This document shows, piece by piece, positions 1 to 64,000 of a stretch of 64,000 nt of DNA. The DNA comes from Kofleriaceae bacterium. GTDB lineage: Bacteria; Myxococcota_A; Polyangia; Haliangiales; Haliangiaceae. A program made the translations under genes and the position numbers. A model generated the notes under the pieces. The model saw only the letters and a list, made by a program, of their open reading frames with translations, had not been told where the DNA came from and ran no database searches. The stretch spans positions 1-64,000 of the forward strand of contig JANXOP010000337.1 in assembly GCA_025357755.1 (NCBI GenBank). Direction: 5' to 3'. Positions within the stretch are counted from its first letter, which is position 1. Each line of letters opens with the position of its first letter.

Positions 1-231
1 AGCGTCGCCGGACTCGTCGAGTGCCAACGTCTCGCGATCACGCACGCGCAGCACGCGCACTCCGCGGCTGCCGAAGTCACGAACCTCGCCGAAGCTCGGT
101 TGCGCGCACGGATCCGCCAGCTCAAGACTGCCGAGCGCGTCGTCGAGATGGTCAAGGAAGAGCGCGCCGTGCGCGACGCCAAGGCCGAACAGCTCGCGAA
201 CGACGACCTCGCGAGCTCGAGGATGAAATGA
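1..231 (+). CDS. fliJ: FliJ-like flagellar export protein, 3' end only
   Basis: The open frame enters from the left edge and ends at TGA 229-231, giving about 76 residues. They are rich in Ala, Arg, Glu and Lys with heptad-like spacing and no Pro or Gly in the core (for example RQLKTAERVVEMVKEERAVR), as expected for the C-terminal helix of a coiled-coil protein. FliJ is the small coiled-coil stalk of the FliHIJ ATPase complex and normally lies just upstream of fliK or flgD. The stop overlaps the next start in an ATGA junction. The assignment rests on position and coiled-coil character, because the conserved N-terminus is outside the window. Confidence 0.55.
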   Translation, partial: SVAGLVECQRLAITHAQHAHSAAAEVTNLAEARLRARIRQLKTAERVVEMVKEERAVRDAKAEQLANDDLASSRMK

Positions 232-1238
232 CCGCGATCGCTCGCTCTGATAGCCAGACCAACCCCGATGTGACAGCCGCGAAGCCGGCGTCCGCGAAGG
301 CGACGAAGAACCCCAACCAGACCGACGCGACCGACAAGACCAGCTCGACCCGCGACATCCATGCCACTGCGAACGCGACGCCCGACAAGGCGCCGTCCGA
401 CTTCGCCAAGCAGCTCGAGAAAGCGACCAAACCGGTCGTCAAGAAGCCGACCGCGGATCTCGGTGAGGCCGCGACGGCGCAGAGCCTCGCGCAGACGACA
501 CCCGATACCTCCGCGCTCGCGCAGCTCATCGCGGCCATCATCAATGGCGGCAGCGTGGCGACGCCTCCGGCTGGCGCACCGCAACCTGACGCGCCAGATC
601 CGAAGCTCGCGCTCGGCGTTACGAACGCCAAGGCAGCGGCGACCAGCAGCGAGAGCGCGACCGCGGATCCCGCCGTGAACGCGCTCGTCGAGCAGATGAT
701 CGCAGTCAAGCCCGAGGTCGCGCCGCAGCTCGCACCCGCGGAGCCGCCCCTCACGCCGCTCGAGCAAGCGGTCCACGACATGCTGACCGAGGTCGCCGAG
801 CGTAAGCAGACGGGCCCCGATCCCACGACGGCGATGCAGAGCGTGTCTCTCGTCCCGCAGCAGACGATCAACTCGCTGGAGACCGCGCTCGAGGTCCAGC
901 ACGCCGCGCCGATCGCGCAGCCGCCGCCACAGGAGCTGGTCTCGCAGAACCACGCACATCTCGTCATCGACGATCCGAACGGGCGAGTCGTGATGACGGT
1001 CGCCATTCGCGGCAACGACGTCAACGTGACGATGCGTGCGAGCGATGACTCGACCGCCGCGGCCCTCGCTCGCAATGCCGGATCGCTCGAAGAGGCGATG
1101 CGTGGACGTGGCCTTTCACTTGCACAGTTCGAGTCACAACGCGATCTCGCGCGTGAACAGAACAGCGACAAGCCGGCGTATCCGCAACGCGAGAAGCAGC
1201 CCAAGACACCGGCATTCACCCTCGAGGAAAATTCGTGA
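228..1238 (+). CDS. fliK: Flagellar hook-length control protein FliK-like
   Basis: This 336-residue protein starts at ATG 228, overlapping the upstream stop by 4 bp, although the frame stays open further upstream. FliK measures hook length and switches export specificity. The first ~230 residues are low-complexity Ala/Pro/Thr-rich, like the FliK ruler region. The last ~90 residues (DDPNGRVVMTVAIRGNDVNV, then a helical segment ending in GRGLSLAQFESQRD) fit the globular Flg_hook domain. The position directly before flgD and flgE supports the call. Sequence conservation is weak, so a divergent FliK is inferred rather than proven. Confidence 0.68.
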   Translation: MTAIARSDSQTNPDVTAAKPASAKATKNPNQTDATDKTSSTRDIHATANATPDKAPSDFAKQLEKATKPVVKKPTADLGEAATAQSLAQTTPDTSALAQLIAAIINGGSVATPPAGAPQPDAPDPKLALGVTNAKAAATSSESATADPAVNALVEQMIAVKPEVAPQLAPAEPPLTPLEQAVHDMLTEVAERKQTGPDPTTAMQSVSLVPQQTINSLETALEVQHAAPIAQPPPQELVSQNHAHLVIDDPNGRVVMTVAIRGNDVNVTMRASDDSTAAALARNAGSLEEAMRGRGLSLAQFESQRDLAREQNSDKPAYPQREKQPKTPAFTLEENS

Positions 1239-1966
1239 GCTCCATCGCTTCAATCACTTCAGGCGCTTCATCCGCGACGACCGGTGCCGACACCACCAAA
1301 CTGGCGGGCAGCAAGGATGAATTCCTCAAGCTGTTCATGGCTCAGCTGCAGCACCAGGATCCGCTCTCGCCCAAGGACGGCAGCGACATGGTCGCGCAGC
1401 TCGCGCAGTTCTCGCAGGTCGAGCAAAGCACCCAAACCAATCAGCAACTCGCCGCGCTCGCGGTAAGTCAGTCTTCGACCGCGAACGCGAGCTTGTCGAG
1501 CCTCGTCGGTCGGAGCTGCACCGCCAGCCTCGGTGATGTGACGATCAAGGATCCCTCGAACATTCCGCCCATCAGCGTGTCGTCGACCGGCACGATCACT
1601 GGCGCCTCGGTTGTCGTCAAAGATGCCGACGGTAACGAGGTGCGACGCATCGCGGTTCCGGCGAACGGTGGTCCCGTCTCGTGGGATGGGCGCGACGCCT
1701 CGGGCAATCTGGTCAAGCAAGGGAGCTACTCGATGTCGGTGGATTCCGGCACGACAACCACCGCGATCACCGCGAACTGGAACCATGCGATCGACGGCGT
1801 CGTGCTGAGCGCGACCGGGTCGAGCCTCAAGATGGGCGGGATCGAAGTCTCGCCGAGCACGATCACCACGATCGGTGCGTCCTCCACCACCACCGCAACC
1901 GCAACCGCAGACGCCATCACGGCCGCGCTCGCTACGAGCTCGGCGACGAACGGAAACATCCAATGA
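1235..1966 (+). CDS. flgD: Flagellar hook capping protein FlgD
   Basis: FlgD is the scaffold cap at the hook tip under which FlgE assembles. The 243-residue protein starts at GTG 1235 with a 4-bp overlap to fliK. The N-terminal motif is clear (KDEFLKLFMAQLQHQDPLSP, then MVAQLAQFSQVEQ). The central part carries the FlgD Ig/tudor-like domain (DADGNEVRRIAVPANGGPVS, then WDGRDASGN). The Thr/Ala-rich tail is slightly extended. It is co-transcribed with flgE. Confidence 0.95.
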   Translation: MSSIASITSGASSATTGADTTKLAGSKDEFLKLFMAQLQHQDPLSPKDGSDMVAQLAQFSQVEQSTQTNQQLAALAVSQSSTANASLSSLVGRSCTASLGDVTIKDPSNIPPISVSSTGTITGASVVVKDADGNEVRRIAVPANGGPVSWDGRDASGNLVKQGSYSMSVDSGTTTTAITANWNHAIDGVVLSATGSSLKMGGIEVSPSTITTIGASSTTTATATADAITAALATSSATNGNIQ

Positions 1967-3249
1967 CCATCTCCAATTCGCTCTACATCGGCGCCAACGG
2001 CCTCACCGCTCACGGCGACGCGATCAGCATCGTCGGCGACAATATCGCGAACGCCTCCACCGTCGGCTTCAAGCGCGACCGTGCCTACTTCTCCGACATG
2101 CTCGGCGGTGAGATCAACGGCCAGCGCGAAGGCGGCGGCGTGCACCTCGGTGCGACGCAGACGATGTTCGCGCAGGGCCAGATCACCGCGACCGGGAACC
2201 CCCTCGACATGGCGCTCAACGGCCACGGACTGTTCGTCGTCAAGGGTAACCACGACGGCCACAACTCGACCTACTACACGCGCAACGGTCAGTTCAGCCT
2301 CGGTAGCACGGGCTTCGTGCAGAACCCGCATGGCCTCCGTCTCCAGGGCTACGCGATCGCGAGCGATGGAACGCGCAGCCAGACCACTGGCGATATCGAT
2401 CTGTCGCAGCGCCAGAGCGCGGCCGCAGCCACGACGAAGGCTGGCATGACGGTCAACCTCGACTCGGAAGACGCGGTCAAGGCCGGCTGGGATCCGACGA
2501 GCACCGCGACCGCGACCGCGACGTCGAACTACTCGACCTCGACGACGACCTACGACTCGCTCGGCAAGGCCCATCAGACCCAGGTCTACTTTCACAACAA
2601 CGGTGGCGGTGCCTGGGAGTGGCACGCGATGGTCGACGGTAGCGAGACCGGTGGGACCGCCGGCACGCCGACCGAGGTCGCCGCCGGCTCGATGCAATTC
2701 AACACGAATGGCTCGCTGCAATCGCAAGCGCAGACCGTCTCGAGCGCGAACTTCACGGGTGCGACCCCGAACCAACCGATCGCGTTCAACTTCGGGGATG
2801 ACATCGCCTCGGGTGGAACGGGCCTCGCGGGCACGACGCAGTACGCGAGCACGGACGCGGTCTCGGCGACCAAGATCGACGGTCGCGCCTCGGGCAAGCT
2901 GACGGATATCGCCGTCAACAGCGACGGATCGATCACCGGCACGTTCGACAACGGCCAGACTCAGAAGATCGCGCAAGTCGCGGTCGCATCGTTCCAGAAC
3001 GAGGAGGGCCTCACGCGCTCGGGCGACAACCTCTACGCCGAGAGCCAGAGCTCCGGCCAGCCGCTCGTCGACGTCGCGGGTACGGGCAAGCGCGGCTCGA
3101 TCGCCGGTGGCAGCCTCGAGGCGTCGAACGTCGATCTGTCGAACGAGCTCGTCACGCTGATCGCGTATCAGCGCGCGTTCGAAGCGAACTCCAAGACCGT
3201 CACCACGGCCGATCAAATGTTGACGACCGTCAACGACCTCAAGCGCTGA
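1963..3249 (+). CDS. flgE: Flagellar hook protein FlgE
   Basis: FlgE builds the hook, the universal joint between rod and filament. The 428-residue protein starts at ATG 1963, overlapping the flgD stop by 4 bp. The N-terminal rod motif is present (GDNIANASTVGFKRDRAYF). A FlgE D2-type middle region follows, and the C-terminus matches the axial-protein signature (GSLEASNVDLSNELVTLIAY, QRAFEANSKTV). The length is typical. A perfect palindrome begins 3 bp after its stop. Confidence 0.96.
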   Translation: MTISNSLYIGANGLTAHGDAISIVGDNIANASTVGFKRDRAYFSDMLGGEINGQREGGGVHLGATQTMFAQGQITATGNPLDMALNGHGLFVVKGNHDGHNSTYYTRNGQFSLGSTGFVQNPHGLRLQGYAIASDGTRSQTTGDIDLSQRQSAAAATTKAGMTVNLDSEDAVKAGWDPTSTATATATSNYSTSTTTYDSLGKAHQTQVYFHNNGGGAWEWHAMVDGSETGGTAGTPTEVAAGSMQFNTNGSLQSQAQTVSSANFTGATPNQPIAFNFGDDIASGGTGLAGTTQYASTDAVSATKIDGRASGKLTDIAVNSDGSITGTFDNGQTQKIAQVAVASFQNEEGLTRSGDNLYAESQSSGQPLVDVAGTGKRGSIAGGSLEASNVDLSNELVTLIAYQRAFEANSKTVTTADQMLTTVNDLKR

Positions 3250-3251
3250 CC

Positions 3252-3269
3252 GTCGCCAAGCTTGGCGAC
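3252..3269. promoter_or_regulatory. 18-bp perfect palindrome, candidate activator (UAS) site
   Basis: GTCGCCAAGCTTGGCGAC is a perfect inverted repeat 3 bp after flgE. Its core CGCCA-N4-TGGCG recurs upstream of flhB (7968-7981). In both places the dyad centre is ~50 bp upstream of the GG of a sigma-54 promoter, which suggests an enhancer-binding-protein site. It could also act as a flgE terminator stem, but no T-run follows it. Confidence 0.55.
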
Positions 3270-3309
3270 ACCGCAGGCATCAGCCTAGTGAAGTCGCCGA
3301 GTTAGCGCG

Positions 3310-3324
3310 GGCACAGCGGCTGCA
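3310..3324 (+). promoter_or_regulatory. Sigma-54 promoter of the fliM operon
   Basis: GGCACAGCGGCTGCA matches the sigma-54 consensus (T)GGCAC-N5-TTGC(A/T), with GG (3310-3311) and GC (3322-3323) exactly 12 bp apart. A 17-bp block, TAGCGCGGGCACAGCGG, is identical upstream of flhB. The inferred +1 is near 3335, only 2 nt before the GTG start of fliM. Confidence 0.75.
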
Positions 3325-3336
3325 CTAGTAGAGCTC

Positions 3337-4275
3337 GTGAGTGATGGACTTCTAGACGCGGCAGAGCTCGAGGCGATTCAGAACGCCATCCGAGAAGTCG
3401 CGCCCAAGCGCAACTCGTACGGGCTCGACCCCGACGTCGAGCCGACGCGCTTGGCCCTCCTCGCCGACGACCGCAGTGGCGATGCCGCGCGGCCGTTGCT
3501 CCTCACGGTGATGAACCGCTGGGTGCGTCGCGCGACGAAGGCGCTCCGCAACCACCTGCCTGGCACCTGGCAGCTCGATGTCGTCGGCGCCGAATCGATC
3601 GATGGCCCGTCGGCCAAAGAAGAGCTCCGCGGCGCCTGGGTCGCCGGCGGCACCAGCGGCAATGCCGAGATCGTGTTCGCGGTCCAGGGCTCGATCATCG
3701 ACATCGCAGCAGCCAAGCGCTGCGGTGAAGCCGAGCCGACCTCGGACGGTTCGCGGCCACCCTCCGCCATCTCGCTCCGCTTGTTCCAACCCGTCGGTCG
3801 CACGTTGTTCGAGAGCCTCGCACCGTCGTGGCAGGAGATCTTCGACAACGAGCTCGTGCCGTCCGGTGACCTCGCGATCGTCCAGCGGTTGATCGAGGCC
3901 CGCCTCGTCGTGCGCGTCACCCTCGCCTTCAGCGGCGCGGTCGGTGGTCGAGTCCAGATCTACGCCCGCCCCGAGGCGCTCCTGCCCAAGCCCGCGGCGC
4001 TCGCCGCGATCAAGGCGAAGAGCCTCTCGGTCGCGAACGCGCTGATGAACGTCCCCGTCGAGGTCATCGTCGAGCTCGGCTCGCTCCGGATGTCGCTCGG
4101 CAAGATTCGCTCGCTCGAGCAGGGCTCGATTCACGTGCTCCCCAAGTTCGTCGATTCACGCGTGCCCGTGTACGTCGCGGGTGTGCTCAAGGCCTGGGCC
4201 AAGCCCGTCGTATGTCGCGGTGTGCTTGCCATCCAGATCATCTCCGTCGTGCACGGCCAAGGAACACAGTCATGA
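3337..4275 (+). CDS. fliM: Flagellar motor switch protein FliM
   Basis: FliM is the C-ring switch protein that binds CheY-P and links FliG to FliN. The 312-residue protein starts at GTG 3337. The N-terminus LLDAAELEAIQNAIRE is a divergent form of the LSQDEIDALL CheY-P-binding motif. The middle is CheC-like, and the C-terminal ~75 residues (NVPVEVIVELGSLRMSLGKI) form the SpoA domain. Divergence from classical FliM is strong in the middle, but the fliN neighbour and SpoA domain make the call solid. It leads the fliM-fliN-fliO-fliP-fliQ-fliR run behind a sigma-54 promoter. Confidence 0.88.
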   Translation: MSDGLLDAAELEAIQNAIREVAPKRNSYGLDPDVEPTRLALLADDRSGDAARPLLLTVMNRWVRRATKALRNHLPGTWQLDVVGAESIDGPSAKEELRGAWVAGGTSGNAEIVFAVQGSIIDIAAAKRCGEAEPTSDGSRPPSAISLRLFQPVGRTLFESLAPSWQEIFDNELVPSGDLAIVQRLIEARLVVRVTLAFSGAVGGRVQIYARPEALLPKPAALAAIKAKSLSVANALMNVPVEVIVELGSLRMSLGKIRSLEQGSIHVLPKFVDSRVPVYVAGVLKAWAKPVVCRGVLAIQIISVVHGQGTQS

Positions 4276-4547
4276 GTGATGACGAAACTTTCGATCCGCA
4301 GGCGCTCGAAACCCTGCTCCACGACGTGCCACTCGATGTCACGATCGAGCTCGGTCGGACCCGGCTGAACATCAGCGAGCTCGCGTCTCGCCTCGGGCCT
4401 GGCTCGATCATCACCCTCGACAAAGCGACCGGAGCGCCGCTCGACGTTCGCGTCAACAGCCGCCTCGTCGCGCGGGCTGAAGCGATCGCGATCGGCGAGC
4501 GCACCGGTATCCGCATCATCGAGCTCGTCAACGGGAAGGAGTCGTAA
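4272..4547 (+). CDS. fliN: Flagellar motor switch protein FliN
   Basis: This 91-residue protein is almost entirely a SpoA (surface-presentation) domain: VPLDVTIELGRTRLNISELA, then an acidic-hydrophobic loop and RVNSRLVARAEAIAIGERTG. FliN forms the base of the C-ring with FliM. The start ATG 4272 overlaps the fliM stop by 4 bp, which suits stoichiometric co-translation. The length fits the short FliN form without an N-terminal extension. Confidence 0.94.
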   Translation: MSDDETFDPQALETLLHDVPLDVTIELGRTRLNISELASRLGPGSIITLDKATGAPLDVRVNSRLVARAEAIAIGERTGIRIIELVNGKES

Positions 4548-4548
4548 G

Positions 4549-5652
4549 ATGCGCTTCGCGCTCGTCACCGCGCTCGCCCTCGCACCTGCGCTCGCACACG
4601 CCGACCCGGCGATCAGCTTCGACGTCGAGGACCACGGCCAGAGCGTCGAAGTCATCGCGCACAACGTCGAAGCGAAGAACCTCAACTTCTCCTCGGTGCG
4701 CTCGCGCATCGAGATCCAGGTCAACGGCGCGGCGATCGGCCCGATGCGGATGACGAGCGCGGATCCCACGGTGTTCCTCGTCGAGTTCGACGGCAGCGCG
4801 AATCGCGTGCTCAGCATCAAGACCCGCCTCGACCGCCCCGAGGTCAAGACGCTCGCCGGGCTCGCGAAGGCGACGCAGGTCGGCACCGACCTCCACATCG
4901 CCTTCCCGCGCCACGCCATGGCCGAGGTCGCGACGCCCGCGGCCGCACCCGCGCCGGTCGTCGCACCGGTCGTCGCACCGGTCGTCGCGCCGAAGCCCGT
5001 GCCGACGAAGATCGAAGCGGCCGTCAAGATCGAGCCGAAGATCGAGCCGAAGATCGAGCCCAAGGTCGAGCCCAAGATCGAACCGAAGCTGGCCGCCGCG
5101 ACCGAATCGCATCCGATTCCACCCGAAGCCAAGGACGGCTTCTCGACCTCGCCCGGGGTCTACGGGATCGGCGCGCTCGTCACGCTGCTCGCGTGCGGCT
5201 ACATGATGAAAAAGAAGAAGAAGGACGCCGCGGTCCTCTCGACGATCGACGTCGTAGCGCAGCGCGCGCTCGGCAACAAGGCGAAGGTCATGTGGCTCTC
5301 GGCGGGTGGTCGCGAGATGCTCGTCTCGGTCACTCAACAGAACGTACACATGCTCGGCTCGTGGTCGAAGACCGATCGCGAAGGCGCCGAGAAGGATCTG
5401 CCTCGGGCGACGCAGCTCGAGCGAGCCCTCACGTTCCAGCAGCAACTCGCGGCCGAGGTCGAAGCACCTGCCCTGGCACCCGCTCCGCAACTGCAGAGCA
5501 ATGCGGTGGCTGGCATCTTGAAGCTGCGCGCTCGCGCCGGCACGGTGCAGCCGACCCTCCCTCCGATCAACCCTGACATCGCGACCGACGACGAAGACGC
5601 CGACCTCGAGTGGGCCAAGGAGATGCTCACCGCATCGGGCGGTCGCCGGTGA
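4549..5652 (+). CDS. fliO: FliO-type export component with a periplasmic N-terminal extension
   Basis: FliO assists assembly of the FliP export pore. The protein (367 residues) is far longer than typical FliO (~100-140). It has a signal peptide (residues 1-20). Residues ~22-125 form a beta-rich domain resembling an AMIN-type envelope-binding fold (ISFDVEDHGQSVEVIAHNVE). A Pro/Lys linker contains PVVA and KIEP repeats. A transmembrane helix (GIGALVTLLACGYMM) precedes a Lys cluster and the FliO domain (ALGNKAKVMWLSAGGREMLV). The AMIN likeness is inferred from pattern only. It lies between fliN and fliP. Confidence 0.82.
   Translation: MRFALVTALALAPALAHADPAISFDVEDHGQSVEVIAHNVEAKNLNFSSVRSRIEIQVNGAAIGPMRMTSADPTVFLVEFDGSANRVLSIKTRLDRPEVKTLAGLAKATQVGTDLHIAFPRHAMAEVATPAAAPAPVVAPVVAPVVAPKPVPTKIEAAVKIEPKIEPKIEPKVEPKIEPKLAAATESHPIPPEAKDGFSTSPGVYGIGALVTLLACGYMMKKKKKDAAVLSTIDVVAQRALGNKAKVMWLSAGGREMLVSVTQQNVHMLGSWSKTDREGAEKDLPRATQLERALTFQQQLAAEVEAPALAPAPQLQSNAVAGILKLRARAGTVQPTLPPINPDIATDDEDADLEWAKEMLTASGGRR
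4954..5085 (+). repeat. Two in-frame 12-bp tandem repeat tracts in fliO
   Basis: At 4954-4989 the unit CCGGTCGTCGCA occurs three times (encoding PVVA repeats; the last copy has one change). At 5026-5085 five degenerate 12-bp units encode K(I/V)EP. Both keep the reading frame and build the periplasmic linker, so copy number could change linker length by slippage without a frameshift. Confidence 0.85.
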
Positions 5653-6335
5653 ACCCGCTTGGCCAGCTCGGGATCGACCCGAGCCAACTGCACCAGCAAT
5701 CGGGGACGACCGCCGGCCCGCTCGGGATGGTCGTCCTCCTCACGCTCGTGACGCTGCTCCCCGCGATCGTCCTGTCCTGCACCAGCTTCGTCCGGTTCGT
5801 CGTCGTCCTCGGCTTTGTCCGCACGGGCCTCGGCACACCATCGGCTCCGCCGAACCAGGTCCTCGTCGGGCTCGCGCTGTTCATGACGATCTTCGTCTCG
5901 GCGCCGGTCGCGATGGAGATGTACGACAAGGGTGGCAAGCAGTACTTCGCCGGCCAGCTCGACGAGCGACAAGCGCTCGAAGCCGCGCTACCGCCGCTCC
6001 GCAAGTTCCTCATGGCGCACACCGCGGATACCGATCTGCAACTCTTCCTCGAGGTCTCCAAGTCAGCGCGTCCCGCGACGATGGAAGAGATTCCGATGCG
6101 GGCGCTGATCCCGTCGTTCATCCTCTCGGAGCTCCGCATGGCCTTCAAGATCGGCCTCACGATCTTGCTGCCGTTCCTGGTCATCGACCTCGTCGCGGCG
6201 ACGGTGTTGACCTCGCTCGGCATGGTGATGGTGCCACCTAGCGTCGTCGCGCTACCCGCCAAGCTCCTCGTGTTCGTGATGATCGATGGCTGGCACCTCG
6301 TCGTCGAATCGCTCCTGCGCGGAGTCCGTGGATGA
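5649..6335 (+). CDS. fliP: Flagellar type III export pore protein FliP
   Basis: FliP forms the central export gate with FliQ and FliR. The start is GTG 5649, overlapping the fliO stop by 4 bp, for 228 residues. Typical motifs are LPAIVLSCTSFVRFVVVLGF, a helix containing NQVLVGLALFMTIFV, MRALIPSFILSELRMAFKIG and GMVMVPPSVVALPAKLLVFV. No cleavable signal peptide is obvious, so the N-terminus is short compared with enterobacterial FliP. Confidence 0.97.
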   Translation: MNPLGQLGIDPSQLHQQSGTTAGPLGMVVLLTLVTLLPAIVLSCTSFVRFVVVLGFVRTGLGTPSAPPNQVLVGLALFMTIFVSAPVAMEMYDKGGKQYFAGQLDERQALEAALPPLRKFLMAHTADTDLQLFLEVSKSARPATMEEIPMRALIPSFILSELRMAFKIGLTILLPFLVIDLVAATVLTSLGMVMVPPSVVALPAKLLVFVMIDGWHLVVESLLRGVRG

Positions 6336-6643
6336 ACGAAGACTCGCTGCTCGATCTGTGGCGCTCGGCGCTCACCATCGCTGCCCAGGTCGCTGCCCCG
6401 TTCCTGATCATCGGGCTCGTGATCGGGCTCGTGATCGCGATCGTCCAGACCGCGACCCAGCTGCAAGAGTCCGCGCTCACGTTCGTGCCGAAGCTCGCGG
6501 TCGCACTCGTCACGCTCGCGCTCGCCGGCCACTGGATGCTCGACAAGATCGGTGGCTTCGCCATCACCGCGTTCACCTCGACGGCAACGACCTCGACGAA
6601 CGCCGGGCCCACCGAGCTCGGCACCCCCGATAACCATCCATGA
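6332..6643 (+). CDS. fliQ: Flagellar export protein FliQ
   Basis: This 103-residue protein has the two hydrophobic hairpin helices of FliQ (APFLIIGLVIGLVIAIVQTA and TFVPKLAVALVTLALAGHWM) and the conserved TATQLQE-type loop between them. It is slightly longer than usual through a Thr-rich tail. ATG 6332 overlaps the fliP stop by 4 bp. Confidence 0.96.
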   Translation: MNEDSLLDLWRSALTIAAQVAAPFLIIGLVIGLVIAIVQTATQLQESALTFVPKLAVALVTLALAGHWMLDKIGGFAITAFTSTATTSTNAGPTELGTPDNHP

Positions 6644-7353
6644 TCGTCACGCCCGCAGAGCTCGGCGCGTTCCTCGTCGCGCTGATGCGCGTCGGTGCCG
6701 TCGCGTTCACGGCGCCCGTGATCGGCGACACCGGAGTACCGGTCCGCGCGCGCCTCGTGTTCTCCGTCTCCGTCGCGATCGCGCTCGCTGCGAATCGCCC
6801 CGGTGTCGAGCTCGACGAGCTCCCCGCGGCCGCGCTGATCGAGCTCGGCTCCGGGCTCGTCACCGGGCTCACCGCGCGCTTCGTGATGGCGCGTATCGCG
6901 AATGCGGGCCAGCTCATGGGTATGAGCCTCGGCCTCGGGTTCGCGTCGGAGTACGACGTCCACGCCGGGGAGAACGCCGGCATCCTGCGTACGATGTGCT
7001 CGACGCTCGGCAGCCTCGCGTTCATCTCGGCACATGGCCTCGAGGCGATCGTGCGTAGCGTCACGGTGCCGGCCTCGACCTTCAGCATCCTGGCTGGCAG
7101 CAACGAGCTCGTGCGCCAAGCCTGCTCGTCGTTCGGCTACGGGTTGTCGCTCGCCGCCCCGATCATGCTCGCCGCGCTCGTCGGCAACATCGGGCTCGCC
7201 GTGATGAACCGTGCTGCCCCAGCGGTGAACGTGTTCTCGATCGCCCTCTCGGCCGTTCTCCTCGTCGGTGTGGCGTTGCTCATCGCCACCGCGGGTGGCT
7301 TCGTCGCGGGTGCCATGGATGTGGCGCACGCGTCCGTGAATGTCCTACGATAG
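6640..7353 (+). CDS. fliR: Flagellar export protein FliR
   Basis: FliR completes the FliPQR export gate. The 237-residue polytopic protein contains the FliR signature region (LGSGLVTGLTARFVMARIAN, then GQLMGMSLGLGFASEYDVHA) and the C-terminal ALVGNIGLAVMNRAAPAVNV motif. It is about 20 residues shorter than the usual ~260. ATG 6640 overlaps the fliQ stop. Confidence 0.95.
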   Translation: MIVTPAELGAFLVALMRVGAVAFTAPVIGDTGVPVRARLVFSVSVAIALAANRPGVELDELPAAALIELGSGLVTGLTARFVMARIANAGQLMGMSLGLGFASEYDVHAGENAGILRTMCSTLGSLAFISAHGLEAIVRSVTVPASTFSILAGSNELVRQACSSFGYGLSLAAPIMLAALVGNIGLAVMNRAAPAVNVFSIALSAVLLVGVALLIATAGGFVAGAMDVAHASVNVLR

Positions 7354-7359
7354 CGGGAC

Positions 7360-7902
7360 GTGACCTCCTCGCCTTCTCGGGCTCTGATCCTGATCCTGCT
7401 CGATGTCGGCCTCGCTGGCTGCTCTGTCGACGATGGTAGCAGCGACCACTCGGCATGCCTGAGCTCGTCATCGGTCGATCTGTGCAGTGGGAGCACCGTG
7501 TGCACTGGCAGTGCGTGCACGGCCGCGTTCCCGCACGCCTACGTGATCACGAACATCTCGGCGACCGCGCCGAACATGAAGCCCGACGGCATGCCGTGGG
7601 ACACCGACGGCGACGGCACCCCCGATATCTACGTCGATATCTCCGTCGGTGGCGCGGTCGTCCAGTCGACACCTGTCAACCCCAACAGCTTCAACGCGAC
7701 CTTCGCCGGCCCGTTCACGATCACGCTCACCGAAGGGACCTCGCTCGATCTCCAGTCCTCCGACAAGGACGACCCGGGAAGCGAAGTGATCTACGACTGC
7801 CCGATTCCGATGGTCACCGCATCGCTCCTTCGGACCCGCTACGTCCTGTGCAGCGGGGTCGGTGGTGTGACCATCAACTACACGATCAATCCCGCGGAGT
7901 AG
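7360..7902 (+). CDS. Hypothetical lipoprotein between fliR and flhB
   Basis: The 180-residue product starts at GTG 7360. A signal sequence ends in the lipobox LAGC (Cys about residue 21). A Ser/Cys-rich linker follows, then a ~120-residue beta-rich domain with a DTDGDGTPDIYVDI segment and a SSDKDDPG segment. These acidic clusters resemble Ca-binding C2-like or calx-type loops seen in secreted proteins of delta-proteobacteria. No known flagellar family is recognised. It sits inside the export gene run, 7 bp after fliR and just before the flhB promoter, so co-transcription with fliM-fliR is likely. Function is unknown. Confidence 0.7.
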   Translation: MTSSPSRALILILLDVGLAGCSVDDGSSDHSACLSSSSVDLCSGSTVCTGSACTAAFPHAYVITNISATAPNMKPDGMPWDTDGDGTPDIYVDISVGGAVVQSTPVNPNSFNATFAGPFTITLTEGTSLDLQSSDKDDPGSEVIYDCPIPMVTASLLRTRYVLCSGVGGVTINYTINPAE

Positions 7903-7940
7903 CCCTCAACAAATGGCGCCAGCCCACACGAGGGCGTCAT

Positions 7941-7960
7941 TCCGGACCGTTCCGGACCGT
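7941..7960. repeat. Tandem duplication of TCCGGACCGT upstream of flhB
   Basis: TCCGGACCGT occurs twice back to back, preceded by a T. It lies between the lipoprotein stop and the CGCCA-N4-TGGCG dyad. It may be an additional activator site, since each unit contains the palindrome TCCGGA, or a recent slippage duplication. Confidence 0.8.
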
Positions 7961-7967
7961 TTGGTAG

Positions 7968-7981
7968 CGCCAGCCCTGGCG
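7968..7981. promoter_or_regulatory. CGCCA-N4-TGGCG dyad, candidate activator site for flhB
   Basis: CGCCAGCCCTGGCG is the same half-site pair with the same 4-bp spacer as the palindrome upstream of fliM. Its centre is 50.5 bp upstream of the -24 GG here, against 49.5 bp at fliM. This matched spacing supports a bound sigma-54 activator. Confidence 0.55.
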
Positions 7982-8024
7982 ACAGCGACGATCGTAAAAC
8001 GAGACATTTCGAGGACGTAGCGCG

Positions 8025-8039
8025 GGCACAGCGGTTGCT
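8025..8039 (+). promoter_or_regulatory. Sigma-54 promoter of the flhB operon
   Basis: GGCACAGCGGTTGCT matches the -24/-12 consensus with correct 12-bp GG-to-GC spacing (GG 8025-8026, GC 8037-8038). It shares a 17-bp identical core with the fliM promoter. The inferred +1 is near 8050, leaving about 7 nt before GTG 8057. Confidence 0.82.
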
Positions 8040-8056
8040 GAAGTAGCACCCGCGAC

Positions 8057-9097
8057 GTGAGCGAATCCGAGAAAACCCAGAAGCCAACTCCCAAGCGAGT
8101 TCGCGAGTTCCGCAAGCGCGGTGACATCGCCCTCTCGAAGGATGTGGTCTCTGCTGCGACCTTTGCCGGCGGCGCGATCGCGCTGCTCCTGACGGGCGCT
8201 ACCGGTTGGGCGGCGATTCGCGGCCTCGCGCGCGATGTCGCGATGTCGGCCGACGGCCTGAACCACGACGGCCTGACGAGCCAGGCCTTCCACGCATTCA
8301 CGAGCGCGACGTTCCCGGTCGTCATCGGCGCGGCGCTCGGTGCACTCGTGTCGATCCTCGGCCAGCTCGGTTGGCCGCCGGCATACAAGGGCATCAAGTT
8401 CGATCTCACGCGCATCAACCCGGGCGCGAACCTGATGAACACGTTCGGCCTCAACGCGGTCGTGCGTCGCACGGGTGGCGCCATGGCGAAGATGATCGCC
8501 GTCGGCCTCGTCGTCGCGATCGCGCTCGCGGGCACCGCGAAGGTGCATCCGACGACGCCGATCGCGTTCGCCGGCATGGCGGCATCGTCGATCGCTCGCG
8601 TGCTCGAGGCCGTCATCGGCGTGCTGCTCACGGTCTCGGGGCTCGATTACTACCTCGCGAAACGCAAGCTCACCAAGCAGATGAAGATGTCGACCGACGA
8701 GGTCAAGCGCGAGCACAAAGAGCAAGAAGGCGACCCGCACATCAAGGGCAAGCGGCGCCAGAAGATGCGCGAGATGGCGAAGCGCCGGATGTCGGTCGCG
8801 GTCTCGAAAGCCGATGTCGTGATCGTCAACCCGACGCACTACGCGGTCGCCCTCAAGTACGACGACAAGAAGGACGCGGCTCCGGTCGTCGTCGCAAAAG
8901 GCATGGACGAGTCGGCCGAAAAGATCCGCGAAGTCGCGCGCAAGCACGGCGTCCCGGTGATCAGTCGCCCGCCGCTCACGCGTGCACTCCACAAGCTCGT
9001 CAAAGAGGGCAAGCCCGTTCCGGCAAACCTCTATCGCGCGGTCGCTGAAGTCCTCGCGTACGTCTACCGGATCAAGAACCGGAGCGCCGCGTCGTGA
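8057..9097 (+). CDS. flhB: Flagellar export switch protein FlhB
   Basis: FlhB is the membrane protein that switches export from hook to filament substrates by autocleavage. The 346-residue protein begins with the family signature (SEKTQKPTPKRVREFRKRGD), has four hydrophobic segments in residues ~30-200, and carries the autocleavage motif NPTH at residues 258-261 followed by YAVALKY. GTG 8057 is supported because conservation begins at residue 4. It heads flhB-flhA-flhF-flhG-fliA and the flg genes behind it. Confidence 0.97.
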   Translation: MSESEKTQKPTPKRVREFRKRGDIALSKDVVSAATFAGGAIALLLTGATGWAAIRGLARDVAMSADGLNHDGLTSQAFHAFTSATFPVVIGAALGALVSILGQLGWPPAYKGIKFDLTRINPGANLMNTFGLNAVVRRTGGAMAKMIAVGLVVAIALAGTAKVHPTTPIAFAGMAASSIARVLEAVIGVLLTVSGLDYYLAKRKLTKQMKMSTDEVKREHKEQEGDPHIKGKRRQKMREMAKRRMSVAVSKADVVIVNPTHYAVALKYDDKKDAAPVVVAKGMDESAEKIREVARKHGVPVISRPPLTRALHKLVKEGKPVPANLYRAVAEVLAYVYRIKNRSAAS

Positions 9098-11142
9098 AAA
9101 AGAGCAGTGGATTCGTGATGGCCGCGGCGCTCGTCGGCATCCTCGGGATCGCCCTCGCACCGCTGCCGCCTCAGTTGTTCGATCTCTTGATCGGCATGTC
9201 GCTGTGCATCAGCGCGCTGACGTTCCTCGTCGCGTTCTATGTCGAGAAGCCCACGGATTTTACGTCGTTCCCGTCGCTGCTCCTGTTCGTCACGCTGTTT
9301 CGCCTCGCACTCAACATCGCGTCGACCCGCCTGATCTTGACAGGCACCGACGATCACGCGGCCGGCTCGGTCGTCGCCGCGTTCGGCCGGTTCGTCATTC
9401 GCGGCAACTTCGTGGTCGGTGCGGTGATCTTCCTGATCCTCGTGATCGTCAACTTCGTGGTGATCACGAAGGGTGCCGAGCGGATCTCCGAAGTCTCGGC
9501 GCGCTTCACCTTGGACTCGATGCCGGGCAAGCAGATGGCGATCGACGCCGACCTCGGCGCCGGCCTCATCAACGAGCAGCAAGCTCGCGCCCGCCGCCTC
9601 GCGGTCCAGCGCGAAGCCGATTTCCACGGCGCCATGGACGGTGCCTCGAAGTTCGTCCGCGGTGATGCCATCGCGGGCATCCTGGTCCTCATCGTCAATA
9701 TCGTCGCCGGCATCATCATCGGAGTCGCCCAGAAGGGCATGTCGTTTGGACACGCCGGCGCGACGTTCACGGTGCTCTCGATCGGTGACGGCTTGGTCGC
9801 GCAGGTCCCCGCGCTGCTCGTCTCGACGGGCTCCGCGCTGCTCGCAACGCGTGGTGACGACGCGCAACTCGGCCAGGCTCTCTCTGGACAGCTGTTCGCG
9901 CGCAAGCGCCCGCTGCAAGTCACCGGCGCGCTGCTCGGCATGATCGGCCTCTTGCCCGGCATGCCTCACTTCTTGTTCCTCGGGCTCGGCGGCGTCGCGG
10001 CCTACGCGGCCACGCGTGCGAAGGACCCGGCCGCCAACTCCGAGACCGCTGACCCCTCGCGTCCCGCTGCCGAGGCAGGCAGCAAGGCACCGGCGAACGA
10101 CGAGAAGAGCCAGCGCAACGAGATCGAGGCGGCGCTCCCGGTCGAGCTGCTCTCGCTCGAGGTCGGCCTCGATCTCTTGAACATGGTCGATGCCTCGCGT
10201 GGCGGCGAGCTGTTGAAGCGCATCGCCTCGCTGCGCAAGCAGCTCGCCGGCGAGCTCGGCATCATCGTCCCCGCGATCCACATCCGCGACGACCTCCGGA
10301 TGCGGCCGGGCGCCTATCGCGTGCTGCTCTCGGGCGTCTCGATCGCCGAAGCGGAGGTCCACGTCCACCGTGTCCTCGCGATCGACCCGACGGGCGCCGC
10401 GACCATGTCGCTGCCGGGCGAGCAGACCACCGAACCTACCTTTGGCCTGCCCGCGAAGTGGCTCGCCCCGACCGAGCGCGCACGTGCCGAAGCCGCGGGC
10501 TGCACGGTCGTCGATGCGGCTGCGGTCATCGCGACCCACCTCACCGAGCTCATCCGTCGCAACGCGCACGACCTGCTCGGTCGCCGCGAAGTCCAGGACC
10601 TGCTCGACGTGGTGTCGAAGTCGAACTCCAAGGTCGTCGAAGAGCTGATCCCGACGCTGCTGCCGCTCGGCACGGTCATCCAGGTGCTCCGCAAGCTGCT
10701 GATGGAGGGCGTGTCGATTCGCGACCTCCGCACCATCCTCGAGGCGCTCGCCGACCACGCGCCGCAGGTCAAGGTCGCCGACGACCTCGTCGAGATGGTC
10801 CGCCAGCGCCTCGCTCGCCGGCTCACGCGCAACCAGCTATCGCCTGACGGCTCGCTGCGCCCGCTCGTCCTCGACCCGCGCATCGAGCAGATGCTGCGCG
10901 AGGGTGGCGTCAAGCACACACGTTCGCTCACCAGGCTCACCGAGGACCTCGGCAACCGCGCTCGCGACCTCGCGATGCGCGACGAGCCGCCCCTCCTCGT
11001 CGTCGCTCCGGATCTGCGCCGCACCGTCGCAGGCATCGCCCAACGTCACGCTCCGGGCCTCGTGGTCCTGAGCTATCGCGAAATTGACCCGACCGTTCCG
11101 TTCGTCACCCGCGGAGTCATCTCCGCCCAGGAGGCCGCATGA
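9094..11142 (+). CDS. flhA: Flagellar export protein FlhA
   Basis: FlhA is the nonameric export gate with a cytoplasmic substrate-docking ring. The 682-residue length is typical. The N-terminal half is polytopic (residues 1-300). The FHIPEP region is recognisable in FPSLLLFVTLFRLALNIAST and in ISEVSARFTLDSMPGKQMAI. The C-terminal domain contains LPLGTVIQVLRKLLMEGVSI. GTG 9094 overlaps the flhB stop by 4 bp. Confidence 0.97.
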   Translation: MKKSSGFVMAAALVGILGIALAPLPPQLFDLLIGMSLCISALTFLVAFYVEKPTDFTSFPSLLLFVTLFRLALNIASTRLILTGTDDHAAGSVVAAFGRFVIRGNFVVGAVIFLILVIVNFVVITKGAERISEVSARFTLDSMPGKQMAIDADLGAGLINEQQARARRLAVQREADFHGAMDGASKFVRGDAIAGILVLIVNIVAGIIIGVAQKGMSFGHAGATFTVLSIGDGLVAQVPALLVSTGSALLATRGDDAQLGQALSGQLFARKRPLQVTGALLGMIGLLPGMPHFLFLGLGGVAAYAATRAKDPAANSETADPSRPAAEAGSKAPANDEKSQRNEIEAALPVELLSLEVGLDLLNMVDASRGGELLKRIASLRKQLAGELGIIVPAIHIRDDLRMRPGAYRVLLSGVSIAEAEVHVHRVLAIDPTGAATMSLPGEQTTEPTFGLPAKWLAPTERARAEAAGCTVVDAAAVIATHLTELIRRNAHDLLGRREVQDLLDVVSKSNSKVVEELIPTLLPLGTVIQVLRKLLMEGVSIRDLRTILEALADHAPQVKVADDLVEMVRQRLARRLTRNQLSPDGSLRPLVLDPRIEQMLREGGVKHTRSLTRLTEDLGNRARDLAMRDEPPLLVVAPDLRRTVAGIAQRHAPGLVVLSYREIDPTVPFVTRGVISAQEAA

Positions 11143-12245
11143 AGATCATGAAGTTCGAAGGTAGCAGCATGCGTGAGGCCGTCGCGAAGGTGAAGGCCGA
11201 GCTCGGTGACCAAGCGGTCATCGTCTCGACCCGCCAGATTCGCCGCGGTCTCCTCGGAACGGCTTGCGAAATCTCCGCAGCCATCGATAACGACGACGAC
11301 GATGTAGGCCCGACCCGCGGCTTTGGCTCCGCGTACGCGGCGCAGAATTCGTCGACCAAGGAGCCGCCGGCGTACGAGAAGCCGCACGACAAGTCGAACG
11401 AGAAGAGCCAGCTCCAGGCCGAGCTCGAGGTCGAGCGCGTCGTCAGCCCTCTGCGTGGCGAGCTCAAGTCGCTGCGTGCGCTCGTTCGCGCCGCGACGGC
11501 CGACAGCCGCGGCACCGCCGAGCTGCGCAACGAGGTCGCAGCCCTGAGGAAGCTCATCGAGCAGCTGGTGACGCCGCCACCGACCGCGCCCGCGCAACCC
11601 GTGTTCTCGACGCAGCTGACCGCACCGAGCCACGCGCGCGCGATCATGCTCGTCGGACCGACGGGTGTAGGCAAGACCACCACCATCGCGAAGCTCGCGG
11701 CGCGCGCGGCACTCATCGATGGCAAGCGGGTCTCGCTGATCACGCTCGACAACTACCGCGTCGGTGGCGTCGACCAGATTCGCACCTTCGCCGAGCTCAT
11801 CGGCGTGCCGCTGCGCGTGCTCGAGTCGCCGGCTGAATTGACGAACGCGATCGACGACGAGGATGATTTGACGCTGATCGACACCGCCGGCCGATCGCCG
11901 CGCGATGTAGGCGCGATCCGAGAGCTCGCGAACATCGTCGCGAACCTTCCCGAGATCGAGACGCACCTGGTGTGCGCCGCGGCTAGCTCCGCGACTTCTA
12001 TCGAGGAGTTGGCGAATCGGTATCGCGCGCTCAAGCCGCAGCGCCTGCTGTTCACCAAGGTCGACGAAGTCGACGAAGCACCCGAGCTGTCGCGGGCTCC
12101 GGCACGGCTTTCGCTACCGATCACCTGGGTGACCACCGGCCAGTCAGTTCCCGAAGATCTCGAAGAGCCGACGACGGCTCGCGTTCAAGAGCTCGCGGCG
12201 TCTGGCCTCGGTCTCGTTCGCTCCTCTCGCACCAACGCAGCGTAA
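11139..12245 (+). CDS. flhF: SRP-type GTPase FlhF
   Basis: FlhF directs polar placement of the flagellum and pairs with FlhG. The 368-residue protein has the B domain with KIMKFEGSSMREAVAKVKAE at the N-terminus, a charged linker (~60-150) and the NG GTPase domain. The P-loop is GPTGVGKT (173-180). The DNYRVGGVDQIRTFAELIGV motif and the DTAGR G3 motif follow. ATG 11139 overlaps flhA by 4 bp. Presence of flhF/flhG suggests polar or number-controlled flagella. Confidence 0.96.
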   Translation: MKIMKFEGSSMREAVAKVKAELGDQAVIVSTRQIRRGLLGTACEISAAIDNDDDDVGPTRGFGSAYAAQNSSTKEPPAYEKPHDKSNEKSQLQAELEVERVVSPLRGELKSLRALVRAATADSRGTAELRNEVAALRKLIEQLVTPPPTAPAQPVFSTQLTAPSHARAIMLVGPTGVGKTTTIAKLAARAALIDGKRVSLITLDNYRVGGVDQIRTFAELIGVPLRVLESPAELTNAIDDEDDLTLIDTAGRSPRDVGAIRELANIVANLPEIETHLVCAAASSATSIEELANRYRALKPQRLLFTKVDEVDEAPELSRAPARLSLPITWVTTGQSVPEDLEEPTTARVQELAASGLGLVRSSRTNAA

Positions 12246-12254
12246 GCGGGCCTC

Positions 12255-13109
12255 ATGTCTGATCAAGCAGCCACACTCCGAGTCCTCCGCGGCGGCAAGC
12301 AGCAAGACGATGCTGTCGCGCAGACTCGTCGTCGCGCCTTCGCCATCACCGGCGGCAAGGGCGGCATCGGAAAGTCGACGATCGCCGTCAATCTCGCCGT
12401 CGCCTACGCGCAGATGGGCGCCAAGACGCTGATGGTCGACACCGACCTCGGCATGGCGGACCTCAATCTGCTGCTGGGCGTGGCTCCCGAGAAGAGTTTG
12501 CTCGATGCGCTGGGTGGCGCGCCTCTTGAAGAGGTGTTGGTCAAGGCACATGGCATCGCGCTCCTCCCAGCACTCAACGGTTCGTTCCTGCTCTCGACGC
12601 TCGGCTCGACCGGCCTGCGTCGGATCATGGACCTCGTCACCTCGCTCGCGACGCAGTACCAGACGCTCGTCATCGATGTCGCTGCAGGCATCGGTCAAGT
12701 CCAGACGATGTTCGCGGGCGCTGCCGCAGACGCGGTCGTCGTCGTGAACCCCGAGCCGCTCTCGATCGCCGATGCCTACGCGTGCCTCAAGGTGCTCCAC
12801 GTCGAGCAGAAGGTGCAGCACGCGTATCTCGTTCCGAACCGCGTGCTGTCGCGTGCCCACGCCGATGAAGTCACCGCGCGCCTCAGCGCGCTCGTCAATC
12901 GCTTCCTCGATCTCGAGCTGACCGTGTTGCCGCCGATTCCTTCGGACCCGGCGGTCGCAGAGTCAGCGCAGGTCGGTGTTCCGCTGCTCGTCCACGCGCC
13001 CGATTCCCCGGCCGCACGAGCGATTCGTCAACTTGCCAAAGCACTCGGCTCGCTCGCGAGCCAACCGGCGACGTGGTGGCGCGCAAGCGCACAAGGAGAG
13101 TCTCGATGA
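12255..13109 (+). CDS. flhG: MinD-like flagellar number regulator FlhG (FleN/YlxH)
   Basis: FlhG is a MinD-type ATPase that limits flagellar number and stimulates FlhF GTPase. In this 284-residue protein the deviant Walker A motif GGKGGIGKS is at 33-41 and the Walker A' region (MVDTDLGMADLNLLLG) follows. Residues 3-9 read DQAATLR, matching the DQAxxLR motif known in FlhG as the FlhF-activating peptide. It lies 9 bp after flhF and overlaps fliA by 4 bp. A second MinD-like paralogue is encoded at 31373-32362. Confidence 0.94.
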   Translation: MSDQAATLRVLRGGKQQDDAVAQTRRRAFAITGGKGGIGKSTIAVNLAVAYAQMGAKTLMVDTDLGMADLNLLLGVAPEKSLLDALGGAPLEEVLVKAHGIALLPALNGSFLLSTLGSTGLRRIMDLVTSLATQYQTLVIDVAAGIGQVQTMFAGAAADAVVVVNPEPLSIADAYACLKVLHVEQKVQHAYLVPNRVLSRAHADEVTARLSALVNRFLDLELTVLPPIPSDPAVAESAQVGVPLLVHAPDSPAARAIRQLAKALGSLASQPATWWRASAQGESR

Positions 13110-13834
13110 AGGCCTATGCTCAACAGCTGAAACCCGCTCCGCGCGAACGCGACAAACTCATTGCCGAGCACATCGAGATCGCACGCCGCATCTCGCTCCG
13201 CATCGCGCGAAGCTGCCCCGATTGGATCTCGCGTGACGACATCGTCGCTGCCGGCATGGTGGGTCTTGCCGAAGCCGCCGAGCGCTACGATGAAACCCGT
13301 CAGGAACCGTTCCTCTCGTTCGCCGAGAAGCGGATCCGCGGCGCGGTGATCGACGAGCTTCGCCGCGGCGATGTGATGCCGCGACGGATGCGCCGGATGG
13401 CTCGCAAGATCGGCGACGCGATCCAGAACCTAGAGCTCCAGTACGGCGAAGCGACCGACGAGAAGGTCGCCGAGGCGCTCGGCGTGACCACCGAAGAGTA
13501 CAAGACGAATCTCGAGCAGATCGTCCATGTCTCGGTTGGCGCCCTCGAGCTCGACGACGACTCGCTGATGCCGACCGACGAAGAAGCGTCGCCGGAGATG
13601 CAGCTCGCTCATCGCCGCGGCAAGGCGCGGGTTCGCGAAGCGCTCGAGCTCCTCGAGAAGCGCGACCTCTTGATCCTGAACCTCTACTACACCGAGGAGC
13701 TGACCTACACCGAGATCGGTGACGTCATGAGCATCACGCGATCGCGCGTGTGCCAGCTCCACGGTCGCGCGATCGCTCGCCTCCGCTCCATCATCATGAG
13801 CAAGGGCAACGGCGACATGGAAGACGTCGTTTGA
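13106..13834 (+). CDS. fliA: Flagellar sigma factor FliA (sigma-28)
   Basis: This is the RNA polymerase sigma factor for late flagellar genes. It has 242 residues. Region 2 includes IARRISLRIARSCPDWISRD, then GLAEAAERYD and FLSFAEKRIRGAVIDELRRG. Region 3 has DEKVAEALGVTTEEYK, and region 4 has LNLYYTEELTYTEIGDVMSI followed by SRVCQLHGRAIARLR. ATG 13106 was chosen for its AAGGAGAG ribosome site and 4-bp overlap with flhG. The cognate anti-sigma factor FlgM is encoded at 18591. Confidence 0.96.
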   Translation: MKAYAQQLKPAPRERDKLIAEHIEIARRISLRIARSCPDWISRDDIVAAGMVGLAEAAERYDETRQEPFLSFAEKRIRGAVIDELRRGDVMPRRMRRMARKIGDAIQNLELQYGEATDEKVAEALGVTTEEYKTNLEQIVHVSVGALELDDDSLMPTDEEASPEMQLAHRRGKARVREALELLEKRDLLILNLYYTEELTYTEIGDVMSITRSRVCQLHGRAIARLRSIIMSKGNGDMEDVV

Positions 13835-14547
13835 GCTCGGGCATCTACATCGCTACCGCGGGCGCCGTCGCGCAATCGATCGCCCTCGATGCAACCGCGA
13901 ACAACATCGCGAATGCCTCGACGTCGGGCTACCAGGGCGAGCGCGTCTCGTTCAAAGAAGCGCTCGGCACCGCGAAGTCTGCCGACTCCGCGCTGGTCTC
14001 CGCACAGACCGCCCACACCGTCGATGGTTCGCAGGGCGCGCTGATGCAGACCGACAATCCCCTCGATGTCGCCCTCGAAGGCGACGGCGTGTTCACGGTG
14101 AAGACGCCGCAAGGCATGCGCTACACCCGCGCAGGCAACTTCCAGCTCGATGCCAACAAGCAGCTCGTCACGCAGGATGGATATCCGGTGATGGGCCAGG
14201 GTAACCAACCCATCACGTTCCCGCCGGATGCGCAGAACGTCACGATCTCCGGCGAAGGTGACGTCACGGCTGACGGCACCTCCGTCGGCAAGCTCGCCCT
14301 CGTGAGGTTCTCTGCCTCTCAGTTGAAGCGCGAGGGCGGATCGATGTTCTCCGCGAGTGGCACGCCACAAGCAGGAGAGGCACCCAAGGTGCGCAGCGGT
14401 GTCCTCGAGAGCTCGAACGTCAACATCGTCCGCGGTGTCGTCGATCTCGTGAAGACCACGCGCACCTACGAGTCACTGATGAAGATGATCCAGGGCTACC
14501 ACGACGTCGAGAGCCGAGCGGCTCGCGAGCTCGGTGGCCCGAAGTAG
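13831..14547 (+). CDS. flgF: Flagellar basal-body rod protein FlgF
   Basis: FlgF is a proximal rod protein. Translation most likely starts at TTG 13831, which overlaps the fliA stop by 4 bp and gives 238 residues beginning SSGIYIATAGAVAQ. The rod signature ATANNIANASTSGYQGERVS and the C-terminal VLESSNVNIVRGVVDLVKTT are present. The frame is open upstream, but that part is shadow sequence inside fliA. The next gene is flgG. Confidence 0.92.
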   Translation: MSSGIYIATAGAVAQSIALDATANNIANASTSGYQGERVSFKEALGTAKSADSALVSAQTAHTVDGSQGALMQTDNPLDVALEGDGVFTVKTPQGMRYTRAGNFQLDANKQLVTQDGYPVMGQGNQPITFPPDAQNVTISGEGDVTADGTSVGKLALVRFSASQLKREGGSMFSASGTPQAGEAPKVRSGVLESSNVNIVRGVVDLVKTTRTYESLMKMIQGYHDVESRAARELGGPK

Positions 14548-14570
14548 ACGCTGTAACGAAAGGCTGACCC

Positions 14571-15356
14571 ATGTTTCGATCATTAGCTACCGCAGCGTCG
14601 GGCATGGAAGCCCAGCAACAGAAACTCGACGTCACCGCGAACAACATCGCGAACGTCTCGACCAACGGCTTCAAGAAGGGTCGCGCCGAGTTCGCCGACC
14701 TGATCTACCAGCAGACGCGTGGCGCGGGCACCTCGACGGGCCAAGGCACGTCGGCGCCAGCCGCGACCGAGATCGGACTCGGCGTCCGCCTCACCTCGAC
14801 AGCGCGCGAACATGCGCAAGGCGAGCTCCACAACACGGGCAACCAGCTCGACATCGCGATCGAAGGCCACGGCTTTCTCCCGGTGACCGTACCGAACGGC
14901 ACGACGCAGTACACGCGCGATGGCGCGCTCCAGATGACCGCCGAGGGCAAGCTCGTCACGAGCGAAGGCTACGCGGTCGGTGGTGACATCACGATTCCAA
15001 CCGATGCGCAGACCGTCACGATCTCGTCGACCGGTCAGGTCACCGCGACGATCGCGAGCGATTCGCAACCGGTCGAGCTCGGCCAGATCCAGCTCGCGAC
15101 CTTCGCGAACCCCGGTGGCCTCGAAGGTCAAGGCGGAAACTTGTTCCGCGAGACCTCGGCCTCGGGCTCGGCGGTGCTCGGCAACCCGGGTGTGGGTGGC
15201 GCCGGCAGCATTCGCCAAGGCATGCTCGAAGTCTCGAACGTCAACGTCGTCGAAGAGATGGTCGATCTGATCTCGGGTCAACGCGCGTACGAAGTGAACT
15301 CTCGCGTCATCAAGGCCGCCGACGAGATGCTCGGCGAGACGGCGCAGCTGCGATGA
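14571..15356 (+). CDS. flgG: Distal rod protein FlgG
   Basis: FlgG forms the distal rod. The 261-residue length is canonical. The N-terminus reads MFRSLATAASGMEAQQQKLD, followed by VTANNIANVSTNGFKKGRAE; the C-terminus has GMLEVSNVNVVEEMVDLISG and QRAYEVNSRVIKAADEML. The ribosome site is GAAAGG 7-8 nt upstream of ATG 14571. Confidence 0.97.
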   Translation: MFRSLATAASGMEAQQQKLDVTANNIANVSTNGFKKGRAEFADLIYQQTRGAGTSTGQGTSAPAATEIGLGVRLTSTAREHAQGELHNTGNQLDIAIEGHGFLPVTVPNGTTQYTRDGALQMTAEGKLVTSEGYAVGGDITIPTDAQTVTISSTGQVTATIASDSQPVELGQIQLATFANPGGLEGQGGNLFRETSASGSAVLGNPGVGGAGSIRQGMLEVSNVNVVEEMVDLISGQRAYEVNSRVIKAADEMLGETAQLR

Positions 15357-15988
15357 AATCCCTGCTCGTCATCTTGTGCGCGACCGCGACGGCCTCGGCG
15401 ACGCCCATCGAGGATGCGATCACCGAGCAGCTCGCGCCGATGCTGCCCGCGAACCTCGGCATCGCCCGCGTGTTCGTGCCCGCCTCGCTCGCGAATGCGA
15501 AGCCGACCGGGCTCGTGGTCGAGCCGCCCGCGCAGCTGCGTGCGGGTCGCCCGAGCATCAAGATGACGTACAAGCACAAGACGATCTACGTGCCGGTCGC
15601 GCTTTCCGCGCTGGTCGATGTCGCCGTGTTGAACCACGCCATCGCGGCGGGCAGCATGATCTCCTCAGATGATTTCACGATCGAACATCGCGCCGTCGAG
15701 GGTGCGAGTGCACCCGCAGCCCAAGTCGCGGGTGGCACGCTCACGCGTGACCTCGATGCCGGCGCGCCGGTCGGTGCGCACGACATCGCGCTGCCGCCGC
15801 CCTCGCCACGCGGCATGCGCGTCAGCGTCGAGATCGCGTACGGCGGTGTCCGGATCAAAGGCACCGGCGTGCTCGAGCTCTCGGCGCGTGTCGGCGATAG
15901 CGCCACGGTGCGGCTCGCGTACAACCAGACCGTCCTCAGGGGCACGATGACCTCTCCGGGCGTCGTCTCCGTCGGAGCAGAGCCGTGA
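15353..15988 (+). CDS. flgA: P-ring assembly chaperone FlgA
   Basis: FlgA is a periplasmic chaperone for FlgI polymerisation. The protein has 211 residues with a signal peptide (MKSLLVILCATATASA). Its SAF domain begins near VLNHAIAAGSMISSDDFTIE, and the C-terminal segment GDSATVRLAYNQTVLRGTMT resembles the FlgA terminus. ATG 15353 overlaps flgG by 4 bp. The flgA-flgH-flgI order supports the call. Confidence 0.9.
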   Translation: MKSLLVILCATATASATPIEDAITEQLAPMLPANLGIARVFVPASLANAKPTGLVVEPPAQLRAGRPSIKMTYKHKTIYVPVALSALVDVAVLNHAIAAGSMISSDDFTIEHRAVEGASAPAAQVAGGTLTRDLDAGAPVGAHDIALPPPSPRGMRVSVEIAYGGVRIKGTGVLELSARVGDSATVRLAYNQTVLRGTMTSPGVVSVGAEP

Positions 15989-16665
15989 AGCTCGCTGTCA
16001 TCTTTTCAGGCGCACTCTTCGTGGCTGGCTGCGCGAGCCACATCGCGCCGTACCACGCGAAGCACCGCACGTTCGAGCAAGCCAAGTACGGCTCGCGCTC
16101 GAACGCCGGGACCGGCAGCCTCTACGCCCAGGGCGACTCCGGCTTGCTCGAGGATGCGATCGCGGGTCGGATCGGCGACATCGTGGTCATCAAGATCGAC
16201 GAGAAGGACCTCGCGTCGCATCAAGCGGACACCACGCTCAACAAATCGGATGCCACGAGCTACGGCATGCCGAACGCGCTCGGCTTTGTCGCCGCGCTCA
16301 CCAAGAAGTACCCCGGCATCGATCCCAAGACGCTCTTCGCGTCGACGTCGGATCAAAAGTTTACCGGCAATGGCAGCGTCCAGCGCCAAGGCCAAGTCAC
16401 GGCCACGCTGCCGGTGCGCGTCATCGACGTACTGCCCAGCGGTGACCTCGTGATCGAAGGATCCAAGATCGTGATGGTCGGCAATGAAGAGCATCATATC
16501 TACATGAGCGGCGTCGTGCGCCGCATCGACATCGCCGAGGACGACACCGTGCCGTCTTCGCGCATCGCCGACGCCGAGGTCGAATACACCGGCCAGGGCG
16601 ACATCAGCGACACGCAACGCCGTGGCTGGCTCGCTCGCGTCATGAGCAAGCTCTGGCCGTTCTAA
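15985..16665 (+). CDS. flgH: Flagellar L-ring lipoprotein FlgH
   Basis: FlgH forms the outer-membrane L-ring. The 226-residue protein starts at GTG 15985. The lipobox FVAGC places the lipidated Cys at about residue 16. GSLYAQGDSGLLEDAIAGRI, GDIVVIKIDEKD and the VIDVLPSGDLVIEGSKIVMV region are FlgH hallmarks. It overlaps flgA by 4 bp. The presence of L- and P-rings shows a Gram-negative envelope. Confidence 0.96.
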   Translation: MKLAVIFSGALFVAGCASHIAPYHAKHRTFEQAKYGSRSNAGTGSLYAQGDSGLLEDAIAGRIGDIVVIKIDEKDLASHQADTTLNKSDATSYGMPNALGFVAALTKKYPGIDPKTLFASTSDQKFTGNGSVQRQGQVTATLPVRVIDVLPSGDLVIEGSKIVMVGNEEHHIYMSGVVRRIDIAEDDTVPSSRIADAEVEYTGQGDISDTQRRGWLARVMSKLWPF

Positions 16666-16676
16666 CGAGATTCACC

Positions 16677-17789
16677 ATGCGCAACCTCCTGATCACCTCG
16701 CTCGTCGCATCGCTCGTCGCATCGCTCGTGCTCGCCAGCACGGCGCACGCCGACCGGATCAAAGATCTGGCGTCGGTCGAAGGCGTTCGCGACAACCATC
16801 TGACCGGCTTCGGACTCGTCGTCGGTCTCGATGGTACAGGGGACGACACGCGCTCGCCGGTCGTCAAGGCCGCGTTGACCAAGCTGCTCAAGCGCCTCGG
16901 CAACACGGTCAACCCGACCGACATGAAGATGAAGAATGTCGCCGCCGTGATGCTCACCGCCGAGCTCCCGGCCTTCGGTCGTCCGGGTCAGCAGATCGAC
17001 GTCACGATCTCGTCGATGGGTAACGCGAAGAGCCTCTCGGGAGGCACGCTGCTGATCGCGCCGCTCAAGGGCCCCGATGGCAAGACCTGGGGCCTCGCGC
17101 AAGGCGCGCTCACCGTCGGTGGGTTCACCGCCGATAGTGCGAGCGGCGGCTCGACGAAGAAGAACCACACGCTCGTCGGTGAGATCCCCGGCGGCGCCAC
17201 GCTCGAGATGGCAGCGCCGACCGTCTTGCCGAGCAAAGAGCTCACGCTGATCCTGGGTACCGCCGATTTCACGACCGCCACCCGCGTGCAAGCCGCGATC
17301 GAAGCGGTGCTACCGGGCCTGGCCCACGCGCGCGATGCGGGTGCGATCACGGTGACGATCGATAGCGAGTGGAAGCCGAAGGTCCCCGAGCTGATCGCGA
17401 AGCTCGAGGCGATCGAGGTCGATCCCGATGTCAAAGCGAAGGTCGTGGTCGACGAGAAGACCGGCACGATCGTCGTCGGAGAAGCCGTCACGCTGCGGAC
17501 CGCCGCGATCACGTTCGGCTCGCTCACGATCGAAGTCACCGAAGCTCCGATCGTCTCGCAGCCCGCCGCGTTTAGCGGCAAGGGTGCCAAGACCAAGGTC
17601 GTGCCGAACAGCACGATCAAGGTCGACGAAGAGGCCGGCCACCCGATGAAGGTCGTGAAAAAGGCGACCACCGTCGGTGATGTCGCGGCCGCGTTCGCCT
17701 CGCTCGGCGCCAAGCCCCGCGACCTCGTCTCGATTCTTCGCGCCCTCAAGGCCGCTGGTGCCTTGCGTGCGGAGCTGGAGACGATGTGA
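16677..17789 (+). CDS. flgI: Flagellar P-ring protein FlgI
   Basis: FlgI forms the periplasmic P-ring. The 370-residue protein has a signal peptide ending STAHA. The family signature RIKDLASVEGVRDNHLTGFG, then LVVGLDGTGDD, is followed by LTKLLKRLGNTVNPTDMKMK, then NVAAVMLTAELPAFGRPGQ. The C-terminus has VGDVAAAFASLGAKPRDLVS, then ILRALKAAGALRAELE. The signal peptide coding sequence contains a small in-frame LVAS repeat. Confidence 0.98.
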   Translation: MRNLLITSLVASLVASLVLASTAHADRIKDLASVEGVRDNHLTGFGLVVGLDGTGDDTRSPVVKAALTKLLKRLGNTVNPTDMKMKNVAAVMLTAELPAFGRPGQQIDVTISSMGNAKSLSGGTLLIAPLKGPDGKTWGLAQGALTVGGFTADSASGGSTKKNHTLVGEIPGGATLEMAAPTVLPSKELTLILGTADFTTATRVQAAIEAVLPGLAHARDAGAITVTIDSEWKPKVPELIAKLEAIEVDPDVKAKVVVDEKTGTIVVGEAVTLRTAAITFGSLTIEVTEAPIVSQPAAFSGKGAKTKVVPNSTIKVDEEAGHPMKVVKKATTVGDVAAAFASLGAKPRDLVSILRALKAAGALRAELETM

Positions 17790-18574
17790 CCCTCAAGCCG
17801 ATCACCCCCGGTCCGCTCGCAGCCCACACGCTGAAGACAGATCCTGCGCAGACCGCCGCGAAGCAACTCGAGTCGTTCTTTCTACGGCAGTTGCTGTCCG
17901 AGGCAAAGACGCAGAGCGGTGGAGACGGCGGCTTCGCTGGCGATACGTTCAAGTCGATGTTCGATGAAGCGGTCGCCGACAAGATGTCGAGCGCCGGCGG
18001 AATCGGCCTCGCCGACATGTTCGCGAAGCAGCTCGGCGCCAAGGCGCAGGGCAGCGACGCGCCGGGCACCCAGATCACTGCGACGCTCCATCCCGCGCAC
18101 TCTTTCGGCAGCATCAACGGACTCGGCGAGCTCCCCAGGGGCCCCGAGCTCGACGGCATGCCTCGCTTCACGATGCCGGTAGCTGGCACACCCACCTCCG
18201 GGTACGGCTCTCGTATCGATCCGATCCAGCACAAAGAGATCAAGCACCCCGGCTTCGACCTCGCGGCGAAGACCGGCACGCCGGTCTCGGCGGCGGCCGC
18301 AGGAACCGTGATTTCTGCGGGCCCGGCGGGTACCTACGGCAACCTGGTCACGGTCCGCCACGGCAATGGTGTCGAGACCCGATACGCCCACCTCTCGGCA
18401 ACCACGGTGAAGGCCGGCGACAAGGTCGAACAGGGGCAGCAGATCGGCAATGTAGGCACGACCGGATACTCGACCGGTCCTCATCTTCACTTTGAAGTTC
18501 GCAAGGATGGCCAAGCGATCGATCCTGCTCCGTTTTTACCTATCAACACGCAATCCCAGCGGCCGAAGCTCTAA
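17786..18574 (+). CDS. flgJ: FlgJ rod-binding domain fused to an M23 peptidase
   Basis: Residues ~17-85 form the Rod-binding domain of FlgJ (AAKQLESFFLRQLLSEAK, then DTFKSMFDEAVADKMSSAGG). Residues ~130-252 form a LytM/M23 zinc endopeptidase with intact ligands H154 and D158 (HPGFD), H202 and HLH at 233-235. Classical FlgJ has a glucosaminidase instead. The protein presumably caps the rod and opens peptidoglycan during rod growth by cutting peptide cross-links. There is no signal peptide, consistent with export through the flagellar gate. GTG 17786 overlaps flgI by 4 bp. Confidence 0.93.
   Translation: MTLKPITPGPLAAHTLKTDPAQTAAKQLESFFLRQLLSEAKTQSGGDGGFAGDTFKSMFDEAVADKMSSAGGIGLADMFAKQLGAKAQGSDAPGTQITATLHPAHSFGSINGLGELPRGPELDGMPRFTMPVAGTPTSGYGSRIDPIQHKEIKHPGFDLAAKTGTPVSAAAAGTVISAGPAGTYGNLVTVRHGNGVETRYAHLSATTVKAGDKVEQGQQIGNVGTTGYSTGPHLHFEVRKDGQAIDPAPFLPINTQSQRPKL
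18543..18569 (+). promoter_or_regulatory. Sigma-28 (FliA)-like promoter of flgM
   Basis: TCAA (18543-18546), a 15-bp spacer and GCCGAAGC (18562-18569) fit the sigma-28 consensus TAAA-N15-GCCGATAA, with five of five matches in the GCCGA core. It lies at the end of flgJ, 21 nt before the flgM start. The expected +1 is near 18576. A promoter of the same form precedes fliC. Confidence 0.6.
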
Positions 18575-18590
18575 TTAACAGAGGTCGTCC

Positions 18591-18890
18591 ATGCGTATTG
18601 AACCCAAGGTCGGTGTTGCCGTTGTCGCAGATTCACGCGAGGGGAAGCCTGCGTCGACAACCGCTCCCGCTGCCAAAAAAAACGAGAATCCCGCTTCCGT
18701 GGTGAAGCTATCAGCCGCCGGTACCTCGGCCGCTCAGGCCCAAGATCCCGACGAGATCAGCCCGAAGAACCGGACGCGTCTCGACGAGATTCGCGCTGCG
18801 ATCAAGCTCGACAAGTATCCCATCGATCTCGACAAGCTCGCGTCCAAGATCGTGGATGACGACATCGTGCGGGGCAGCCACACGTCATGA
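18591..18890 (+). CDS. flgM: Anti-sigma-28 factor FlgM
   Basis: FlgM binds FliA until it is exported through the completed hook. The 99-residue size fits. The N-terminal half is unstructured (Ala/Lys/Pro/Ser). The C-terminal half carries the sigma-binding helices (RTRLDEIRAAIKLDKYPIDL, then DKLASKIVDD). An AGAGG ribosome site lies 8 nt upstream of ATG 18591. A sigma-28-like promoter precedes it, the usual feedback arrangement. Confidence 0.92.
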   Translation: MRIEPKVGVAVVADSREGKPASTTAPAAKKNENPASVVKLSAAGTSAAQAQDPDEISPKNRTRLDEIRAAIKLDKYPIDLDKLASKIVDDDIVRGSHTS

Positions 18891-19252
18891 CGGACGGCGA
18901 GCTCGACGAGCTTCGCCTGCTGGGCGAAGAGCTGCGCGCGGTCTTCTTGGCCGAACGCAACGCCATCGCGAAGCTCGACCACGAGGCTTTGACCCTGCTC
19001 TCGGATTCGAAGCAGCGGATCGCCCTTCGGCTCGCGGAGCTCCAGCAAACGATCGCGCCCTCTGCGAACGCTGAAGCCAAGGCGTTGTTCGAAGCGATTC
19101 GCATCGAAGCGCAGGCGACCGCACAGCTCGCCGCGACCGCCATGAAGGCCGTCAACACCATCCTCGGCATCCCCGAACCCACGGGCTACGACCGGCGCGC
19201 GAACCGCACCGGGACGTACGGACCCGCCTTTCGAAATTTGCGAGCGTTCTGA
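18887..19252 (+). CDS. flgN: FlgN-like export chaperone for FlgK/FlgL
   Basis: The 121-residue, mostly helical protein (LLGEELRAVFLAERNAIAKL, then repeated Ala/Glu/Leu helices) ends in a basic, flexible tail (GYDRRANRTGTYG). Size, helical pattern and position between flgM and flgK match FlgN, the chaperone of the hook-filament junction proteins. ATG 18887 overlaps flgM by 4 bp. Sequence identity within this family is usually low, so the call relies on context. Confidence 0.8.
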   Translation: MTDGELDELRLLGEELRAVFLAERNAIAKLDHEALTLLSDSKQRIALRLAELQQTIAPSANAEAKALFEAIRIEAQATAQLAATAMKAVNTILGIPEPTGYDRRANRTGTYGPAFRNLRAF

Positions 19253-20601
19253 TGTCTGACCTGATGAGCCTCCTGAGCCTGGGTGCTGCCGGAATTTCCG
19301 CGCAGAACAACGGCGTCGCGACCGCCACGAACAACGCGGCGAATGCGAACACGGAAGGCTACTCGCGCCAGTCGTTGGTGCTCGACTCGGTCGTGTACGG
19401 TGGCGTGACCACCGGCTCGACCGCGCGCTACGCGAGCGAGCTACTCGCGGGCCGGATCCGCGCCTCGGCGGGCTCGCTCGCCAACTCGACCCAGACCCAA
19501 TCTGCGGTCTCCGATCTCGAGGACACGCTCACGTCGGGCACCTCTGTCGATACTCGACTTGCGGGCCTGTTCTCCAAGATCTCGCAGGCAAGCGCGACGC
19601 CGACGGACTCGGCGACGCGCGACGCCGTCGTTCAAGCGACGCGTGACCTCGTCACTTCGATCAACAACCAAGCATCCGGCGTTGCCGATGCCCGCCACTC
19701 CGCGGATCTCCGGATCGCGGATAATGCGCCGCAAGCTTCGCAGCTCGCGCAGCAGCTCGCCGATGCGAACAAGCTCGTCGCCAAGACCCAGGATCCCGCG
19801 GCCTCCGACCATCGCGATCAGATCGCGAAGCAGCTCTCGCAGCTCGTGGGCGGCGCGGCGCGGATCGATCCAGATGGCAACATGCGGTTCGTCCTCGAAG
19901 GTGGCGCCGTGCTCGTCGATGGACCGCACGCATCGCAGCTCAAGACCGCGACCGATCCGACGACCGGCTACAACCAGCTACAGGTCGTCAACGGCAACAA
20001 CGTTCGTGACGTCACGAACCAGGTCGGCGGCAAGCTCGGCGCCGACATCAGCTTCCGCGATACGACCGCGAAGGCCGCCGCCGACAAGCTCGACCAGCTC
20101 GCGTACGATACCGCGACCGCTTTCAACACCACGCATGGTGGGAATGCCGCGCTCGATGGATCGACCGGCAACCTGATGTTCGTCGCGCCGACCGCAGTTG
20201 CGGGTGCTGCCGCGGCGCTCAAGATCGATCCCACGCTCGATGCCAACTCCGACAAGGTCGCGCTCGCCGCGGCTGGTGCGGTCGCTGGTGATAACCAAGG
20301 CGGCCTCGCGCTGTTCGCGCTCGCGACCGCGAAGAATGCCTCGGGCGGGACCAAGACGCTGACCGATGCGGCGCTGTCCGTCGTCAGTGACCTCGGGGTC
20401 ACCGGTGCGGGTGCCAAGTCCAACAACGCGCGCGACCAGGTCGTCGCCGATCATCTCGATACGCTCCGTGATTCGATCTCGGGCGTCGATACGCAGGAAG
20501 AGCTCACGAACCTGGCGAAGTTCCAGAACGCGTCGACGGCGATGACCAAGTTCGTCACGTCGATCAACACCCTCCTGACGAACCTCATCCAAGCCCTGTG
20601 A
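19252..20601 (+). CDS. flgK: Hook-filament junction protein FlgK (HAP1)
   Basis: FlgK joins hook to filament. The 449-residue protein starts at ATG 19252, sharing one base with the flgN stop. The N-terminus (AATNNAANANTEGYSRQSLV) and the C-terminus (NLAKFQNASTAMTKFVTSIN, then TLLTNLIQAL) are typical of axial proteins. The middle contains the FlgK region around DHRDQIAKQLSQLVGGAARI. Confidence 0.94.
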   Translation: MSDLMSLLSLGAAGISAQNNGVATATNNAANANTEGYSRQSLVLDSVVYGGVTTGSTARYASELLAGRIRASAGSLANSTQTQSAVSDLEDTLTSGTSVDTRLAGLFSKISQASATPTDSATRDAVVQATRDLVTSINNQASGVADARHSADLRIADNAPQASQLAQQLADANKLVAKTQDPAASDHRDQIAKQLSQLVGGAARIDPDGNMRFVLEGGAVLVDGPHASQLKTATDPTTGYNQLQVVNGNNVRDVTNQVGGKLGADISFRDTTAKAAADKLDQLAYDTATAFNTTHGGNAALDGSTGNLMFVAPTAVAGAAAALKIDPTLDANSDKVALAAAGAVAGDNQGGLALFALATAKNASGGTKTLTDAALSVVSDLGVTGAGAKSNNARDQVVADHLDTLRDSISGVDTQEELTNLAKFQNASTAMTKFVTSINTLLTNLIQAL

Positions 20602-20605
20602 GCAC

Positions 20606-21490
20606 ATGCGCATCACCGATCACCACATCGTCGATATGGCCGCGGCGTCGGCCGCTCGCAACGAGTCTCGCGTAGGCGAGCTCTCGCAGGAAGTCTCCTC
20701 GGGTTTGCGCGTGTCGAAGCCTTCCGATGATCCATCGGCGTGGCTGTCGGCACAGCGCGCGCGCGTCCGTTCGGCACTCAACGACGGCACGACCGAAGCG
20801 ATCCAGGTCGGTCACGATCGGCTGGTCGCGAGTGATGGTGCGCTATCGACGCTGTCTGGCCTCGTGTCGCAAGCGCGCGAGCTCGCCGTCCAGGGCGCGA
20901 ACGGCACGCAGACGGCCGAGAGCCGCTCCGCGATCGGGGCCGAAATGCAATCGATCTTTCAGACCGCGGTCTCGACGGCGAACACCGTGGATGCCAGTGG
21001 CGAGTACTTGCTCGCCGGCACGAACTCGCTCGGCAAGCCGTTCGATTCGACGACCGGCGTCTACACCGGCGATGCCACGACACGTGGCGTGAACATGGAC
21101 ACGGTCTCGACGCAGGTCGCGACGGTTGCCGGTTCCTCGCTGACGACCGCCGCCACCAACGGCGTCGACATTCTGCCGATGCTCAAGCAGCTCGGCGATG
21201 CGTTGAACGCGAACGATCAACCGACGGTCCAGACGCTGGTCGGCAGCATGGAACGGGCTGTCAAGCAGCTCGCACAGCTGCGCGGCCAAACGGGTGGCCA
21301 CATGGCCGTGCTCGAGTCCGCGAAGACCGCGCACGACGAGCTCTCGGTGCGCATCGCGACGTCGATCTCCAACAGTGTCGAGATCGATACCGTCGCAGCC
21401 GCGAGCGAGCTCGCGAAGGCGAGCCAGGCGCTCACCGTGTCGCACACCGTGACGTCGCACGTCCTCGCGCTGCTCGATCCCTCGAAGTAA
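20606..21490 (+). CDS. flgL: Hook-filament junction protein FlgL (HAP3)
   Basis: FlgL is the second junction protein. The 294-residue product has the N-terminal flagellin-like domain (SQEVSSGLRVSKPSDDPSAW) and a GLVSQARELAVQGANGTQT segment, plus a GEYLLAGTNSLGKPFD motif typical of FlgL. The C-terminal helix lies near ASELAKASQALTVSHTVTSH. It begins 5 bp after flgK. Confidence 0.94.
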   Translation: MRITDHHIVDMAAASAARNESRVGELSQEVSSGLRVSKPSDDPSAWLSAQRARVRSALNDGTTEAIQVGHDRLVASDGALSTLSGLVSQARELAVQGANGTQTAESRSAIGAEMQSIFQTAVSTANTVDASGEYLLAGTNSLGKPFDSTTGVYTGDATTRGVNMDTVSTQVATVAGSSLTTAATNGVDILPMLKQLGDALNANDQPTVQTLVGSMERAVKQLAQLRGQTGGHMAVLESAKTAHDELSVRIATSISNSVEIDTVAAASELAKASQALTVSHTVTSHVLALLDPSK

Positions 21491-21510
21491 CGCTCCACCC
21501 GCGCGGGGCC

Positions 21511-21537
21511 TCAACACGGGCCGAAGCGGGACGATTC
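21511..21537 (+). promoter_or_regulatory. Sigma-28 (FliA)-like promoter of fliC
   Basis: TCAA (21511-21514), a 15-bp spacer and GACGATTC (21530-21537) match TAAA-N15-GCCGATAA at three of four and five of eight positions. The -35 element TCAACACG is identical for 8 bp to that of flgM. The expected +1 falls about 21543-21545, at the base of the hairpin described next. Confidence 0.5.
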
Positions 21538-21542
21538 ACTAG

Positions 21543-21567
21543 TTGGGACCGACGAGCTCGGTCCTAA
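21543..21567 (+). promoter_or_regulatory. 5' leader hairpin of flagellin mRNA
   Basis: Ten base pairs (TTGGGACCGA with TCGGTCCTAA, one G-U) close a CGAGC loop at 21553-21557. It ends 27 nt before ATG 21595 and is followed by an A-rich stretch and an AAAGGA ribosome site. No T-run follows, so it is not a terminator. Its place at the predicted 5' end suggests mRNA stabilisation or a translational control element. Confidence 0.7.
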
Positions 21568-21594
21568 CAAAAGAAAGCACAAAGGAACACAGCC

Positions 21595-22446
21595 ATGATC
21601 TCCGTCCTTACCAACGTCGCATCGCTCAACGCTCAACGCAACCTCGCCGCGACCCAGTCATCGCTCGCGGGCTCGATCGGACGCTTGTCGTCCGGTATGC
21701 GTATCAACAGCGCTTCAGACGATGCCGCTGGCCTCGGTATCAGCGAGAGCCTCAAAGCCGACATCAAGTCGATGGCTCAAGCGCAACGCAACTCGAATGA
21801 CGGCATCTCCATGTCGCAAGTTGCAGAAGGTGGAATGAACCAGATGCAGGGCATCGTCTCGCGTATGCGCGAGCTGTCCGTGCAGTCCTCCAACCAAACC
21901 CTCGGCTCGAACGAGCGCGGTTACATCCAGACCGAGTTCAAGCAACTCAGCCAGGAGATCGACCGGATCTCGAACGTGACCGACTTCGGCGGCCAGAAGC
22001 TGCTCGACGGGTCGGCCTCGGCTGGCCTGACCCTTCAGGTCGGCATCAACAACACGGCCGACGATCGCTTGACCTTCAAGATCACGAAGCTGTCGACCGG
22101 CACGCTCGGCAAGGCCTCGGCCGCTGCTCAGAGCATGGCGTCGACCAGTCTCTCGACTGCCACGAACGCTCAGAAGGCGATCACGGTGTTCGATACGGCG
22201 ATCAAGCAGCTCTCGAGCGCTCGTGCAACGGTCGGTGCAACTCAGAACCGCCTCAACGTGACCATCAGCAACCTCTCCGTTTCGCAGGAGAACCTGTCGG
22301 CCGCGCAGTCGCGGATCTCGGACGTCGACGTGGCGTCTGAGACTGCCAACCTCACGAAGTCGCAGATCCTGAGCCAAGCCGGCCTGGCCGTGTTGGCGCA
22401 AGCGAACAAGATGCCGCAGTCGGCACTGTCGCTCCTCCAGGGCTAA
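21595..22446 (+). CDS. fliC: Flagellin FliC, short form
   Basis: The 283-residue product is essentially the conserved D0/D1 core. The N-terminus reads SVLTNVASLNAQRNLAATQS, then SIGRLSSGMRINSASDDAAG. The C-terminus reads SQENLSAAQSRISDVDVASE and LSQAGLAVLAQANKMPQSAL. Surface-exposed D2/D3 domains are absent, leaving the central ~160-200 segment, rich in Ser/Thr (STSLSTATNAQ), as likely pseudaminylation sites. It has a 5' hairpin leader and a good ribosome site 8 nt from ATG. It is the only flagellin gene in the window. Confidence 0.98.
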   Translation: MISVLTNVASLNAQRNLAATQSSLAGSIGRLSSGMRINSASDDAAGLGISESLKADIKSMAQAQRNSNDGISMSQVAEGGMNQMQGIVSRMRELSVQSSNQTLGSNERGYIQTEFKQLSQEIDRISNVTDFGGQKLLDGSASAGLTLQVGINNTADDRLTFKITKLSTGTLGKASAAAQSMASTSLSTATNAQKAITVFDTAIKQLSSARATVGATQNRLNVTISNLSVSQENLSAAQSRISDVDVASETANLTKSQILSQAGLAVLAQANKMPQSALSLLQG

Positions 22447-22481
22447 CCGCTCGCTGAGTAACTAGAAAGGCCGCGCGTCCC

Positions 22482-23804
22482 ATGACTGCTGTAACGTTTG
22501 GCGGGTTGGCATCTGGCCTCGACACCGCTTCGCTGATCACCAAATTGGTGTCGGCGGAGAAGGCGAGCGAGAACCGCTACACCGCTCAGCAGACCGTGCT
22601 CGCCGGTCAAAAGAACATCGTCGACGCGCTGACGTCGTCGGTGTCGTCGCTCGGCTCCCTTGCAAGTGATCTAGCGTTGCCCTCGACGCTCCAGATGCGC
22701 ACGGCGAGCTCGAGCGACTCCCATGTTTCCGTTGCGGTCTCCGGTACGGCGGCCGTGACAACTCACGACATTCGCGTGAACTCCATCGCGACCGCGCAGG
22801 TCGCCTCGTCGAACACCTACACGGGTGATTCCGCGGGTCTTGCCGGCTCGGGTACGCTTGCCATCACCAGCGGCGCGACCGCCGGTTCGATCAGTTACGA
22901 CGCGACCGACACGCTGTCCTCGATCGCGACGAAGATCAACAATGCGAACGCAGGTGTCACGGCGTCCGTCCTGTTCGACGGCTCTGCCTATCGCTTGATG
23001 GTCGCATCGAAGAGCGCTGGCACTACGAACGCAGCGACGTTCACCGAGACTGGAGCTGGCCTCGGCCTCTCCAACGCCGCGAACGTCAAGGTCGCCGCGA
23101 AGGACGCGAGCCTCACCATCGATGGCGTGACCATCACGCGTAGCACGAACGTCATCACCGACGCGCTCGCCGGTACCACGATCACCGCCGTCTCGCCGCA
23201 CGCCAGCACAGAGTCGGACTCGCAGATCACCGTCTCGAACGATGTCTCGAGCTTGACCGCGAAGCTGAAATCGTTCGTCACCTCGTTCAACTCGGTCGCG
23301 GGTGGCGTCGCGGGCCAGCTGACGTACAACGCGAGTACGAAGAACCAATCGGTCTTGTTCGGCGATTCGACGCTGCGCGGCCTTCAGACCTCGCTGAGCA
23401 AGTTCACGAGCCAGACGTTCGGCTCCACGACGATGACCGCCCTCGGGCTTTCGATGGACAAGGATGGCCTGCTCTCGCTCGACAGCGACAAGCTAGCTAC
23501 CGCGCTGAGCTCGAATCCCGGCGCGATGACCGACCTGTTCGTCAGCGGTGGTCTCGCGACCTCGATCCACGGCCTGACGAACCTCTATTCCGAAGCCGGC
23601 GACGGGGTGCTCGTCACTAAGAGTACCGGCATGACGGATCGCAACACTCTGCTCCAGAGTCAGATCGACGAGATCGAGACCAACGCCTCAGCGTTGCAGA
23701 CCCGACTCCAAGCGCAGTTCAGCGCGCTCGAGACCGCGATGTCGAAACTCCAGAGCCAGAGCTCCTACATCACCCAGATGCTGTCTTCTTCGTCCTCTGC
23801 CTGA
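22482..23804 (+). CDS. fliD: Filament cap protein FliD (HAP2)
   Basis: FliD caps the filament and folds flagellin at the tip. The protein has 440 residues. The N-terminus TFGGLASGLDTASLITKLVS and the repeated FliD N/C domains are clear, for example TITRSTNVITDALAGTTITA, then GLSMDKDGLLSLDSDKLATA. A coiled C-terminal helix (DRNTLLQSQIDEIETNASAL) is typical. A GAAAGG ribosome site precedes ATG 22482. It lies 35 bp after fliC. Confidence 0.95.
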   Translation: MTAVTFGGLASGLDTASLITKLVSAEKASENRYTAQQTVLAGQKNIVDALTSSVSSLGSLASDLALPSTLQMRTASSSDSHVSVAVSGTAAVTTHDIRVNSIATAQVASSNTYTGDSAGLAGSGTLAITSGATAGSISYDATDTLSSIATKINNANAGVTASVLFDGSAYRLMVASKSAGTTNAATFTETGAGLGLSNAANVKVAAKDASLTIDGVTITRSTNVITDALAGTTITAVSPHASTESDSQITVSNDVSSLTAKLKSFVTSFNSVAGGVAGQLTYNASTKNQSVLFGDSTLRGLQTSLSKFTSQTFGSTTMTALGLSMDKDGLLSLDSDKLATALSSNPGAMTDLFVSGGLATSIHGLTNLYSEAGDGVLVTKSTGMTDRNTLLQSQIDEIETNASALQTRLQAQFSALETAMSKLQSQSSYITQMLSSSSSA

Positions 23805-23812
23805 GGTTACAC

Positions 23813-24175
23813 ATGAGTCATGGTGCTGCTGCCTACAAGCGCGTCGATCTCGAATCGGCGCCGAAGTATCAGATCGTAGATCGCTTGTACGAGCGGTTCG
23901 CGCGGGATGTCGAAGAGGCTCGCGCGGGTATCCTCGCAAAGGACATCCTCCGGAAGGCCAAAGCGCTCGACCACGCTCTGCTGATCACGGTGGAGCTCAA
24001 GGCCGCGCTCGATTTCGAGGCCTCTCCCGAGCTGTGCGCGAACCTCCAGGCGCTCTACGACTTCGTGATCGATCGCCTCAGCGAGGCGAACTCGAAGCTG
24101 CAGACCAAGCCGCTCGAGCAAGCGGCGAAGATCATGGGCGAGCTCGCCGATGCCTTCCGCCAGGCTCCGAAATGA
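23813..24175 (+). CDS. fliS: Flagellin export chaperone FliS
   Basis: The 120-residue helical protein starts AAYKRVDLESAPKYQIVDRL and continues YERFARDVEEARAGI, matching the FliS motif 'AY....V..A.P..L...LY...'. Later helices (KAKALDHALLITVELKAALD) also fit. FliS blocks premature flagellin polymerisation in the cytoplasm. It lies 8 bp after fliD. Confidence 0.92.
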   Translation: MSHGAAAYKRVDLESAPKYQIVDRLYERFARDVEEARAGILAKDILRKAKALDHALLITVELKAALDFEASPELCANLQALYDFVIDRLSEANSKLQTKPLEQAAKIMGELADAFRQAPK

Positions 24176-24474
24176 GCTTGACCTGGTTCGAGCGCATGCG
24201 CGAGGCCACGCCCCCGCCGCCCGAAACCGACGACATCACCATGCTGCTCGCAGCGTGGGCGTCCGTCGTTTCGGCACGCCAAGCTCTCCTCGATGAAACC
24301 GATCGGCCACAGACGATCATGCCCGCAGATCGAGCGATCACGACGACGATCCTGGCGTGCGAACAGCTCTGGCGCACGGCGCTGCTGTCCGCGCGGCATC
24401 GTGTGGGTGCGCAGCGGATCCACATGCGCCAGGCGCACCGTTATCAACGGTCGCCAGGCGCGGCCGACTTGTAA
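24172..24474 (+). CDS. Small protein after fliS, possibly FliT-like
   Basis: The 100-residue protein starts at ATG 24172, overlapping the fliS stop by 4 bp. It is mostly helical (TMLLAAWASVVSARQALLDE, then ADRAITTTILACEQLWRTAL) with a basic C-terminus. FliT, the FliD chaperone, usually sits here and has a similar size, but no FliT signature is convincing. The 4-bp overlap and codon use support a real gene. Function is not established. Confidence 0.6.
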   Translation: MSLTWFERMREATPPPPETDDITMLLAAWASVVSARQALLDETDRPQTIMPADRAITTTILACEQLWRTALLSARHRVGAQRIHMRQAHRYQRSPGAADL

Positions 24475-24477
24475 ACC

Positions 24478-25563
24478 ATGAAGCGTGCGATCGCTCTGGT
24501 ACTTCTCGGCTCCGCCGGGACCGCGTACGCGGATGCTTGGATGAGTGCCGAACTGCCGACGGCGGTCGCGGTCTCCGACGTGCAACAGGAGACCTTTCGC
24601 GCCGGGGCCATGCCCGCGGTCGGTGGATACCTCCAGCTCGACAGCTTCTTCTCCGTGGGTGCGCGCCTTCGCGCCGGCGTGCTTCGCGATGGCGGACATG
24701 CCGCGACGCTGGTCGGCGATAACCGCATGGATCCTTCGACAGGTGGGCTCGCCACGGCAGGCCTTGCCGCTCGCGTCACGTACAGTGGCGCGTACGTCGA
24801 GCTCGTCGCTGGCGGTGGCATCACGGGTAAGGACATGGTGCCGGCGTTCGAGATGGGCGCTGGCTACATCTTCGATTTCGAGCGCCTCGCGGTCGGGCCG
24901 TCGGTGCGCTACGTCCGGCTCGAAGCGACCGCGAGCGACGTCCTCGGCAGCGCGGACCTCGTCCTCGTGGGTGTCGATTTCCAATTCGGTCACGAGCATC
25001 GCCACCACGTCGTGCCGCACTTCGTGCGAACTGCAGCGCCGCCCCCGGTAATCCCGGCCGCGCTGGAGGCCAAACCGATCGTGCCGTTCGACAGCGACCG
25101 CGTCGTCGATCAGGCTGCATCGTGCGCCGACCTGCTCGAGTTCCTCGATGCCGATAGTGGCTGCGGTCCCGGAGCAGCCGTCGAAGTCATCGGCGATCGG
25201 ATCATCCTCGACGATCGCGTGCTGTTCGACACCGACCATGCCCATGTCCATGCGGCCGGCCGCGAGATGATCAAGGCGATCGTCAAGGCCGCCGCGAAGC
25301 ACCCCGAATGGCTCTCGATCACGATCGAAGGCCACGCCGACGTGCGCGGCAACGATGCATGGAACCAGGAGCTCAGCGAGCTCCGCGCCGAACGTACCCG
25401 CGATGCGATGGTGCGCGCCGGCTTCCCGATCGATCGGGTCCACACCGTCGGCTACGGCCGCACACGCCCGCGCGATCCGGGCACGACTCCCGAAGCACAT
25501 CATCGTAACCGCCGCGTCGAGTTCGTCATCGATCGCGCCCCTCACCCGGTGGAGGCACCGTGA
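24478..25563 (+). CDS. OmpA-family outer-membrane protein
   Basis: The 361-residue product has a signal peptide ending AYADA. The N-terminal ~170 residues alternate hydrophobic and polar strands (eight-stranded barrel type), followed by a His/Pro linker. A C-terminal OmpA peptidoglycan-binding domain includes DRVLFDTDHAHVHAAGREMI, ITIEGHADVRGNDAWNQELS and ELRAERTRDAM. There is no MotB-type transmembrane anchor, so it is not a stator. It begins 3 bp after the fliT-like gene and could be co-transcribed with the flagellar genes. Confidence 0.85.
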   Translation: MKRAIALVLLGSAGTAYADAWMSAELPTAVAVSDVQQETFRAGAMPAVGGYLQLDSFFSVGARLRAGVLRDGGHAATLVGDNRMDPSTGGLATAGLAARVTYSGAYVELVAGGGITGKDMVPAFEMGAGYIFDFERLAVGPSVRYVRLEATASDVLGSADLVLVGVDFQFGHEHRHHVVPHFVRTAAPPPVIPAALEAKPIVPFDSDRVVDQAASCADLLEFLDADSGCGPGAAVEVIGDRIILDDRVLFDTDHAHVHAAGREMIKAIVKAAAKHPEWLSITIEGHADVRGNDAWNQELSELRAERTRDAMVRAGFPIDRVHTVGYGRTRPRDPGTTPEAHHRNRRVEFVIDRAPHPVEAP

Positions 25564-26588
25564 ACCGTTACACCGCTATCATCACGGGCGTCGTCGCCGC
25601 CATCGTCGCGTCGCTCGCCTCGCTCGGAGGCTGCAGCTCTCTCGTCGGTGATCCGTGCGAGAGCGGCTATCACCTGGTCGAGGGTGCCTGCCAGGCCGGG
25701 CGCATCAACTCCGAGCCCGATGGCGGTGTCCATCAGGACACGGGGGTCACGATCGTCAACCCGCTAGACGGTGGCTCGCTCGTCACGATCGATGCGCCGG
25801 ATGCCGCCGATGCCGCGGTTGCCGCCGATGCCAGCGTGCCTCCCGATGCCACCACGTGCGCGTTGCCGACGACGAAGTGCGGCCAGACGTGCGTACTGCT
25901 CGACAGTGATCCATTCAACTGTGGTTACTGTGGTCACGCGTGCCAGAGCGGCCTGTGCTCGGGAGGCTCGTGCGTCGGCGAGATCGCCGGCAACATCGTC
26001 GTGATCGGCCACGACTATCAGGCCGCCGATCCCGCGATGGATCGCCTCGTCGCGAACGGCGTCAGCCTCAACGCGAGTCCCTTCACGGACGTCGCGGTAC
26101 GCGTCGGCTACTGGCGCGGCACGGCGACCCAAGAAGGCGGCAAGGCAGCGATCAGCCGCGGCCTCGCGCAGAGCGGCCGCAGCACCTCGCCCACGTCGGT
26201 CGCGACGGTCGATGCGAGCTCGCTCGCGCAACTCGATGCGATCGTGATCGAGCCCCAGGTCGGCGACGGCGCGGCCGCCGAGGCCGCAGGTGCCCAGGCC
26301 GCCGGTGCGCTCGCCGCATTCCTCGGCGCCGGTCATACGATCGTCGTGCTCGAGACCACGAGCGGCGTGTCCTATCGCTACCTCCATGGTGCGGGCCTCG
26401 CGGATCTCGCCCCGCCGGTCGACGCTTCGTTGACGCCCGTCACCGTGATCGCGCCCGCGGATGCGGTCGCTCAGGGCGTGGTCTCGCCGTACCTCGCGCA
26501 ACCGAGCTCGGTTGGCTATCCAGGTGCGGCACACGTCGTCGTGGCCGATGGAGCGGGTGACGGCGTGGTCATCCACGCGTCCTACTGA
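25560..26588 (+). CDS. Cys-rich secreted lipoprotein, function unknown
   Basis: The 342-residue protein starts at GTG 25560 (4-bp overlap with the OmpA gene). A lipobox LGGC gives Cys near residue 25. An Asp/Ala-rich linker leads to a six-Cys module (CGQTCVLLDSDPFNCGYCGH, then ACQSGLCSGGSC), a repeat type common in myxobacterial surface proteins. The C-terminal ~200 residues resemble a Rossmann-like or GATase-like fold (NIVVIGHDYQAADPAMDRLV), but no family is certain. It is likely translated together with the OmpA-like protein. Confidence 0.7.
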   Translation: MNRYTAIITGVVAAIVASLASLGGCSSLVGDPCESGYHLVEGACQAGRINSEPDGGVHQDTGVTIVNPLDGGSLVTIDAPDAADAAVAADASVPPDATTCALPTTKCGQTCVLLDSDPFNCGYCGHACQSGLCSGGSCVGEIAGNIVVIGHDYQAADPAMDRLVANGVSLNASPFTDVAVRVGYWRGTATQEGGKAAISRGLAQSGRSTSPTSVATVDASSLAQLDAIVIEPQVGDGAAAEAAGAQAAGALAAFLGAGHTIVVLETTSGVSYRYLHGAGLADLAPPVDASLTPVTVIAPADAVAQGVVSPYLAQPSSVGYPGAAHVVVADGAGDGVVIHASY

Positions 26589-26671
26589 CGCTTCGGGAGC
26601 TGATCGTCATTCTCGACGACGGCCTACATGTCGCCCTACTTCTAACTGGGCAGAATCAGCCGCCCCGAACC

Positions 26672-26687
26672 TGGCGCGATGCTCGCA
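26672..26687 (+). promoter_or_regulatory. Sigma-54 promoter of pseC-pseB-pseG
   Basis: TGGCGCGATGCTCGCA matches TGGCAC-N5-TTGCA with two mismatches and exact GG-GC spacing (26673-26674, 26685-26686). The inferred +1 is near 26698, leaving about 3 nt before GTG 26701. The rest of the 112-bp intergenic region shows only a weak TCGTC-N6-GACGA dyad at 26605-26620. Confidence 0.65.
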
Positions 26688-26700
26688 ATAGCGATGGTCC

Positions 26701-27858
26701 GTGCTCCCCTACGGCCGTCAAACCATCGACGAAGCGGATATCGCCGCGGTCGTCGAGGTCCTGCGCTCGCCGTTTCTGACGGCGGGTCCGGTCGTCGCGA
26801 AGTTCGAAGAGGCGCTCGCGGCCAAGGTCGGGGCTCGCCACGCAAGTGTCTGTGCGAACGGCACTGCGGCGCTTCATCTGGTCTACGCCGCGCTCGGCAT
26901 CACCGCCGGCGACGAGATCATCACGACCCCGATCACGTTCTCGGCCACCGCCGCGGCCGCGTACTACGTTGGCGCAACGGTCCGGTTCGCGGACGTCGAT
27001 GCGGCTGGAAATCTCGACCCCGCGAGCGTCGAAGCGCTGATCACCCCGCGGACTCGCGCGATCGTGGCGGTCCATCTCGGTGGGATGCCGGTCGACCTCG
27101 AGGCTTTCCACTCGATCGCGCAACGCCATGGCATCGCGCTGATCGAAGATGCGTGTCACGCACTCGGCGCGACGTACCATGGCTCGCCGATCGGCTCGCG
27201 CAGCGATGCGACGGTCTTCAGCTTCCATCCCGTCAAGCACATCACCACCGGTGAAGGCGGCGGGATCGTCACCCCGAGCCCGACGCTCAAACACCGGATC
27301 GACAAGCTTCGCGCGCACGGTATCGAGCGCGACGCCACGCAGATGCAGTCCGCACCCGATGGCATGTGGGCCTACGAGGTCCAGGAGCTCGGCTGGAACT
27401 ATCGGCTCTCGGATCTCTCCTGCGCACTCGGCCTCTCGCAGCTCGCGAAGCTCGATGGCTTCGTCACCCGCCGGCGCGCGATCGCGGCGCTCTACCGCAC
27501 CGAGCTCGCGCGCGTCTTTCCGGACGGTGGCGTCACGCCGCCGCCCCGCTTCGCCGAGCGCGAGAGCTCGTATCACCTGTTCGCCGTCGCGATCGATTTC
27601 CCGCGCTTCCACACGACCCGCAAGGTCGTCACGGAGCGCCTCGCTGCGGCGGGTATCGGCACGCAAGTTCACTACATCCCGCTGCTCCAGCATCCGCTGC
27701 ACGCGCAGCGCTGCCCCGATGAAGCCCGCCGCGCCCGTCCCGGCGCCGACCAGTACTACGCACGCACTCTCAGCATCCCGATGTTTCCCGCGATGACCGA
27801 TGCCGATGTCGGTGAAGTCGTCGCCCAGCTCGCACGCGCCCTCCGAGAACAGCCATGA
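26701..27858 (+). CDS. pseC: UDP-4-amino-4,6-dideoxy-N-acetyl-altrosamine transaminase PseC
   Basis: PseC is the PLP-dependent aminotransferase (DegT/DnrJ/EryC1 family) of the second step of pseudaminic acid synthesis. The 385-residue protein begins LPYGRQTIDEADIAAVVEVL, the PseC-type start that supports GTG 26701. The PLP lysine is K179 in FHPVKHITTGEGGG, and the FEDACHA-equivalent motif reads IEDACHALGA. It overlaps pseB by 4 bp. Confidence 0.93.
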   Translation: MLPYGRQTIDEADIAAVVEVLRSPFLTAGPVVAKFEEALAAKVGARHASVCANGTAALHLVYAALGITAGDEIITTPITFSATAAAAYYVGATVRFADVDAAGNLDPASVEALITPRTRAIVAVHLGGMPVDLEAFHSIAQRHGIALIEDACHALGATYHGSPIGSRSDATVFSFHPVKHITTGEGGGIVTPSPTLKHRIDKLRAHGIERDATQMQSAPDGMWAYEVQELGWNYRLSDLSCALGLSQLAKLDGFVTRRRAIAALYRTELARVFPDGGVTPPPRFAERESSYHLFAVAIDFPRFHTTRKVVTERLAAAGIGTQVHYIPLLQHPLHAQRCPDEARRARPGADQYYARTLSIPMFPAMTDADVGEVVAQLARALREQP

Positions 27859-28868
27859 CCAAATCGATCCTCGAAAACGCCACCACCACCGTCCTCGATG
27901 GCAAGTCCGTGCTCGTCACCGGTGGGACCGGGTCCTTCGGCCGCGCGTTCGTCGAGAAGGCGCTGACCTCGAAGGCGAAGAAGGTCATCATCTTCTCGCG
28001 CGACGAACAGAAGCACTACAACCTCGAGCGCCACTTCGGCGGCGACAAGCGGGTCCGCTTCTTCGTCGGTGACATCCGCGATCGCGATCGACTGCAGACC
28101 GCGCTGCGCGACGTCGACATCGTCGTCCACGCCGCCGCGATGAAGCACGTACCGATCTGCGAGTACAACCCGATCGAAGCGGTCCAGACCAACGTCAACG
28201 GCGCGCGCAACCTGATCGAAGCCGCGATGGCGAACGGGGTCGAGCGCGTGATCGCGCTGTCGACCGACAAGGCGGTCTCGCCGGCGAACCTCTACGGTGC
28301 GACGAAGCTGTGCATGGAGAAGCTGCTCACCGCCGCGAATGCCTACTCCGGCGATCGCGCGACGCGGTTCTCGCTCGTGCGCTACGGCAACGTGATGGGC
28401 TCGGCCGGCAGCGTCATCCCGCTGTTCCGCAACCAGATGAAGCAGGGCAAGCTCACGATCACCGACGCGCGCATGACGCGGTTCTGGATCGAGATGCCCG
28501 AGGCGGTCGCGCTCGTGTTGCGCGGCCTCGAGCTGATGCAGGGTGGTGAGATCTTCATTCCGAAGTTGCCGACCTCCGATATCGAGACGCTCGCCGAAGC
28601 CGTCGCCCCGGGGGTCGCACGCACGGTCGTGGGCATTCGCCCTGGCGAGAAGCTGCACGAAACCCTGATCTCCGTCGAAGAAGCGCGGCGCACGTCCGAT
28701 ATGGACGATTTGCTCGTGGTCTGGCCGGAGTTCTCGTTCCACTCGGCGACCCTGCAGAACGTTCGTGCCGGCACGCCCGTCCCCGAGAACTTCAATTACT
28801 CGAGCGATATCGCCGAACCTCGTATGGGTCTCGAAGAGACGCGTGAGAAGGTTGCGCGCGTCGCATGA
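27855..28868 (+). CDS. pseB: UDP-GlcNAc 4,6-dehydratase (inverting) PseB
   Basis: PseB catalyses the first step of CMP-pseudaminic acid synthesis: dehydration with C5 inversion of UDP-GlcNAc. The 337-residue extended SDR has the NAD motif TGGTGSFG at residues 22-29. FSRDEQKHYNLERHF, HAAAMKHVPICEYNPIEAVQ and LSTDKAVSPANLYGATK are highly characteristic. It overlaps pseC and pseG by 4 bp each. Confidence 0.97.
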   Translation: MTKSILENATTTVLDGKSVLVTGGTGSFGRAFVEKALTSKAKKVIIFSRDEQKHYNLERHFGGDKRVRFFVGDIRDRDRLQTALRDVDIVVHAAAMKHVPICEYNPIEAVQTNVNGARNLIEAAMANGVERVIALSTDKAVSPANLYGATKLCMEKLLTAANAYSGDRATRFSLVRYGNVMGSAGSVIPLFRNQMKQGKLTITDARMTRFWIEMPEAVALVLRGLELMQGGEIFIPKLPTSDIETLAEAVAPGVARTVVGIRPGEKLHETLISVEEARRTSDMDDLLVVWPEFSFHSATLQNVRAGTPVPENFNYSSDIAEPRMGLEETREKVARVA

Positions 28869-29881
28869 GCACTCGCCGAGTCCTATTCCGTGCGGATGCT
28901 TCCCACGGCGGCGGATTCGGTCATGTCGCGCGGATCTGCGCGATCATCGAAGAGCTCCAGGATCGCGGGGACGAAGCGATTCCGATGTTCGGTGGTGATG
29001 CGCCCGCCCTCGCCGGCTGGTGCCAGTATCACGACCTCAATGCGCTGATCGGCGATTGGAGCTTTACCCAGATCGTCCAGGTCGTCGAGGCTCAGGGCAT
29101 CCAGACCGTCGTGCTCGATGGCCCGGCGCTCGTCACGGACCTCGCGCCCAAGCTCGCAGAGCGGAAGATTCGCACGGTCATCATCGATGACAAGGGCTCG
29201 CTGAACTGGCCGGTCGCGGCGGTCATCAACCACAACAGCCACGCCGACAGCCTCAAGAACACGTACCCGAATGCGAAGAAGCGCCTGATGGGCCGGCGCT
29301 ACATGATGCTGCGCAAGGAGATCCGGCGGTACACGCGCGGCTCGTGCCGGCCGATGAACATGTCGCGGCTGCGCGTGATCGTCACGTTCGGCGGCAGCGA
29401 TCCTCCCGACGCCACATCGCGCACGCTGCGCCTGCTCCCCGACGATCGCCCGCTCGAGCTCGTCGTGATCGCCGGGCCTGCCTACGTCCACGACGATGCC
29501 CTGCTCGAGGCGGTCAAGCACGCCACCGACTCTGGCCACACCGTCGATCTGCGGCGATCGCCCGACGATCCGGGCTCGCTGTTCGTGAGCGCGGACGCCG
29601 CGATCTGTTCCGCGGGAGGCACGCTCGGCGAGCTCGCCTATCTCGGGTGCCCTGCCCTCGCCTACGCGATCGCGCCCGATCAGATCGTCCCCGCACGTCA
29701 CCAGGTCCGCGCGGGCCTGATCTTTGGAGGTCGCACGTGGGCGGAGACCCCGGACGAGATGTTGCGCGCGGATTTCGAGACGTTCCTCATGGATGACCGC
29801 GGCCGTGCCACCCAGCGCCAGCGGGCGCTCGCGACTGCCGATAGTGACGGCGCGAAGCGCATCGTCGAAGAAGCGCTGTGA
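28865..29881 (+). CDS. pseG: UDP-2,4-diacetamido-trideoxy-altropyranose hydrolase PseG
   Basis: PseG removes UDP to give 2,4-diacetamido-2,4,6-trideoxy-L-altropyranose. The 338-residue GT-B-like protein starts RRVLFRADASHGGGFGHVAR. H20 in GFGH corresponds to the catalytic His of PseG. The C-terminal nucleotide-binding region contains SAGGTLGELAYLGCPALAYA. It completes the + strand half of the pathway; PseH-, PseI- and PseF-type enzymes are encoded on the opposite strand. Confidence 0.92.
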   Translation: MSTRRVLFRADASHGGGFGHVARICAIIEELQDRGDEAIPMFGGDAPALAGWCQYHDLNALIGDWSFTQIVQVVEAQGIQTVVLDGPALVTDLAPKLAERKIRTVIIDDKGSLNWPVAAVINHNSHADSLKNTYPNAKKRLMGRRYMMLRKEIRRYTRGSCRPMNMSRLRVIVTFGGSDPPDATSRTLRLLPDDRPLELVVIAGPAYVHDDALLEAVKHATDSGHTVDLRRSPDDPGSLFVSADAAICSAGGTLGELAYLGCPALAYAIAPDQIVPARHQVRAGLIFGGRTWAETPDEMLRADFETFLMDDRGRATQRQRALATADSDGAKRIVEEAL

Positions 29882-29893
29882 TAATCATGATCC

Positions 29894-30850
29894 GTGGCCG
29901 ACGTCGCTGACGCTGTAGCTACCCTCCCGGCGGGCGTCATCGTGCTCGATCCCGAGGGGACGGTCGTGTCGGCGAATCCGGCCGCGGTCGCTCTCGGCCT
30001 CGCAGTCGGCGCGCACTTCACGCCCGGAGCCGATCGGTTGCTCGGTGGTCGGATCATCGCGAGCACGACCTCGCCGGGCACCACGGTGGTCGCGCTGCAC
30101 GACGTCACCGATCGCACGATCGCCGCGCGCCGTGCCGAGCTCGCCGAGCGCCGCCTCGAGTACCGCGGCACCGCCGGCTCGATCGCTCACCAGATCAACA
30201 ACCCGCTCGGCATCATCAACATCCACGCCGAGCTCATCAAAGACGACCTCATCTCGCTCAAGGCGCGGCATCGCGACGACGCGAAGACCTACAACAACAT
30301 CTCCGAGTCGCTCGACGAGCTCGAGGCCGCGGTCAGCGCGATCACCCAGATCACCGCGAACATGCGCGCGTTCGCGCAACCCATGCCGAGCGCGACGCAC
30401 CAGCTCCGTCGCGCCATCGAGTGGGCCGTGCACACCGCCGCACCCGAGCTTCGGGACCGCGCGTTCGCGGTCACTGATGTTCAATTCGACGCTGCCGTCG
30501 CCCTGACCGAGCCCGACCTCGGCCGCATGCTCGTCCACCTCCTGCGCAACGCCGGCCACGCGATTCCCCCCGGCAATGCTCCACACCACCAGGTCACGAT
30601 CACGACGCGCGCCGCGGCCACGCCGGGTCGCGCGATCGTCGAGGTCCGCGATACGGGTGCGGGCATTCCCGCGGCGATGCTCGCTACCATCTTCGAACCC
30701 TCGCTGTCGCAGCGCGACAGTGGTGTCCACGTCGGTCTCGGCCTCTGTGAATGCCGCGAGATCGCGCGCAGCGTCGGTGGCGACATTTCGCTCACCTCGG
30801 TCGTCGATGCCGGTACGATCGTCACGGTCGAGCTACCGATCCGCTCGTAG
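29894..30850 (+). CDS. PAS-type soluble histidine kinase
   Basis: The 318-residue protein starts at GTG 29894, 12 bp after pseG. Residues ~5-75 resemble a small PAS domain (AGVIVLDPEGTVVSANPAAV). The phospho-acceptor H99 lies in SIAHQINNPLGIINIH, and the C-terminal ATPase domain has LLRNAGHAI (N box), DTGAGIP (G1) and GVHVGLGL (G2). No transmembrane segment is seen. The SIAHQINNPL H-box resembles flagellar FleS/FlrB/AtoS-type kinases, so it may phosphorylate the NtrC-type regulator at 40820, but that is inference. Confidence 0.85.
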   Translation: MADVADAVATLPAGVIVLDPEGTVVSANPAAVALGLAVGAHFTPGADRLLGGRIIASTTSPGTTVVALHDVTDRTIAARRAELAERRLEYRGTAGSIAHQINNPLGIINIHAELIKDDLISLKARHRDDAKTYNNISESLDELEAAVSAITQITANMRAFAQPMPSATHQLRRAIEWAVHTAAPELRDRAFAVTDVQFDAAVALTEPDLGRMLVHLLRNAGHAIPPGNAPHHQVTITTRAAATPGRAIVEVRDTGAGIPAAMLATIFEPSLSQRDSGVHVGLGLCECREIARSVGGDISLTSVVDAGTIVTVELPIRS

Positions 30851-30873
30851 GAACGTCCCGTGTGATCGCCCGC

Positions 30874-30996
30874 CTAGTCGGGCACGCCCGGAAAGTACTT
30901 CATGTACGGCTCGGCCTCGCGCAGCGCGCGCGCGAAGCTCGGGCGCGCGATCAGCCGCTGGAGGTAGGCCGCCGTCCGCGGGTCTGGTCCTTCCTC
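30874..30996 (-). pseudogene. C-terminal remnant of a glutathione S-transferase-like gene
   Basis: Forty in-frame residues ending at TAG 30874-30876 read ...DPRTAAYLQRLIARPSFARA, then LREAEPYMKYFPGVPD, closely resembling the last helix and tail of GST C-terminal domains. Upstream of residue EEGPDPRT the frame loses any GST likeness, and no start or thioredoxin-fold half is present. It is probably a 3' fragment left by deletion. Confidence 0.55.
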
Positions 30997-31344
30997 GTCG
31001 ACTGCGAAGCCTCGAAGACTGGCAGAAATCGGCGCTTCTGGGAGGAGGCGGCGGCGTGCGCACACTGGTCGACCGTCGAGCACGTTTCGATGAAAGATGG
31101 CGGCACACCCGTGTGGTGGGTCAAAGCGTGGGCACAAAAGGCGCCACTGAAGAGTCTCGAGAAGATCGATTTCGATCGCATCAGGGTCGAGCGGAAACGT
31201 CTCGACGCCCCATGGTTAGTCACCAAGGCGCCAGACAAGAGTCACTACGGCAGCGAGAAACTGCTGTGGGCCTTTCAGAAGGGACTGCCCGAAGGGGTGC
31301 GTTCCAAGCTGATACCCGAAGCGTTTGCCGCATTGCGGCCGTGA
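30997..31344 (+). pseudogene. 3' fragment of an unidentified gene, codon use unlike neighbours
   Basis: An open frame ending at TGA 31342-31344 encodes about 115 residues that look protein-like (TPVWWVKAWAQKAPLKSLEK, then SHYGSEKLLWAFQKGLPEGV). The junction with the GST remnant is near 30997. Codons such as AGA, AAT, TTA and ATA are used, rare in the surrounding genes, which suggests acquired DNA. An ATG at 31090 could give an 84-residue protein, but no ribosome site is convincing. The 30851-31372 stretch holds only these two remnants. Confidence 0.45.
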
Positions 31345-31372
31345 TTGTCCGCGCCTTGCTTGTCGATCCGCT

Positions 31373-32362
31373 CTACGTCCCGGTCGCGTCGAAGTCGCGC
31401 TGGATCCAGAGCGGCATCGTGCGCTCGTGCTGCACGCGTGCGAGGCCGCGGAGCTGGTCGAGATCCATCGCCATGCAGGTCGTCGCGAGCGCGCGAAACG
31501 AGGCGTGCGCGGGCTCGCCGCGATCGGCGATCGTGCCGACGCCTGCCTTGAGCCCACCACCCAGCGTGGCCACGCGGCGCACCGCGGCCACGACCGGAGC
31601 GTGAACGTGGAGCTGCTCGTGGATCATCGTCGCGATCCGGTGAAAGACGCCGAGCTCCTTGTCGCCGTTGAGCTGGTTACCGACCAGCCCGACGCCGAAG
31701 CGGGCGAGCTGATCCTCGATCTGCGACGTGAGGTGCTCGTCCATCGGGCGCAGCACCGAGAGGAGCTGCGAGATGGTCCGCGACTTGGATTCTTGGCCGA
31801 GCGCGGAATCGATCATCGCTTCGCCGAGGTCGTCGGGGGCGAGCTTGCGTACGACACGATGGACGCACGCCTTCATCAGCGCGTACGCGTTGTGAAGCGA
31901 GGGGAGCTGGGGCGTGACGACGAACAGCTTGATGTCCGCGACCGCGACGAGATCGACGACGTTGAACGAGGTGCCGGCACCGACGTCGAGGATCACGACA
32001 TCGGTGTCGAGCTTCGCGATGCCCTTGATCAGGCGCGCCTTGTCGGCGGCGCTGAGGTTCGCCGCACCGGGCCGCGACGTCCCGGGGATCAACGAGACGG
32101 TCGGCAGCGCGACGCCGACCCGCGCCTCCTCGAGCGACGCGATCCGGTTGTCGAAGAAGTCGGCGAGGCTGCACGCCGGGCGGATCACGCCGAGCATCGT
32201 GTGCAGGTTCGCCGCGCCGAGATCGGCGTCGAGGAGGACCACGCGGTGACCCGAGCGACCGATCGCGAGCGCGAGGTTCGCGGCGATCGTCGACTTGCCG
32301 ACCCCGCCTTTACCACCCGCGACTGCGACGATACGAGGGACCGGCTTCTTACGCTGCTTCAT
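31373..32362 (-). CDS. MinD/FlhG-like ATPase at the end of the glycosylation operon
   Basis: The 329-residue protein starts at ATG 32362 (MKQRKKPVPRIVAVAGGKGG), overlapping the Maf gene stop by 14 bp. The deviant Walker A motif GGKGGVGKST lies at about 16-25, and LLDADLGAANLHTMLGV follows. A long C-terminal part (VFHRIATMIHEQLHVHAPVV) matches FleN/FlhG-type proteins better than cell-division MinD. It lacks the DQAxxLR motif present in the FlhG at 12255. Coupling to a Maf glycosyltransferase suggests a role in placing or timing flagellin modification. That role is inferred. Confidence 0.8.
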   Translation of the reverse strand: MKQRKKPVPRIVAVAGGKGGVGKSTIAANLALAIGRSGHRVVLLDADLGAANLHTMLGVIRPACSLADFFDNRIASLEEARVGVALPTVSLIPGTSRPGAANLSAADKARLIKGIAKLDTDVVILDVGAGTSFNVVDLVAVADIKLFVVTPQLPSLHNAYALMKACVHRVVRKLAPDDLGEAMIDSALGQESKSRTISQLLSVLRPMDEHLTSQIEDQLARFGVGLVGNQLNGDKELGVFHRIATMIHEQLHVHAPVVAAVRRVATLGGGLKAGVGTIADRGEPAHASFRALATTCMAMDLDQLRGLARVQHERTMPLWIQRDFDATGT

Positions 32363-34286
32363 GGGCTCGCTCGATCGCGTCGAGGTTCGTGGAGGCACCA
32401 GCGAGGAGCGGCTCGAGGACGTCGAGGACACCGATCAGCTTGTCGAACAGGTTCGCGGAGGCCGCGAGGTACTTGTCGCTCGAGGCGCTGTGCAGGGCGA
32501 TCGAGTGCGCGGACTCGATCTCGTGCTGCGCGAGCAGCGACACGAACGGGAACGGCTGTAGCGCCGACATCAGTGACCGCTCGGTCTTCTGGAGCTTCAT
32601 CTCTTCGCGACCGCCGGTGCGCGCGAGGCGGCGCGCGCGCACGGCGTGATAGCGAATGCTCTTGAGGCCGCGGCGGAAGGTACGGAGGTGAGCGGCGAGC
32701 TGACTCGAGCGCACGAAGCCAGCGCTGGCGACGGCCTCGTCGAGCAGCGCGGCGGTGGGTACGCGCTCGTCGAAGGTCGCGAGGAGCTCGGAGAGGGGGC
32801 GGTGATCCATGCCCGGGATGAACGCGCCGCCCTCGGTGCAGTTGTAGACGCTGAGCCCGGTCTCCTTGTTGACCACGCGCATCAGATCGACGAACCAGCG
32901 ATGGAACATCGAGAACATGAAGCTCGAGGGGACCTCGCCGCCGTGCCAGCCCGGCAGCATGATCGAACGCTCGTGCGGCGCGGATGGACCACCCGCGGCC
33001 TTCATCTTGGTGAAGCCCTTGCTCCACCCCTTGACCTCGAGGTGACCGTTGTCGTCGGTCCTCGCGTGAACGTCACCATCGACCGAGGTCTTGACGTAGT
33101 ACTCGCCGCCCGGGAACGAGAGATCGAGACCGACGAACACGATCGGGTCGCAACCCCAGCGGAGTGCGAGCGAGAAGGCGGACGTGGCCACCGAGCCACC
33201 ACCTGGTGCGCGCGCTTCTTCGCCGACACCGTCGAAGATCCAGTCGTCGATCGCGGAGTTCGCGGACAGCGTGAGGAAGCGAGCGGCGGGCAGCTCGAAC
33301 AAGGCCGGATGGCAGGTCACGGCGTTGACGAGCGTCATCTTCGAGACATCGCAGCCAGCGAAGTGATAGCGGACGTCTTGTGGATCGACCGTGATGACGA
33401 CATCGGGCGTGAGGCCCGCGGCGACGACCGGCTTGAGCGAGTGCGAGAAGCACGCGAGCACGGCCTTGCCATCGAGGGCGCGCAGCTGATCGATGTTCTT
33501 CGCGAGGGACGGGCCCGGTGCGACGATGATCATCGGGCGATCTGCGAACTTGCCGTCGAGCGAGGCGATCGAGGGCCACTTCGCGACGAACGGCAGGTTC
33601 GCCGCCGCCTGGTCGAGCCACGTGCGCGAGAACGTCTGGACCGTGTTGCGGTGGATCCGCATATCGGAGAGCGCGGCGCGCACGAGCTCGGTGATCGTGT
33701 CGACCTCCTGGAGGTCGACACCGAGCGAGACCTTCACGAGGAACCGCGTGGGGGCGTTCGGGATCATGGTCCGGATCGCGGTCACGATCTCGGGATGGCT
33801 CATCGTCGCGATCGAGCCTTCGGGCGCGCCGCCCTCGTGGATGACGATCCGGCGCTGACCGAGGTCGCGCAGCAACTCGGCCACCGGTTCGAGGCCCGAG
33901 CCGACGAGGATCACCGCATCGAGCTCGGTGTCCCAGACCTCGGGGAGCATGTAATCGGCGAGCACGGCCACGCCGACCGGCGAGCGGAGCAGCGTCGCAT
34001 CGGGTGGCACACTCCTCGCGAGCCAGGACGCCATCATGGCTTCGGCCGTGCGCGCGTTGACGAGGGCCTGCGTCACGTCCTCGAGCGCCGCGACCACCGC
34101 CGGGTTCGCTTCGAGCCGGACCGGTGCTTCGACGCGCGCGAGCGTGGAGCGGACGCGGCGGAGCTCGAACATCGTCGCGACGCCACCGAGGACATCGTCG
34201 GCTTCGATCGCGCGGGCAAGAGAGCCGCCGAGCTCGCCGAGATCCGCGAGCAGCACGCGCCAGGTATCGAGGAGCTCAAGCGACAT
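32349..34286 (-). CDS. Maf-type motility-associated glycosyltransferase
   Basis: The 645-residue protein carries a DUF115/Maf core in its middle third: RPMIIVAPGPSLAKNIDQLR, KAVLACFSHSLKPVVAAGLT, VITVDPQD and IVFVGLDLSFPGGEYYV. The C-terminus holds MDHRPLSELLATFDE. Maf enzymes transfer nonulosonic acids such as pseudaminic acid to Ser/Thr of flagellin. Its place behind pseI/pseF-type genes makes pseudaminyl transfer to FliC (21595) the most likely role. ATG 34286 overlaps the preceding cytidylyltransferase gene by 11 bp. Confidence 0.88.
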   Translation of the reverse strand: MSLELLDTWRVLLADLGELGGSLARAIEADDVLGGVATMFELRRVRSTLARVEAPVRLEANPAVVAALEDVTQALVNARTAEAMMASWLARSVPPDATLLRSPVGVAVLADYMLPEVWDTELDAVILVGSGLEPVAELLRDLGQRRIVIHEGGAPEGSIATMSHPEIVTAIRTMIPNAPTRFLVKVSLGVDLQEVDTITELVRAALSDMRIHRNTVQTFSRTWLDQAAANLPFVAKWPSIASLDGKFADRPMIIVAPGPSLAKNIDQLRALDGKAVLACFSHSLKPVVAAGLTPDVVITVDPQDVRYHFAGCDVSKMTLVNAVTCHPALFELPAARFLTLSANSAIDDWIFDGVGEEARAPGGGSVATSAFSLALRWGCDPIVFVGLDLSFPGGEYYVKTSVDGDVHARTDDNGHLEVKGWSKGFTKMKAAGGPSAPHERSIMLPGWHGGEVPSSFMFSMFHRWFVDLMRVVNKETGLSVYNCTEGGAFIPGMDHRPLSELLATFDERVPTAALLDEAVASAGFVRSSQLAAHLRTFRRGLKSIRYHAVRARRLARTGGREEMKLQKTERSLMSALQPFPFVSLLAQHEIESAHSIALHSASSDKYLAASANLFDKLIGVLDVLEPLLAGASTNLDAIERAHEAA

Positions 34287-35019
34287 GGCTGTCCTGCCAG
34301 TTCTTCTGCGCGATGTGGCTATTCAACTTCACGAGCTCGGGTTGCGCGCGCACGAATTCGACGACCTCTCGATAGGGTCGAAGCGTGCGCCCGAGATCGA
34401 GGCTCTCGTAGAGAGCGCGGACGAGCGCGAGGTCTTCCTCGGTATCGACGGTCCAGCGTAGATCGCTGTCGTCGGTTTCGCTGGTGATGTGCGAGAGCGC
34501 GAACTCGCCCGGCTTCTCCATCACGTAGGCCGTGACGTGCTCGCGCGCCGCCTGCGAAGTCGCCTGGCGAAAGATCTTCTCGAGGGTCTCGAGATAGAAG
34601 ACTTCGGTATCGAGCCCGCGGGGATACGTGCGGACGTGGACGTTCGAGGCGTAGTCGACCGGCGCCGAGCGCAGGCCGTTGACGACGCGGTCGACGGTTT
34701 CAGGATCGAGCAGCGGGCAGTCCGAGGTCACGCGCACGACCGCGCCCGCCGAGAACCTGCGCGCGGCACCGATGTACCGCTCGAGCACGTCGGTCTCTGA
34801 CCCGCGCCAGACCAGCGCGCCGAGGCGCGTGGCTTCCTGCACGATCGGATCGTCGGTCTCCTTGGTGGTCGTCGCGATCACGATGTCGTCGATCGTCCGC
34901 GCGGCGCGCAGCCGCTCCACCACGCGCGCGAGCATCGTGTCGCCAGCGAGATCCTGGAGGACCTTCCCGGGCAACCGGCTCGAGCCGAGGCGTGCTTGAA
35001 CGATGGCGACGATCCGCAT
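34276..35019 (-). CDS. SpsF-type cytidylyltransferase (probable CMP-pseudaminate synthase)
   Basis: The 247-residue protein begins MRIVAIVQARLGSSRLPGKV, the SpsF/KdsB-like nucleotidyltransferase signature, followed by RVTSDCPLLDPETVDRVV and DLRWTVDTEEDLALVRALYE. Canonical PseF has an 'IPARGGSKRIPKKN' start, so this is an SpsF-family stand-in likely activating pseudaminic acid with CTP. ATG 35019 was chosen because homology begins there, although the frame extends upstream. It lies 2 bp after the methylase gene. Confidence 0.82.
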   Translation of the reverse strand: MRIVAIVQARLGSSRLPGKVLQDLAGDTMLARVVERLRAARTIDDIVIATTTKETDDPIVQEATRLGALVWRGSETDVLERYIGAARRFSAGAVVRVTSDCPLLDPETVDRVVNGLRSAPVDYASNVHVRTYPRGLDTEVFYLETLEKIFRQATSQAAREHVTAYVMEKPGEFALSHITSETDDSDLRWTVDTEEDLALVRALYESLDLGRTLRPYREVVEFVRAQPELVKLNSHIAQKNWQDSHVA

Positions 35020-35021
35020 GA

Positions 35022-35621
35022 CTAGACCTTCTCGAACAAGTGGGCGGTGCAGTCGTCGTAGCCCTCGAGCGAGGAGAGCTCGAGGCGACGCAGCAACTTC
35101 AACGATGGATACGCCGCTTGCCAGATGCCGCCGTGATCGCGCTTCCACAACGAGTCCGCATTGCCGCGGTACTTGATCTCCTGCTCGGCCGGCGCGTCGT
35201 ACTCGATCGCGACGATGTAACGACGCGAGACGCGATAGATCTCCGCCATCGCCTTCGCGATGTCAGCGGGCGCGATGTGGATCAACACGCCGCTCGTGAA
35301 CGCGAGATCGGCGAAGCCATCCTTGAACGGCAGATCGAACGCCGTCGCACACATCACGTTGTATTCGGGGTTGCGCGCGCGTGCGCGCTCGACCGCGTAC
35401 GGCTGCGGCTCGACCGCATAGAGCTCCTGCACGCCGAGCTCGCGGAGATAGGTCAGGTTCCAACCGACGTTGCAGCCGACCTCGATCGCTCGCGTGGGGA
35501 CGATGCCACCGAGCAGGCGCTGCCACGACAGCACGCGCTCCGGCTTCGCGACGTCATTGCGATCGGTATACGAGCGACCGAATTCCGAGCGCCAGAGCGC
35601 GAGTTGCGACGAGTTCTGCAT
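35022..35621 (-). CDS. Pseudaminic acid-associated SAM methyltransferase
   Basis: The 199-residue class I methyltransferase has motif I AIEVGCNVGWNLTYLRELGV and motif II/IV YNVMCATAFDLPFKDGFADL. The N-terminal RSEFGRSYTDRND is typical of the methylase family found in pseudaminic acid loci. It probably adds a methyl group to the sugar or its N-substituent. The start ATG 35621 has a GGAG 6 nt upstream and a TGATG overlap with the acetyltransferase. An in-frame ATG at 35633 is an alternative. Confidence 0.85.
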   Translation of the reverse strand: MQNSSQLALWRSEFGRSYTDRNDVAKPERVLSWQRLLGGIVPTRAIEVGCNVGWNLTYLRELGVQELYAVEPQPYAVERARARNPEYNVMCATAFDLPFKDGFADLAFTSGVLIHIAPADIAKAMAEIYRVSRRYIVAIEYDAPAEQEIKYRGNADSLWKRDHGGIWQAAYPSLKLLRRLELSSLEGYDDCTAHLFEKV

Positions 35622-36046
35622 CAGGGTCTCCATTGGTACGTGACGACGCGATCTGCGTGCTCGCTCGCGTTTTGGTTGACGACGAAGCCACACGCCTCGA
35701 AGGCGGCTCGGCTCGGTTGGTTATCTTCGCGGACCTGCGCGGTGACCGGTCGCGCCCAGGCGGCGCACGCGGCCGCGATCGCGCGCTTGCCGATGCCCTT
35801 GCCGCGCGCGGATCTGGCGAGCGCGATCGAGATCCGGCCGCCATCGATCCGCACCGAGCCGCATGCGAACCCCGCGACCTCGATGATCCAGAACGCGCCC
35901 GCAGGGACGCGCGTGACGAACCACTGCGTGTGCCGATCGAGCTCGACGACGGTCGGATCGTTCGAGACCGCACGGACGTCGGGAGCAAAGTTCCACTCCC
36001 AGACGCGCTCGCAATCGTCGAGCGTCACGGCACGGAGCGCGATCAC
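35621..36046 (-). CDS. pseH: GNAT acetyltransferase, PseH-like
   Basis: The 141-residue protein has the GNAT core (ISIALARSARGKGIGKRAIA, then VREDNQPSRAAFEACGFVVN). PseH acetylates C4-NH2 of the UDP-altrosamine intermediate made by PseC. GTG 36046 is preferred for its 4-bp overlap with the pseI stop; GTG 36061 would add five residues. The pathway otherwise lacks this step, so PseH is the likely role, though sequence alone supports only GNAT. Confidence 0.8.
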   Translation of the reverse strand: MIALRAVTLDDCERVWEWNFAPDVRAVSNDPTVVELDRHTQWFVTRVPAGAFWIIEVAGFACGSVRIDGGRISIALARSARGKGIGKRAIAAACAAWARPVTAQVREDNQPSRAAFEACGFVVNQNASEHADRVVTYQWRP

Positions 36047-37089
36047 GCGATCAGCTCCCACGCGAGCGGCGTGCCGCGCACGATCTTGGTCCTGGCGTGG
36101 CTCGCGAGCACCCGCGGCAGCTCGCGCGGCGCGAGTCCGTGACCGGGGCGGATCGAGCGCACGTTCGTGCGCGTGAACGGTTCACCGACGTCGATGTCGG
36201 CCGCCGCATAGAGCGAGCGACGGAACTTGCGCGAGCCCGCCTCGGCGACGGGCCGGTTCGACGAACCATCGCCGAGCGCGGACCAGGCCGCCTTGCAGCC
36301 ACTCGCGACCTGCGCGAACTCGTGCGGCTCGAGCGAGAACCCCGCGTCGGGTCCACCGTCGGCGCACGCGAGGGTGAGATGTTTTTCGACCATCATCGCG
36401 CCGCGGGCGACGGCGGCGATCGGGACGGTCGAACCCGGTGAATGGTCCGAGATGCCTACTTCGTCGGCCCACTGATGGAGCGCGTCGAGCCGGCGTAGGT
36501 TGATCTGATCGATCGGGGTCGGATAGCCCGACACGCAGTGCAGCAGCACGATACCGCTGGCACCGTGGCTGCGGGCGACCTCGCACGCCTCGGCGATCTC
36601 GGCGTCCGAGGCCATGCCGGTCGACATGATGATCGGCTTTCTGGTCTTCGCGGCCGCCGCGATCAGCTCGAGATCGACGAGCTCGAACGAAGCGATCTTG
36701 AAGGTCGGCGCACCGAGACGATCCAGACGCTCGACCGATTCTTCGTCGAACGGGGTCGAGAACACGACGAGGCCGCGTTGCGCGCCATGCGCGAACAGCT
36801 CGGCGTGCCACTCCCATGGAGTCTGCGCCTCGCCGTAGAGGTCCCACAGGTTGCGGCCCTGCCAGGGGCCATCGTGGATCGCGAAGTCGCCTTCGCGCAG
36901 CTCGAGCGTCATCGCGCTCGGCGTGAACGTCTGCAGCTTGATCGCATCGCAGCCAGCATCGGCTGCAGCGTCGATGATCGCGTGTGCACGCGCGAGGCTG
37001 CCGAGGTGATTGGCCGAGAGCTCGGCGACGATGAAGGGCGCGTGGCCTTTACCGATCGGCCGGCCCCCTGTGGGTGTGTCGATGATCAT
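36043..37089 (-). CDS. pseI: Pseudaminic acid synthase PseI
   Basis: PseI condenses the 6-deoxy-altrose product of PseG with phosphoenolpyruvate to form pseudaminic acid. The 348-residue protein has the NeuB-type TIM barrel (IVAELSANHLGSLARAHAII, DAIKLQTFTPSAMTL, MSTGMASDAEI, LLHCVSGYPTP, GISDHSPG) and a C-terminal SAF antifreeze-like domain (RSIRPGHGLAPRELPRVL). SANHLGS and the length distinguish it from sialic acid NeuB. It overlaps fliL by 4 bp. Confidence 0.95.
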   Translation of the reverse strand: MIIDTPTGGRPIGKGHAPFIVAELSANHLGSLARAHAIIDAAADAGCDAIKLQTFTPSAMTLELREGDFAIHDGPWQGRNLWDLYGEAQTPWEWHAELFAHGAQRGLVVFSTPFDEESVERLDRLGAPTFKIASFELVDLELIAAAAKTRKPIIMSTGMASDAEIAEACEVARSHGASGIVLLHCVSGYPTPIDQINLRRLDALHQWADEVGISDHSPGSTVPIAAVARGAMMVEKHLTLACADGGPDAGFSLEPHEFAQVASGCKAAWSALGDGSSNRPVAEAGSRKFRRSLYAAADIDVGEPFTRTNVRSIRPGHGLAPRELPRVLASHARTKIVRGTPLAWELIA

Positions 37090-37601
37090 TGGACCATGAA
37101 CTCCTCGAAGAACATCCGGCGAATCTTGTGCTCGCCGACGACGGCCTCCATCTTCTTCATCAGCGCATCGCGGATGGTGTCCTTCGCGGTCGCGCCGAGC
37201 GTGTCCTTGACGTGGAGCCCCGAGAGATAGCCGAGCACCTCGTCGCGCAGGACCTGCTTGCTCTTCTCGATCGACTCGGCATCGTGCGGGCCGACCAGCT
37301 CGAGCTGGACCTTCATCTTGAGGTAGCGCGCGTTGCCAGGCTCGTCGAGGTTGACGACGAAGGGCTCGAGGGGAAGGACCGGACCCGTGATCTCCTTGCC
37401 CGATTTCTCTTCGTGGTGCTCGGGCGCGGTCGCGGCCGCGGCCGGCGACGCCGTCATGATCTTGAAGGCACCGAAGCCACTCGCACCGAGGTTGAGCACC
37501 AGCAGCGCCATCACGATCGGCGAGGTGCCACCCTGCTTTTTGGGTTTGGCCGCAGCAGCATGCTCGTCTGCTGGTGCTTCTTCTGGCGGTGCGTCACTCA
37601 T
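37086..37601 (-). CDS. fliL: Flagellar basal-body protein FliL
   Basis: FliL surrounds the stator and supports torque. The 171-residue protein has a cytoplasmic Ala/Pro/Lys tail, one transmembrane helix (SPIVMALLVLNLGASGFGAF) and the periplasmic FliL domain (GPVLPLEPFVVNLDEPGNAR, then YLKMKVQLEL). The C-terminus reads IRRMFFEEFMVQ. It is detached from the main flagellar run and instead leads the sugar operon (pseI through the MinD-like gene) behind a sigma-54 promoter. A purine-rich AAGGGG lies 6 nt before ATG 37601. Confidence 0.92.
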   Translation of the reverse strand: MSDAPPEEAPADEHAAAAKPKKQGGTSPIVMALLVLNLGASGFGAFKIMTASPAAAATAPEHHEEKSGKEITGPVLPLEPFVVNLDEPGNARYLKMKVQLELVGPHDAESIEKSKQVLRDEVLGYLSGLHVKDTLGATAKDTIRDALMKKMEAVVGEHKIRRMFFEEFMVQ

Positions 37602-37614
37602 ACGGTCCCCTTAG

Positions 37615-37630
37615 AGCAACGGTCGTGCCG
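37615..37630 (-). promoter_or_regulatory. Sigma-54 promoter of the fliL-pseI operon
   Basis: Read on the minus strand, CGGCACGACCGTTGCT is a full match to the core GGCACG-N4-TTGCT with correct spacing. The inferred +1 is near 37604, only 3 nt before ATG. The AAGGGG ribosome-site-like run would then lie upstream of the transcript. The gap 37602-37689 otherwise shows nothing clear. Confidence 0.85.
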
Positions 37631-37689
37631 CGCCATCTCATCGTGATCACTCGATCCGGCTCGCACGTACGACGTCAAAACTGTCGGCA

Positions 37690-38259
37690 TCACGTCGCCA
37701 ACCTGAGGAACCGCACCGCATCCGCGTTGCACACATCGGGGACGACGTAGACCCCTTCGTCATCCCGGCTGACATTCGTCAGCCCCGGGTGGTCTTGTTC
37801 GAGCTCGCGATAGAACACCTCGCGGCGGACCACGGCTTCGTGATCGGCGGCAACCAGGGCGAGCTCGCGATGTCGGGACACCGCATCGTCGACGACCGAG
37901 CGCATCTTGCTCGCATCGAACGGCTTCTGGACGTAGCGAAAGATCTCGCCGCGGTTGATCGCGTCGACCGCGGTCTCGAGCGCCTGCATGCCGGTCATCA
38001 GGATCCGGACCGCGGCAGGCTGCTGGCGGCGCGCATGCGAGAGCAGCTCGGCACCGTTCATCCGCGGCATCTCGTAGTCCGAGACCACGACCGCGACGTC
38101 GCGCGTCGAGAGCCAATCGAGCGCCTCGTACGCGTCGGTGGTCGCCAAGACGTGCACGTCGAGCTGCTTGAGCACCTTCACCGCGGCCGCGAGCACGCCG
38201 GCGTTGTCGTCGACGACCACCACGATCGGCTGGGTCACTTGCTCATCTTCACGAGGCAC
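37690..38259 (-). CDS. Single-domain response regulator with short C-terminal tail
   Basis: The 189-residue protein has a receiver domain at ~10-130: VVVVDDNAGVL, phospho-acceptor Asp in VVVSDYEMPRMNG, MTG, and the Lys in RYVQKPFDASKM. The last ~55 residues are charged and unassigned. GTG 38259 overlaps the kinase stop by 11 bp; GTG 38238 is an alternative start. It shares its operon with the Ser/Thr kinase, suggesting cross-talk, but no target is evident. Confidence 0.85.
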   Translation of the reverse strand: MPREDEQVTQPIVVVVDDNAGVLAAAVKVLKQLDVHVLATTDAYEALDWLSTRDVAVVVSDYEMPRMNGAELLSHARRQQPAAVRILMTGMQALETAVDAINRGEIFRYVQKPFDASKMRSVVDDAVSRHRELALVAADHEAVVRREVFYRELEQDHPGLTNVSRDDEGVYVVPDVCNADAVRFLRLAT

Positions 38260-39511
38260 GGCGATTCTCCTGGGTAACGAGCCACGCCACGCGATCGAGC
38301 TCGGCGGCGAACGCGGCCATGCTCGGAAAGCGATGCGCCGGCGATTTGGCGAGGCAGCGCGAGAGCAGCTTGTCGAGCTCGATCGGCACCGGACCGTACG
38401 GGCTGATCAGCTCGGGCACGGGCTCGGAGATGTGCTGCCTGCACAGCGTGCGCAGATCCGGCGCGTGGAAGGGCGTGATGCCCGCGATCATCTCGAAGAT
38501 CACGATGCCGAGCGCGTACTGGTCGCACGCCTCGGTCGCGGCGCGGCCGAGCAGGCGCTCCGGCGCGACATAGCGCGGCGTGCCCATGACATGGGTCGCC
38601 GTCTCGTCGACGACCTGGGTCTCGAGCAGCTCGGCAAGCCCGAAATCGACGAGCTTGACGTCGTCCCCGCAGACCAGGATGTTCGAAGGCGTGACATCCG
38701 CGTGGATGACCCCTGCATCGTGCGCGGCGCACAGCGCATCGCAGAGCTTCTTCGCGAGGTCGAGCGCGCGCGGCGGCGAGATCGGGCCCTTCGCATCGAT
38801 CCGGTCACCGAGGCTCTCGCCGCCGAGCAGCTCCATCACGAAGTACGGGCGGCCATCGGCGAGATAGCCGAAGTCGAACACGTCGATGATGTTCGGGTGC
38901 CGGATCCGCGAGGCGGCGCGCGCTTCACGCACGAACCGATCGATGCTGCGCGGATCGCGCTGCAGCACTTCGGAGTGCAGGACCTTGAGCGCGTACGGGC
39001 GACCGAGCGTGATGTGATCGACGCGGTACACCCGGCCCATTCCGCCCGAGCCGAGGCGCTCGACGACGCGAAAGTGATCGACGATGTCGCCAACCTTGAG
39101 GTTGCGATAGCGCTCTTGCTGCTGGCCGCGCGTGCCGCGCTGGAACATCAGCTCGGCGCGGGGCCGGATGCCAGGGCGCACCATCACGACGAGCTCGTAG
39201 GTGTGCTCGCCGCGGCGGACCTTGGCAGCGCCCGTGGTCGGCTTCGCCGAGGTCAGGTCGACCTCCGCGATCATCGCGAGGCGCTGGATCACCGCGATGG
39301 CGACCTCTTCGTCGATCGTCGTGGTCGAGATGACCTTCGCGCGACGCTCGACGGAGATCATGTAACAGCTCTCCGCTAGAGGAACGGGATCGATCCAGAC
39401 GCGATCTGCATCCGCGCCTACGGCGGCATGAAGAATCGCGTCAGCCAGGTCCACGATATCGACCACGGAAGCCACCATCAGAAGGGGTAGTCGACCAACC
39501 GCAGGTCTCAT
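38249..39511 (-). CDS. Ser/Thr protein kinase with GspE/PilB-like N-terminal module
   Basis: In this 420-residue protein, residues ~148-400 are a Pkn-type kinase: GSGGMGRVY P-loop, YALKVL lysine, catalytic loop VIHADVTPSNIL (Ala in place of the usual Arg of HRD), DFG present, and MGTPRYVAPERL. Residues ~20-125 resemble the N-terminal cassette of type II/IV secretion ATPases (DADRVWIDPVP... then AVIQRLAMIAEVDL), without a Walker motif. That resemblance is pattern-based. No transmembrane helix is evident. It is divergent from the REC-kinase at 39624. Confidence 0.82.
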   Translation of the reverse strand: MRPAVGRLPLLMVASVVDIVDLADAILHAAVGADADRVWIDPVPLAESCYMISVERRAKVISTTTIDEEVAIAVIQRLAMIAEVDLTSAKPTTGAAKVRRGEHTYELVVMVRPGIRPRAELMFQRGTRGQQQERYRNLKVGDIVDHFRVVERLGSGGMGRVYRVDHITLGRPYALKVLHSEVLQRDPRSIDRFVREARAASRIRHPNIIDVFDFGYLADGRPYFVMELLGGESLGDRIDAKGPISPPRALDLAKKLCDALCAAHDAGVIHADVTPSNILVCGDDVKLVDFGLAELLETQVVDETATHVMGTPRYVAPERLLGRAATEACDQYALGIVIFEMIAGITPFHAPDLRTLCRQHISEPVPELISPYGPVPIELDKLLSRCLAKSPAHRFPSMAAFAAELDRVAWLVTQENRRAS

Positions 39512-39596
39512 CTAGTGTCGGCAGGGTTGACGGCGCCGCTCCATCGAAGACGCGTGCCAACTCGGCCAGGCCCGTGAATTCACGGAAGGGACGGGC

Positions 39597-39611
39597 GGCA
39601 CGGCGCTCGCA
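39597..39611 (+). promoter_or_regulatory. Sigma-54 promoter of the REC-kinase/NtrC regulator pair
   Basis: GGCACGGCGCTCGCA matches GGCACG-N4-TTGCA with one mismatch and exact GG-GC spacing (39597-39598, 39609-39610). The inferred +1 is near 39622, 2 nt before GTG 39624. If correct, the regulator pair is under control of the sigma factor it activates. Confidence 0.65.
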
Positions 39612-39623
39612 ACAACGCACCGC

Positions 39624-40799
39624 GTGGCGAACCCAGCTGTGCCCCTCCAGATCGACGGCGTTGTGCAACAACCCGTCGAGGCGCGCGCCACGGTGTCGGG
39701 CGTGCACACGCTCGCTCCCACGGGCGCGCGCATCCTGATCGTCGACGATAACCCGCGCGTGCGTCGCTCGACTGCAGCCGCCCTTTCGCGGATCGGTTTC
39801 CATGTCATGACGGCCGAGGACGGAGCTCCCGCGATCAGCCTCGCCGAGACGACCGCACCCGACCTCGCGCTCGTCGATTTCGAGATGCCCACTCCCGGCA
39901 TCGTCGTCGTCAAACGCCTCAAGGAGCTCTACGGTAATGCCGTGTGGGTGGCGGTGCTCTCCGGGGAAGACTCCGACGAGATGCGCAGCGCCTGCTTCGA
40001 TGCAGGTGCCGATGACGTCATCGCGAAGCCCGCACCGATTCCGGAGCTTCACCGCCGGATGGTGGCGGCCGCCCGGACCCAGCGCGCCTTCGTAGATTCT
40101 CGTATCGCGCGCGAACGTACCGATCGCTTGCTCGCCTATGGGGCAGAAGCCGCCGCGATGCTCGCGCACGACCTCAATAACGGCCTCGCGGTCGCGCTCT
40201 GCAACATGGACTACCTCGAGTCCACCGCGGTGGAGGCCCTCGATACGGATCAGTCGCAGGCGCTGACCTCGACGCGTAACGCGCTCCGCCGGATGTCAGG
40301 CCTCGTCGCGAACTTCGTCGATATCGCGCGGTTCGAAGACGCCGCGGTCAAGCCACACTGCACGCTCAATCATGTCAAGGGCCTACTCGAGAGCGTGATC
40401 GAAGTTCACGCGGTCGGTTGCAAGGTCGCCGTGACGATCGAGTGCGAACCCGAGCTGACCGGCTGGTTCGACGTCGCGCTGATCGAGCGCGTCCTCCACA
40501 ACCTCGTCGGCAACGCGGTCCGCTATTGCCAGTCGGACGGCCAGATCCGGGTGTCTGCAACCCGCGCCGATCTGGCCGACCCTCAGAGTGTGGATATCGG
40601 CGTCTTCAACAATGGTCCCGAAATTCCGCCCGAGGTTCAGGGGAATTTATTTGGCAAGTATTCGAAGGGTACGAACGGCAAACGTGGATTCGGTTTGTAC
40701 TTTTGCCGCTTGGCCTGCGAGGCGCACAACGGACGGATCGTGTATCGTGGCACGAGCGATGGGCCGACGTTTTTCGTTAGGTTGCCCGGCCGAGGTTAG
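39624..40799 (+). CDS. Receiver-histidine kinase hybrid (REC first)
   Basis: The 391-residue protein has an N-terminal receiver (ILIVDDNPRVRRS; phospho-acceptor D85 in LALVDFEMP; K in VIAKPAPIPEL) followed by a kinase core: H182 in AAMLAHDLNNGLAV, N box LHNLVGNAVRYC, G box NGKRGFGLYFC. No membrane segment. Start GTG 39624 is tentative; in-frame GTGs downstream exist before the receiver at residue 36. It is followed 20 bp later by the NtrC-type regulator, so the two are probably a cognate pair. Confidence 0.88.
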   Translation: MANPAVPLQIDGVVQQPVEARATVSGVHTLAPTGARILIVDDNPRVRRSTAAALSRIGFHVMTAEDGAPAISLAETTAPDLALVDFEMPTPGIVVVKRLKELYGNAVWVAVLSGEDSDEMRSACFDAGADDVIAKPAPIPELHRRMVAAARTQRAFVDSRIARERTDRLLAYGAEAAAMLAHDLNNGLAVALCNMDYLESTAVEALDTDQSQALTSTRNALRRMSGLVANFVDIARFEDAAVKPHCTLNHVKGLLESVIEVHAVGCKVAVTIECEPELTGWFDVALIERVLHNLVGNAVRYCQSDGQIRVSATRADLADPQSVDIGVFNNGPEIPPEVQGNLFGKYSKGTNGKRGFGLYFCRLACEAHNGRIVYRGTSDGPTFFVRLPGRG

Positions 40800-40819
40800 G
40801 TTCTCGCGGTGAGCAGCCG

Positions 40820-42232
<1,413 letters not shown>

Positions 42233-42294
42233 CGCGTCACTCGGACTCGGGTGGTGCCGCCCACCTATGGTGATGACGCCAGGGTCGCTCGACC

Positions 42295-42325
42295 TCGACG
42301 CACTGCTTTACAGGCAGTGCGTTGA
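42295..42325. terminator. Bidirectional stem-loop between convergent regulators
   Basis: A 12-bp stem (TCGACGCACTGC with GCAGTGCGTTGA, one G-U) encloses a 7-nt loop TTTACAG at 42307-42313. It lies between the + strand NtrC gene stop (42232) and the - strand activator stop (42330). There is no strong T-run, so termination efficiency is uncertain. Confidence 0.6.
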
Positions 42326-42329
42326 AGCG

Positions 42330-43370
42330 CTACGCCGCGTACTTGCGGAGCTTCTCGACGAGCGTGGTGCGGTTGAGGCCGAGGAGCGCGGCGGCTTCCG
42401 TGCGGTTGCCGTTCGCCTTCGAGAGTGCGCGGTCGATCAGCTTGCGCTCGACAGCTTCGAGCGCGCTGCGCAGATCGAGGGTCGAATCGTCGAGGACGGG
42501 CGCTTCCATCTTCGGAATCGGGCCCGAGCCTTCGGCGGTCACCACGAGGGCGACCGGCTGCGTGCTGAGGCGAGCCACGCGCGACGACGAGGTCGGGAGC
42601 GAGAGATCGCCTTCACAGATTTGCGTGCCGCGAGCGAGGAGGGCCGCGCGCTCGATCTTGTGGGCGAGCTCGCGAACGTTGCCCGGCCAGCTGTAGCTGC
42701 GAATCGCGGCGCGTGCCGACGGCTCGAGGGTCATCAGCTCGCGTCCACTGCGCTCGCACATGCGGACGAGCGTGAGGTCGACGATGATGTCGAAGTCATC
42801 GCCACGGTCACGCAGCGCGGGGAGGTGGAGCGGGACGACCGAGAGGCGGAAGTAGAGGTCCGCGCGGACCGTGCCTTCGGCGACCATCTGCTCGAGGTTG
42901 CGGTGCGTCGCGGCGACGATGCGGACGTCGATGGCGGTGTCGCTATCGGCGCCGACCGGGCACACGACGCGCTCTTCGAGCACGCGGAGCAACTTCGCTT
43001 GTGCCGAGAGCGGCAGGTCACCGATCTCGTCGAGGAACAGCGTGCCGCCTTGTGCCGAGAGGAAGCGACCCGCGCGCGCGGTCATCGCACCGGTGAAGGC
43101 GCCCTTCACGTGGCCGAACAGCTCGGCTTCGATGAGCGTCTCGGGGAGCGCTGCGCAGTTGACCGGGATGAACGGCTTCGCGCGGCGGTTCGAGGCGCGA
43201 TGAGCGGCGCGGGCGAACAGCTCTTTTCCCGATCCGGTCTCGCCGGTGATCAGGATCGAGCAGTCGGTGTTCGCGACGCGCCGGATGGTGTCGAGAGCTT
43301 CGACAATCTCCACCGACTCGCCGACGATTTCCGAAGCAAACTGCCGGCGCCAGGTTTTGAGCTCGCTCAT
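42330..43370 (-). CDS. Stand-alone sigma-54 activator (FlrA/FleQ-like, no receiver)
   Basis: The 346-residue protein is an AAA+ sigma-54 activator without an N-terminal sensory domain: Walker A GETGSGKE (43-50), GAFTGA intact at 90-95, Walker B GGTLFLDEIGDLPL, then SYSWPGNVRELAHKIER. The Fis HTH is NGNRTEAAALLGLNRTTLVE. Lacking a regulatory domain, it may be constitutively active or controlled by its own sigma-54-type promoter. The gene converges on the NtrC regulator and may act one tier above it. The start is supported by the AAA+ boundary at residue ~15. Confidence 0.92.
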   Translation of the reverse strand: MSELKTWRRQFASEIVGESVEIVEALDTIRRVANTDCSILITGETGSGKELFARAAHRASNRRAKPFIPVNCAALPETLIEAELFGHVKGAFTGAMTARAGRFLSAQGGTLFLDEIGDLPLSAQAKLLRVLEERVVCPVGADSDTAIDVRIVAATHRNLEQMVAEGTVRADLYFRLSVVPLHLPALRDRGDDFDIIVDLTLVRMCERSGRELMTLEPSARAAIRSYSWPGNVRELAHKIERAALLARGTQICEGDLSLPTSSSRVARLSTQPVALVVTAEGSGPIPKMEAPVLDDSTLDLRSALEAVERKLIDRALSKANGNRTEAAALLGLNRTTLVEKLRKYAA

Positions 43371-43386
43371 CGTGATTGTTTCGTAG

Positions 43387-43403
43387 TGCTACTAGCGGGC
43401 CAA
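43387..43403 (-). promoter_or_regulatory. Sigma-54 promoter of the stand-alone activator
   Basis: On the minus strand TTGGCCCGCTAGTAGCA matches (T)TGGCACG-N4-TTGCA with two mismatches and correct spacing. The inferred +1 is near 43376, 6 nt before ATG 43370. A half-site CGCCAAGCC lies upstream at about 43469-43461 (minus strand). Confidence 0.6.
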
Positions 43404-43488
43404 CGGTTTGATCGACGGATCGCAGGGAGACTCACATTCACTCACGCTGCTGATCACAACGGCTTGGCGGATCCAGCGTTAGCCGGCA

Positions 43489-43520
43489 CGTACCCCAGCG
43501 AGATACCCTGACGGGGTACG
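43489..43520. promoter_or_regulatory. Inverted repeat CGTACCCC-N16-GGGGTACG
   Basis: Perfect 8-bp arms are separated by 16 bp, with a further internal ACCCTGACGGGGT arrangement. It lies about 120 bp upstream of the stand-alone activator and 80 bp downstream of the response regulator stop (43601). It may be an operator, or a terminator stem for the regulator operon. No other feature is clear in 43371-43600 apart from the sigma-54 promoter. Confidence 0.5.
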
Positions 43521-43600
43521 CGATCACCCTGCGGTAAAAACTTGGTGTGCGATCACACAGAAAGATTCACGTTGCAGGATGTAGGAGCTTTTGATTTCGC

Positions 43601-44767
43601 TCACTTAGATATCCCACCTGCGCGCTGATCCTGCGCCTCGTCGTTCGTCATCAAGATCCGGATCGGCTCCTTCACGGCGCCCTTCGCGAAGTGACGAGCG
43701 CGTTCGAGGAAGCTCGGCGTGATCGAGTAGCCGCGCGACACGAGCAGCGCGCCGTTCAAGAAGATGTCCTCGGCGATGACCATGCCCGAGCGCAGGCCCG
43801 CGAGCGGGAGCTCGGCGATGAACAAGCTCGAGGTCGCGCGCCCGATGATCTTCTCGAGCATGTCGAGCAGCTGCACCGAGTGACCCGGCTTGGTGCGCAG
43901 CAGCTTGACCATGCGCATGCCGGCAACTCCGGAGGTCTCGATCGCGTCTGCCTCGTTCGCGAGGCGAAGGATCGCACCCGCGAGCTCGGTCTTGCCTCCG
44001 CCCGCCACCCCACTCCACGCGGACTGCCGCGCGGCGACGTCGAGGATCGCGCGGATCGGCTCGAGCCGCGGGATGTGCGACAGGATCTGTTCGGTCATCG
44101 CAGGCATCTTCGCGACCTGCTTCTGTTCGTCCTCGCTCAGCACGTGACCGGCGTGGAGCTTGGTGAGGGTCTCCGCCGACAACGACATGTAGCCGAGGTG
44201 CTGGAGCGAGACCGCCATCTCGAGCTGCCACGCATCCGGGAGTGCCGCGAGCTCGGCGATCTGATTCGCGCGGCGCTTCACGCGCGTCGCGCGACCGAAC
44301 GTGAGCGGAGCCGCCAGCGCGAGGATATCGACCAGCGCGGCGACCGCACCGCGGAGCGTCTCCTGGAGGAGCACGCGCTCGGACGAGCACAACCGATGGT
44401 GCGCGACGGCGGCCTGGAGCGCGGCGAGCAACGGATCGCGATCGCACGGCTTGGTCAGGAAGCGGAAGATCTGGCCTTCATTGACCGCGCTGATCGCGCT
44501 CGCCATGTCGGTCTGGCCCGTGAGCAAGATGCGCGTGATCTCCGGATAGAGCTCGCGGCAGCGCGTGAGCACCGCCGCGCCGTTCATCTTCGGCATGCGC
44601 ATGTCGCACACGATCACGACGATGTCGGGCGTCGCCTCGAGGATCGCCATCGCTTGCTCGCCGTTCGCGGCGCCCAGGATGTCGTACTCGCGGCGCAGGT
44701 TGAGCTGCATGCCCGCGAGCACGTTCGGCTCGTCGTCGACGCACAGGATCTTTAGTTTGGTCGACAT
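43601..44767 (-). CDS. Response regulator with degenerate HD-type output domain
   Basis: The 388-residue protein has a receiver (VDDEPNVLAGMQ; D55 in VCDMRMPKMNG; K in RFLTKPCDRD). Residues ~165-260 follow the layout of RpfG-type HD domains, but the catalytic HD is lost: the expected LHDIGK reads LQHLGY. The downstream region has KMPAMTEQILSHI in place of the usual HPE.G..IL segment. It is probably a non-enzymatic binding domain. ATG 44767 abuts the HDOD regulator gene and belongs to the kinase operon. Confidence 0.82.
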   Translation of the reverse strand: MSTKLKILCVDDEPNVLAGMQLNLRREYDILGAANGEQAMAILEATPDIVVIVCDMRMPKMNGAAVLTRCRELYPEITRILLTGQTDMASAISAVNEGQIFRFLTKPCDRDPLLAALQAAVAHHRLCSSERVLLQETLRGAVAALVDILALAAPLTFGRATRVKRRANQIAELAALPDAWQLEMAVSLQHLGYMSLSAETLTKLHAGHVLSEDEQKQVAKMPAMTEQILSHIPRLEPIRAILDVAARQSAWSGVAGGGKTELAGAILRLANEADAIETSGVAGMRMVKLLRTKPGHSVQLLDMLEKIIGRATSSLFIAELPLAGLRSGMVIAEDIFLNGALLVSRGYSITPSFLERARHFAKGAVKEPIRILMTNDEAQDQRAGGISK

Positions 44768-45942
44768 CAGGACTCCGGTCTCGCGAGCTCGAGCCAGCGT
44801 TCGAGCTCGCTGGCAAAGCCGCTCTCGTGGAGGAATTCGAGATCGACGGGAGTCGGATGGTCCTCACCCGCCAAGGCATCGGCGACGTGCACCGCGGCGA
44901 CCACCTCGGCGAGCTCGCCGGTGCATCCGCGCGGTTCGTGGTGCGCGGCGACCGCGTCGACGATGATCTGCGGCAAGCCCCACATCTGGAGCAAGCACGC
45001 CCCGACCCGCGCGTGATCGGCGCCGAAGTGACGGCGCTCGGCGACCCACACGGATTCACCGCTCGCGAGGCTTTCCTTCGCCATCGCGGCGTAGTCATTC
45101 GGGAGGCCGAGCGCGAGCACGAGCCGGCCGACATCGTGGAGGAGCGCGGTGACGAACGCGATATCCGCGAGCGCAGGGTTGCGCACGTAGCGACGTGCGA
45201 GGCCCGCGGCGCGCAACGCGACATCCTGCATCCGTTCGAGCGAGAACGGGAGTGGCGGGCCCGATGGCGGCGCGTAGATCGAGGTCGACAGCGCGATCGC
45301 GCGGAGCAGCTCGAGCCCGAGGTAGTGGATCGCGCGAGGTAGCGACGTGGTCTCGGCTTCGCCGAATGCGGCGGAGTTCGCGATCTGCATCACCTTCGCG
45401 GCGAACGCCGTATCGGTCGAGATCGCGCGGCTGACCTCGTCGAGGCTCGTGCGCGGATCGTCCGCGAGCTTGGTGAGGGTGGAGTACAGGCGCGGCGGTG
45501 AGGGCAGCTTGTCGACCCGACCGATCAGCGCGCGGAGCGCCGGGTCGTCCGTGAACGTGGAGACCTTGAGACAGCGGTCGATCGCGGTGCGCAGCGTCTT
45601 GGGATCGCACGGCTTGGCGAGGAACACGTGCATCGCGGGCAGCACGCGCAGCATCGCTTCGCGCTCGGCATGGCCCGAGAGCACGATCCGGCAGGTCGAG
45701 GGCCACCGCTCCTGGACCATCTGGAGCAACTGCGCACCGTCGATCTTGGGCATCCGCATGTCGGTGACGACGACATGGAACTGCGAGGTCTCGAGCTGCT
45801 CGATCGCTTGCTCGCCACCGAGGGCGAACACCATCTCCCAATCCTTGCGCTGGCGATGCAGCAGCGAACGCAAGCCCGACAGGATGGACGGCTCGTCATC
45901 GACGAACAGGATCCGCATCTTCTCTGGCGCGACTTCGATCAT
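44767..45942 (-). CDS. Response regulator with HDOD output domain
   Basis: The 391-residue protein starts at ATG 45942 (MIEVAPEKMRILFVDDEPSI), overlapping the kinase stop by 4 bp. Receiver D61 lies in VVVTDMRMPKIDG and the Lys in FLAKPCDPKTL. Residues ~135-340 form an HDOD domain (LPSPPRLYSTLTKLADDPRT, ANSAAFGEAETTSLPRAIHY, FVTALLHDVGRLVLALGLPN), here with a retained HD pair. HDOD regulators often act in c-di-GMP or two-component signalling. The upstream frame is shadow sequence in the kinase. Confidence 0.9.
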   Translation of the reverse strand: MIEVAPEKMRILFVDDEPSILSGLRSLLHRQRKDWEMVFALGGEQAIEQLETSQFHVVVTDMRMPKIDGAQLLQMVQERWPSTCRIVLSGHAEREAMLRVLPAMHVFLAKPCDPKTLRTAIDRCLKVSTFTDDPALRALIGRVDKLPSPPRLYSTLTKLADDPRTSLDEVSRAISTDTAFAAKVMQIANSAAFGEAETTSLPRAIHYLGLELLRAIALSTSIYAPPSGPPLPFSLERMQDVALRAAGLARRYVRNPALADIAFVTALLHDVGRLVLALGLPNDYAAMAKESLASGESVWVAERRHFGADHARVGACLLQMWGLPQIIVDAVAAHHEPRGCTGELAEVVAAVHVADALAGEDHPTPVDLEFLHESGFASELERWLELARPES

Positions 45943-47780
45943 GCTGCCTCTCGCACGTGCTGCTGGATCGGGAGGGTGACGAAGAATGTCGTGCCCTTCC
46001 CCATCACGCTGTCGAACGTCAACTTGCCGTGGTGCTTGTCGACGACGATCGAGTGGGCGATCGCGAGGCCCTGGCCGGTCCCGACGCCGACCTCCTTGGT
46101 CGTGAAGAACGGATCGAAGATCCGATCGCGAATCTCGGCCGGGATGCCGGTGCCGGAATCGGTGATCGCGATCTCGACACACTCGTCGACGATCCGGGTC
46201 GCGATCTTGATCGTGCCGCGCTGCGCGGTATTCAGGTTGCTGGCGGCGATCGCGTGGGACGCGTTGACGACGAGGTTTAGGACGACCTGATTGATCTCGC
46301 CGATGTGGCACTCGATCTCGGGCAGGTCCGCGAACGTGGTCTCGATGTCGGCGATGTAGCGGTACTCGCTCGAGGCGACGGTCAACGTGCTCTCGATCGC
46401 GCTGTTGAGATCCGCAGGCGTCATCTCCGGTTGATCGGGATGCGAGAACGCCTTGATCGACCGGACGATCGCCGCGACGCGCTCGATTCCCTGCACCGCA
46501 CGCCCGATCGCCTCGGGCATCGCGGTCTGGAGGAACGGGAGATCGATGGCCGCTTCGGCCTCGTTCGCTTCACGCGCGAGCGCGGTCTCCCCACGATCGC
46601 CCGAGAGCTGCTCGATCGCTGCACGCTGGTGCTTGCCGACTACCAACATCACGTCTTCGACTGCGGTCTGCAAGAACCGGACACTGTCGTTGACGAACTG
46701 GATCGGGGTGTTGATCTCGTGCGCGACTCCCGCGGCAAGTCGGCCCACCGACTCGAGCTTTTGCGCGTGACGGAGCTCGTGTTCGAGGTTCGTCTGCTTC
46801 GTGATGTCGATCGCGACACCGTGGACACGGTCGTGAGTTTTGGCACTCGCGACGACCCGGAGATGGACGGTCTGACGGTTCGGATCGATCACCCGGTAGT
46901 CGAACCCGGCGGCCTTGAGCATGCCGCCGCTGAGCGCCTCGAGCGTCGTCCGCACCCGCATCGCATCATCCGGATGCATCGCGCCTCCGAACAGCACGTC
47001 GCCTTCGAGCGGCACGTGGAGGATGCGTTCGGCCTGGGGCGCGATGTAGGCGAGCTCCCTGGTCGAGATCACGTACTCGAACGGGACCGCCTCGATGTTC
47101 TCGACGAGCGCGCGGAACCGATCCTTCGCTTCGGCGAGCGCACGGGTCCGGTGCTCGACCTTCTTCTCGATGCTGATGTTGTTCGCTTCGAGCTCGTCGA
47201 TGAACTTCGAGGTCTCGCGCATCTCCTGCAGGTTGCGACCGATCCCGAGGATCAGCATCGCGTCCTCGAACACGACCCAGAGCGCGTGCTCGACGAACGT
47301 CCACCACTGCGGATCGCTGACCCCGTACACGGTCGCCGGGAAGAACGTGCCGCGAATCAGGTGATCGCCGATCACGACCGCCGTCGCGGTTAGCAGCACG
47401 CGCCAGTCGCGATACAGCGCGAGGAAGGCGAGCGAGCCGAAGATATGGAAGTGCGTCGCGATCCGGCCGTTCGTGAACATGATGAACAGCGCGGACCACA
47501 GGATCTGGACGAACGCGATCGCGTGGCGCGTGCCCCACCAGCCCGGGCGCGTGATGATGAGAAAGATCGGGAGCGAATTGATGAGGGCGCCGAACCCGAT
47601 CGCGATCTCGACGTGAACGTGGATGGCGCGTGCGTCGCCGAAATAGGTGTACGGCGAGATCACCGAGGCCAGCACCACGCCGAACAGCCACTGGCCGATC
47701 AGCAGGTAGAGGAACATCCGATCGACACGCTCGTGCGTCGATCGGAGGAGACCTGCGAAGATCTCGTCGGTGCGGTTCAC
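45939..47780 (-). CDS. Membrane histidine kinase with PAS domain
   Basis: The 613-residue protein starts at GTG 47780 (4-bp overlap with the thioredoxin-like gene). About six hydrophobic segments fall in residues ~15-200 (VDRMFLYLLIGQWLFGVVLA; IAIGFGALINSLPIFLIITR; AFVQILWSALFIMFT), then a coiled coil, a PAS domain (~250-370) and a kinase core: H in LAAGVAHEINTPIQFVN, N box LNLVVNASHAI, DSGTGIP, GQGLAIAHSIV. Two response regulators follow in the same operon. Confidence 0.92.
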   Translation of the reverse strand: MNRTDEIFAGLLRSTHERVDRMFLYLLIGQWLFGVVLASVISPYTYFGDARAIHVHVEIAIGFGALINSLPIFLIITRPGWWGTRHAIAFVQILWSALFIMFTNGRIATHFHIFGSLAFLALYRDWRVLLTATAVVIGDHLIRGTFFPATVYGVSDPQWWTFVEHALWVVFEDAMLILGIGRNLQEMRETSKFIDELEANNISIEKKVEHRTRALAEAKDRFRALVENIEAVPFEYVISTRELAYIAPQAERILHVPLEGDVLFGGAMHPDDAMRVRTTLEALSGGMLKAAGFDYRVIDPNRQTVHLRVVASAKTHDRVHGVAIDITKQTNLEHELRHAQKLESVGRLAAGVAHEINTPIQFVNDSVRFLQTAVEDVMLVVGKHQRAAIEQLSGDRGETALAREANEAEAAIDLPFLQTAMPEAIGRAVQGIERVAAIVRSIKAFSHPDQPEMTPADLNSAIESTLTVASSEYRYIADIETTFADLPEIECHIGEINQVVLNLVVNASHAIAASNLNTAQRGTIKIATRIVDECVEIAITDSGTGIPAEIRDRIFDPFFTTKEVGVGTGQGLAIAHSIVVDKHHGKLTFDSVMGKGTTFFVTLPIQQHVREAA

Positions 47781-48271
47781 GACGCCTCGAGCGCGCAACC
47801 GAAGACCGGCAGGTCGAACGAACCCCGAGTCTGGTCGTGGATGATCATGTCGACCATCGTGTGACCCACGTTGTGACCGACGTGGCCGCGGTAGCCGGTG
47901 ATACCTCCGGAGAACCGGCGCTTGCCGGTCATGTCGTAGACGACGACGTCGCCCGAGGTCTTCGCGCCGAACCGGCGGGCCTCCTCGCGATCCGTGGTCA
48001 CGATGAACCGCGTCGTCGGAGGGGCGAACCGCTTGATCTCGGCGAGCTCGCTCTTGCTCGCTTCGGTGCACGGGCACGAGGGGTGGACGAACATCACGAC
48101 CGTCGTGCCGTACGCGGCCGTGCGAATCACGCTGTCGCGCGGCCACACCGCAGGTGCCGGCGAGCTCTCGCCCGGCGTCGTCTCGTAGCGGGTGATCTCG
48201 ACCACGCCCGCGGCGACCAGCGAGCTCCAGAGTAGTAGCGCTCCGGACATCAGGATCCGACGAGGTCTCAT
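47777..48271 (-). CDS. Thioredoxin-fold RedB-like membrane-anchored protein
   Basis: The 164-residue protein has an N-terminal signal anchor (ILMSGALLLWSSLVAAGVVE) and a periplasmic thioredoxin-like fold with a redox-type motif HPSCPCTEASKSELAEI (CPC rather than CxxC). FGAKTSGDVVVYDMTGKRRF and a GITGYRGHVG segment fit the RedB/AhpC-TSA-like group. ATG 48271 begins the operon. Its coupling to a membrane kinase suggests that it senses or sets redox or metal input for that kinase (inferred). Confidence 0.75.
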   Translation of the reverse strand: MRPRRILMSGALLLWSSLVAAGVVEITRYETTPGESSPAPAVWPRDSVIRTAAYGTTVVMFVHPSCPCTEASKSELAEIKRFAPPTTRFIVTTDREEARRFGAKTSGDVVVYDMTGKRRFSGGITGYRGHVGHNVGHTMVDMIIHDQTRGSFDLPVFGCALEAS

Positions 48272-48370
48272 GCGACGGTAGATCGGCCAAGGCCCCCGAT
48301 CAGTTGATACGTCGTTGATGTGTCCTAACCGTTGGCATACGGAGCGTGCAACAGTCGGCGGGTGATCCCG

Positions 48371-49237
48371 ATGATCGTGCTCGGTTGTGGCTACGTGGGC
48401 TCTCGTATCGCGCGCGCGGCGCTTGCCGAAGGTCGATCGGTGCGCGTGTGTGCGCGATCGACGGGCAAGCTCGCACCTCTCGCCGCCCTCGGTGCGGAGA
48501 TCAAGTATCTCGATGCGAACGTGCCCAAGCAGCTGCCGGTCGCGGTCTCCTCGATGGCCGGCTGTACGGTGATCTACTCGATCCCACCGGTCTCGAACCT
48601 GCCGCCCGGGATGGCGCTGCGCGCGGCACTCCAAGCGGCGTACGGAGCAGGCGCCGGCTGCTTCATCTACTTCAGCTCGAGTGGGCTCTACGGCGCTGGA
48701 CCCGACGACGAGGTCTGGATCGACGAAGAGACGCCAGTCGCGCACGACGATCCGAGCATGAAGAACGTGGTCTCCGACGAGCAGGAGATCCAGAGCTGCA
48801 ACTTCGACCGGGTGCGCTTCGTCACGCTGCGTCTCGCACCGGTGTACGGGCCCGGTCGTGGCGTGCGCAATCGTCTGACGAAGGGTGATTATAAATTACT
48901 CGATGATGGGTCGCACGCGATCTCGCGCATTCACGTCGACGACGTCGTGAACGTGGTCAAAGCGTGTGAAGACCGCGCGGTCACCAAGTCGACCTATCTC
49001 GTCGCGGATGACGAGCCGACCACCCAGCGCGACTACGCGACCTGGTTGTGCGAGCGGATGGGCATCCCGCTCCCGCCCTCGCGGGCGCTGTACGAGCCCG
49101 GCGCGCCGCGTGTCGCACATCGCAACCGCCGCGTTCGCAACACCAAGCTCAAGACCGAGCTCGGGCTGACCCTGCGCTATCCGACCTTCCGCGAGGGTGA
49201 AGCCGCGATCGAAGCCGAGCTCGCTGCTGTGGCTTGA
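48371..49237 (+). CDS. NAD-dependent epimerase/dehydratase (SDR)
   Basis: The 288-residue protein begins MIVLGCGYVGSRIARAALAE, a Rossmann GxGxxG start, with FIYFSSSGLYG and an LRLAPVYGPGRGVRNRL motif. The active-site YxxxK is not clear, so it resembles the YeeZ-type atypical SDRs. ATG 48371 fits the Rossmann start; the frame extends to a TTG at 48332. Substrate is unknown. Confidence 0.82.
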   Translation: MIVLGCGYVGSRIARAALAEGRSVRVCARSTGKLAPLAALGAEIKYLDANVPKQLPVAVSSMAGCTVIYSIPPVSNLPPGMALRAALQAAYGAGAGCFIYFSSSGLYGAGPDDEVWIDEETPVAHDDPSMKNVVSDEQEIQSCNFDRVRFVTLRLAPVYGPGRGVRNRLTKGDYKLLDDGSHAISRIHVDDVVNVVKACEDRAVTKSTYLVADDEPTTQRDYATWLCERMGIPLPPSRALYEPGAPRVAHRNRRVRNTKLKTELGLTLRYPTFREGEAAIEAELAAVA

Positions 49238-49326
49238 GCGCACGCTCCGGGGCGGTGCTCATTGTGAACAACTGTAGAGCGCTTAACTCCGATGGGGCGA
49301 GACGGGTACGATCACAGCAGGGACCT

Positions 49327-49962
49327 ATGAACAAAACCTCGCTGCTCGCCTCGCTGCTCGGCCTCGTCATCGCGACGTCGGCATTTGCAGATCCGGAACG
49401 CCGTCGCGAAGAACGTCGCGACGATCGCAAGGAAGAACGCCACGAAGACCAGCGCAAGGAAGAGCGTCACGACGAGCGTCACGACGAGCGGCGCGAAGAG
49501 CACCACGACGAGCGGCGTGAAGAGCGCCACGACTGGTCCCACAAGGGACCGCCCGCGGCACGGTTCGAGCGCCACGAGAATCGCCGCGGCCAGGTCTGGG
49601 TCGGCGGCAACTACGAGTGGCGCGGTGGCGCGTACGTGTGGAACCCCGGTCGCTACGAAGCCGAGCGTTCGGGATACCGCTGGCGCGAGCCGCGCTGGGA
49701 CACGCGCGATGGCGTCTACGTCCGCACCGAGGGCAGCTGGGATGCGATGGGCCCGACCGCGGCACCACCGGTCCTCCGCGAGGAGCGATTCGAAGCTCGT
49801 CGCGGCTTCTTCTGGCAGCGAGGTCGCTGGGATTGGTCGGGCGGCCAGTGGGTCTGGGTCACCGGTCACTACGAGCGGGAGCGCGCGGGTCACCGCTGGC
49901 GCGAAGCTCGCTGGGAGAACCGCGACGGCATCTACGTCAACATCGACGGCACCTGGGAGTAG
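49327..49962 (+). CDS. Secreted YXWXP/WXXGxY repeat protein with a charged region
   Basis: The 211-residue protein has a signal peptide (MNKTSLLASLLGLVIATSAFA). Residues ~22-75 are almost wholly Arg, Glu, His and Asp (REERRDDRKEERHEDQRKEE and similar). The rest contains four copies of a W/Y-rich motif, for example QVWVGGNYEWRGGAYVWNPG and FFWQRGRWDWSGGQWVWVTG, with HRWREARW and GIYVNIDGTW. This matches the YXWXGXW-type envelope family of unknown function. The 3' end is 2 bp from the convergent kinase. Confidence 0.85.
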   Translation: MNKTSLLASLLGLVIATSAFADPERRREERRDDRKEERHEDQRKEERHDERHDERREEHHDERREERHDWSHKGPPAARFERHENRRGQVWVGGNYEWRGGAYVWNPGRYEAERSGYRWREPRWDTRDGVYVRTEGSWDAMGPTAAPPVLREERFEARRGFFWQRGRWDWSGGQWVWVTGHYERERAGHRWREARWENRDGIYVNIDGTWE

Positions 49963-49964
49963 CG

Positions 49965-52900
49965 CTAGCCGCCGACGCTGGTCGCGCGGTTCTGCGCATC
50001 GATCGTCGCCGACGTCGCGCGATCGAGCCGCTCGGTGACCTCGGCTTGCGTCGGCACGTCGGTCGAAGGCACCGGCCACACCCGTAACGTGCCATCGGCC
50101 GAGGCGGTCACGAGGTGGGTCGCATCGCGCCAAAGCACGCGATTGACGGCCGCATCGTGGCCGCGCAGCACGCGATTCCGACCGGTGGCGAGTTGCCAGA
50201 TCCGGACGGTGCGATCGTAGCTCGCGGAGGCGAGCGACTTGCCGTCGGGCGAGAACGCGATATCGAGCACCAGATCGGAGTGACCGCGCAGTACTTGCAC
50301 GAGCGCGCCACTCGCATCCCAGACCCGCACGGTGCGATCGTTCATCGCACCGGCGATCCGCGAACCATCGGACGACACCGCGATCGAGACGATCGCCTTG
50401 TCGTCGGTGTCGAGGCTCGTGAGCTTGTCGCCTTCGAGGATCGCAAAGCCGCGATCACAGCGCTGCACGAGCAACCGATCCTTCACGCGATCGAAGCTCG
50501 CATGCGCGGTGCAGTACGCAGGACCTGTGCCCAGCGTCTGCGCGCGACCATCTGGCCAGATCATCATCGCGGCCTCGCCGACCTGCGCCGCGATCCGATC
50601 GTCCGCGGCGACCGCGAAGCCACGCACCGGCGCGTTGCCATCGACGAGCAGCGTGCCCTTGCCGGTCGAGACCTCCCACTTGCGCAGCGTGCCGTCGACC
50701 GAGGCCGAGTACACGGTCTTGCTGTCGCGGCTCCACTCGACGTGCGTGATCATCGCGCGATGCCCTGCGAGCAGGATCGCGCGGCCCGGGCTCGACGACG
50801 GCGTGCGGCCGCGAAGCTCCAGCGTCCAGTTCGCGCCGAGCGTGACGAGGTGCTGACCATCCGGAGAGGGGCTGCCCTGGCCGAGCCCTTGTTGCCACGA
50901 GAACACCACGTCGCGCGTGCCGCGCTCGAGATCCCAGCTCGCGAGCGAGGTCTCGGTGCGGACCTGCGCCTTGCCATCGACCAGCTCGAGCGAGAGGATC
51001 GGCGCGCCTTCGAACAGCACCCGTGCATCGCTGTTCGTGAGCGACCACACGCGCATGCTGCCATCGAGCGACGCGGTCACCGCGAGCTTCTCGTCGGGCG
51101 AGAGATGGATGCGGTAGACATCGTCTTCGTGACCGCGCAACACCTGTGACGAACCGTCGTCGAGGTTCCAGATCCGCGCGGTCGAATCGTCGCTCGCGGT
51201 GAGGAGCTCGCGCCCATCGCTCGTGAACACGCCGTCGTAGACCGAGTCGGTGTGACCGCGGAGCTCGCGCACGGAGTGCGCAGGAAAATCGATCAAGGGA
51301 ATATCGGCACGCTTACCGATCACCGCGGCGTGGTGGAGATCGCGCGTCCACACGATCTCGTTGATCTGCGAATCGAACGCACACAGCTTCTCGAGCGGCC
51401 CACCCGCGTACGGCACGACGAACACCGAGTGGCCATCGTGGATCATCACGAGCGCACCATCGGGCGACAGCGAGAGAAATTCGATCTGACGATCGGTCTG
51501 CGCGATCACGCGAGCGCCGACCGCGACCTCGTTCGGCGCGACCAGCACGACGCGCTTCGAGGTGTCGCGCTCGGCGACTGCCGTGCGCTGCGCGGTATCG
51601 GGACCGATGGGGGTCAGCTTGCCCGCGAGATCGAGGAGCTCGACGTGACCTTCGCGATCGACGATCAGCTGGGTGCCACTCGCATCGAACTTGACGCTCG
51701 TGACCATCTTGCCGCGCTCGGCGAGTTTCTTCTCGGGCAAGCCCGTGAGTGACCACGCGATCACCTCGCCGAGCGCACCGCCGGTGACGACGACCTTGCC
51801 ATCGGGAGAGATCGCGAGCGTCTCGGGATCCGAGGGTGCCTTGCCGATCACGCGCGACCGACCACTCGCGAGCTCGAAGCGGCGTACGAGGCCATCGCGT
51901 GCGACGAGGACGACCGCCTGCCCATCCGGTGTGAACGCCGCGTCGAAGACCCAGTCGCCTGGCCGAAACACGTGGCGCGCCGAACCCGCTGCGGTCGCTT
52001 CATCGATCACGTCGATCACGTGCTCGCGATCGCCGGCGCTCAGCGGATACATCTTCAACCACGCGAGCGCGGCGGTCGGATCTTTGCGCAGCGAGGTCTC
52101 GGCCTGCAGCAACACGAGCTCGCGCTGCTTGGCCTCGGCGAGCACGCGCGCCGAGTCCGCGCGACCGCGCTCGCCCTGCGCGATATCGCGCTCGGCGACG
52201 ACCTTGCGCACCGATTCGACACCTACCGCACCGAGCGCGACCGCGCTCGCGAGCGCGACCACGACGACGCCGCGATGCTGCGCGAGCTTCTTGCGCACGA
52301 GCTGCCAGGGCGTGTACGCGTGCGCGCTGACCAGCTTGCCGGTCTGAAACGCGCGGAGATCCTCGGCGAGCAGCGTCGCGTTCGCGTAGCGCTCCTCGGG
52401 CAGCCGCGCCATCGCCTTGCCGATGATGTCGGCGAGGTCGGGCGGCACCGTCGGCGTGATCGAGGCGATCGCGACGGGCGGCCCCGCGAGCACGCGATCG
52501 AGCATCGCGCGCGGCGTCTCGTCGTGGTGCGGCGCCTTGCCTGCGAGCAGCTCGTACATCACCGCGCCGATCGCGTAGACATCGGCGCGCGCGTCGACGA
52601 TCTCGCCGCGCGCTTGCTCGGGTGCCATGTACGCCGGCGTCCCGACGACCTTGCCGCTGATCGTGGCGACACCGGAGCCTTCGGCGAGGAAATCAGGTAC
52701 GGGTTCCGGAACCGTGTCGCGGATATCGCGGGCGAGGCCCCAGTCGACGACGATCGTCTCGCCGAACGAGCCGACGATCACGTTCGACGGTTTGACATCG
52801 CGATGCACGACACCCTGCGAGTGCGCGTAACCGACGGCATCGGCGACCGCGATGACGTGCTGCAGGAGCGCGAGCCTCTCGCGCGGACTCTGATGCGTGC

Positions 52901-53282
52901 ACATCAACTCCTTGAGCGTGCGGCCCTCGACCAGCTTCATCACGTAGTACGGATCGCCGTTCGGCCACCGGCCGGCCTCGTGGACCGGCACGATCCCGGG
53001 GTGCTCGAGGCGCGCCGTGATCAAGGCCTCGCGAACGAACCTCGCCTCGTTCCAGTCATCGCGACGAAGCAATTCCTTCACCGCGACGGTCCGACCGAGC
53101 CGGCGATCGACGGCTCGTACGATCCGGCCTAGCCCACCTCTCGCGTGCTCACCGATCTGTTCGTAACGGTCAGGATCATCAACCGGTAAAAGGGTTTCGG
53201 CGTTTCCCGTGGTGTCCTCACACACCACCAATGTGCCTCGCGGCGGAAGCGTAGCGGTGCGGTCATTGGGGTCGGATGACAT
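49965..53282 (-). CDS. Ser/Thr protein kinase with WD40 repeat tail
   Basis: The 1105-residue protein starts at ATG 53282. Kinase domain ~45-310: ARGGLGRIVRAVD, VAVKEL, VVHRDVKPSNVIV, a DWG in place of DFG (VVDWGLARD), and VGTPAYMAPEQARGEIVDAR. A hydrophobic helix near residue 365 (GVVVVALASAVALGAVGVES) probably anchors it in the membrane. The remainder forms about eleven WD40 blades, such as LRGHEDDVYRIHLSPDEKLA with SGSMRVW-type ends. Kinases with WD40 tails are typical of Myxococcota and Planctomycetes. Confidence 0.93.
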   Translation of the reverse strand: MSSDPNDRTATLPPRGTLVVCEDTTGNAETLLPVDDPDRYEQIGEHARGGLGRIVRAVDRRLGRTVAVKELLRRDDWNEARFVREALITARLEHPGIVPVHEAGRWPNGDPYYVMKLVEGRTLKELMCTHQSPRERLALLQHVIAVADAVGYAHSQGVVHRDVKPSNVIVGSFGETIVVDWGLARDIRDTVPEPVPDFLAEGSGVATISGKVVGTPAYMAPEQARGEIVDARADVYAIGAVMYELLAGKAPHHDETPRAMLDRVLAGPPVAIASITPTVPPDLADIIGKAMARLPEERYANATLLAEDLRAFQTGKLVSAHAYTPWQLVRKKLAQHRGVVVVALASAVALGAVGVESVRKVVAERDIAQGERGRADSARVLAEAKQRELVLLQAETSLRKDPTAALAWLKMYPLSAGDREHVIDVIDEATAAGSARHVFRPGDWVFDAAFTPDGQAVVLVARDGLVRRFELASGRSRVIGKAPSDPETLAISPDGKVVVTGGALGEVIAWSLTGLPEKKLAERGKMVTSVKFDASGTQLIVDREGHVELLDLAGKLTPIGPDTAQRTAVAERDTSKRVVLVAPNEVAVGARVIAQTDRQIEFLSLSPDGALVMIHDGHSVFVVPYAGGPLEKLCAFDSQINEIVWTRDLHHAAVIGKRADIPLIDFPAHSVRELRGHTDSVYDGVFTSDGRELLTASDDSTARIWNLDDGSSQVLRGHEDDVYRIHLSPDEKLAVTASLDGSMRVWSLTNSDARVLFEGAPILSLELVDGKAQVRTETSLASWDLERGTRDVVFSWQQGLGQGSPSPDGQHLVTLGANWTLELRGRTPSSSPGRAILLAGHRAMITHVEWSRDSKTVYSASVDGTLRKWEVSTGKGTLLVDGNAPVRGFAVAADDRIAAQVGEAAMMIWPDGRAQTLGTGPAYCTAHASFDRVKDRLLVQRCDRGFAILEGDKLTSLDTDDKAIVSIAVSSDGSRIAGAMNDRTVRVWDASGALVQVLRGHSDLVLDIAFSPDGKSLASASYDRTVRIWQLATGRNRVLRGHDAAVNRVLWRDATHLVTASADGTLRVWPVPSTDVPTQAEVTERLDRATSATIDAQNRATSVGG

Positions 53283-53353
53283 GAGAGATGGGTCGACCTT
53301 TAACCTTGACCGACCAGACGAGATTCCCATGTAAGAGGAATGGTGGACACTGT

Positions 53354-54217
53354 ATGTTCCGCGCCGTGCAAATTCTTTCCTGGTCGTGGCTCGCCACCGG
53401 GTTGTTGATCGCCTGTGGTCCGCCAAATCGTGACGGTGTCAACGTCGACGCGGCTCTGCATCCGCCGTCCGACAGCGGAAGCAATGGCAGCAACAGCAAC
53501 GCGAGTCTCTCGCGGGTCTACGCGCATACGAGTACGACGCTGTATCGCATCGACACGCAAACCCTGATGCCGCAGACCGTCGGCACGATGGTCGGTCTCG
53601 GCACCGAGGCCCTCACCGACATCGCGATCGACAAGAACGATCAGATGGTCGGTGTCACGCAGACGAAGCTATTCTCGATCGATTCGACGAACGGCAACGT
53701 CACGCTTATCAAAGACCTGGCCGGTACCGTGACAGGGCTCACGAGCCTGTCTTACGTACCTACGAACGTCAACGACCCGAACAGCGCCGACATCTTGGTC
53801 ACCGCCAACAACCAAGGTGACGTGTTTCAGATCGATCCGTCGACCGGCGGCGCGACCAAGATCGGGAGCTACGGGACCGTTGCACTCGGCAAGGTGGTCT
53901 CTTCGGGAGATCTTGTCGGTGTGCGCGGGCTCGGCATCTACGCGACGGTCAAGGTCGGCTCCAGCGCCACCGACTATCTGGCGAAGATCGATCCCGCGAC
54001 CTGGACCGCGACCCCACTCAATACCGCGACTGGTTTCAAGAGCATCTTCGGTCTCGGCTACTGGGCCGGTAAGTTCTACGGGTTTGTCGACGCTGGCACC
54101 AACAAGGGCAACGTGATCTCGATCGATCAGAACACCGGTGTGGGGACCCTCCTCGGTGCGGGCACCGAACGCTGGTACGGCGCGGGCGTTTCGACCGACG
54201 CTCCAATCATCGAGTGA
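53354..54217 (+). CDS. Hypothetical lipoprotein with beta-propeller-like repeats
   Basis: The 287-residue protein starts at ATG 53354. Lipobox LIAC (Cys ~20) is followed by a Ser/Asn linker. The rest has recurring segments (LYRIDTQTLMPQTVGTMVGL; LFSIDSTNGNVTLIKDLAGT; VFQIDPSTGGATKIGSYGTV) resembling a six- or seven-blade surface propeller. A weak TTGACC lies upstream. Function unknown; overlaps the next gene by 4 bp. Confidence 0.78.
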   Translation: MFRAVQILSWSWLATGLLIACGPPNRDGVNVDAALHPPSDSGSNGSNSNASLSRVYAHTSTTLYRIDTQTLMPQTVGTMVGLGTEALTDIAIDKNDQMVGVTQTKLFSIDSTNGNVTLIKDLAGTVTGLTSLSYVPTNVNDPNSADILVTANNQGDVFQIDPSTGGATKIGSYGTVALGKVVSSGDLVGVRGLGIYATVKVGSSATDYLAKIDPATWTATPLNTATGFKSIFGLGYWAGKFYGFVDAGTNKGNVISIDQNTGVGTLLGAGTERWYGAGVSTDAPIIE

Positions 54218-54747
54218 CCCGGGCGCTCGCGCTGTGGTTGCTAGCGGCACGCCTGGTAGCCGCCGAGCCGATGAAGCAAGTCGGGGTCGATGCGACGCTG
54301 TCGATCCCGCTATCGCCCTGGATCCACGAGACCGGCTTTGGCGGAGGTGGCTCGATCTGGCTGCATCTGCCAGTCGCACAGTTCGTCGACGTCACTGCGC
54401 GCCTGGGTGCGATCGTCCATGCGGATCGACCGATCGATCGATATCCGGATGCGCGTGCACGGATCTCGGAGGTCCCGCTGCTCGGGGGCGCGCGGTTCCA
54501 GCTGACCGACGGCTCCGTGCGCGGCTACCTCGAGGGCGAGGTCGGTTTGATCTTTCGTCGCGTCGATGTCGACGTGCTAGGACTCACCGACGACAGCGCG
54601 CGGATCCGACTCGCGAGCTCGCTCGGCGCAGCGGTCGAGGTCGATCGGTTCGAGCTGCGCGCCGCGGTGTGGCTCGCGGATCTTTCGGACCTCGACCACG
54701 ACATCGGCATCGTCGTGTCGGCCGGCGCCCGGTTCTACGAGTTCTAA
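54214..54747 (+). CDS. Outer-membrane beta-barrel-like hypothetical protein
   Basis: The 177-residue product starts at GTG 54214, overlapping the lipoprotein stop. A signal peptide (ALALWLLAARLVAAEP) precedes alternating strands (VDVTARLGAIVHADRPI; GYLEGEVGLIFRRVDVDV; FELRAAVWLADLSDLDHDIG) ending in an aromatic-rich VSAGARFYEF, as in small porin-like barrels. Probably in the same envelope unit as the preceding lipoprotein. Confidence 0.65.
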   Translation: MTRALALWLLAARLVAAEPMKQVGVDATLSIPLSPWIHETGFGGGGSIWLHLPVAQFVDVTARLGAIVHADRPIDRYPDARARISEVPLLGGARFQLTDGSVRGYLEGEVGLIFRRVDVDVLGLTDDSARIRLASSLGAAVEVDRFELRAAVWLADLSDLDHDIGIVVSAGARFYEF

Positions 54748-55122
54748 GGGAAGTCGAGGATGACGTCCTCATGCGGGGTGACCTGCTTGGTCAGGACGCG
54801 CCCACCGAGTGTGACCGAGATGTCGATCGGGGTATCGCTCCGCGGCACGAGCAACATGATCGGGGCCTGCCCTTTCGGACGATTGTTCATCACGACCGTC
54901 GCCCGCTTCGGGGCCCGGACCTGGATCCGAACCAGCGACGACCGATCGACCTGCGGATGGGTCGGATCGGTCGTGCCGCCACTCGCGCCGGTGGCCATCA
55001 CCACGATGGTCACGATGACCACCGCGATCACGGCGATCACGAACATCAGTCCGTAGATCTTGAGCAGGTTTTTCGGCGGCACCTCGGGACCATATCCCAA
55101 GCCGCGCGCTATGGTCCGCTCC

Positions 55123-55124
<2 letters not shown>
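54744..55124 (-). CDS. Hypothetical membrane protein with periplasmic beta domain
   Basis: Taken from ATG 55124, the product has 126 residues: one transmembrane helix (GLMFVIAVIAVVIVTIVVMA) and a periplasmic domain (VRIQVRAPKRATVVMNNRPK, then GQAPIMLLVPRSDTPIDISV), resembling PEGA-like repeats. The 5' end is uncertain because the chosen ATG lies in the same CATG palindrome as the + strand fadB-like start. A shorter start near 55049 (MFVIAV) is possible. Confidence 0.55.
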
Positions 55125-57507
<2,383 letters not shown>

Positions 57508-57511
57508 AGCC

Positions 57512-58678
57512 ATGGAAGACATCGTCATTGCTGAAGCTGTTCGTTCGGCCGTCGGCCGTGCCCTCAAGGGTTCGCTCGCGACCAAGCGCCCCGACGAGCT
57601 CGCCACGGATGTGATCCGCGGGCTGATGGAGCGCGTACCGCAATTCAAGGGCACGATCGACGACGTGATCCTCGGCTGCGCGATGCCCGAGGGTGAGCAA
57701 GGGCTCAACGTCGCGCGCTTGATCGCGCTCAATGCCGACCTCGGCATCGAGACTCCCGGCCAGACCATCAACCGGTTCTGCTCGAGCGGGCTGCAAGCGA
57801 TCGCGACGGCCGCGGGTGCGATCGCGATCGGCTCGGCCGATGTCGTGCTCGCCGGTGGCGTGGAGTCGATGACCTACGTGCCGATGACCGGCTTCCATCT
57901 CTCGGCCTCGCCGGAGCTGATGGAGCACCTGCCCGGCGCGAACACGCCGATGGGCATCACGGCAGAGAACGTCGCGAACCGGTTCGGCATCACGCGTCAG
58001 ATGCAGGACGAGTTCGCGTACAAGTCGCAGCAGAAGGCTGCGGTCGCGCAGCAGAAGAACGTGTTCAAGGACGAGATCGTCCCCGTGCGCGCGATCTCCT
58101 TTAAAGACGGCAAGCGGGTCTACACGGATTTTCTCGTCGACGAGATGCCGCGCCACGACACCACGCTCGAAGGCCTCGGCAAGCTGCCGGCGGTGTTCGC
58201 GCAAGGCGGCTCGGTCACTGCGGGTAACGCGTCGCCACTCTCGGATGGCGCGGCCATGTGCATCGTCACCAAGCCCAGCATGTGCGAGAAGCTCGGCGTG
58301 AAGCCGCTCGCGCTGTTCCGCGGCTTCGCGGTCGCCGGTGTCGATCCGGAGATCATGGGCATCGGTCCGATTCCCGCCGTGAGGAAGCTCCTCGCGAAGC
58401 ACAACCTCAAGGTCTCGGACATCGAGCTGTTCGAGCTCAACGAAGCGTTCGCGAGCCAATCGGTATACTGCATGAAGGAGCTCGGCATCCCCGAGGATCG
58501 CGTCAACGTCAACGGCGGCGCGATCGCGCTCGGTCACCCGCTCGGGTGCACGGGGGCAAAGCTGACGGCGAGCGCGCTGTACGAGCTGCGCCGTCGCGGC
58601 GGTCGCTACGCGGTGGTCACGATGTGTATCGGTGGCGGCCAAGGCGCGGCCGGGCTGTTCGAGAACCTGTCCTCGTAG
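57512..58678 (+). CDS. fadA: Acetyl-CoA acyltransferase (3-ketoacyl-CoA thiolase)
   Basis: The 388-residue thiolase has the acylation Cys C90 in [16 protein letters not shown], the [11 protein letters not shown] motif, and the C-terminal signatures [19 protein letters not shown] and CIGGGQGAA containing the catalytic Cys and His. It ends fatty-acid beta-oxidation cycles. It lies 4 bp after the dehydrogenase/hydratase gene. Confidence 0.96.
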
Positions 58679-58691
58679 AGGCCGGGCCGGA

Positions 58692-59225
58692 ATGTGGGAA
58701 GCGATCGCGCTATCACTGGCCCTCGCCATGGATGCGGCGGCGGTCTCGGCAGCGCGAGCGCTCGGCGCCGAGAGCCATCGCGAGGTCGTGATCCTGCCCT
58801 TTGTTTTCGGCGGGTTTCAGGCCGCGATGGCGGCGCTCGGCTGGCTCGGTGGCGCCGCGATCGGGCCATACCTCGTCGGCTGGGACAGATGGGTCGCGTT
58901 CGGCCTGTTGCTGCTGATCGGGGGCAAGATGCTCTACGACGCGATGACCAGTGACGCCAACGAGGTGCCCGTCAAAGGCACCACGATGGTCTATCTCGGG
59001 CTCGGGCTCGCGACGAGCATCGATGCCGCCGCGGCTGGCATCACCCTGCCCCTCGTGCCCGTGCCACCGTGGCTGTCGGTCCTCTTGATCGGCGTGGTCA
59101 CCGCAATCTGCTCCATGCTCGGGCATCTCGCGGGCCGCGCGCTCGCGCACAAGTTCGGTAACAAGCTCGGCGCGGTCGGCGGGCTCGTGTTGATCGGGCT
59201 CGCGGTGAAGATGGTGATAGGTTAG
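58692..59225 (+). CDS. mntP: Manganese efflux pump MntP family protein
   Basis: The 177-residue polytopic protein starts at ATG 58692. It has about six hydrophobic segments: IALSLALAMDAAAVSAARAL, FGGFQAAMAALGWLGGAAIG, AFGLLLLIGGKMLYDA and ATSIDAAAAGITLPLVPVP. AMDA and ATSIDA match the paired Asp motifs of MntP. It exports Mn2+. No riboswitch-like leader is seen; the upstream gap is only 13 bp. Confidence 0.88.
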   Translation: MWEAIALSLALAMDAAAVSAARALGAESHREVVILPFVFGGFQAAMAALGWLGGAAIGPYLVGWDRWVAFGLLLLIGGKMLYDAMTSDANEVPVKGTTMVYLGLGLATSIDAAAAGITLPLVPVPPWLSVLLIGVVTAICSMLGHLAGRALAHKFGNKLGAVGGLVLIGLAVKMVIG

Positions 59226-59229
59226 CGGC

Positions 59230-59991
59230 GTGCGCAGTGCTGCTCTAGTCGCTCTCGTTCTGGTCGGCATTCTGGTCGGTTGCAAAGAGAAGCCGACCCA
59301 TCGGCCGCCACCGCAGGAGATGGCGAACGTCGATCCAACGAAGAACAAGGCCTCGAGCAGTGCGCCTCCGCCAGCGCCCGACATCGTGCTCCCGCACGGC
59401 AGCGGCAAGCCGCCGATGAAGACGACCGGCCCGATCTCCGAGGCCGTGCTCGCGGTGCTCGCGCATCAGACCTGGAAAGGGTTCCAGCTCGTGCCGCACG
59501 CGGTCGATGCCGCGAAGGGCATGGAGGTCCAGCACGTCACCGAGGATCACCCGCGGATCTCCGCGACGACCACGATCGCACCGTGCGCGGCCACCGCGGT
59601 CCTCGGGCCATGCACGCCGATGGAGCTGGCGGCCTGGAAGCTGCGCCAGCCCGAGCTCGAGAAGCTCGTGCCCGAGAAGATCCACGCGGCCAAGGATACG
59701 AAGTTCGAGCTCGGCACCGTGAAGTTCCACGAGACCGATCTCATCTACACGTTCCAGCTCGGCCAGATCAGCGGCGTCGCGGACAAGGGCCCGCAGAAGG
59801 GCGCGGCGTATATCGCGTACACGTGCGCGTACACGCTGTACTTCAACGACGGGCAGAACCAGATCCGCGTGATCGCGGAATACAAGGACGACGCGAAGCC
59901 AACGCTCGCGGAGACCGAGAAGGCGTGCTCGCGGCCCGATCTCGAGGTCACCGCACAGAGCTTCTTCGACGCGATGACCGCGGCCTGGTAG
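59230..59991 (+). CDS. Hypothetical lipoprotein
   Basis: The 253-residue product starts at GTG 59230. Its lipobox LVGC (Cys ~18) is followed by a Lys/Pro linker. The mature part has several Cys (TIAPCAATAVLGPCTPMELA; AYTCAYTLYF; EKACSRPDLEV) and helical-beta segments. No family is recognised. It ends 4 bp before the trmK gene. Confidence 0.65.
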   Translation: MRSAALVALVLVGILVGCKEKPTHRPPPQEMANVDPTKNKASSSAPPPAPDIVLPHGSGKPPMKTTGPISEAVLAVLAHQTWKGFQLVPHAVDAAKGMEVQHVTEDHPRISATTTIAPCAATAVLGPCTPMELAAWKLRQPELEKLVPEKIHAAKDTKFELGTVKFHETDLIYTFQLGQISGVADKGPQKGAAYIAYTCAYTLYFNDGQNQIRVIAEYKDDAKPTLAETEKACSRPDLEVTAQSFFDAMTAAW

Positions 59992-59995
59992 CTCC

Positions 59996-60649
59996 GTGGA
60001 TGCTCGGCTGCGTGCGGTCGCCCACGAGGTGCGCGGTCATCGCCACCTCGATATCGGATCCGATCACGGCTACCTGCCGCGCTACTTGCTCGAGAGCGGG
60101 CGGATCGCGCACGCGATCGTCGTCGAGAAGACGCGAGCGCCGTACGAGCTGTCGTGCCGGACGCTGATGGGCCTGCCGGCGGACGTGCGGCTCGGAGATG
60201 GCTTCGAGCCGATCGACGACGCGCTCTCCGCGACGATCGACAGCGTCTCGATCACCGGCATGGGCGCGAAGCTGATCACCGCGATCCTCGCGCGCCATCC
60301 GCAGCGGCTCCCACCGCGGATCGTGGTGCAGCCGAACGACGGCGCCGAGACGATCCGGCGCTGGGCGATCGGTTCGTTTCACGTCGCGAACGAACAGATG
60401 ATCGCGCACTACGAGATCGTCACGCTGGTGCGCTCCACCGACAAGGATCCGAGCTATGCGGCGGTACCCGAGCAGCTCTCGTTTCGCTTCGGTCCGCGTC
60501 TGCTTTCGCGCCGTGACCCTCAGCTGCTCGCGTATCTCGTGCTCCAGCAAGCGCGCCTCGCCGCACTACCGTCGACGCCGCGCGCCCACCGCGAGCTCGC
60601 GCTCGTCCGCGAGGCGCTCGCCCTTCTGGGCTGCGGCGATGACCGGTAG
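59996..60649 (+). CDS. trmK: tRNA (adenine22-N1)-methyltransferase TrmK
   Basis: The 217-residue class I methyltransferase has motif I HLDIGSDHGYLPRYLLESGR, the TrmK-type SITGMGAKLITAILARHP, then VVQPNDGAETIRRW. TrmK methylates A22 in the D-loop of tRNA. GTG 59996. The 3' end is 3 bp from the convergent gene. Confidence 0.9.
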   Translation: MDARLRAVAHEVRGHRHLDIGSDHGYLPRYLLESGRIAHAIVVEKTRAPYELSCRTLMGLPADVRLGDGFEPIDDALSATIDSVSITGMGAKLITAILARHPQRLPPRIVVQPNDGAETIRRWAIGSFHVANEQMIAHYEIVTLVRSTDKDPSYAAVPEQLSFRFGPRLLSRRDPQLLAYLVLQQARLAALPSTPRAHRELALVREALALLGCGDDR

Positions 60650-60652
60650 CGC

Positions 60653-61531
60653 TCAGCCGATGTCGGCGCGGACATAGACCCGCGGCTTGCCATCATCGCC
60701 CGCGATGAAGCCGGCCACACCGAGCCCGTCCGCGTGCTCGAACATGCGTAGCTGCGCGCGCACGCGTTCGCCCGCGAAGCTCGGCTTGCGATACGCGATA
60801 TCGACCTCGCGCGTGCGTAGTTTGCCGCCCTTGCCGCGATCGGCGAATCGGCGATTCGCGGCCTCGAGAAACAGCCGGATGTAGACCAGCGAGTTGACGT
60901 GCTGGTTCGCATCGGTCTGGTCGATCGAGAACGCGTAGTCAGCCGTATCCGGCGCGAGCTCGTCGAGCCAGGTCGCGCCCTCGGGCGCATCTTGCGCCGT
61001 TGCCGGCGCGGGCTGGCGATAGAGCTTTTCGGGCACGCTCGGATAGCCGTCGACCTCGAGCCGCGTGACCTTGCGCTGATCGGGTGGGGCCATCAGGCGG
61101 GTAAACGTCTGCTCGGCGAACAGCCGGCCCGCGAGCGCGAGCGGACCGGGTTGCGAGTGCGGCGAGACGCGGCCGGCCGCACCGCGAACCTCGGACCACA
61201 CGAGCATGAACAGCTTTTCGACCCCACCCGTCGCGTCGACGCCGTGCGCGAGCTCGAAGCCGGCCGTGGTCTCGATCGGTCGGTTGACATGGATCGGCTG
61301 GGGCAGCGATGTCATCACCATCCGGGTGAGCACCGGGACGATGCCGGACTTGAGCGAGTTGCGTGCGCCAGCGTGCGCCGTCAGGACGTCGCGCCACAAC
61401 CCGGACTGGATCGAAGGCAACGCGATCGGCAAGTACCGGCCTTCTTGGCTGAGGTCTTCGTAGCGAACGACGGTGGTCGTCACCGTGGACTGGCCGGGCG
61501 GGAAGTCCGGCATCGCGGGCGCGGGGAACAT
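60653..61531 (-). CDS. Double hotdog-fold thioesterase-like protein
   Basis: The 292-residue protein fits a two-hotdog arrangement: an N-terminal half with GVEKLFMLVWSEVRGAAGRV and a C-terminal half DYAFSIDQTDANQHVNSLVY, then IRLFLEAANRRFADRGKGGK and REVDIAYRKPSFAGERVR. The DANQHVNS segment resembles the active-site Asn/His-Asn loop of acyl-ACP thioesterases. Function is likely acyl-CoA/ACP hydrolysis. Start 61531 is tentative (ATG 61513 is an alternative). The 61532-61643 gap shows nothing clear. Confidence 0.68.
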   Translation of the reverse strand: MFPAPAMPDFPPGQSTVTTTVVRYEDLSQEGRYLPIALPSIQSGLWRDVLTAHAGARNSLKSGIVPVLTRMVMTSLPQPIHVNRPIETTAGFELAHGVDATGGVEKLFMLVWSEVRGAAGRVSPHSQPGPLALAGRLFAEQTFTRLMAPPDQRKVTRLEVDGYPSVPEKLYRQPAPATAQDAPEGATWLDELAPDTADYAFSIDQTDANQHVNSLVYIRLFLEAANRRFADRGKGGKLRTREVDIAYRKPSFAGERVRAQLRMFEHADGLGVAGFIAGDDGKPRVYVRADIG

Positions 61532-61643
61532 CGCGATCGAGCATAGGCCATGTATGGTTCGCCAAGATGTTCCGGATCCCGATACGGGCGAAGCGGGGCG
61601 CGCTCACCTCGGGGCTTGGCGCTCCCGGGCCCTCGGGGTCGCG

Positions 61644-64000
61644 ATGATCAGGCTACCGATCGACGAGGTCATGCCGCAGCTCGTGGCGGCCGTCCGAGAC
61701 AAGCGCGTGTGCGTGCTGGTCGCGCCCCCGGGCGCCGGCAAGACGACGCGTGTGCCCGGGGCGCTGCTCGACGCAGGGTTTATCGAAGGATCGATCGTCG
61801 TGCTGCAGCCGCGACGGATCGCGGCGCGCATGGCGGCCACGCGGATCGCGAGCGAGCGCGGGGTCGAGCTCGGCGGCGAGGTCGGCTACCAAGTTCGCTT
61901 CGATCGAAAGATTTCAGCGGCGACCCGGATCGAGCTCGTGACCGAGGGCGTGCTCACGCGGAGGTTACTCAACGATCCTGAATTGCGCGGCGTCGGTTGC
62001 GTCATCATCGACGAGTTTCACGAGCGCCACCTCGATGGTGACCTCGCGCTCGCGCTGGTCGCGCGGTTGCGCGAGCACCGCCCGGACCTCGCCCTGCTCG
62101 TGATGTCGGCGACGCTCGATGCCGAGCCGGTCGCCGCGTTCCTCGGCGATGCGCCGATCGTCCGTAGTGAAGGCAGGACCTTTCCGCTCACCATCGAGTA
62201 CCTCTCGCAGCCCGACGATCGGCACCTCGGCAAGCAGGTCTCGGCGGCGGTCCGCAAGGTCGCGCAAGAGGGGCTCGAGGGCGACGTCCTCGTGTTCTTG
62301 CCCGGGACCGGCGAGATCCGGCGCTGCGCCGAGGATCTCGAGGATGCGGCGCGCACGTTCGATCTCGCGGTGATGCCGCTGCACGGAGACCTCACCGCCG
62401 ACGAGCAAGATGCCGCGGTGCGGCCGGCATCGCGCAGGAAGGTGATCCTCGCGACGAACGTGGCCGAGACCTCGGTGACGATCGATGGCGTGACCGCGGT
62501 GATCGATAGCGGGCTCGCACGCATCGCGAGGTTCTCGCCGTGGTCGGGCATCCCGTCGCTCGAGATCGAAGCGGTGAGTCGCGCGAGCTGCACGCAGCGA
62601 GGGGGCCGCGCCGGCCGCACGCGACCCGGCCGCGTCGTGCGCCTGTACACCAAGCACGATCACGACATGCGCCGCGCGTTCGAAGCCCCCGAGGTCGAGC
62701 GCGCGGATCTCGCGGGTGCGGCGCTCGAGCTCTACGGGGCTGGGCTCGCGGGGCTCGCCGCGCTGCGCTGGTTCGAACCGCCACCGGCGGCGGCCGCACG
62801 GGCCGCGGAGGAGCTCCTCGAGCGGCTCGGCGCCGTCGCCAACAGCGCGATCACCGAGCTCGGCAGGCGGATCTTGCGGTTCCCGGTCCATCCGCGCGTC
62901 GGCCGGTTGTTGTGCGAGTGCGAGGTGCGCGGGGTCGCGCGCGAGGGCTGCGTGATCGCGGGCCTGCTCGGCGTACGCGAATTGCGGTTGACCCGGCGCG
63001 GCCCGAACCAGACCGCTCATCTTTCGTCGCCATCGGATCTGATCGACGACCTCGACGCGTTCCTCGACGCACGCGCCGGGGGCTTGAGACCCGATCGCCT
63101 GCGCCGCGACAACCTCGATATCTCGACCGCGTTCGGCGTCGATCGCGCCGCGAAGCAGCTCGAGCGGCTGGTCGATACACGTACGCGTCCGCCGGCCAAC
63201 GATGACGACCTCGATCGTGCGTTGCAGATCGCGATCCTCTCCGCGTATCCCGATCGCGTCGGCAAGCGCCGCGCACCACGCTCGAACGAGATCATCTTCG
63301 CCGGCGGGGGCAGCGGCACGCTCGCCGCGAGCTCTGCCGTACTCGAGCCAGAGCTCGTCGTCGCGGTCGATGTCGCCGAGACCGGGGCGCGTGGCCAGGC
63401 CCAGCGCGGTCCGGCCTCGCGCGTCCAGATCCGGCGCGCGAGTGGCATCGATCCGAGCTGGCTGCTCGATCTCTATCTCGATCGGATCGAGGAGCGCGAC
63501 GAGCTGGTGTGGAACAGCGAGCGCCAGCGCGTCGAGCGGATCATGCAGATGACCTACGACGGGCTCGCGTTCGACGAGCAGCGCGATGTCGAGGGTGCGC
63601 GTCGTGCGGGTCACGCGGCAGCCGAGCTGCTCGCGAAGCAGGCGCTCGCTGCCGGCATCGAGCGCTTCATCGACAAGGACGCGCTCGCCGAGTGGCGCGC
63701 GCGGATCATGTTCGTCGCGAAGGCCGCACCCGAGACCGGTATCACCGCGCCGACCGACGATGCGCTCGCCGGCGTGATCGCGAATGCCGCGGAGGGCTGC
63801 ATCTCGTTCGCGGAGCTCCAGAAGGCCAACCTCCTCGAGCTGCTCGATGCCCAGCTCGGCGACAAGCGATCACTCGTTGCACGGTTCGCCCCGAGCCACC
63901 TCAACTTGCCGCGGCGCGGCCGCGTCCAGATCCATTACGAGCTCGACAAGCCACCATGGGTCGGCGCGCGCATGCAGGACTTCTTCGGGCTCGCGCGCGC
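61644..64000 (+). CDS. hrpB: ATP-dependent RNA helicase HrpB, cut by window end
   Basis: The open frame starts at ATG 61644 and runs past position 64000 without a stop, giving 785 codons of an expected ~820-850. Motifs: Walker A APPGAGKTTR, VLQPRRIAARM, DEFHERH (DEAH box), SATLD, LATNVAETSVTIDGV and QRGGRAGRTRPG. The HrpB C-terminal segment WVGARMQDFFGLA is visible at the edge. HrpB is a DEAH-box helicase of unclear role in RNA processing. The start is inferred from homology. Confidence 0.95.
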   Translation, partial: MIRLPIDEVMPQLVAAVRDKRVCVLVAPPGAGKTTRVPGALLDAGFIEGSIVVLQPRRIAARMAATRIASERGVELGGEVGYQVRFDRKISAATRIELVTEGVLTRRLLNDPELRGVGCVIIDEFHERHLDGDLALALVARLREHRPDLALLVMSATLDAEPVAAFLGDAPIVRSEGRTFPLTIEYLSQPDDRHLGKQVSAAVRKVAQEGLEGDVLVFLPGTGEIRRCAEDLEDAARTFDLAVMPLHGDLTADEQDAAVRPASRRKVILATNVAETSVTIDGVTAVIDSGLARIARFSPWSGIPSLEIEAVSRASCTQRGGRAGRTRPGRVVRLYTKHDHDMRRAFEAPEVERADLAGAALELYGAGLAGLAALRWFEPPPAAAARAAEELLERLGAVANSAITELGRRILRFPVHPRVGRLLCECEVRGVAREGCVIAGLLGVRELRLTRRGPNQTAHLSSPSDLIDDLDAFLDARAGGLRPDRLRRDNLDISTAFGVDRAAKQLERLVDTRTRPPANDDDLDRALQIAILSAYPDRVGKRRAPRSNEIIFAGGGSGTLAASSAVLEPELVVAVDVAETGARGQAQRGPASRVQIRRASGIDPSWLLDLYLDRIEERDELVWNSERQRVERIMQMTYDGLAFDEQRDVEGARRAGHAAAELLAKQALAAGIERFIDKDALAEWRARIMFVAKAAPETGITAPTDDALAGVIANAAEGCISFAELQKANLLELLDAQLGDKRSLVARFAPSHLNLPRRGRVQIHYELDKPPWVGARMQDFFGLAR

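Follow-up and report, generated by a model that had tools for sequence, protein, structure and literature searches.

The closest described systems are those of Pseudomonas, Vibrio and Caulobacter. In Pseudomonas the FleQ box is GTCAAT-N2-ATTGAC, with GTCA and TGAC halves (PMC10723142), and no FleQ consensus could be obtained from ChIP-seq in P. fluorescens or P. putida (PMC6120874). In Vibrio the master activator FlrA is followed by a kinase and NtrC-type regulator pair, FlrBC, under sigma-54, and then by sigma-28; no consensus site for FlrA was found in the literature that we searched. In Caulobacter the NtrC-type activator FlbD works together with FliX and binds conserved elements (ftr) upstream of the sigma-54 flagellar promoters (PMC3930126). 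For the Myxococcota, we found no flagellar regulator site described in the open literature searched.

Here we analyse a window, i.e. a whole stretch of 64 kb, from a 67.8-kb contig of a Kofleriaceae-like member of the Haliangiales (Polyangia, Myxococcota), whose genome assembly comprises 8.6 Mb in 450 contigs. Two sigma-54 activators are of concern. One is a stand-alone, FleQ-like protein (42330-43370, reverse strand), with an AAA+ domain carrying a GAFTGA loop, a Fis-type HTH and no receiver. The other is an NtrC-type response regulator (40820-42232, forward strand), with REC, AAA+ and Fis-type HTH domains and an adjacent kinase. From the sites, their conservation and phasing, the downstream genes and the protein domains, all read from sequence, we infer which protein binds, that it binds and activates, and the order of the tiers. 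Our main reading, to which we give a probability of about 0.78, is that the stand-alone protein binds an element, GTCGNCA-N4-TGNCGAC, that would mark the sigma-54 flagellar promoters of this lineage in a FleQ/FlrA-style tier.

From two dyads to a conserved element

An earlier, sequence-only reading of this window had pointed to dyads of identical form, CGCCA-N4-TGGCG, before fliM and flhB. These are indeed exact copies (CGCCAAGCTTGGCG at 3254-3267 and CGCCAGCCCTGGCG at 7968-7981), and there is no further exact copy in the 64-kb window. Both distances were re-measured and hold, the dyad centres lying 49.5 bp (fliM) and 50.5 bp (flhB) upstream of the -24 GG, as does the likeness of the two promoters, which have a 17-base run, TAGCGCGGGCACAGCGG, in common. 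Around the fliM dyad the symmetry extends to a perfect palindrome of 18 bp, GTCGCCAAGCTTGGCGAC.

Judged by the refuting condition named at the time, a dyad that is frequent and placed at random, the bare dyad fails and the full element does not. The bare 14-bp dyad is not enriched in the 8.6-Mb genome, where it occurs at 50 places, compared with 129 for a backwards control pattern. The surroundings of all 50 copies were read: a sigma-54-like promoter of more than 11 bits within 140 bp accompanies only two, both in the window, and the continuation TGGCGACA, in either direction, was found at only one of the other 48. Across the whole genome a loose dyad-plus-promoter pattern was no commoner than its control. 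The bare dyad was rejected as a marker, as 48 of its 50 copies lack a good sigma-54 promoter, and so was a regulon drawn from whole-genome dyad and promoter patterns, which are too loose at high GC and are swamped by coding matches. It is the fixed spacing between site and sigma-54 promoter, not the bare dyad, that exceeds chance.

A footprint was obtained by reading the upstream regions of the fliM, flhB and stand-alone-activator loci in relatives. At the fliM and flhB place these genomes carry CGTCA-N4-YGCCGAC, which aligns without gaps to the CGCCA-N4-TGGCGAC of the window. On this comparison the window dyads are the local form of a longer predicted element, GTCGNCA-N4-TGNCGAC, whose consensus is written symmetrically because the element is used in both orientations. 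The form first noticed, although real in fliM and flhB, is not the consensus, being found at two of at least six sites in the genome. The element was aligned before fliM or flhB in 11 genomes, with its centre 48.5-50.5 or 59.5-61.5 bp from the -24 GG; at flhB of G005 and G008 a sigma-54 promoter is present and no element was found at that place. A scan of the flagellar contigs of the same genomes gave further sites before flgB, fliL, flhA, a kinase gene and an aminotransferase gene. Of 80 activator loci gathered through similarity of the protein, from Geobacter relatives, Nitrospira, gammaproteobacteria and others, the Kofleriaceae locus alone has a strong in-phase site, which is weak evidence of absence, as the promoter model was trained on GC-rich sequence and the loci are short.

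Sites, promoters and phasing

Five copies of the element lie in the window, and a sixth precedes flgB elsewhere in the genome. The window sites were scored with a model that excludes the source genome and compared with 2000 dinucleotide shuffles each; distances below run from the site centre to the -24 GG. The predicted fliM upstream activator site (the 18-bp palindrome, 3252-3269, forward strand) is centred at 49.5 and scores 16.5 bits, a score equalled by 0 of 2000 shuffles. Its sigma-54 promoter, GGGCACAGCGGCTGCA (3309-3324, forward), has the -24/-12 element GGCACAGCGGCTGC at 3310-3323, and the gene that follows (3337-4275) encodes a FliM/FliN C-terminal domain, with fliM orthologues in relatives. 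The predicted flhB site, AGCGCCAGCCCTGGCGAC (7966-7983, forward; centre 50.5), is the weakest, with 11.3 bits and 7/2000 shuffles as good; it precedes the promoter GGGCACAGCGGTTGCT (8024-8039, forward; element GGCACAGCGGTTGC at 8025-8038) and the gene for FlhB (8057-9097). On the reverse strand, fliL (37086-37601) has a predicted site GCCGACAGTTTTGACGTC (37671-37688; centre 50.5; 13.3 bits; 1/2000) and a promoter CGGCACGACCGTTGCT (37615-37630).

The two remaining window copies, both on the forward strand, precede operons. The predicted site GTCGGCAGGGTTGACGGC (39517-39534; centre 71.5; 17.6 bits; 0/2000), which has its two unequal halves the other way round from the other sites, and the sigma-54 promoter CGGCACGGCGCTCGCA (39596-39611) lead a REC-HisKA-HATPase kinase gene (39624-40799) and then the NtrC-type regulator. 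A DegT/DnrJ aminotransferase gene (26701-27858) follows the predicted site ATCGTCATTCTCGACGAC (26603-26620; centre 61.5; 18.5 bits; 0/2000) and the promoter TGGCGCGATGCTCGCA (26672-26687), and the G005 orthologue has the same arrangement with the site at 50.5. The next gene (27855-28868) encodes a polysaccharide-biosynthesis dehydratase, and the pair are likely to be nonulosonic-acid genes, i.e. genes of flagellin glycosylation. At flgB of the source genome, which is on another contig (C17), the predicted site was found as GGCGTCAAGGTCGCCGAC at 60.5. The flgB promoters of relatives have a site in 8/9 cases, at 50.5, 59.5-61.5 or 71.5-72.5; the region near flgB of G016 yielded no promoter.

The site centres nearly always fall at 49.5, 60.5 or 71.5 bp (+/-1) upstream of the -24 GG, in steps of about one helical turn. 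The fixed distance first proposed is therefore better described as three positions one turn apart, not one value, and the phasing to the promoter stands. For the phasing test we applied a symmetrised model to 57 strong sigma-54 promoters, each time training it without the genome under test. Sites of at least 10 bits were present at 36 of them, and 32 of the 36 lie at one of the three positions, compared with 9% expected by random position; orthologous promoters are not independent and binomial figures overstate this evidence. Within the flagellar-contig scan, 30 of 32 strong-site promoter pairs lie in the 48.5-50.5 or 59.5-61.5 ranges. The test is partly circular for fliM and flhB, as the model was trained on the sites of these two genes in other genomes, but not for flgB, fliL, flhA, the kinase and the aminotransferase. 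Orthologous promoters often have their sites a whole turn apart, a pattern that speaks against position being simply inherited.

Further evidence comes from a held-out set: a class-wide FliM search gave 12 more genomes, never used in training, in which a sigma-54 promoter precedes fliM. All 12 promoters are in phase (two sites at 49.5, eight at 59.5-60.5 and two at 71.5). The distant fliM loci of G128 and G131 have no such sigma-54 promoter and no site. The held-out result contradicts the idea that the dyad is a palindrome that arose by chance and has no regulatory role, or a terminator hairpin following flgE, which we consider extremely improbable. The idea draws on the 50 bare dyads, 48 of them without a sigma-54 promoter, and on the fliM copy, which starts two bases past the flgE stop codon. 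However, no T run follows the fliM dyad, the dyads of relatives are imperfect and would pair worse, yet are in phase with the promoter, and the same site precedes genes without a terminator context. The terminator hairpin was rejected for the missing T run and the imperfect dyad in relatives.

In these genomes a conserved dyad lies upstream of the -24/-12 promoter and on one helix face, as expected of a sigma-54 upstream activator site. The proposal that one of the two sigma-54 activators binds at the dyad is well supported, in the sense of a predicted upstream activator site.

Candidate activators and a proposed mechanism

The stand-alone protein appears to be the likeliest binder, favoured over the response regulator. 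It has the Pfam domains PF00158 and PF02954 and retains GAFTGA in the alignment, as a sigma-54 activator (bEBP) should. Its HTH, GNRTEAAxLLGLNRTTLxEK, is invariant in 10 aligned orthologues from four families that carry the element. In the fetched contigs, where synteny was read, no activator but the stand-alone type is linked to all clusters with readable linkage. For example, the 95-kb flagellar contig of G016 yielded one such activator, of the stand-alone type and directly upstream of flgB, a place that the gene also holds in G030, G032 and G034. In G010 the kinase adjoins the stand-alone gene with no response regulator between them, and sites are present.

The distribution of the protein points the same way. 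Among the 21 genomes of the order and of family f9 that have FliM, 20 carry a high-scoring orthologue, and most FliM-negative congeners show only a background of other sigma-54 activators. Two FliM-positive genomes have activator matches at background level only, namely G025, which is 82% complete, and G148, which is 71% complete; both have a site. The congeners G002 and G004 keep the activator, and FliM and FlhB were not found there; the activator may therefore have other targets.

It is unlikely that the element is bound by the response regulator, FleR/FlrC-like and also autoregulating its own operon. This protein is a full sigma-54 activator with a Fis-type HTH, encoded in the cluster and with a good site at its own operon, and its gene adjoins the stand-alone gene in G000, G005, G008, G011 and G015. 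Because the site precedes the regulator's own operon, autoregulation would look the same there, and it is above all at this operon that an unlinked response regulator as binder is compatible with the synteny of the fetched contigs. However, such a response regulator was found neither in the flagellar contig of G016 nor next to the kinase of G010, although both have sites, and outside the genus the HTH of the regulator changes while the element stays constant. Matches to it also occur in congeners without FliM; several of the best matches are at other loci and are probably paralogues, which weakens the distribution evidence, and we rely on synteny here.

The stand-alone activator has a sigma-54 promoter of its own, TGGCCCGCTAGTAGCA (43387-43402, reverse strand), without a copy of the element: the best score is 3.1 bits in the source genome, and the element is also absent before the orthologues in G005, G010, G014 and G015. 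The half-site CGCCAAGCC, which had been noted upstream of this promoter, is present as letters, but did not survive as a copy of the site; 65 of 2000 shuffles are as good, and it is not kept in congeners. What is kept is a GGGT-N8-ACCC dyad (43514-43529, reverse strand), 120.5 bp upstream of the -24 GG, which was found in 8/9 genus members examined, at 106.5-128.5 bp. We suggest that this dyad is a separate input to the promoter.

That the stand-alone promoter itself needs another activator is one argument for two further possibilities, namely that both activators bind the site in turn (early and late), or that a third, unlinked regulator does. The use of both orientations and of three positions is another, as is the fact that the better half is not the same one at every site. 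We regard both possibilities as quite improbable, since a single consensus accounts for all sites, the element-bearing promoters showed no second type of site, and a third regulator is unneeded to explain the data.

If the stand-alone protein is the binder, a dimer of this FleQ-like activator probably sits on each site, about 75, 86 or 97 bp upstream of the transcription start, and would contact the sigma-54 polymerase from the same helix face at one of the three positions, one turn apart. The GAFTGA loop of its AAA+ domain would then remodel the polymerase. Its targets in the source genome would be fliM, flhB, fliL, flgB, the kinase/response-regulator operon and the sugar-aminotransferase operon. 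This corresponds to an early tier of the FleQ/FlrA style, in which the master activator would also turn on the two-component pair, while its own sigma-54 promoter may be fed by other input through GGGT-N8-ACCC.

It is a tentative idea, somewhat less probable than its opposite, that flagellar control of this kind is class-wide in Myxococcota. A FleQ-like master, without a receiver in the source genus and some neighbouring genera, would itself be expressed from a sigma-54 promoter that takes a separate input at GGGT-N8-ACCC, and would act from no positions but the three, each one turn from the next; both where a site lies and how strong it is may tune each operon. A flagellar regulator site and its target genes become readable from sequence in Myxococcota, and the quantised distance between site and promoter allows a clean helix-face test in natural promoters.

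Comparison with known flagellar regulators

The Caulobacter system shares with this locus an NtrC-type activator and conserved elements upstream of sigma-54 flagellar promoters. It differs in that FlbD has FliX as a partner and is a longer protein (PMC3930126), and the NCBIfam FlbD model scores far under its cut-off in the window (294 vs 750 bits). With the Vibrio hierarchy the locus shares a proposed master activator and a kinase and NtrC-type regulator pair with a sigma-54 promoter, and the window also encodes FliA and a weak FlgM match. The response regulator has receiver, AAA+ and HTH domains and an adjacent kinase, as would a FlrC/FleR-type regulator acting below the master. The differences from FlrA-FlrBC are that the master here has no receiver and that the order of the tiers is our proposal.

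FleQ is the best solved match of the stand-alone protein (281 bits, with the HTH covered), ahead of the FlrC central domain (218 bits). The two align end to end over AAA+ and HTH, with 155 of 331 aligned residues identical (47%) and RTTLVEK-RKY common to both HTHs; the response regulator matches FleQ over the AAA+ part only. Unlike FleQ and FlrA, the window protein lacks an N-terminal phosphorylation-incompetent receiver. Outgroup orthologues keep a receiver (Pfam Response_reg is strong in G016 and G030, and weak in G032, G034 and G039), and the open frames of about 350-390 residues in the source genus and in G019-G029 point to receiver loss there. FleQ contacts c-di-GMP through R144, R185, N186, E330 and R334. 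Of these, R185 and R334 are kept in the window protein, N186 is replaced by A and E330 by L, and R144 is unaligned; R144, R185 and R334 of FleQ are discussed in PMC10723142. Because the receiver and several c-di-GMP-linked residues are missing, we do not file the protein as FleQ, and suggest that it works like FleQ.

The sites can be compared in the same way. Both have GTCA and TGAC halves, but the spacer between them is four here and six in the FleQ box, and here the outer GTC and GAC are conserved. The gene of the stand-alone activator, unlike that of FleQ, has a sigma-54 promoter. Both proteins are sigma-54 activators, FleQ standing at the head of the flagellar hierarchy, and the known FleQ targets include fliL, flhA and the fleSR two-component genes; the window also encodes FlhF and a MinD-like FlhG/FleN candidate. 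The sharpness and phasing of the site here give a clear point of comparison with FleQ, for which ChIP-seq in two pseudomonads was reported to yield no consensus (PMC6120874). The target set as a whole, with fliL, fliM, flhB or flhA, flgB, the kinase/regulator pair and glycosylation genes, resembles the FleQ/FlrA early tier.

A further dyad before the stand-alone activator

Upstream of the receiver-less, FleQ-like activator gene (42330-43370, minus strand) lies a GGGT-N8-ACCC dyad, at 43514-43529 in the window and at orthologous positions in loci L086-L092 of related genomes. It is found in eight of the nine genus members examined, 106.5-128.5 bp upstream of the -24 element of the activator's promoter, and two of these eight are without FliM and FlhB. 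The dyad is probably the binding site of another regulator.

Two congeners, G002 (locus L091) and G004 (L088), retain the activator and its promoter, while FliM and FlhB are absent. Possible reasons are that flagella were lost recently, that contigs are missing, or that the activator also serves another function.

Kinase and response-regulator loci

In the related genome G010 (L161, 8894-11271) the kinase gene adjoins the stand-alone activator and has a sigma-54 promoter, with a GTCGNCA-N4-TGNCGAC site centred 69.5 bp from the -24 GG. The NtrC-type response regulator known from G000 (the genome of the window), G005, G008 and G011 is absent at this locus.

At four paralogue loci (L134, L139, L131 and L136) a sigma-54 promoter, strong in three, precedes a gene whose product, 229-234 aa long, resembles a sigma factor; an NtrC-type regulator is encoded next. 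This arrangement, upstream of response-regulator paralogues, occurs in both FliM-positive and FliM-negative congeners; none of the four loci carries a copy of the GTCGNCA-N4-TGNCGAC element.

Other sequence features

Only one other exact dyad (CGCCA-N4-TGGCG) in G000 extends as TGGCGACAC, namely L217 on contig C390, and no sigma-54 promoter was found adjoining it. Within 7914-7962, upstream of the flhB site, is a palindrome, TGGCGCCA, which has the letters GCGCCAGCCC in common with that site. The same interval holds TTCCGGACCG-TTCCGGACCG as a direct repeat. At 17786-18574 a FlgJ-like rod-binding domain and an M23 peptidase domain are joined in one fusion.
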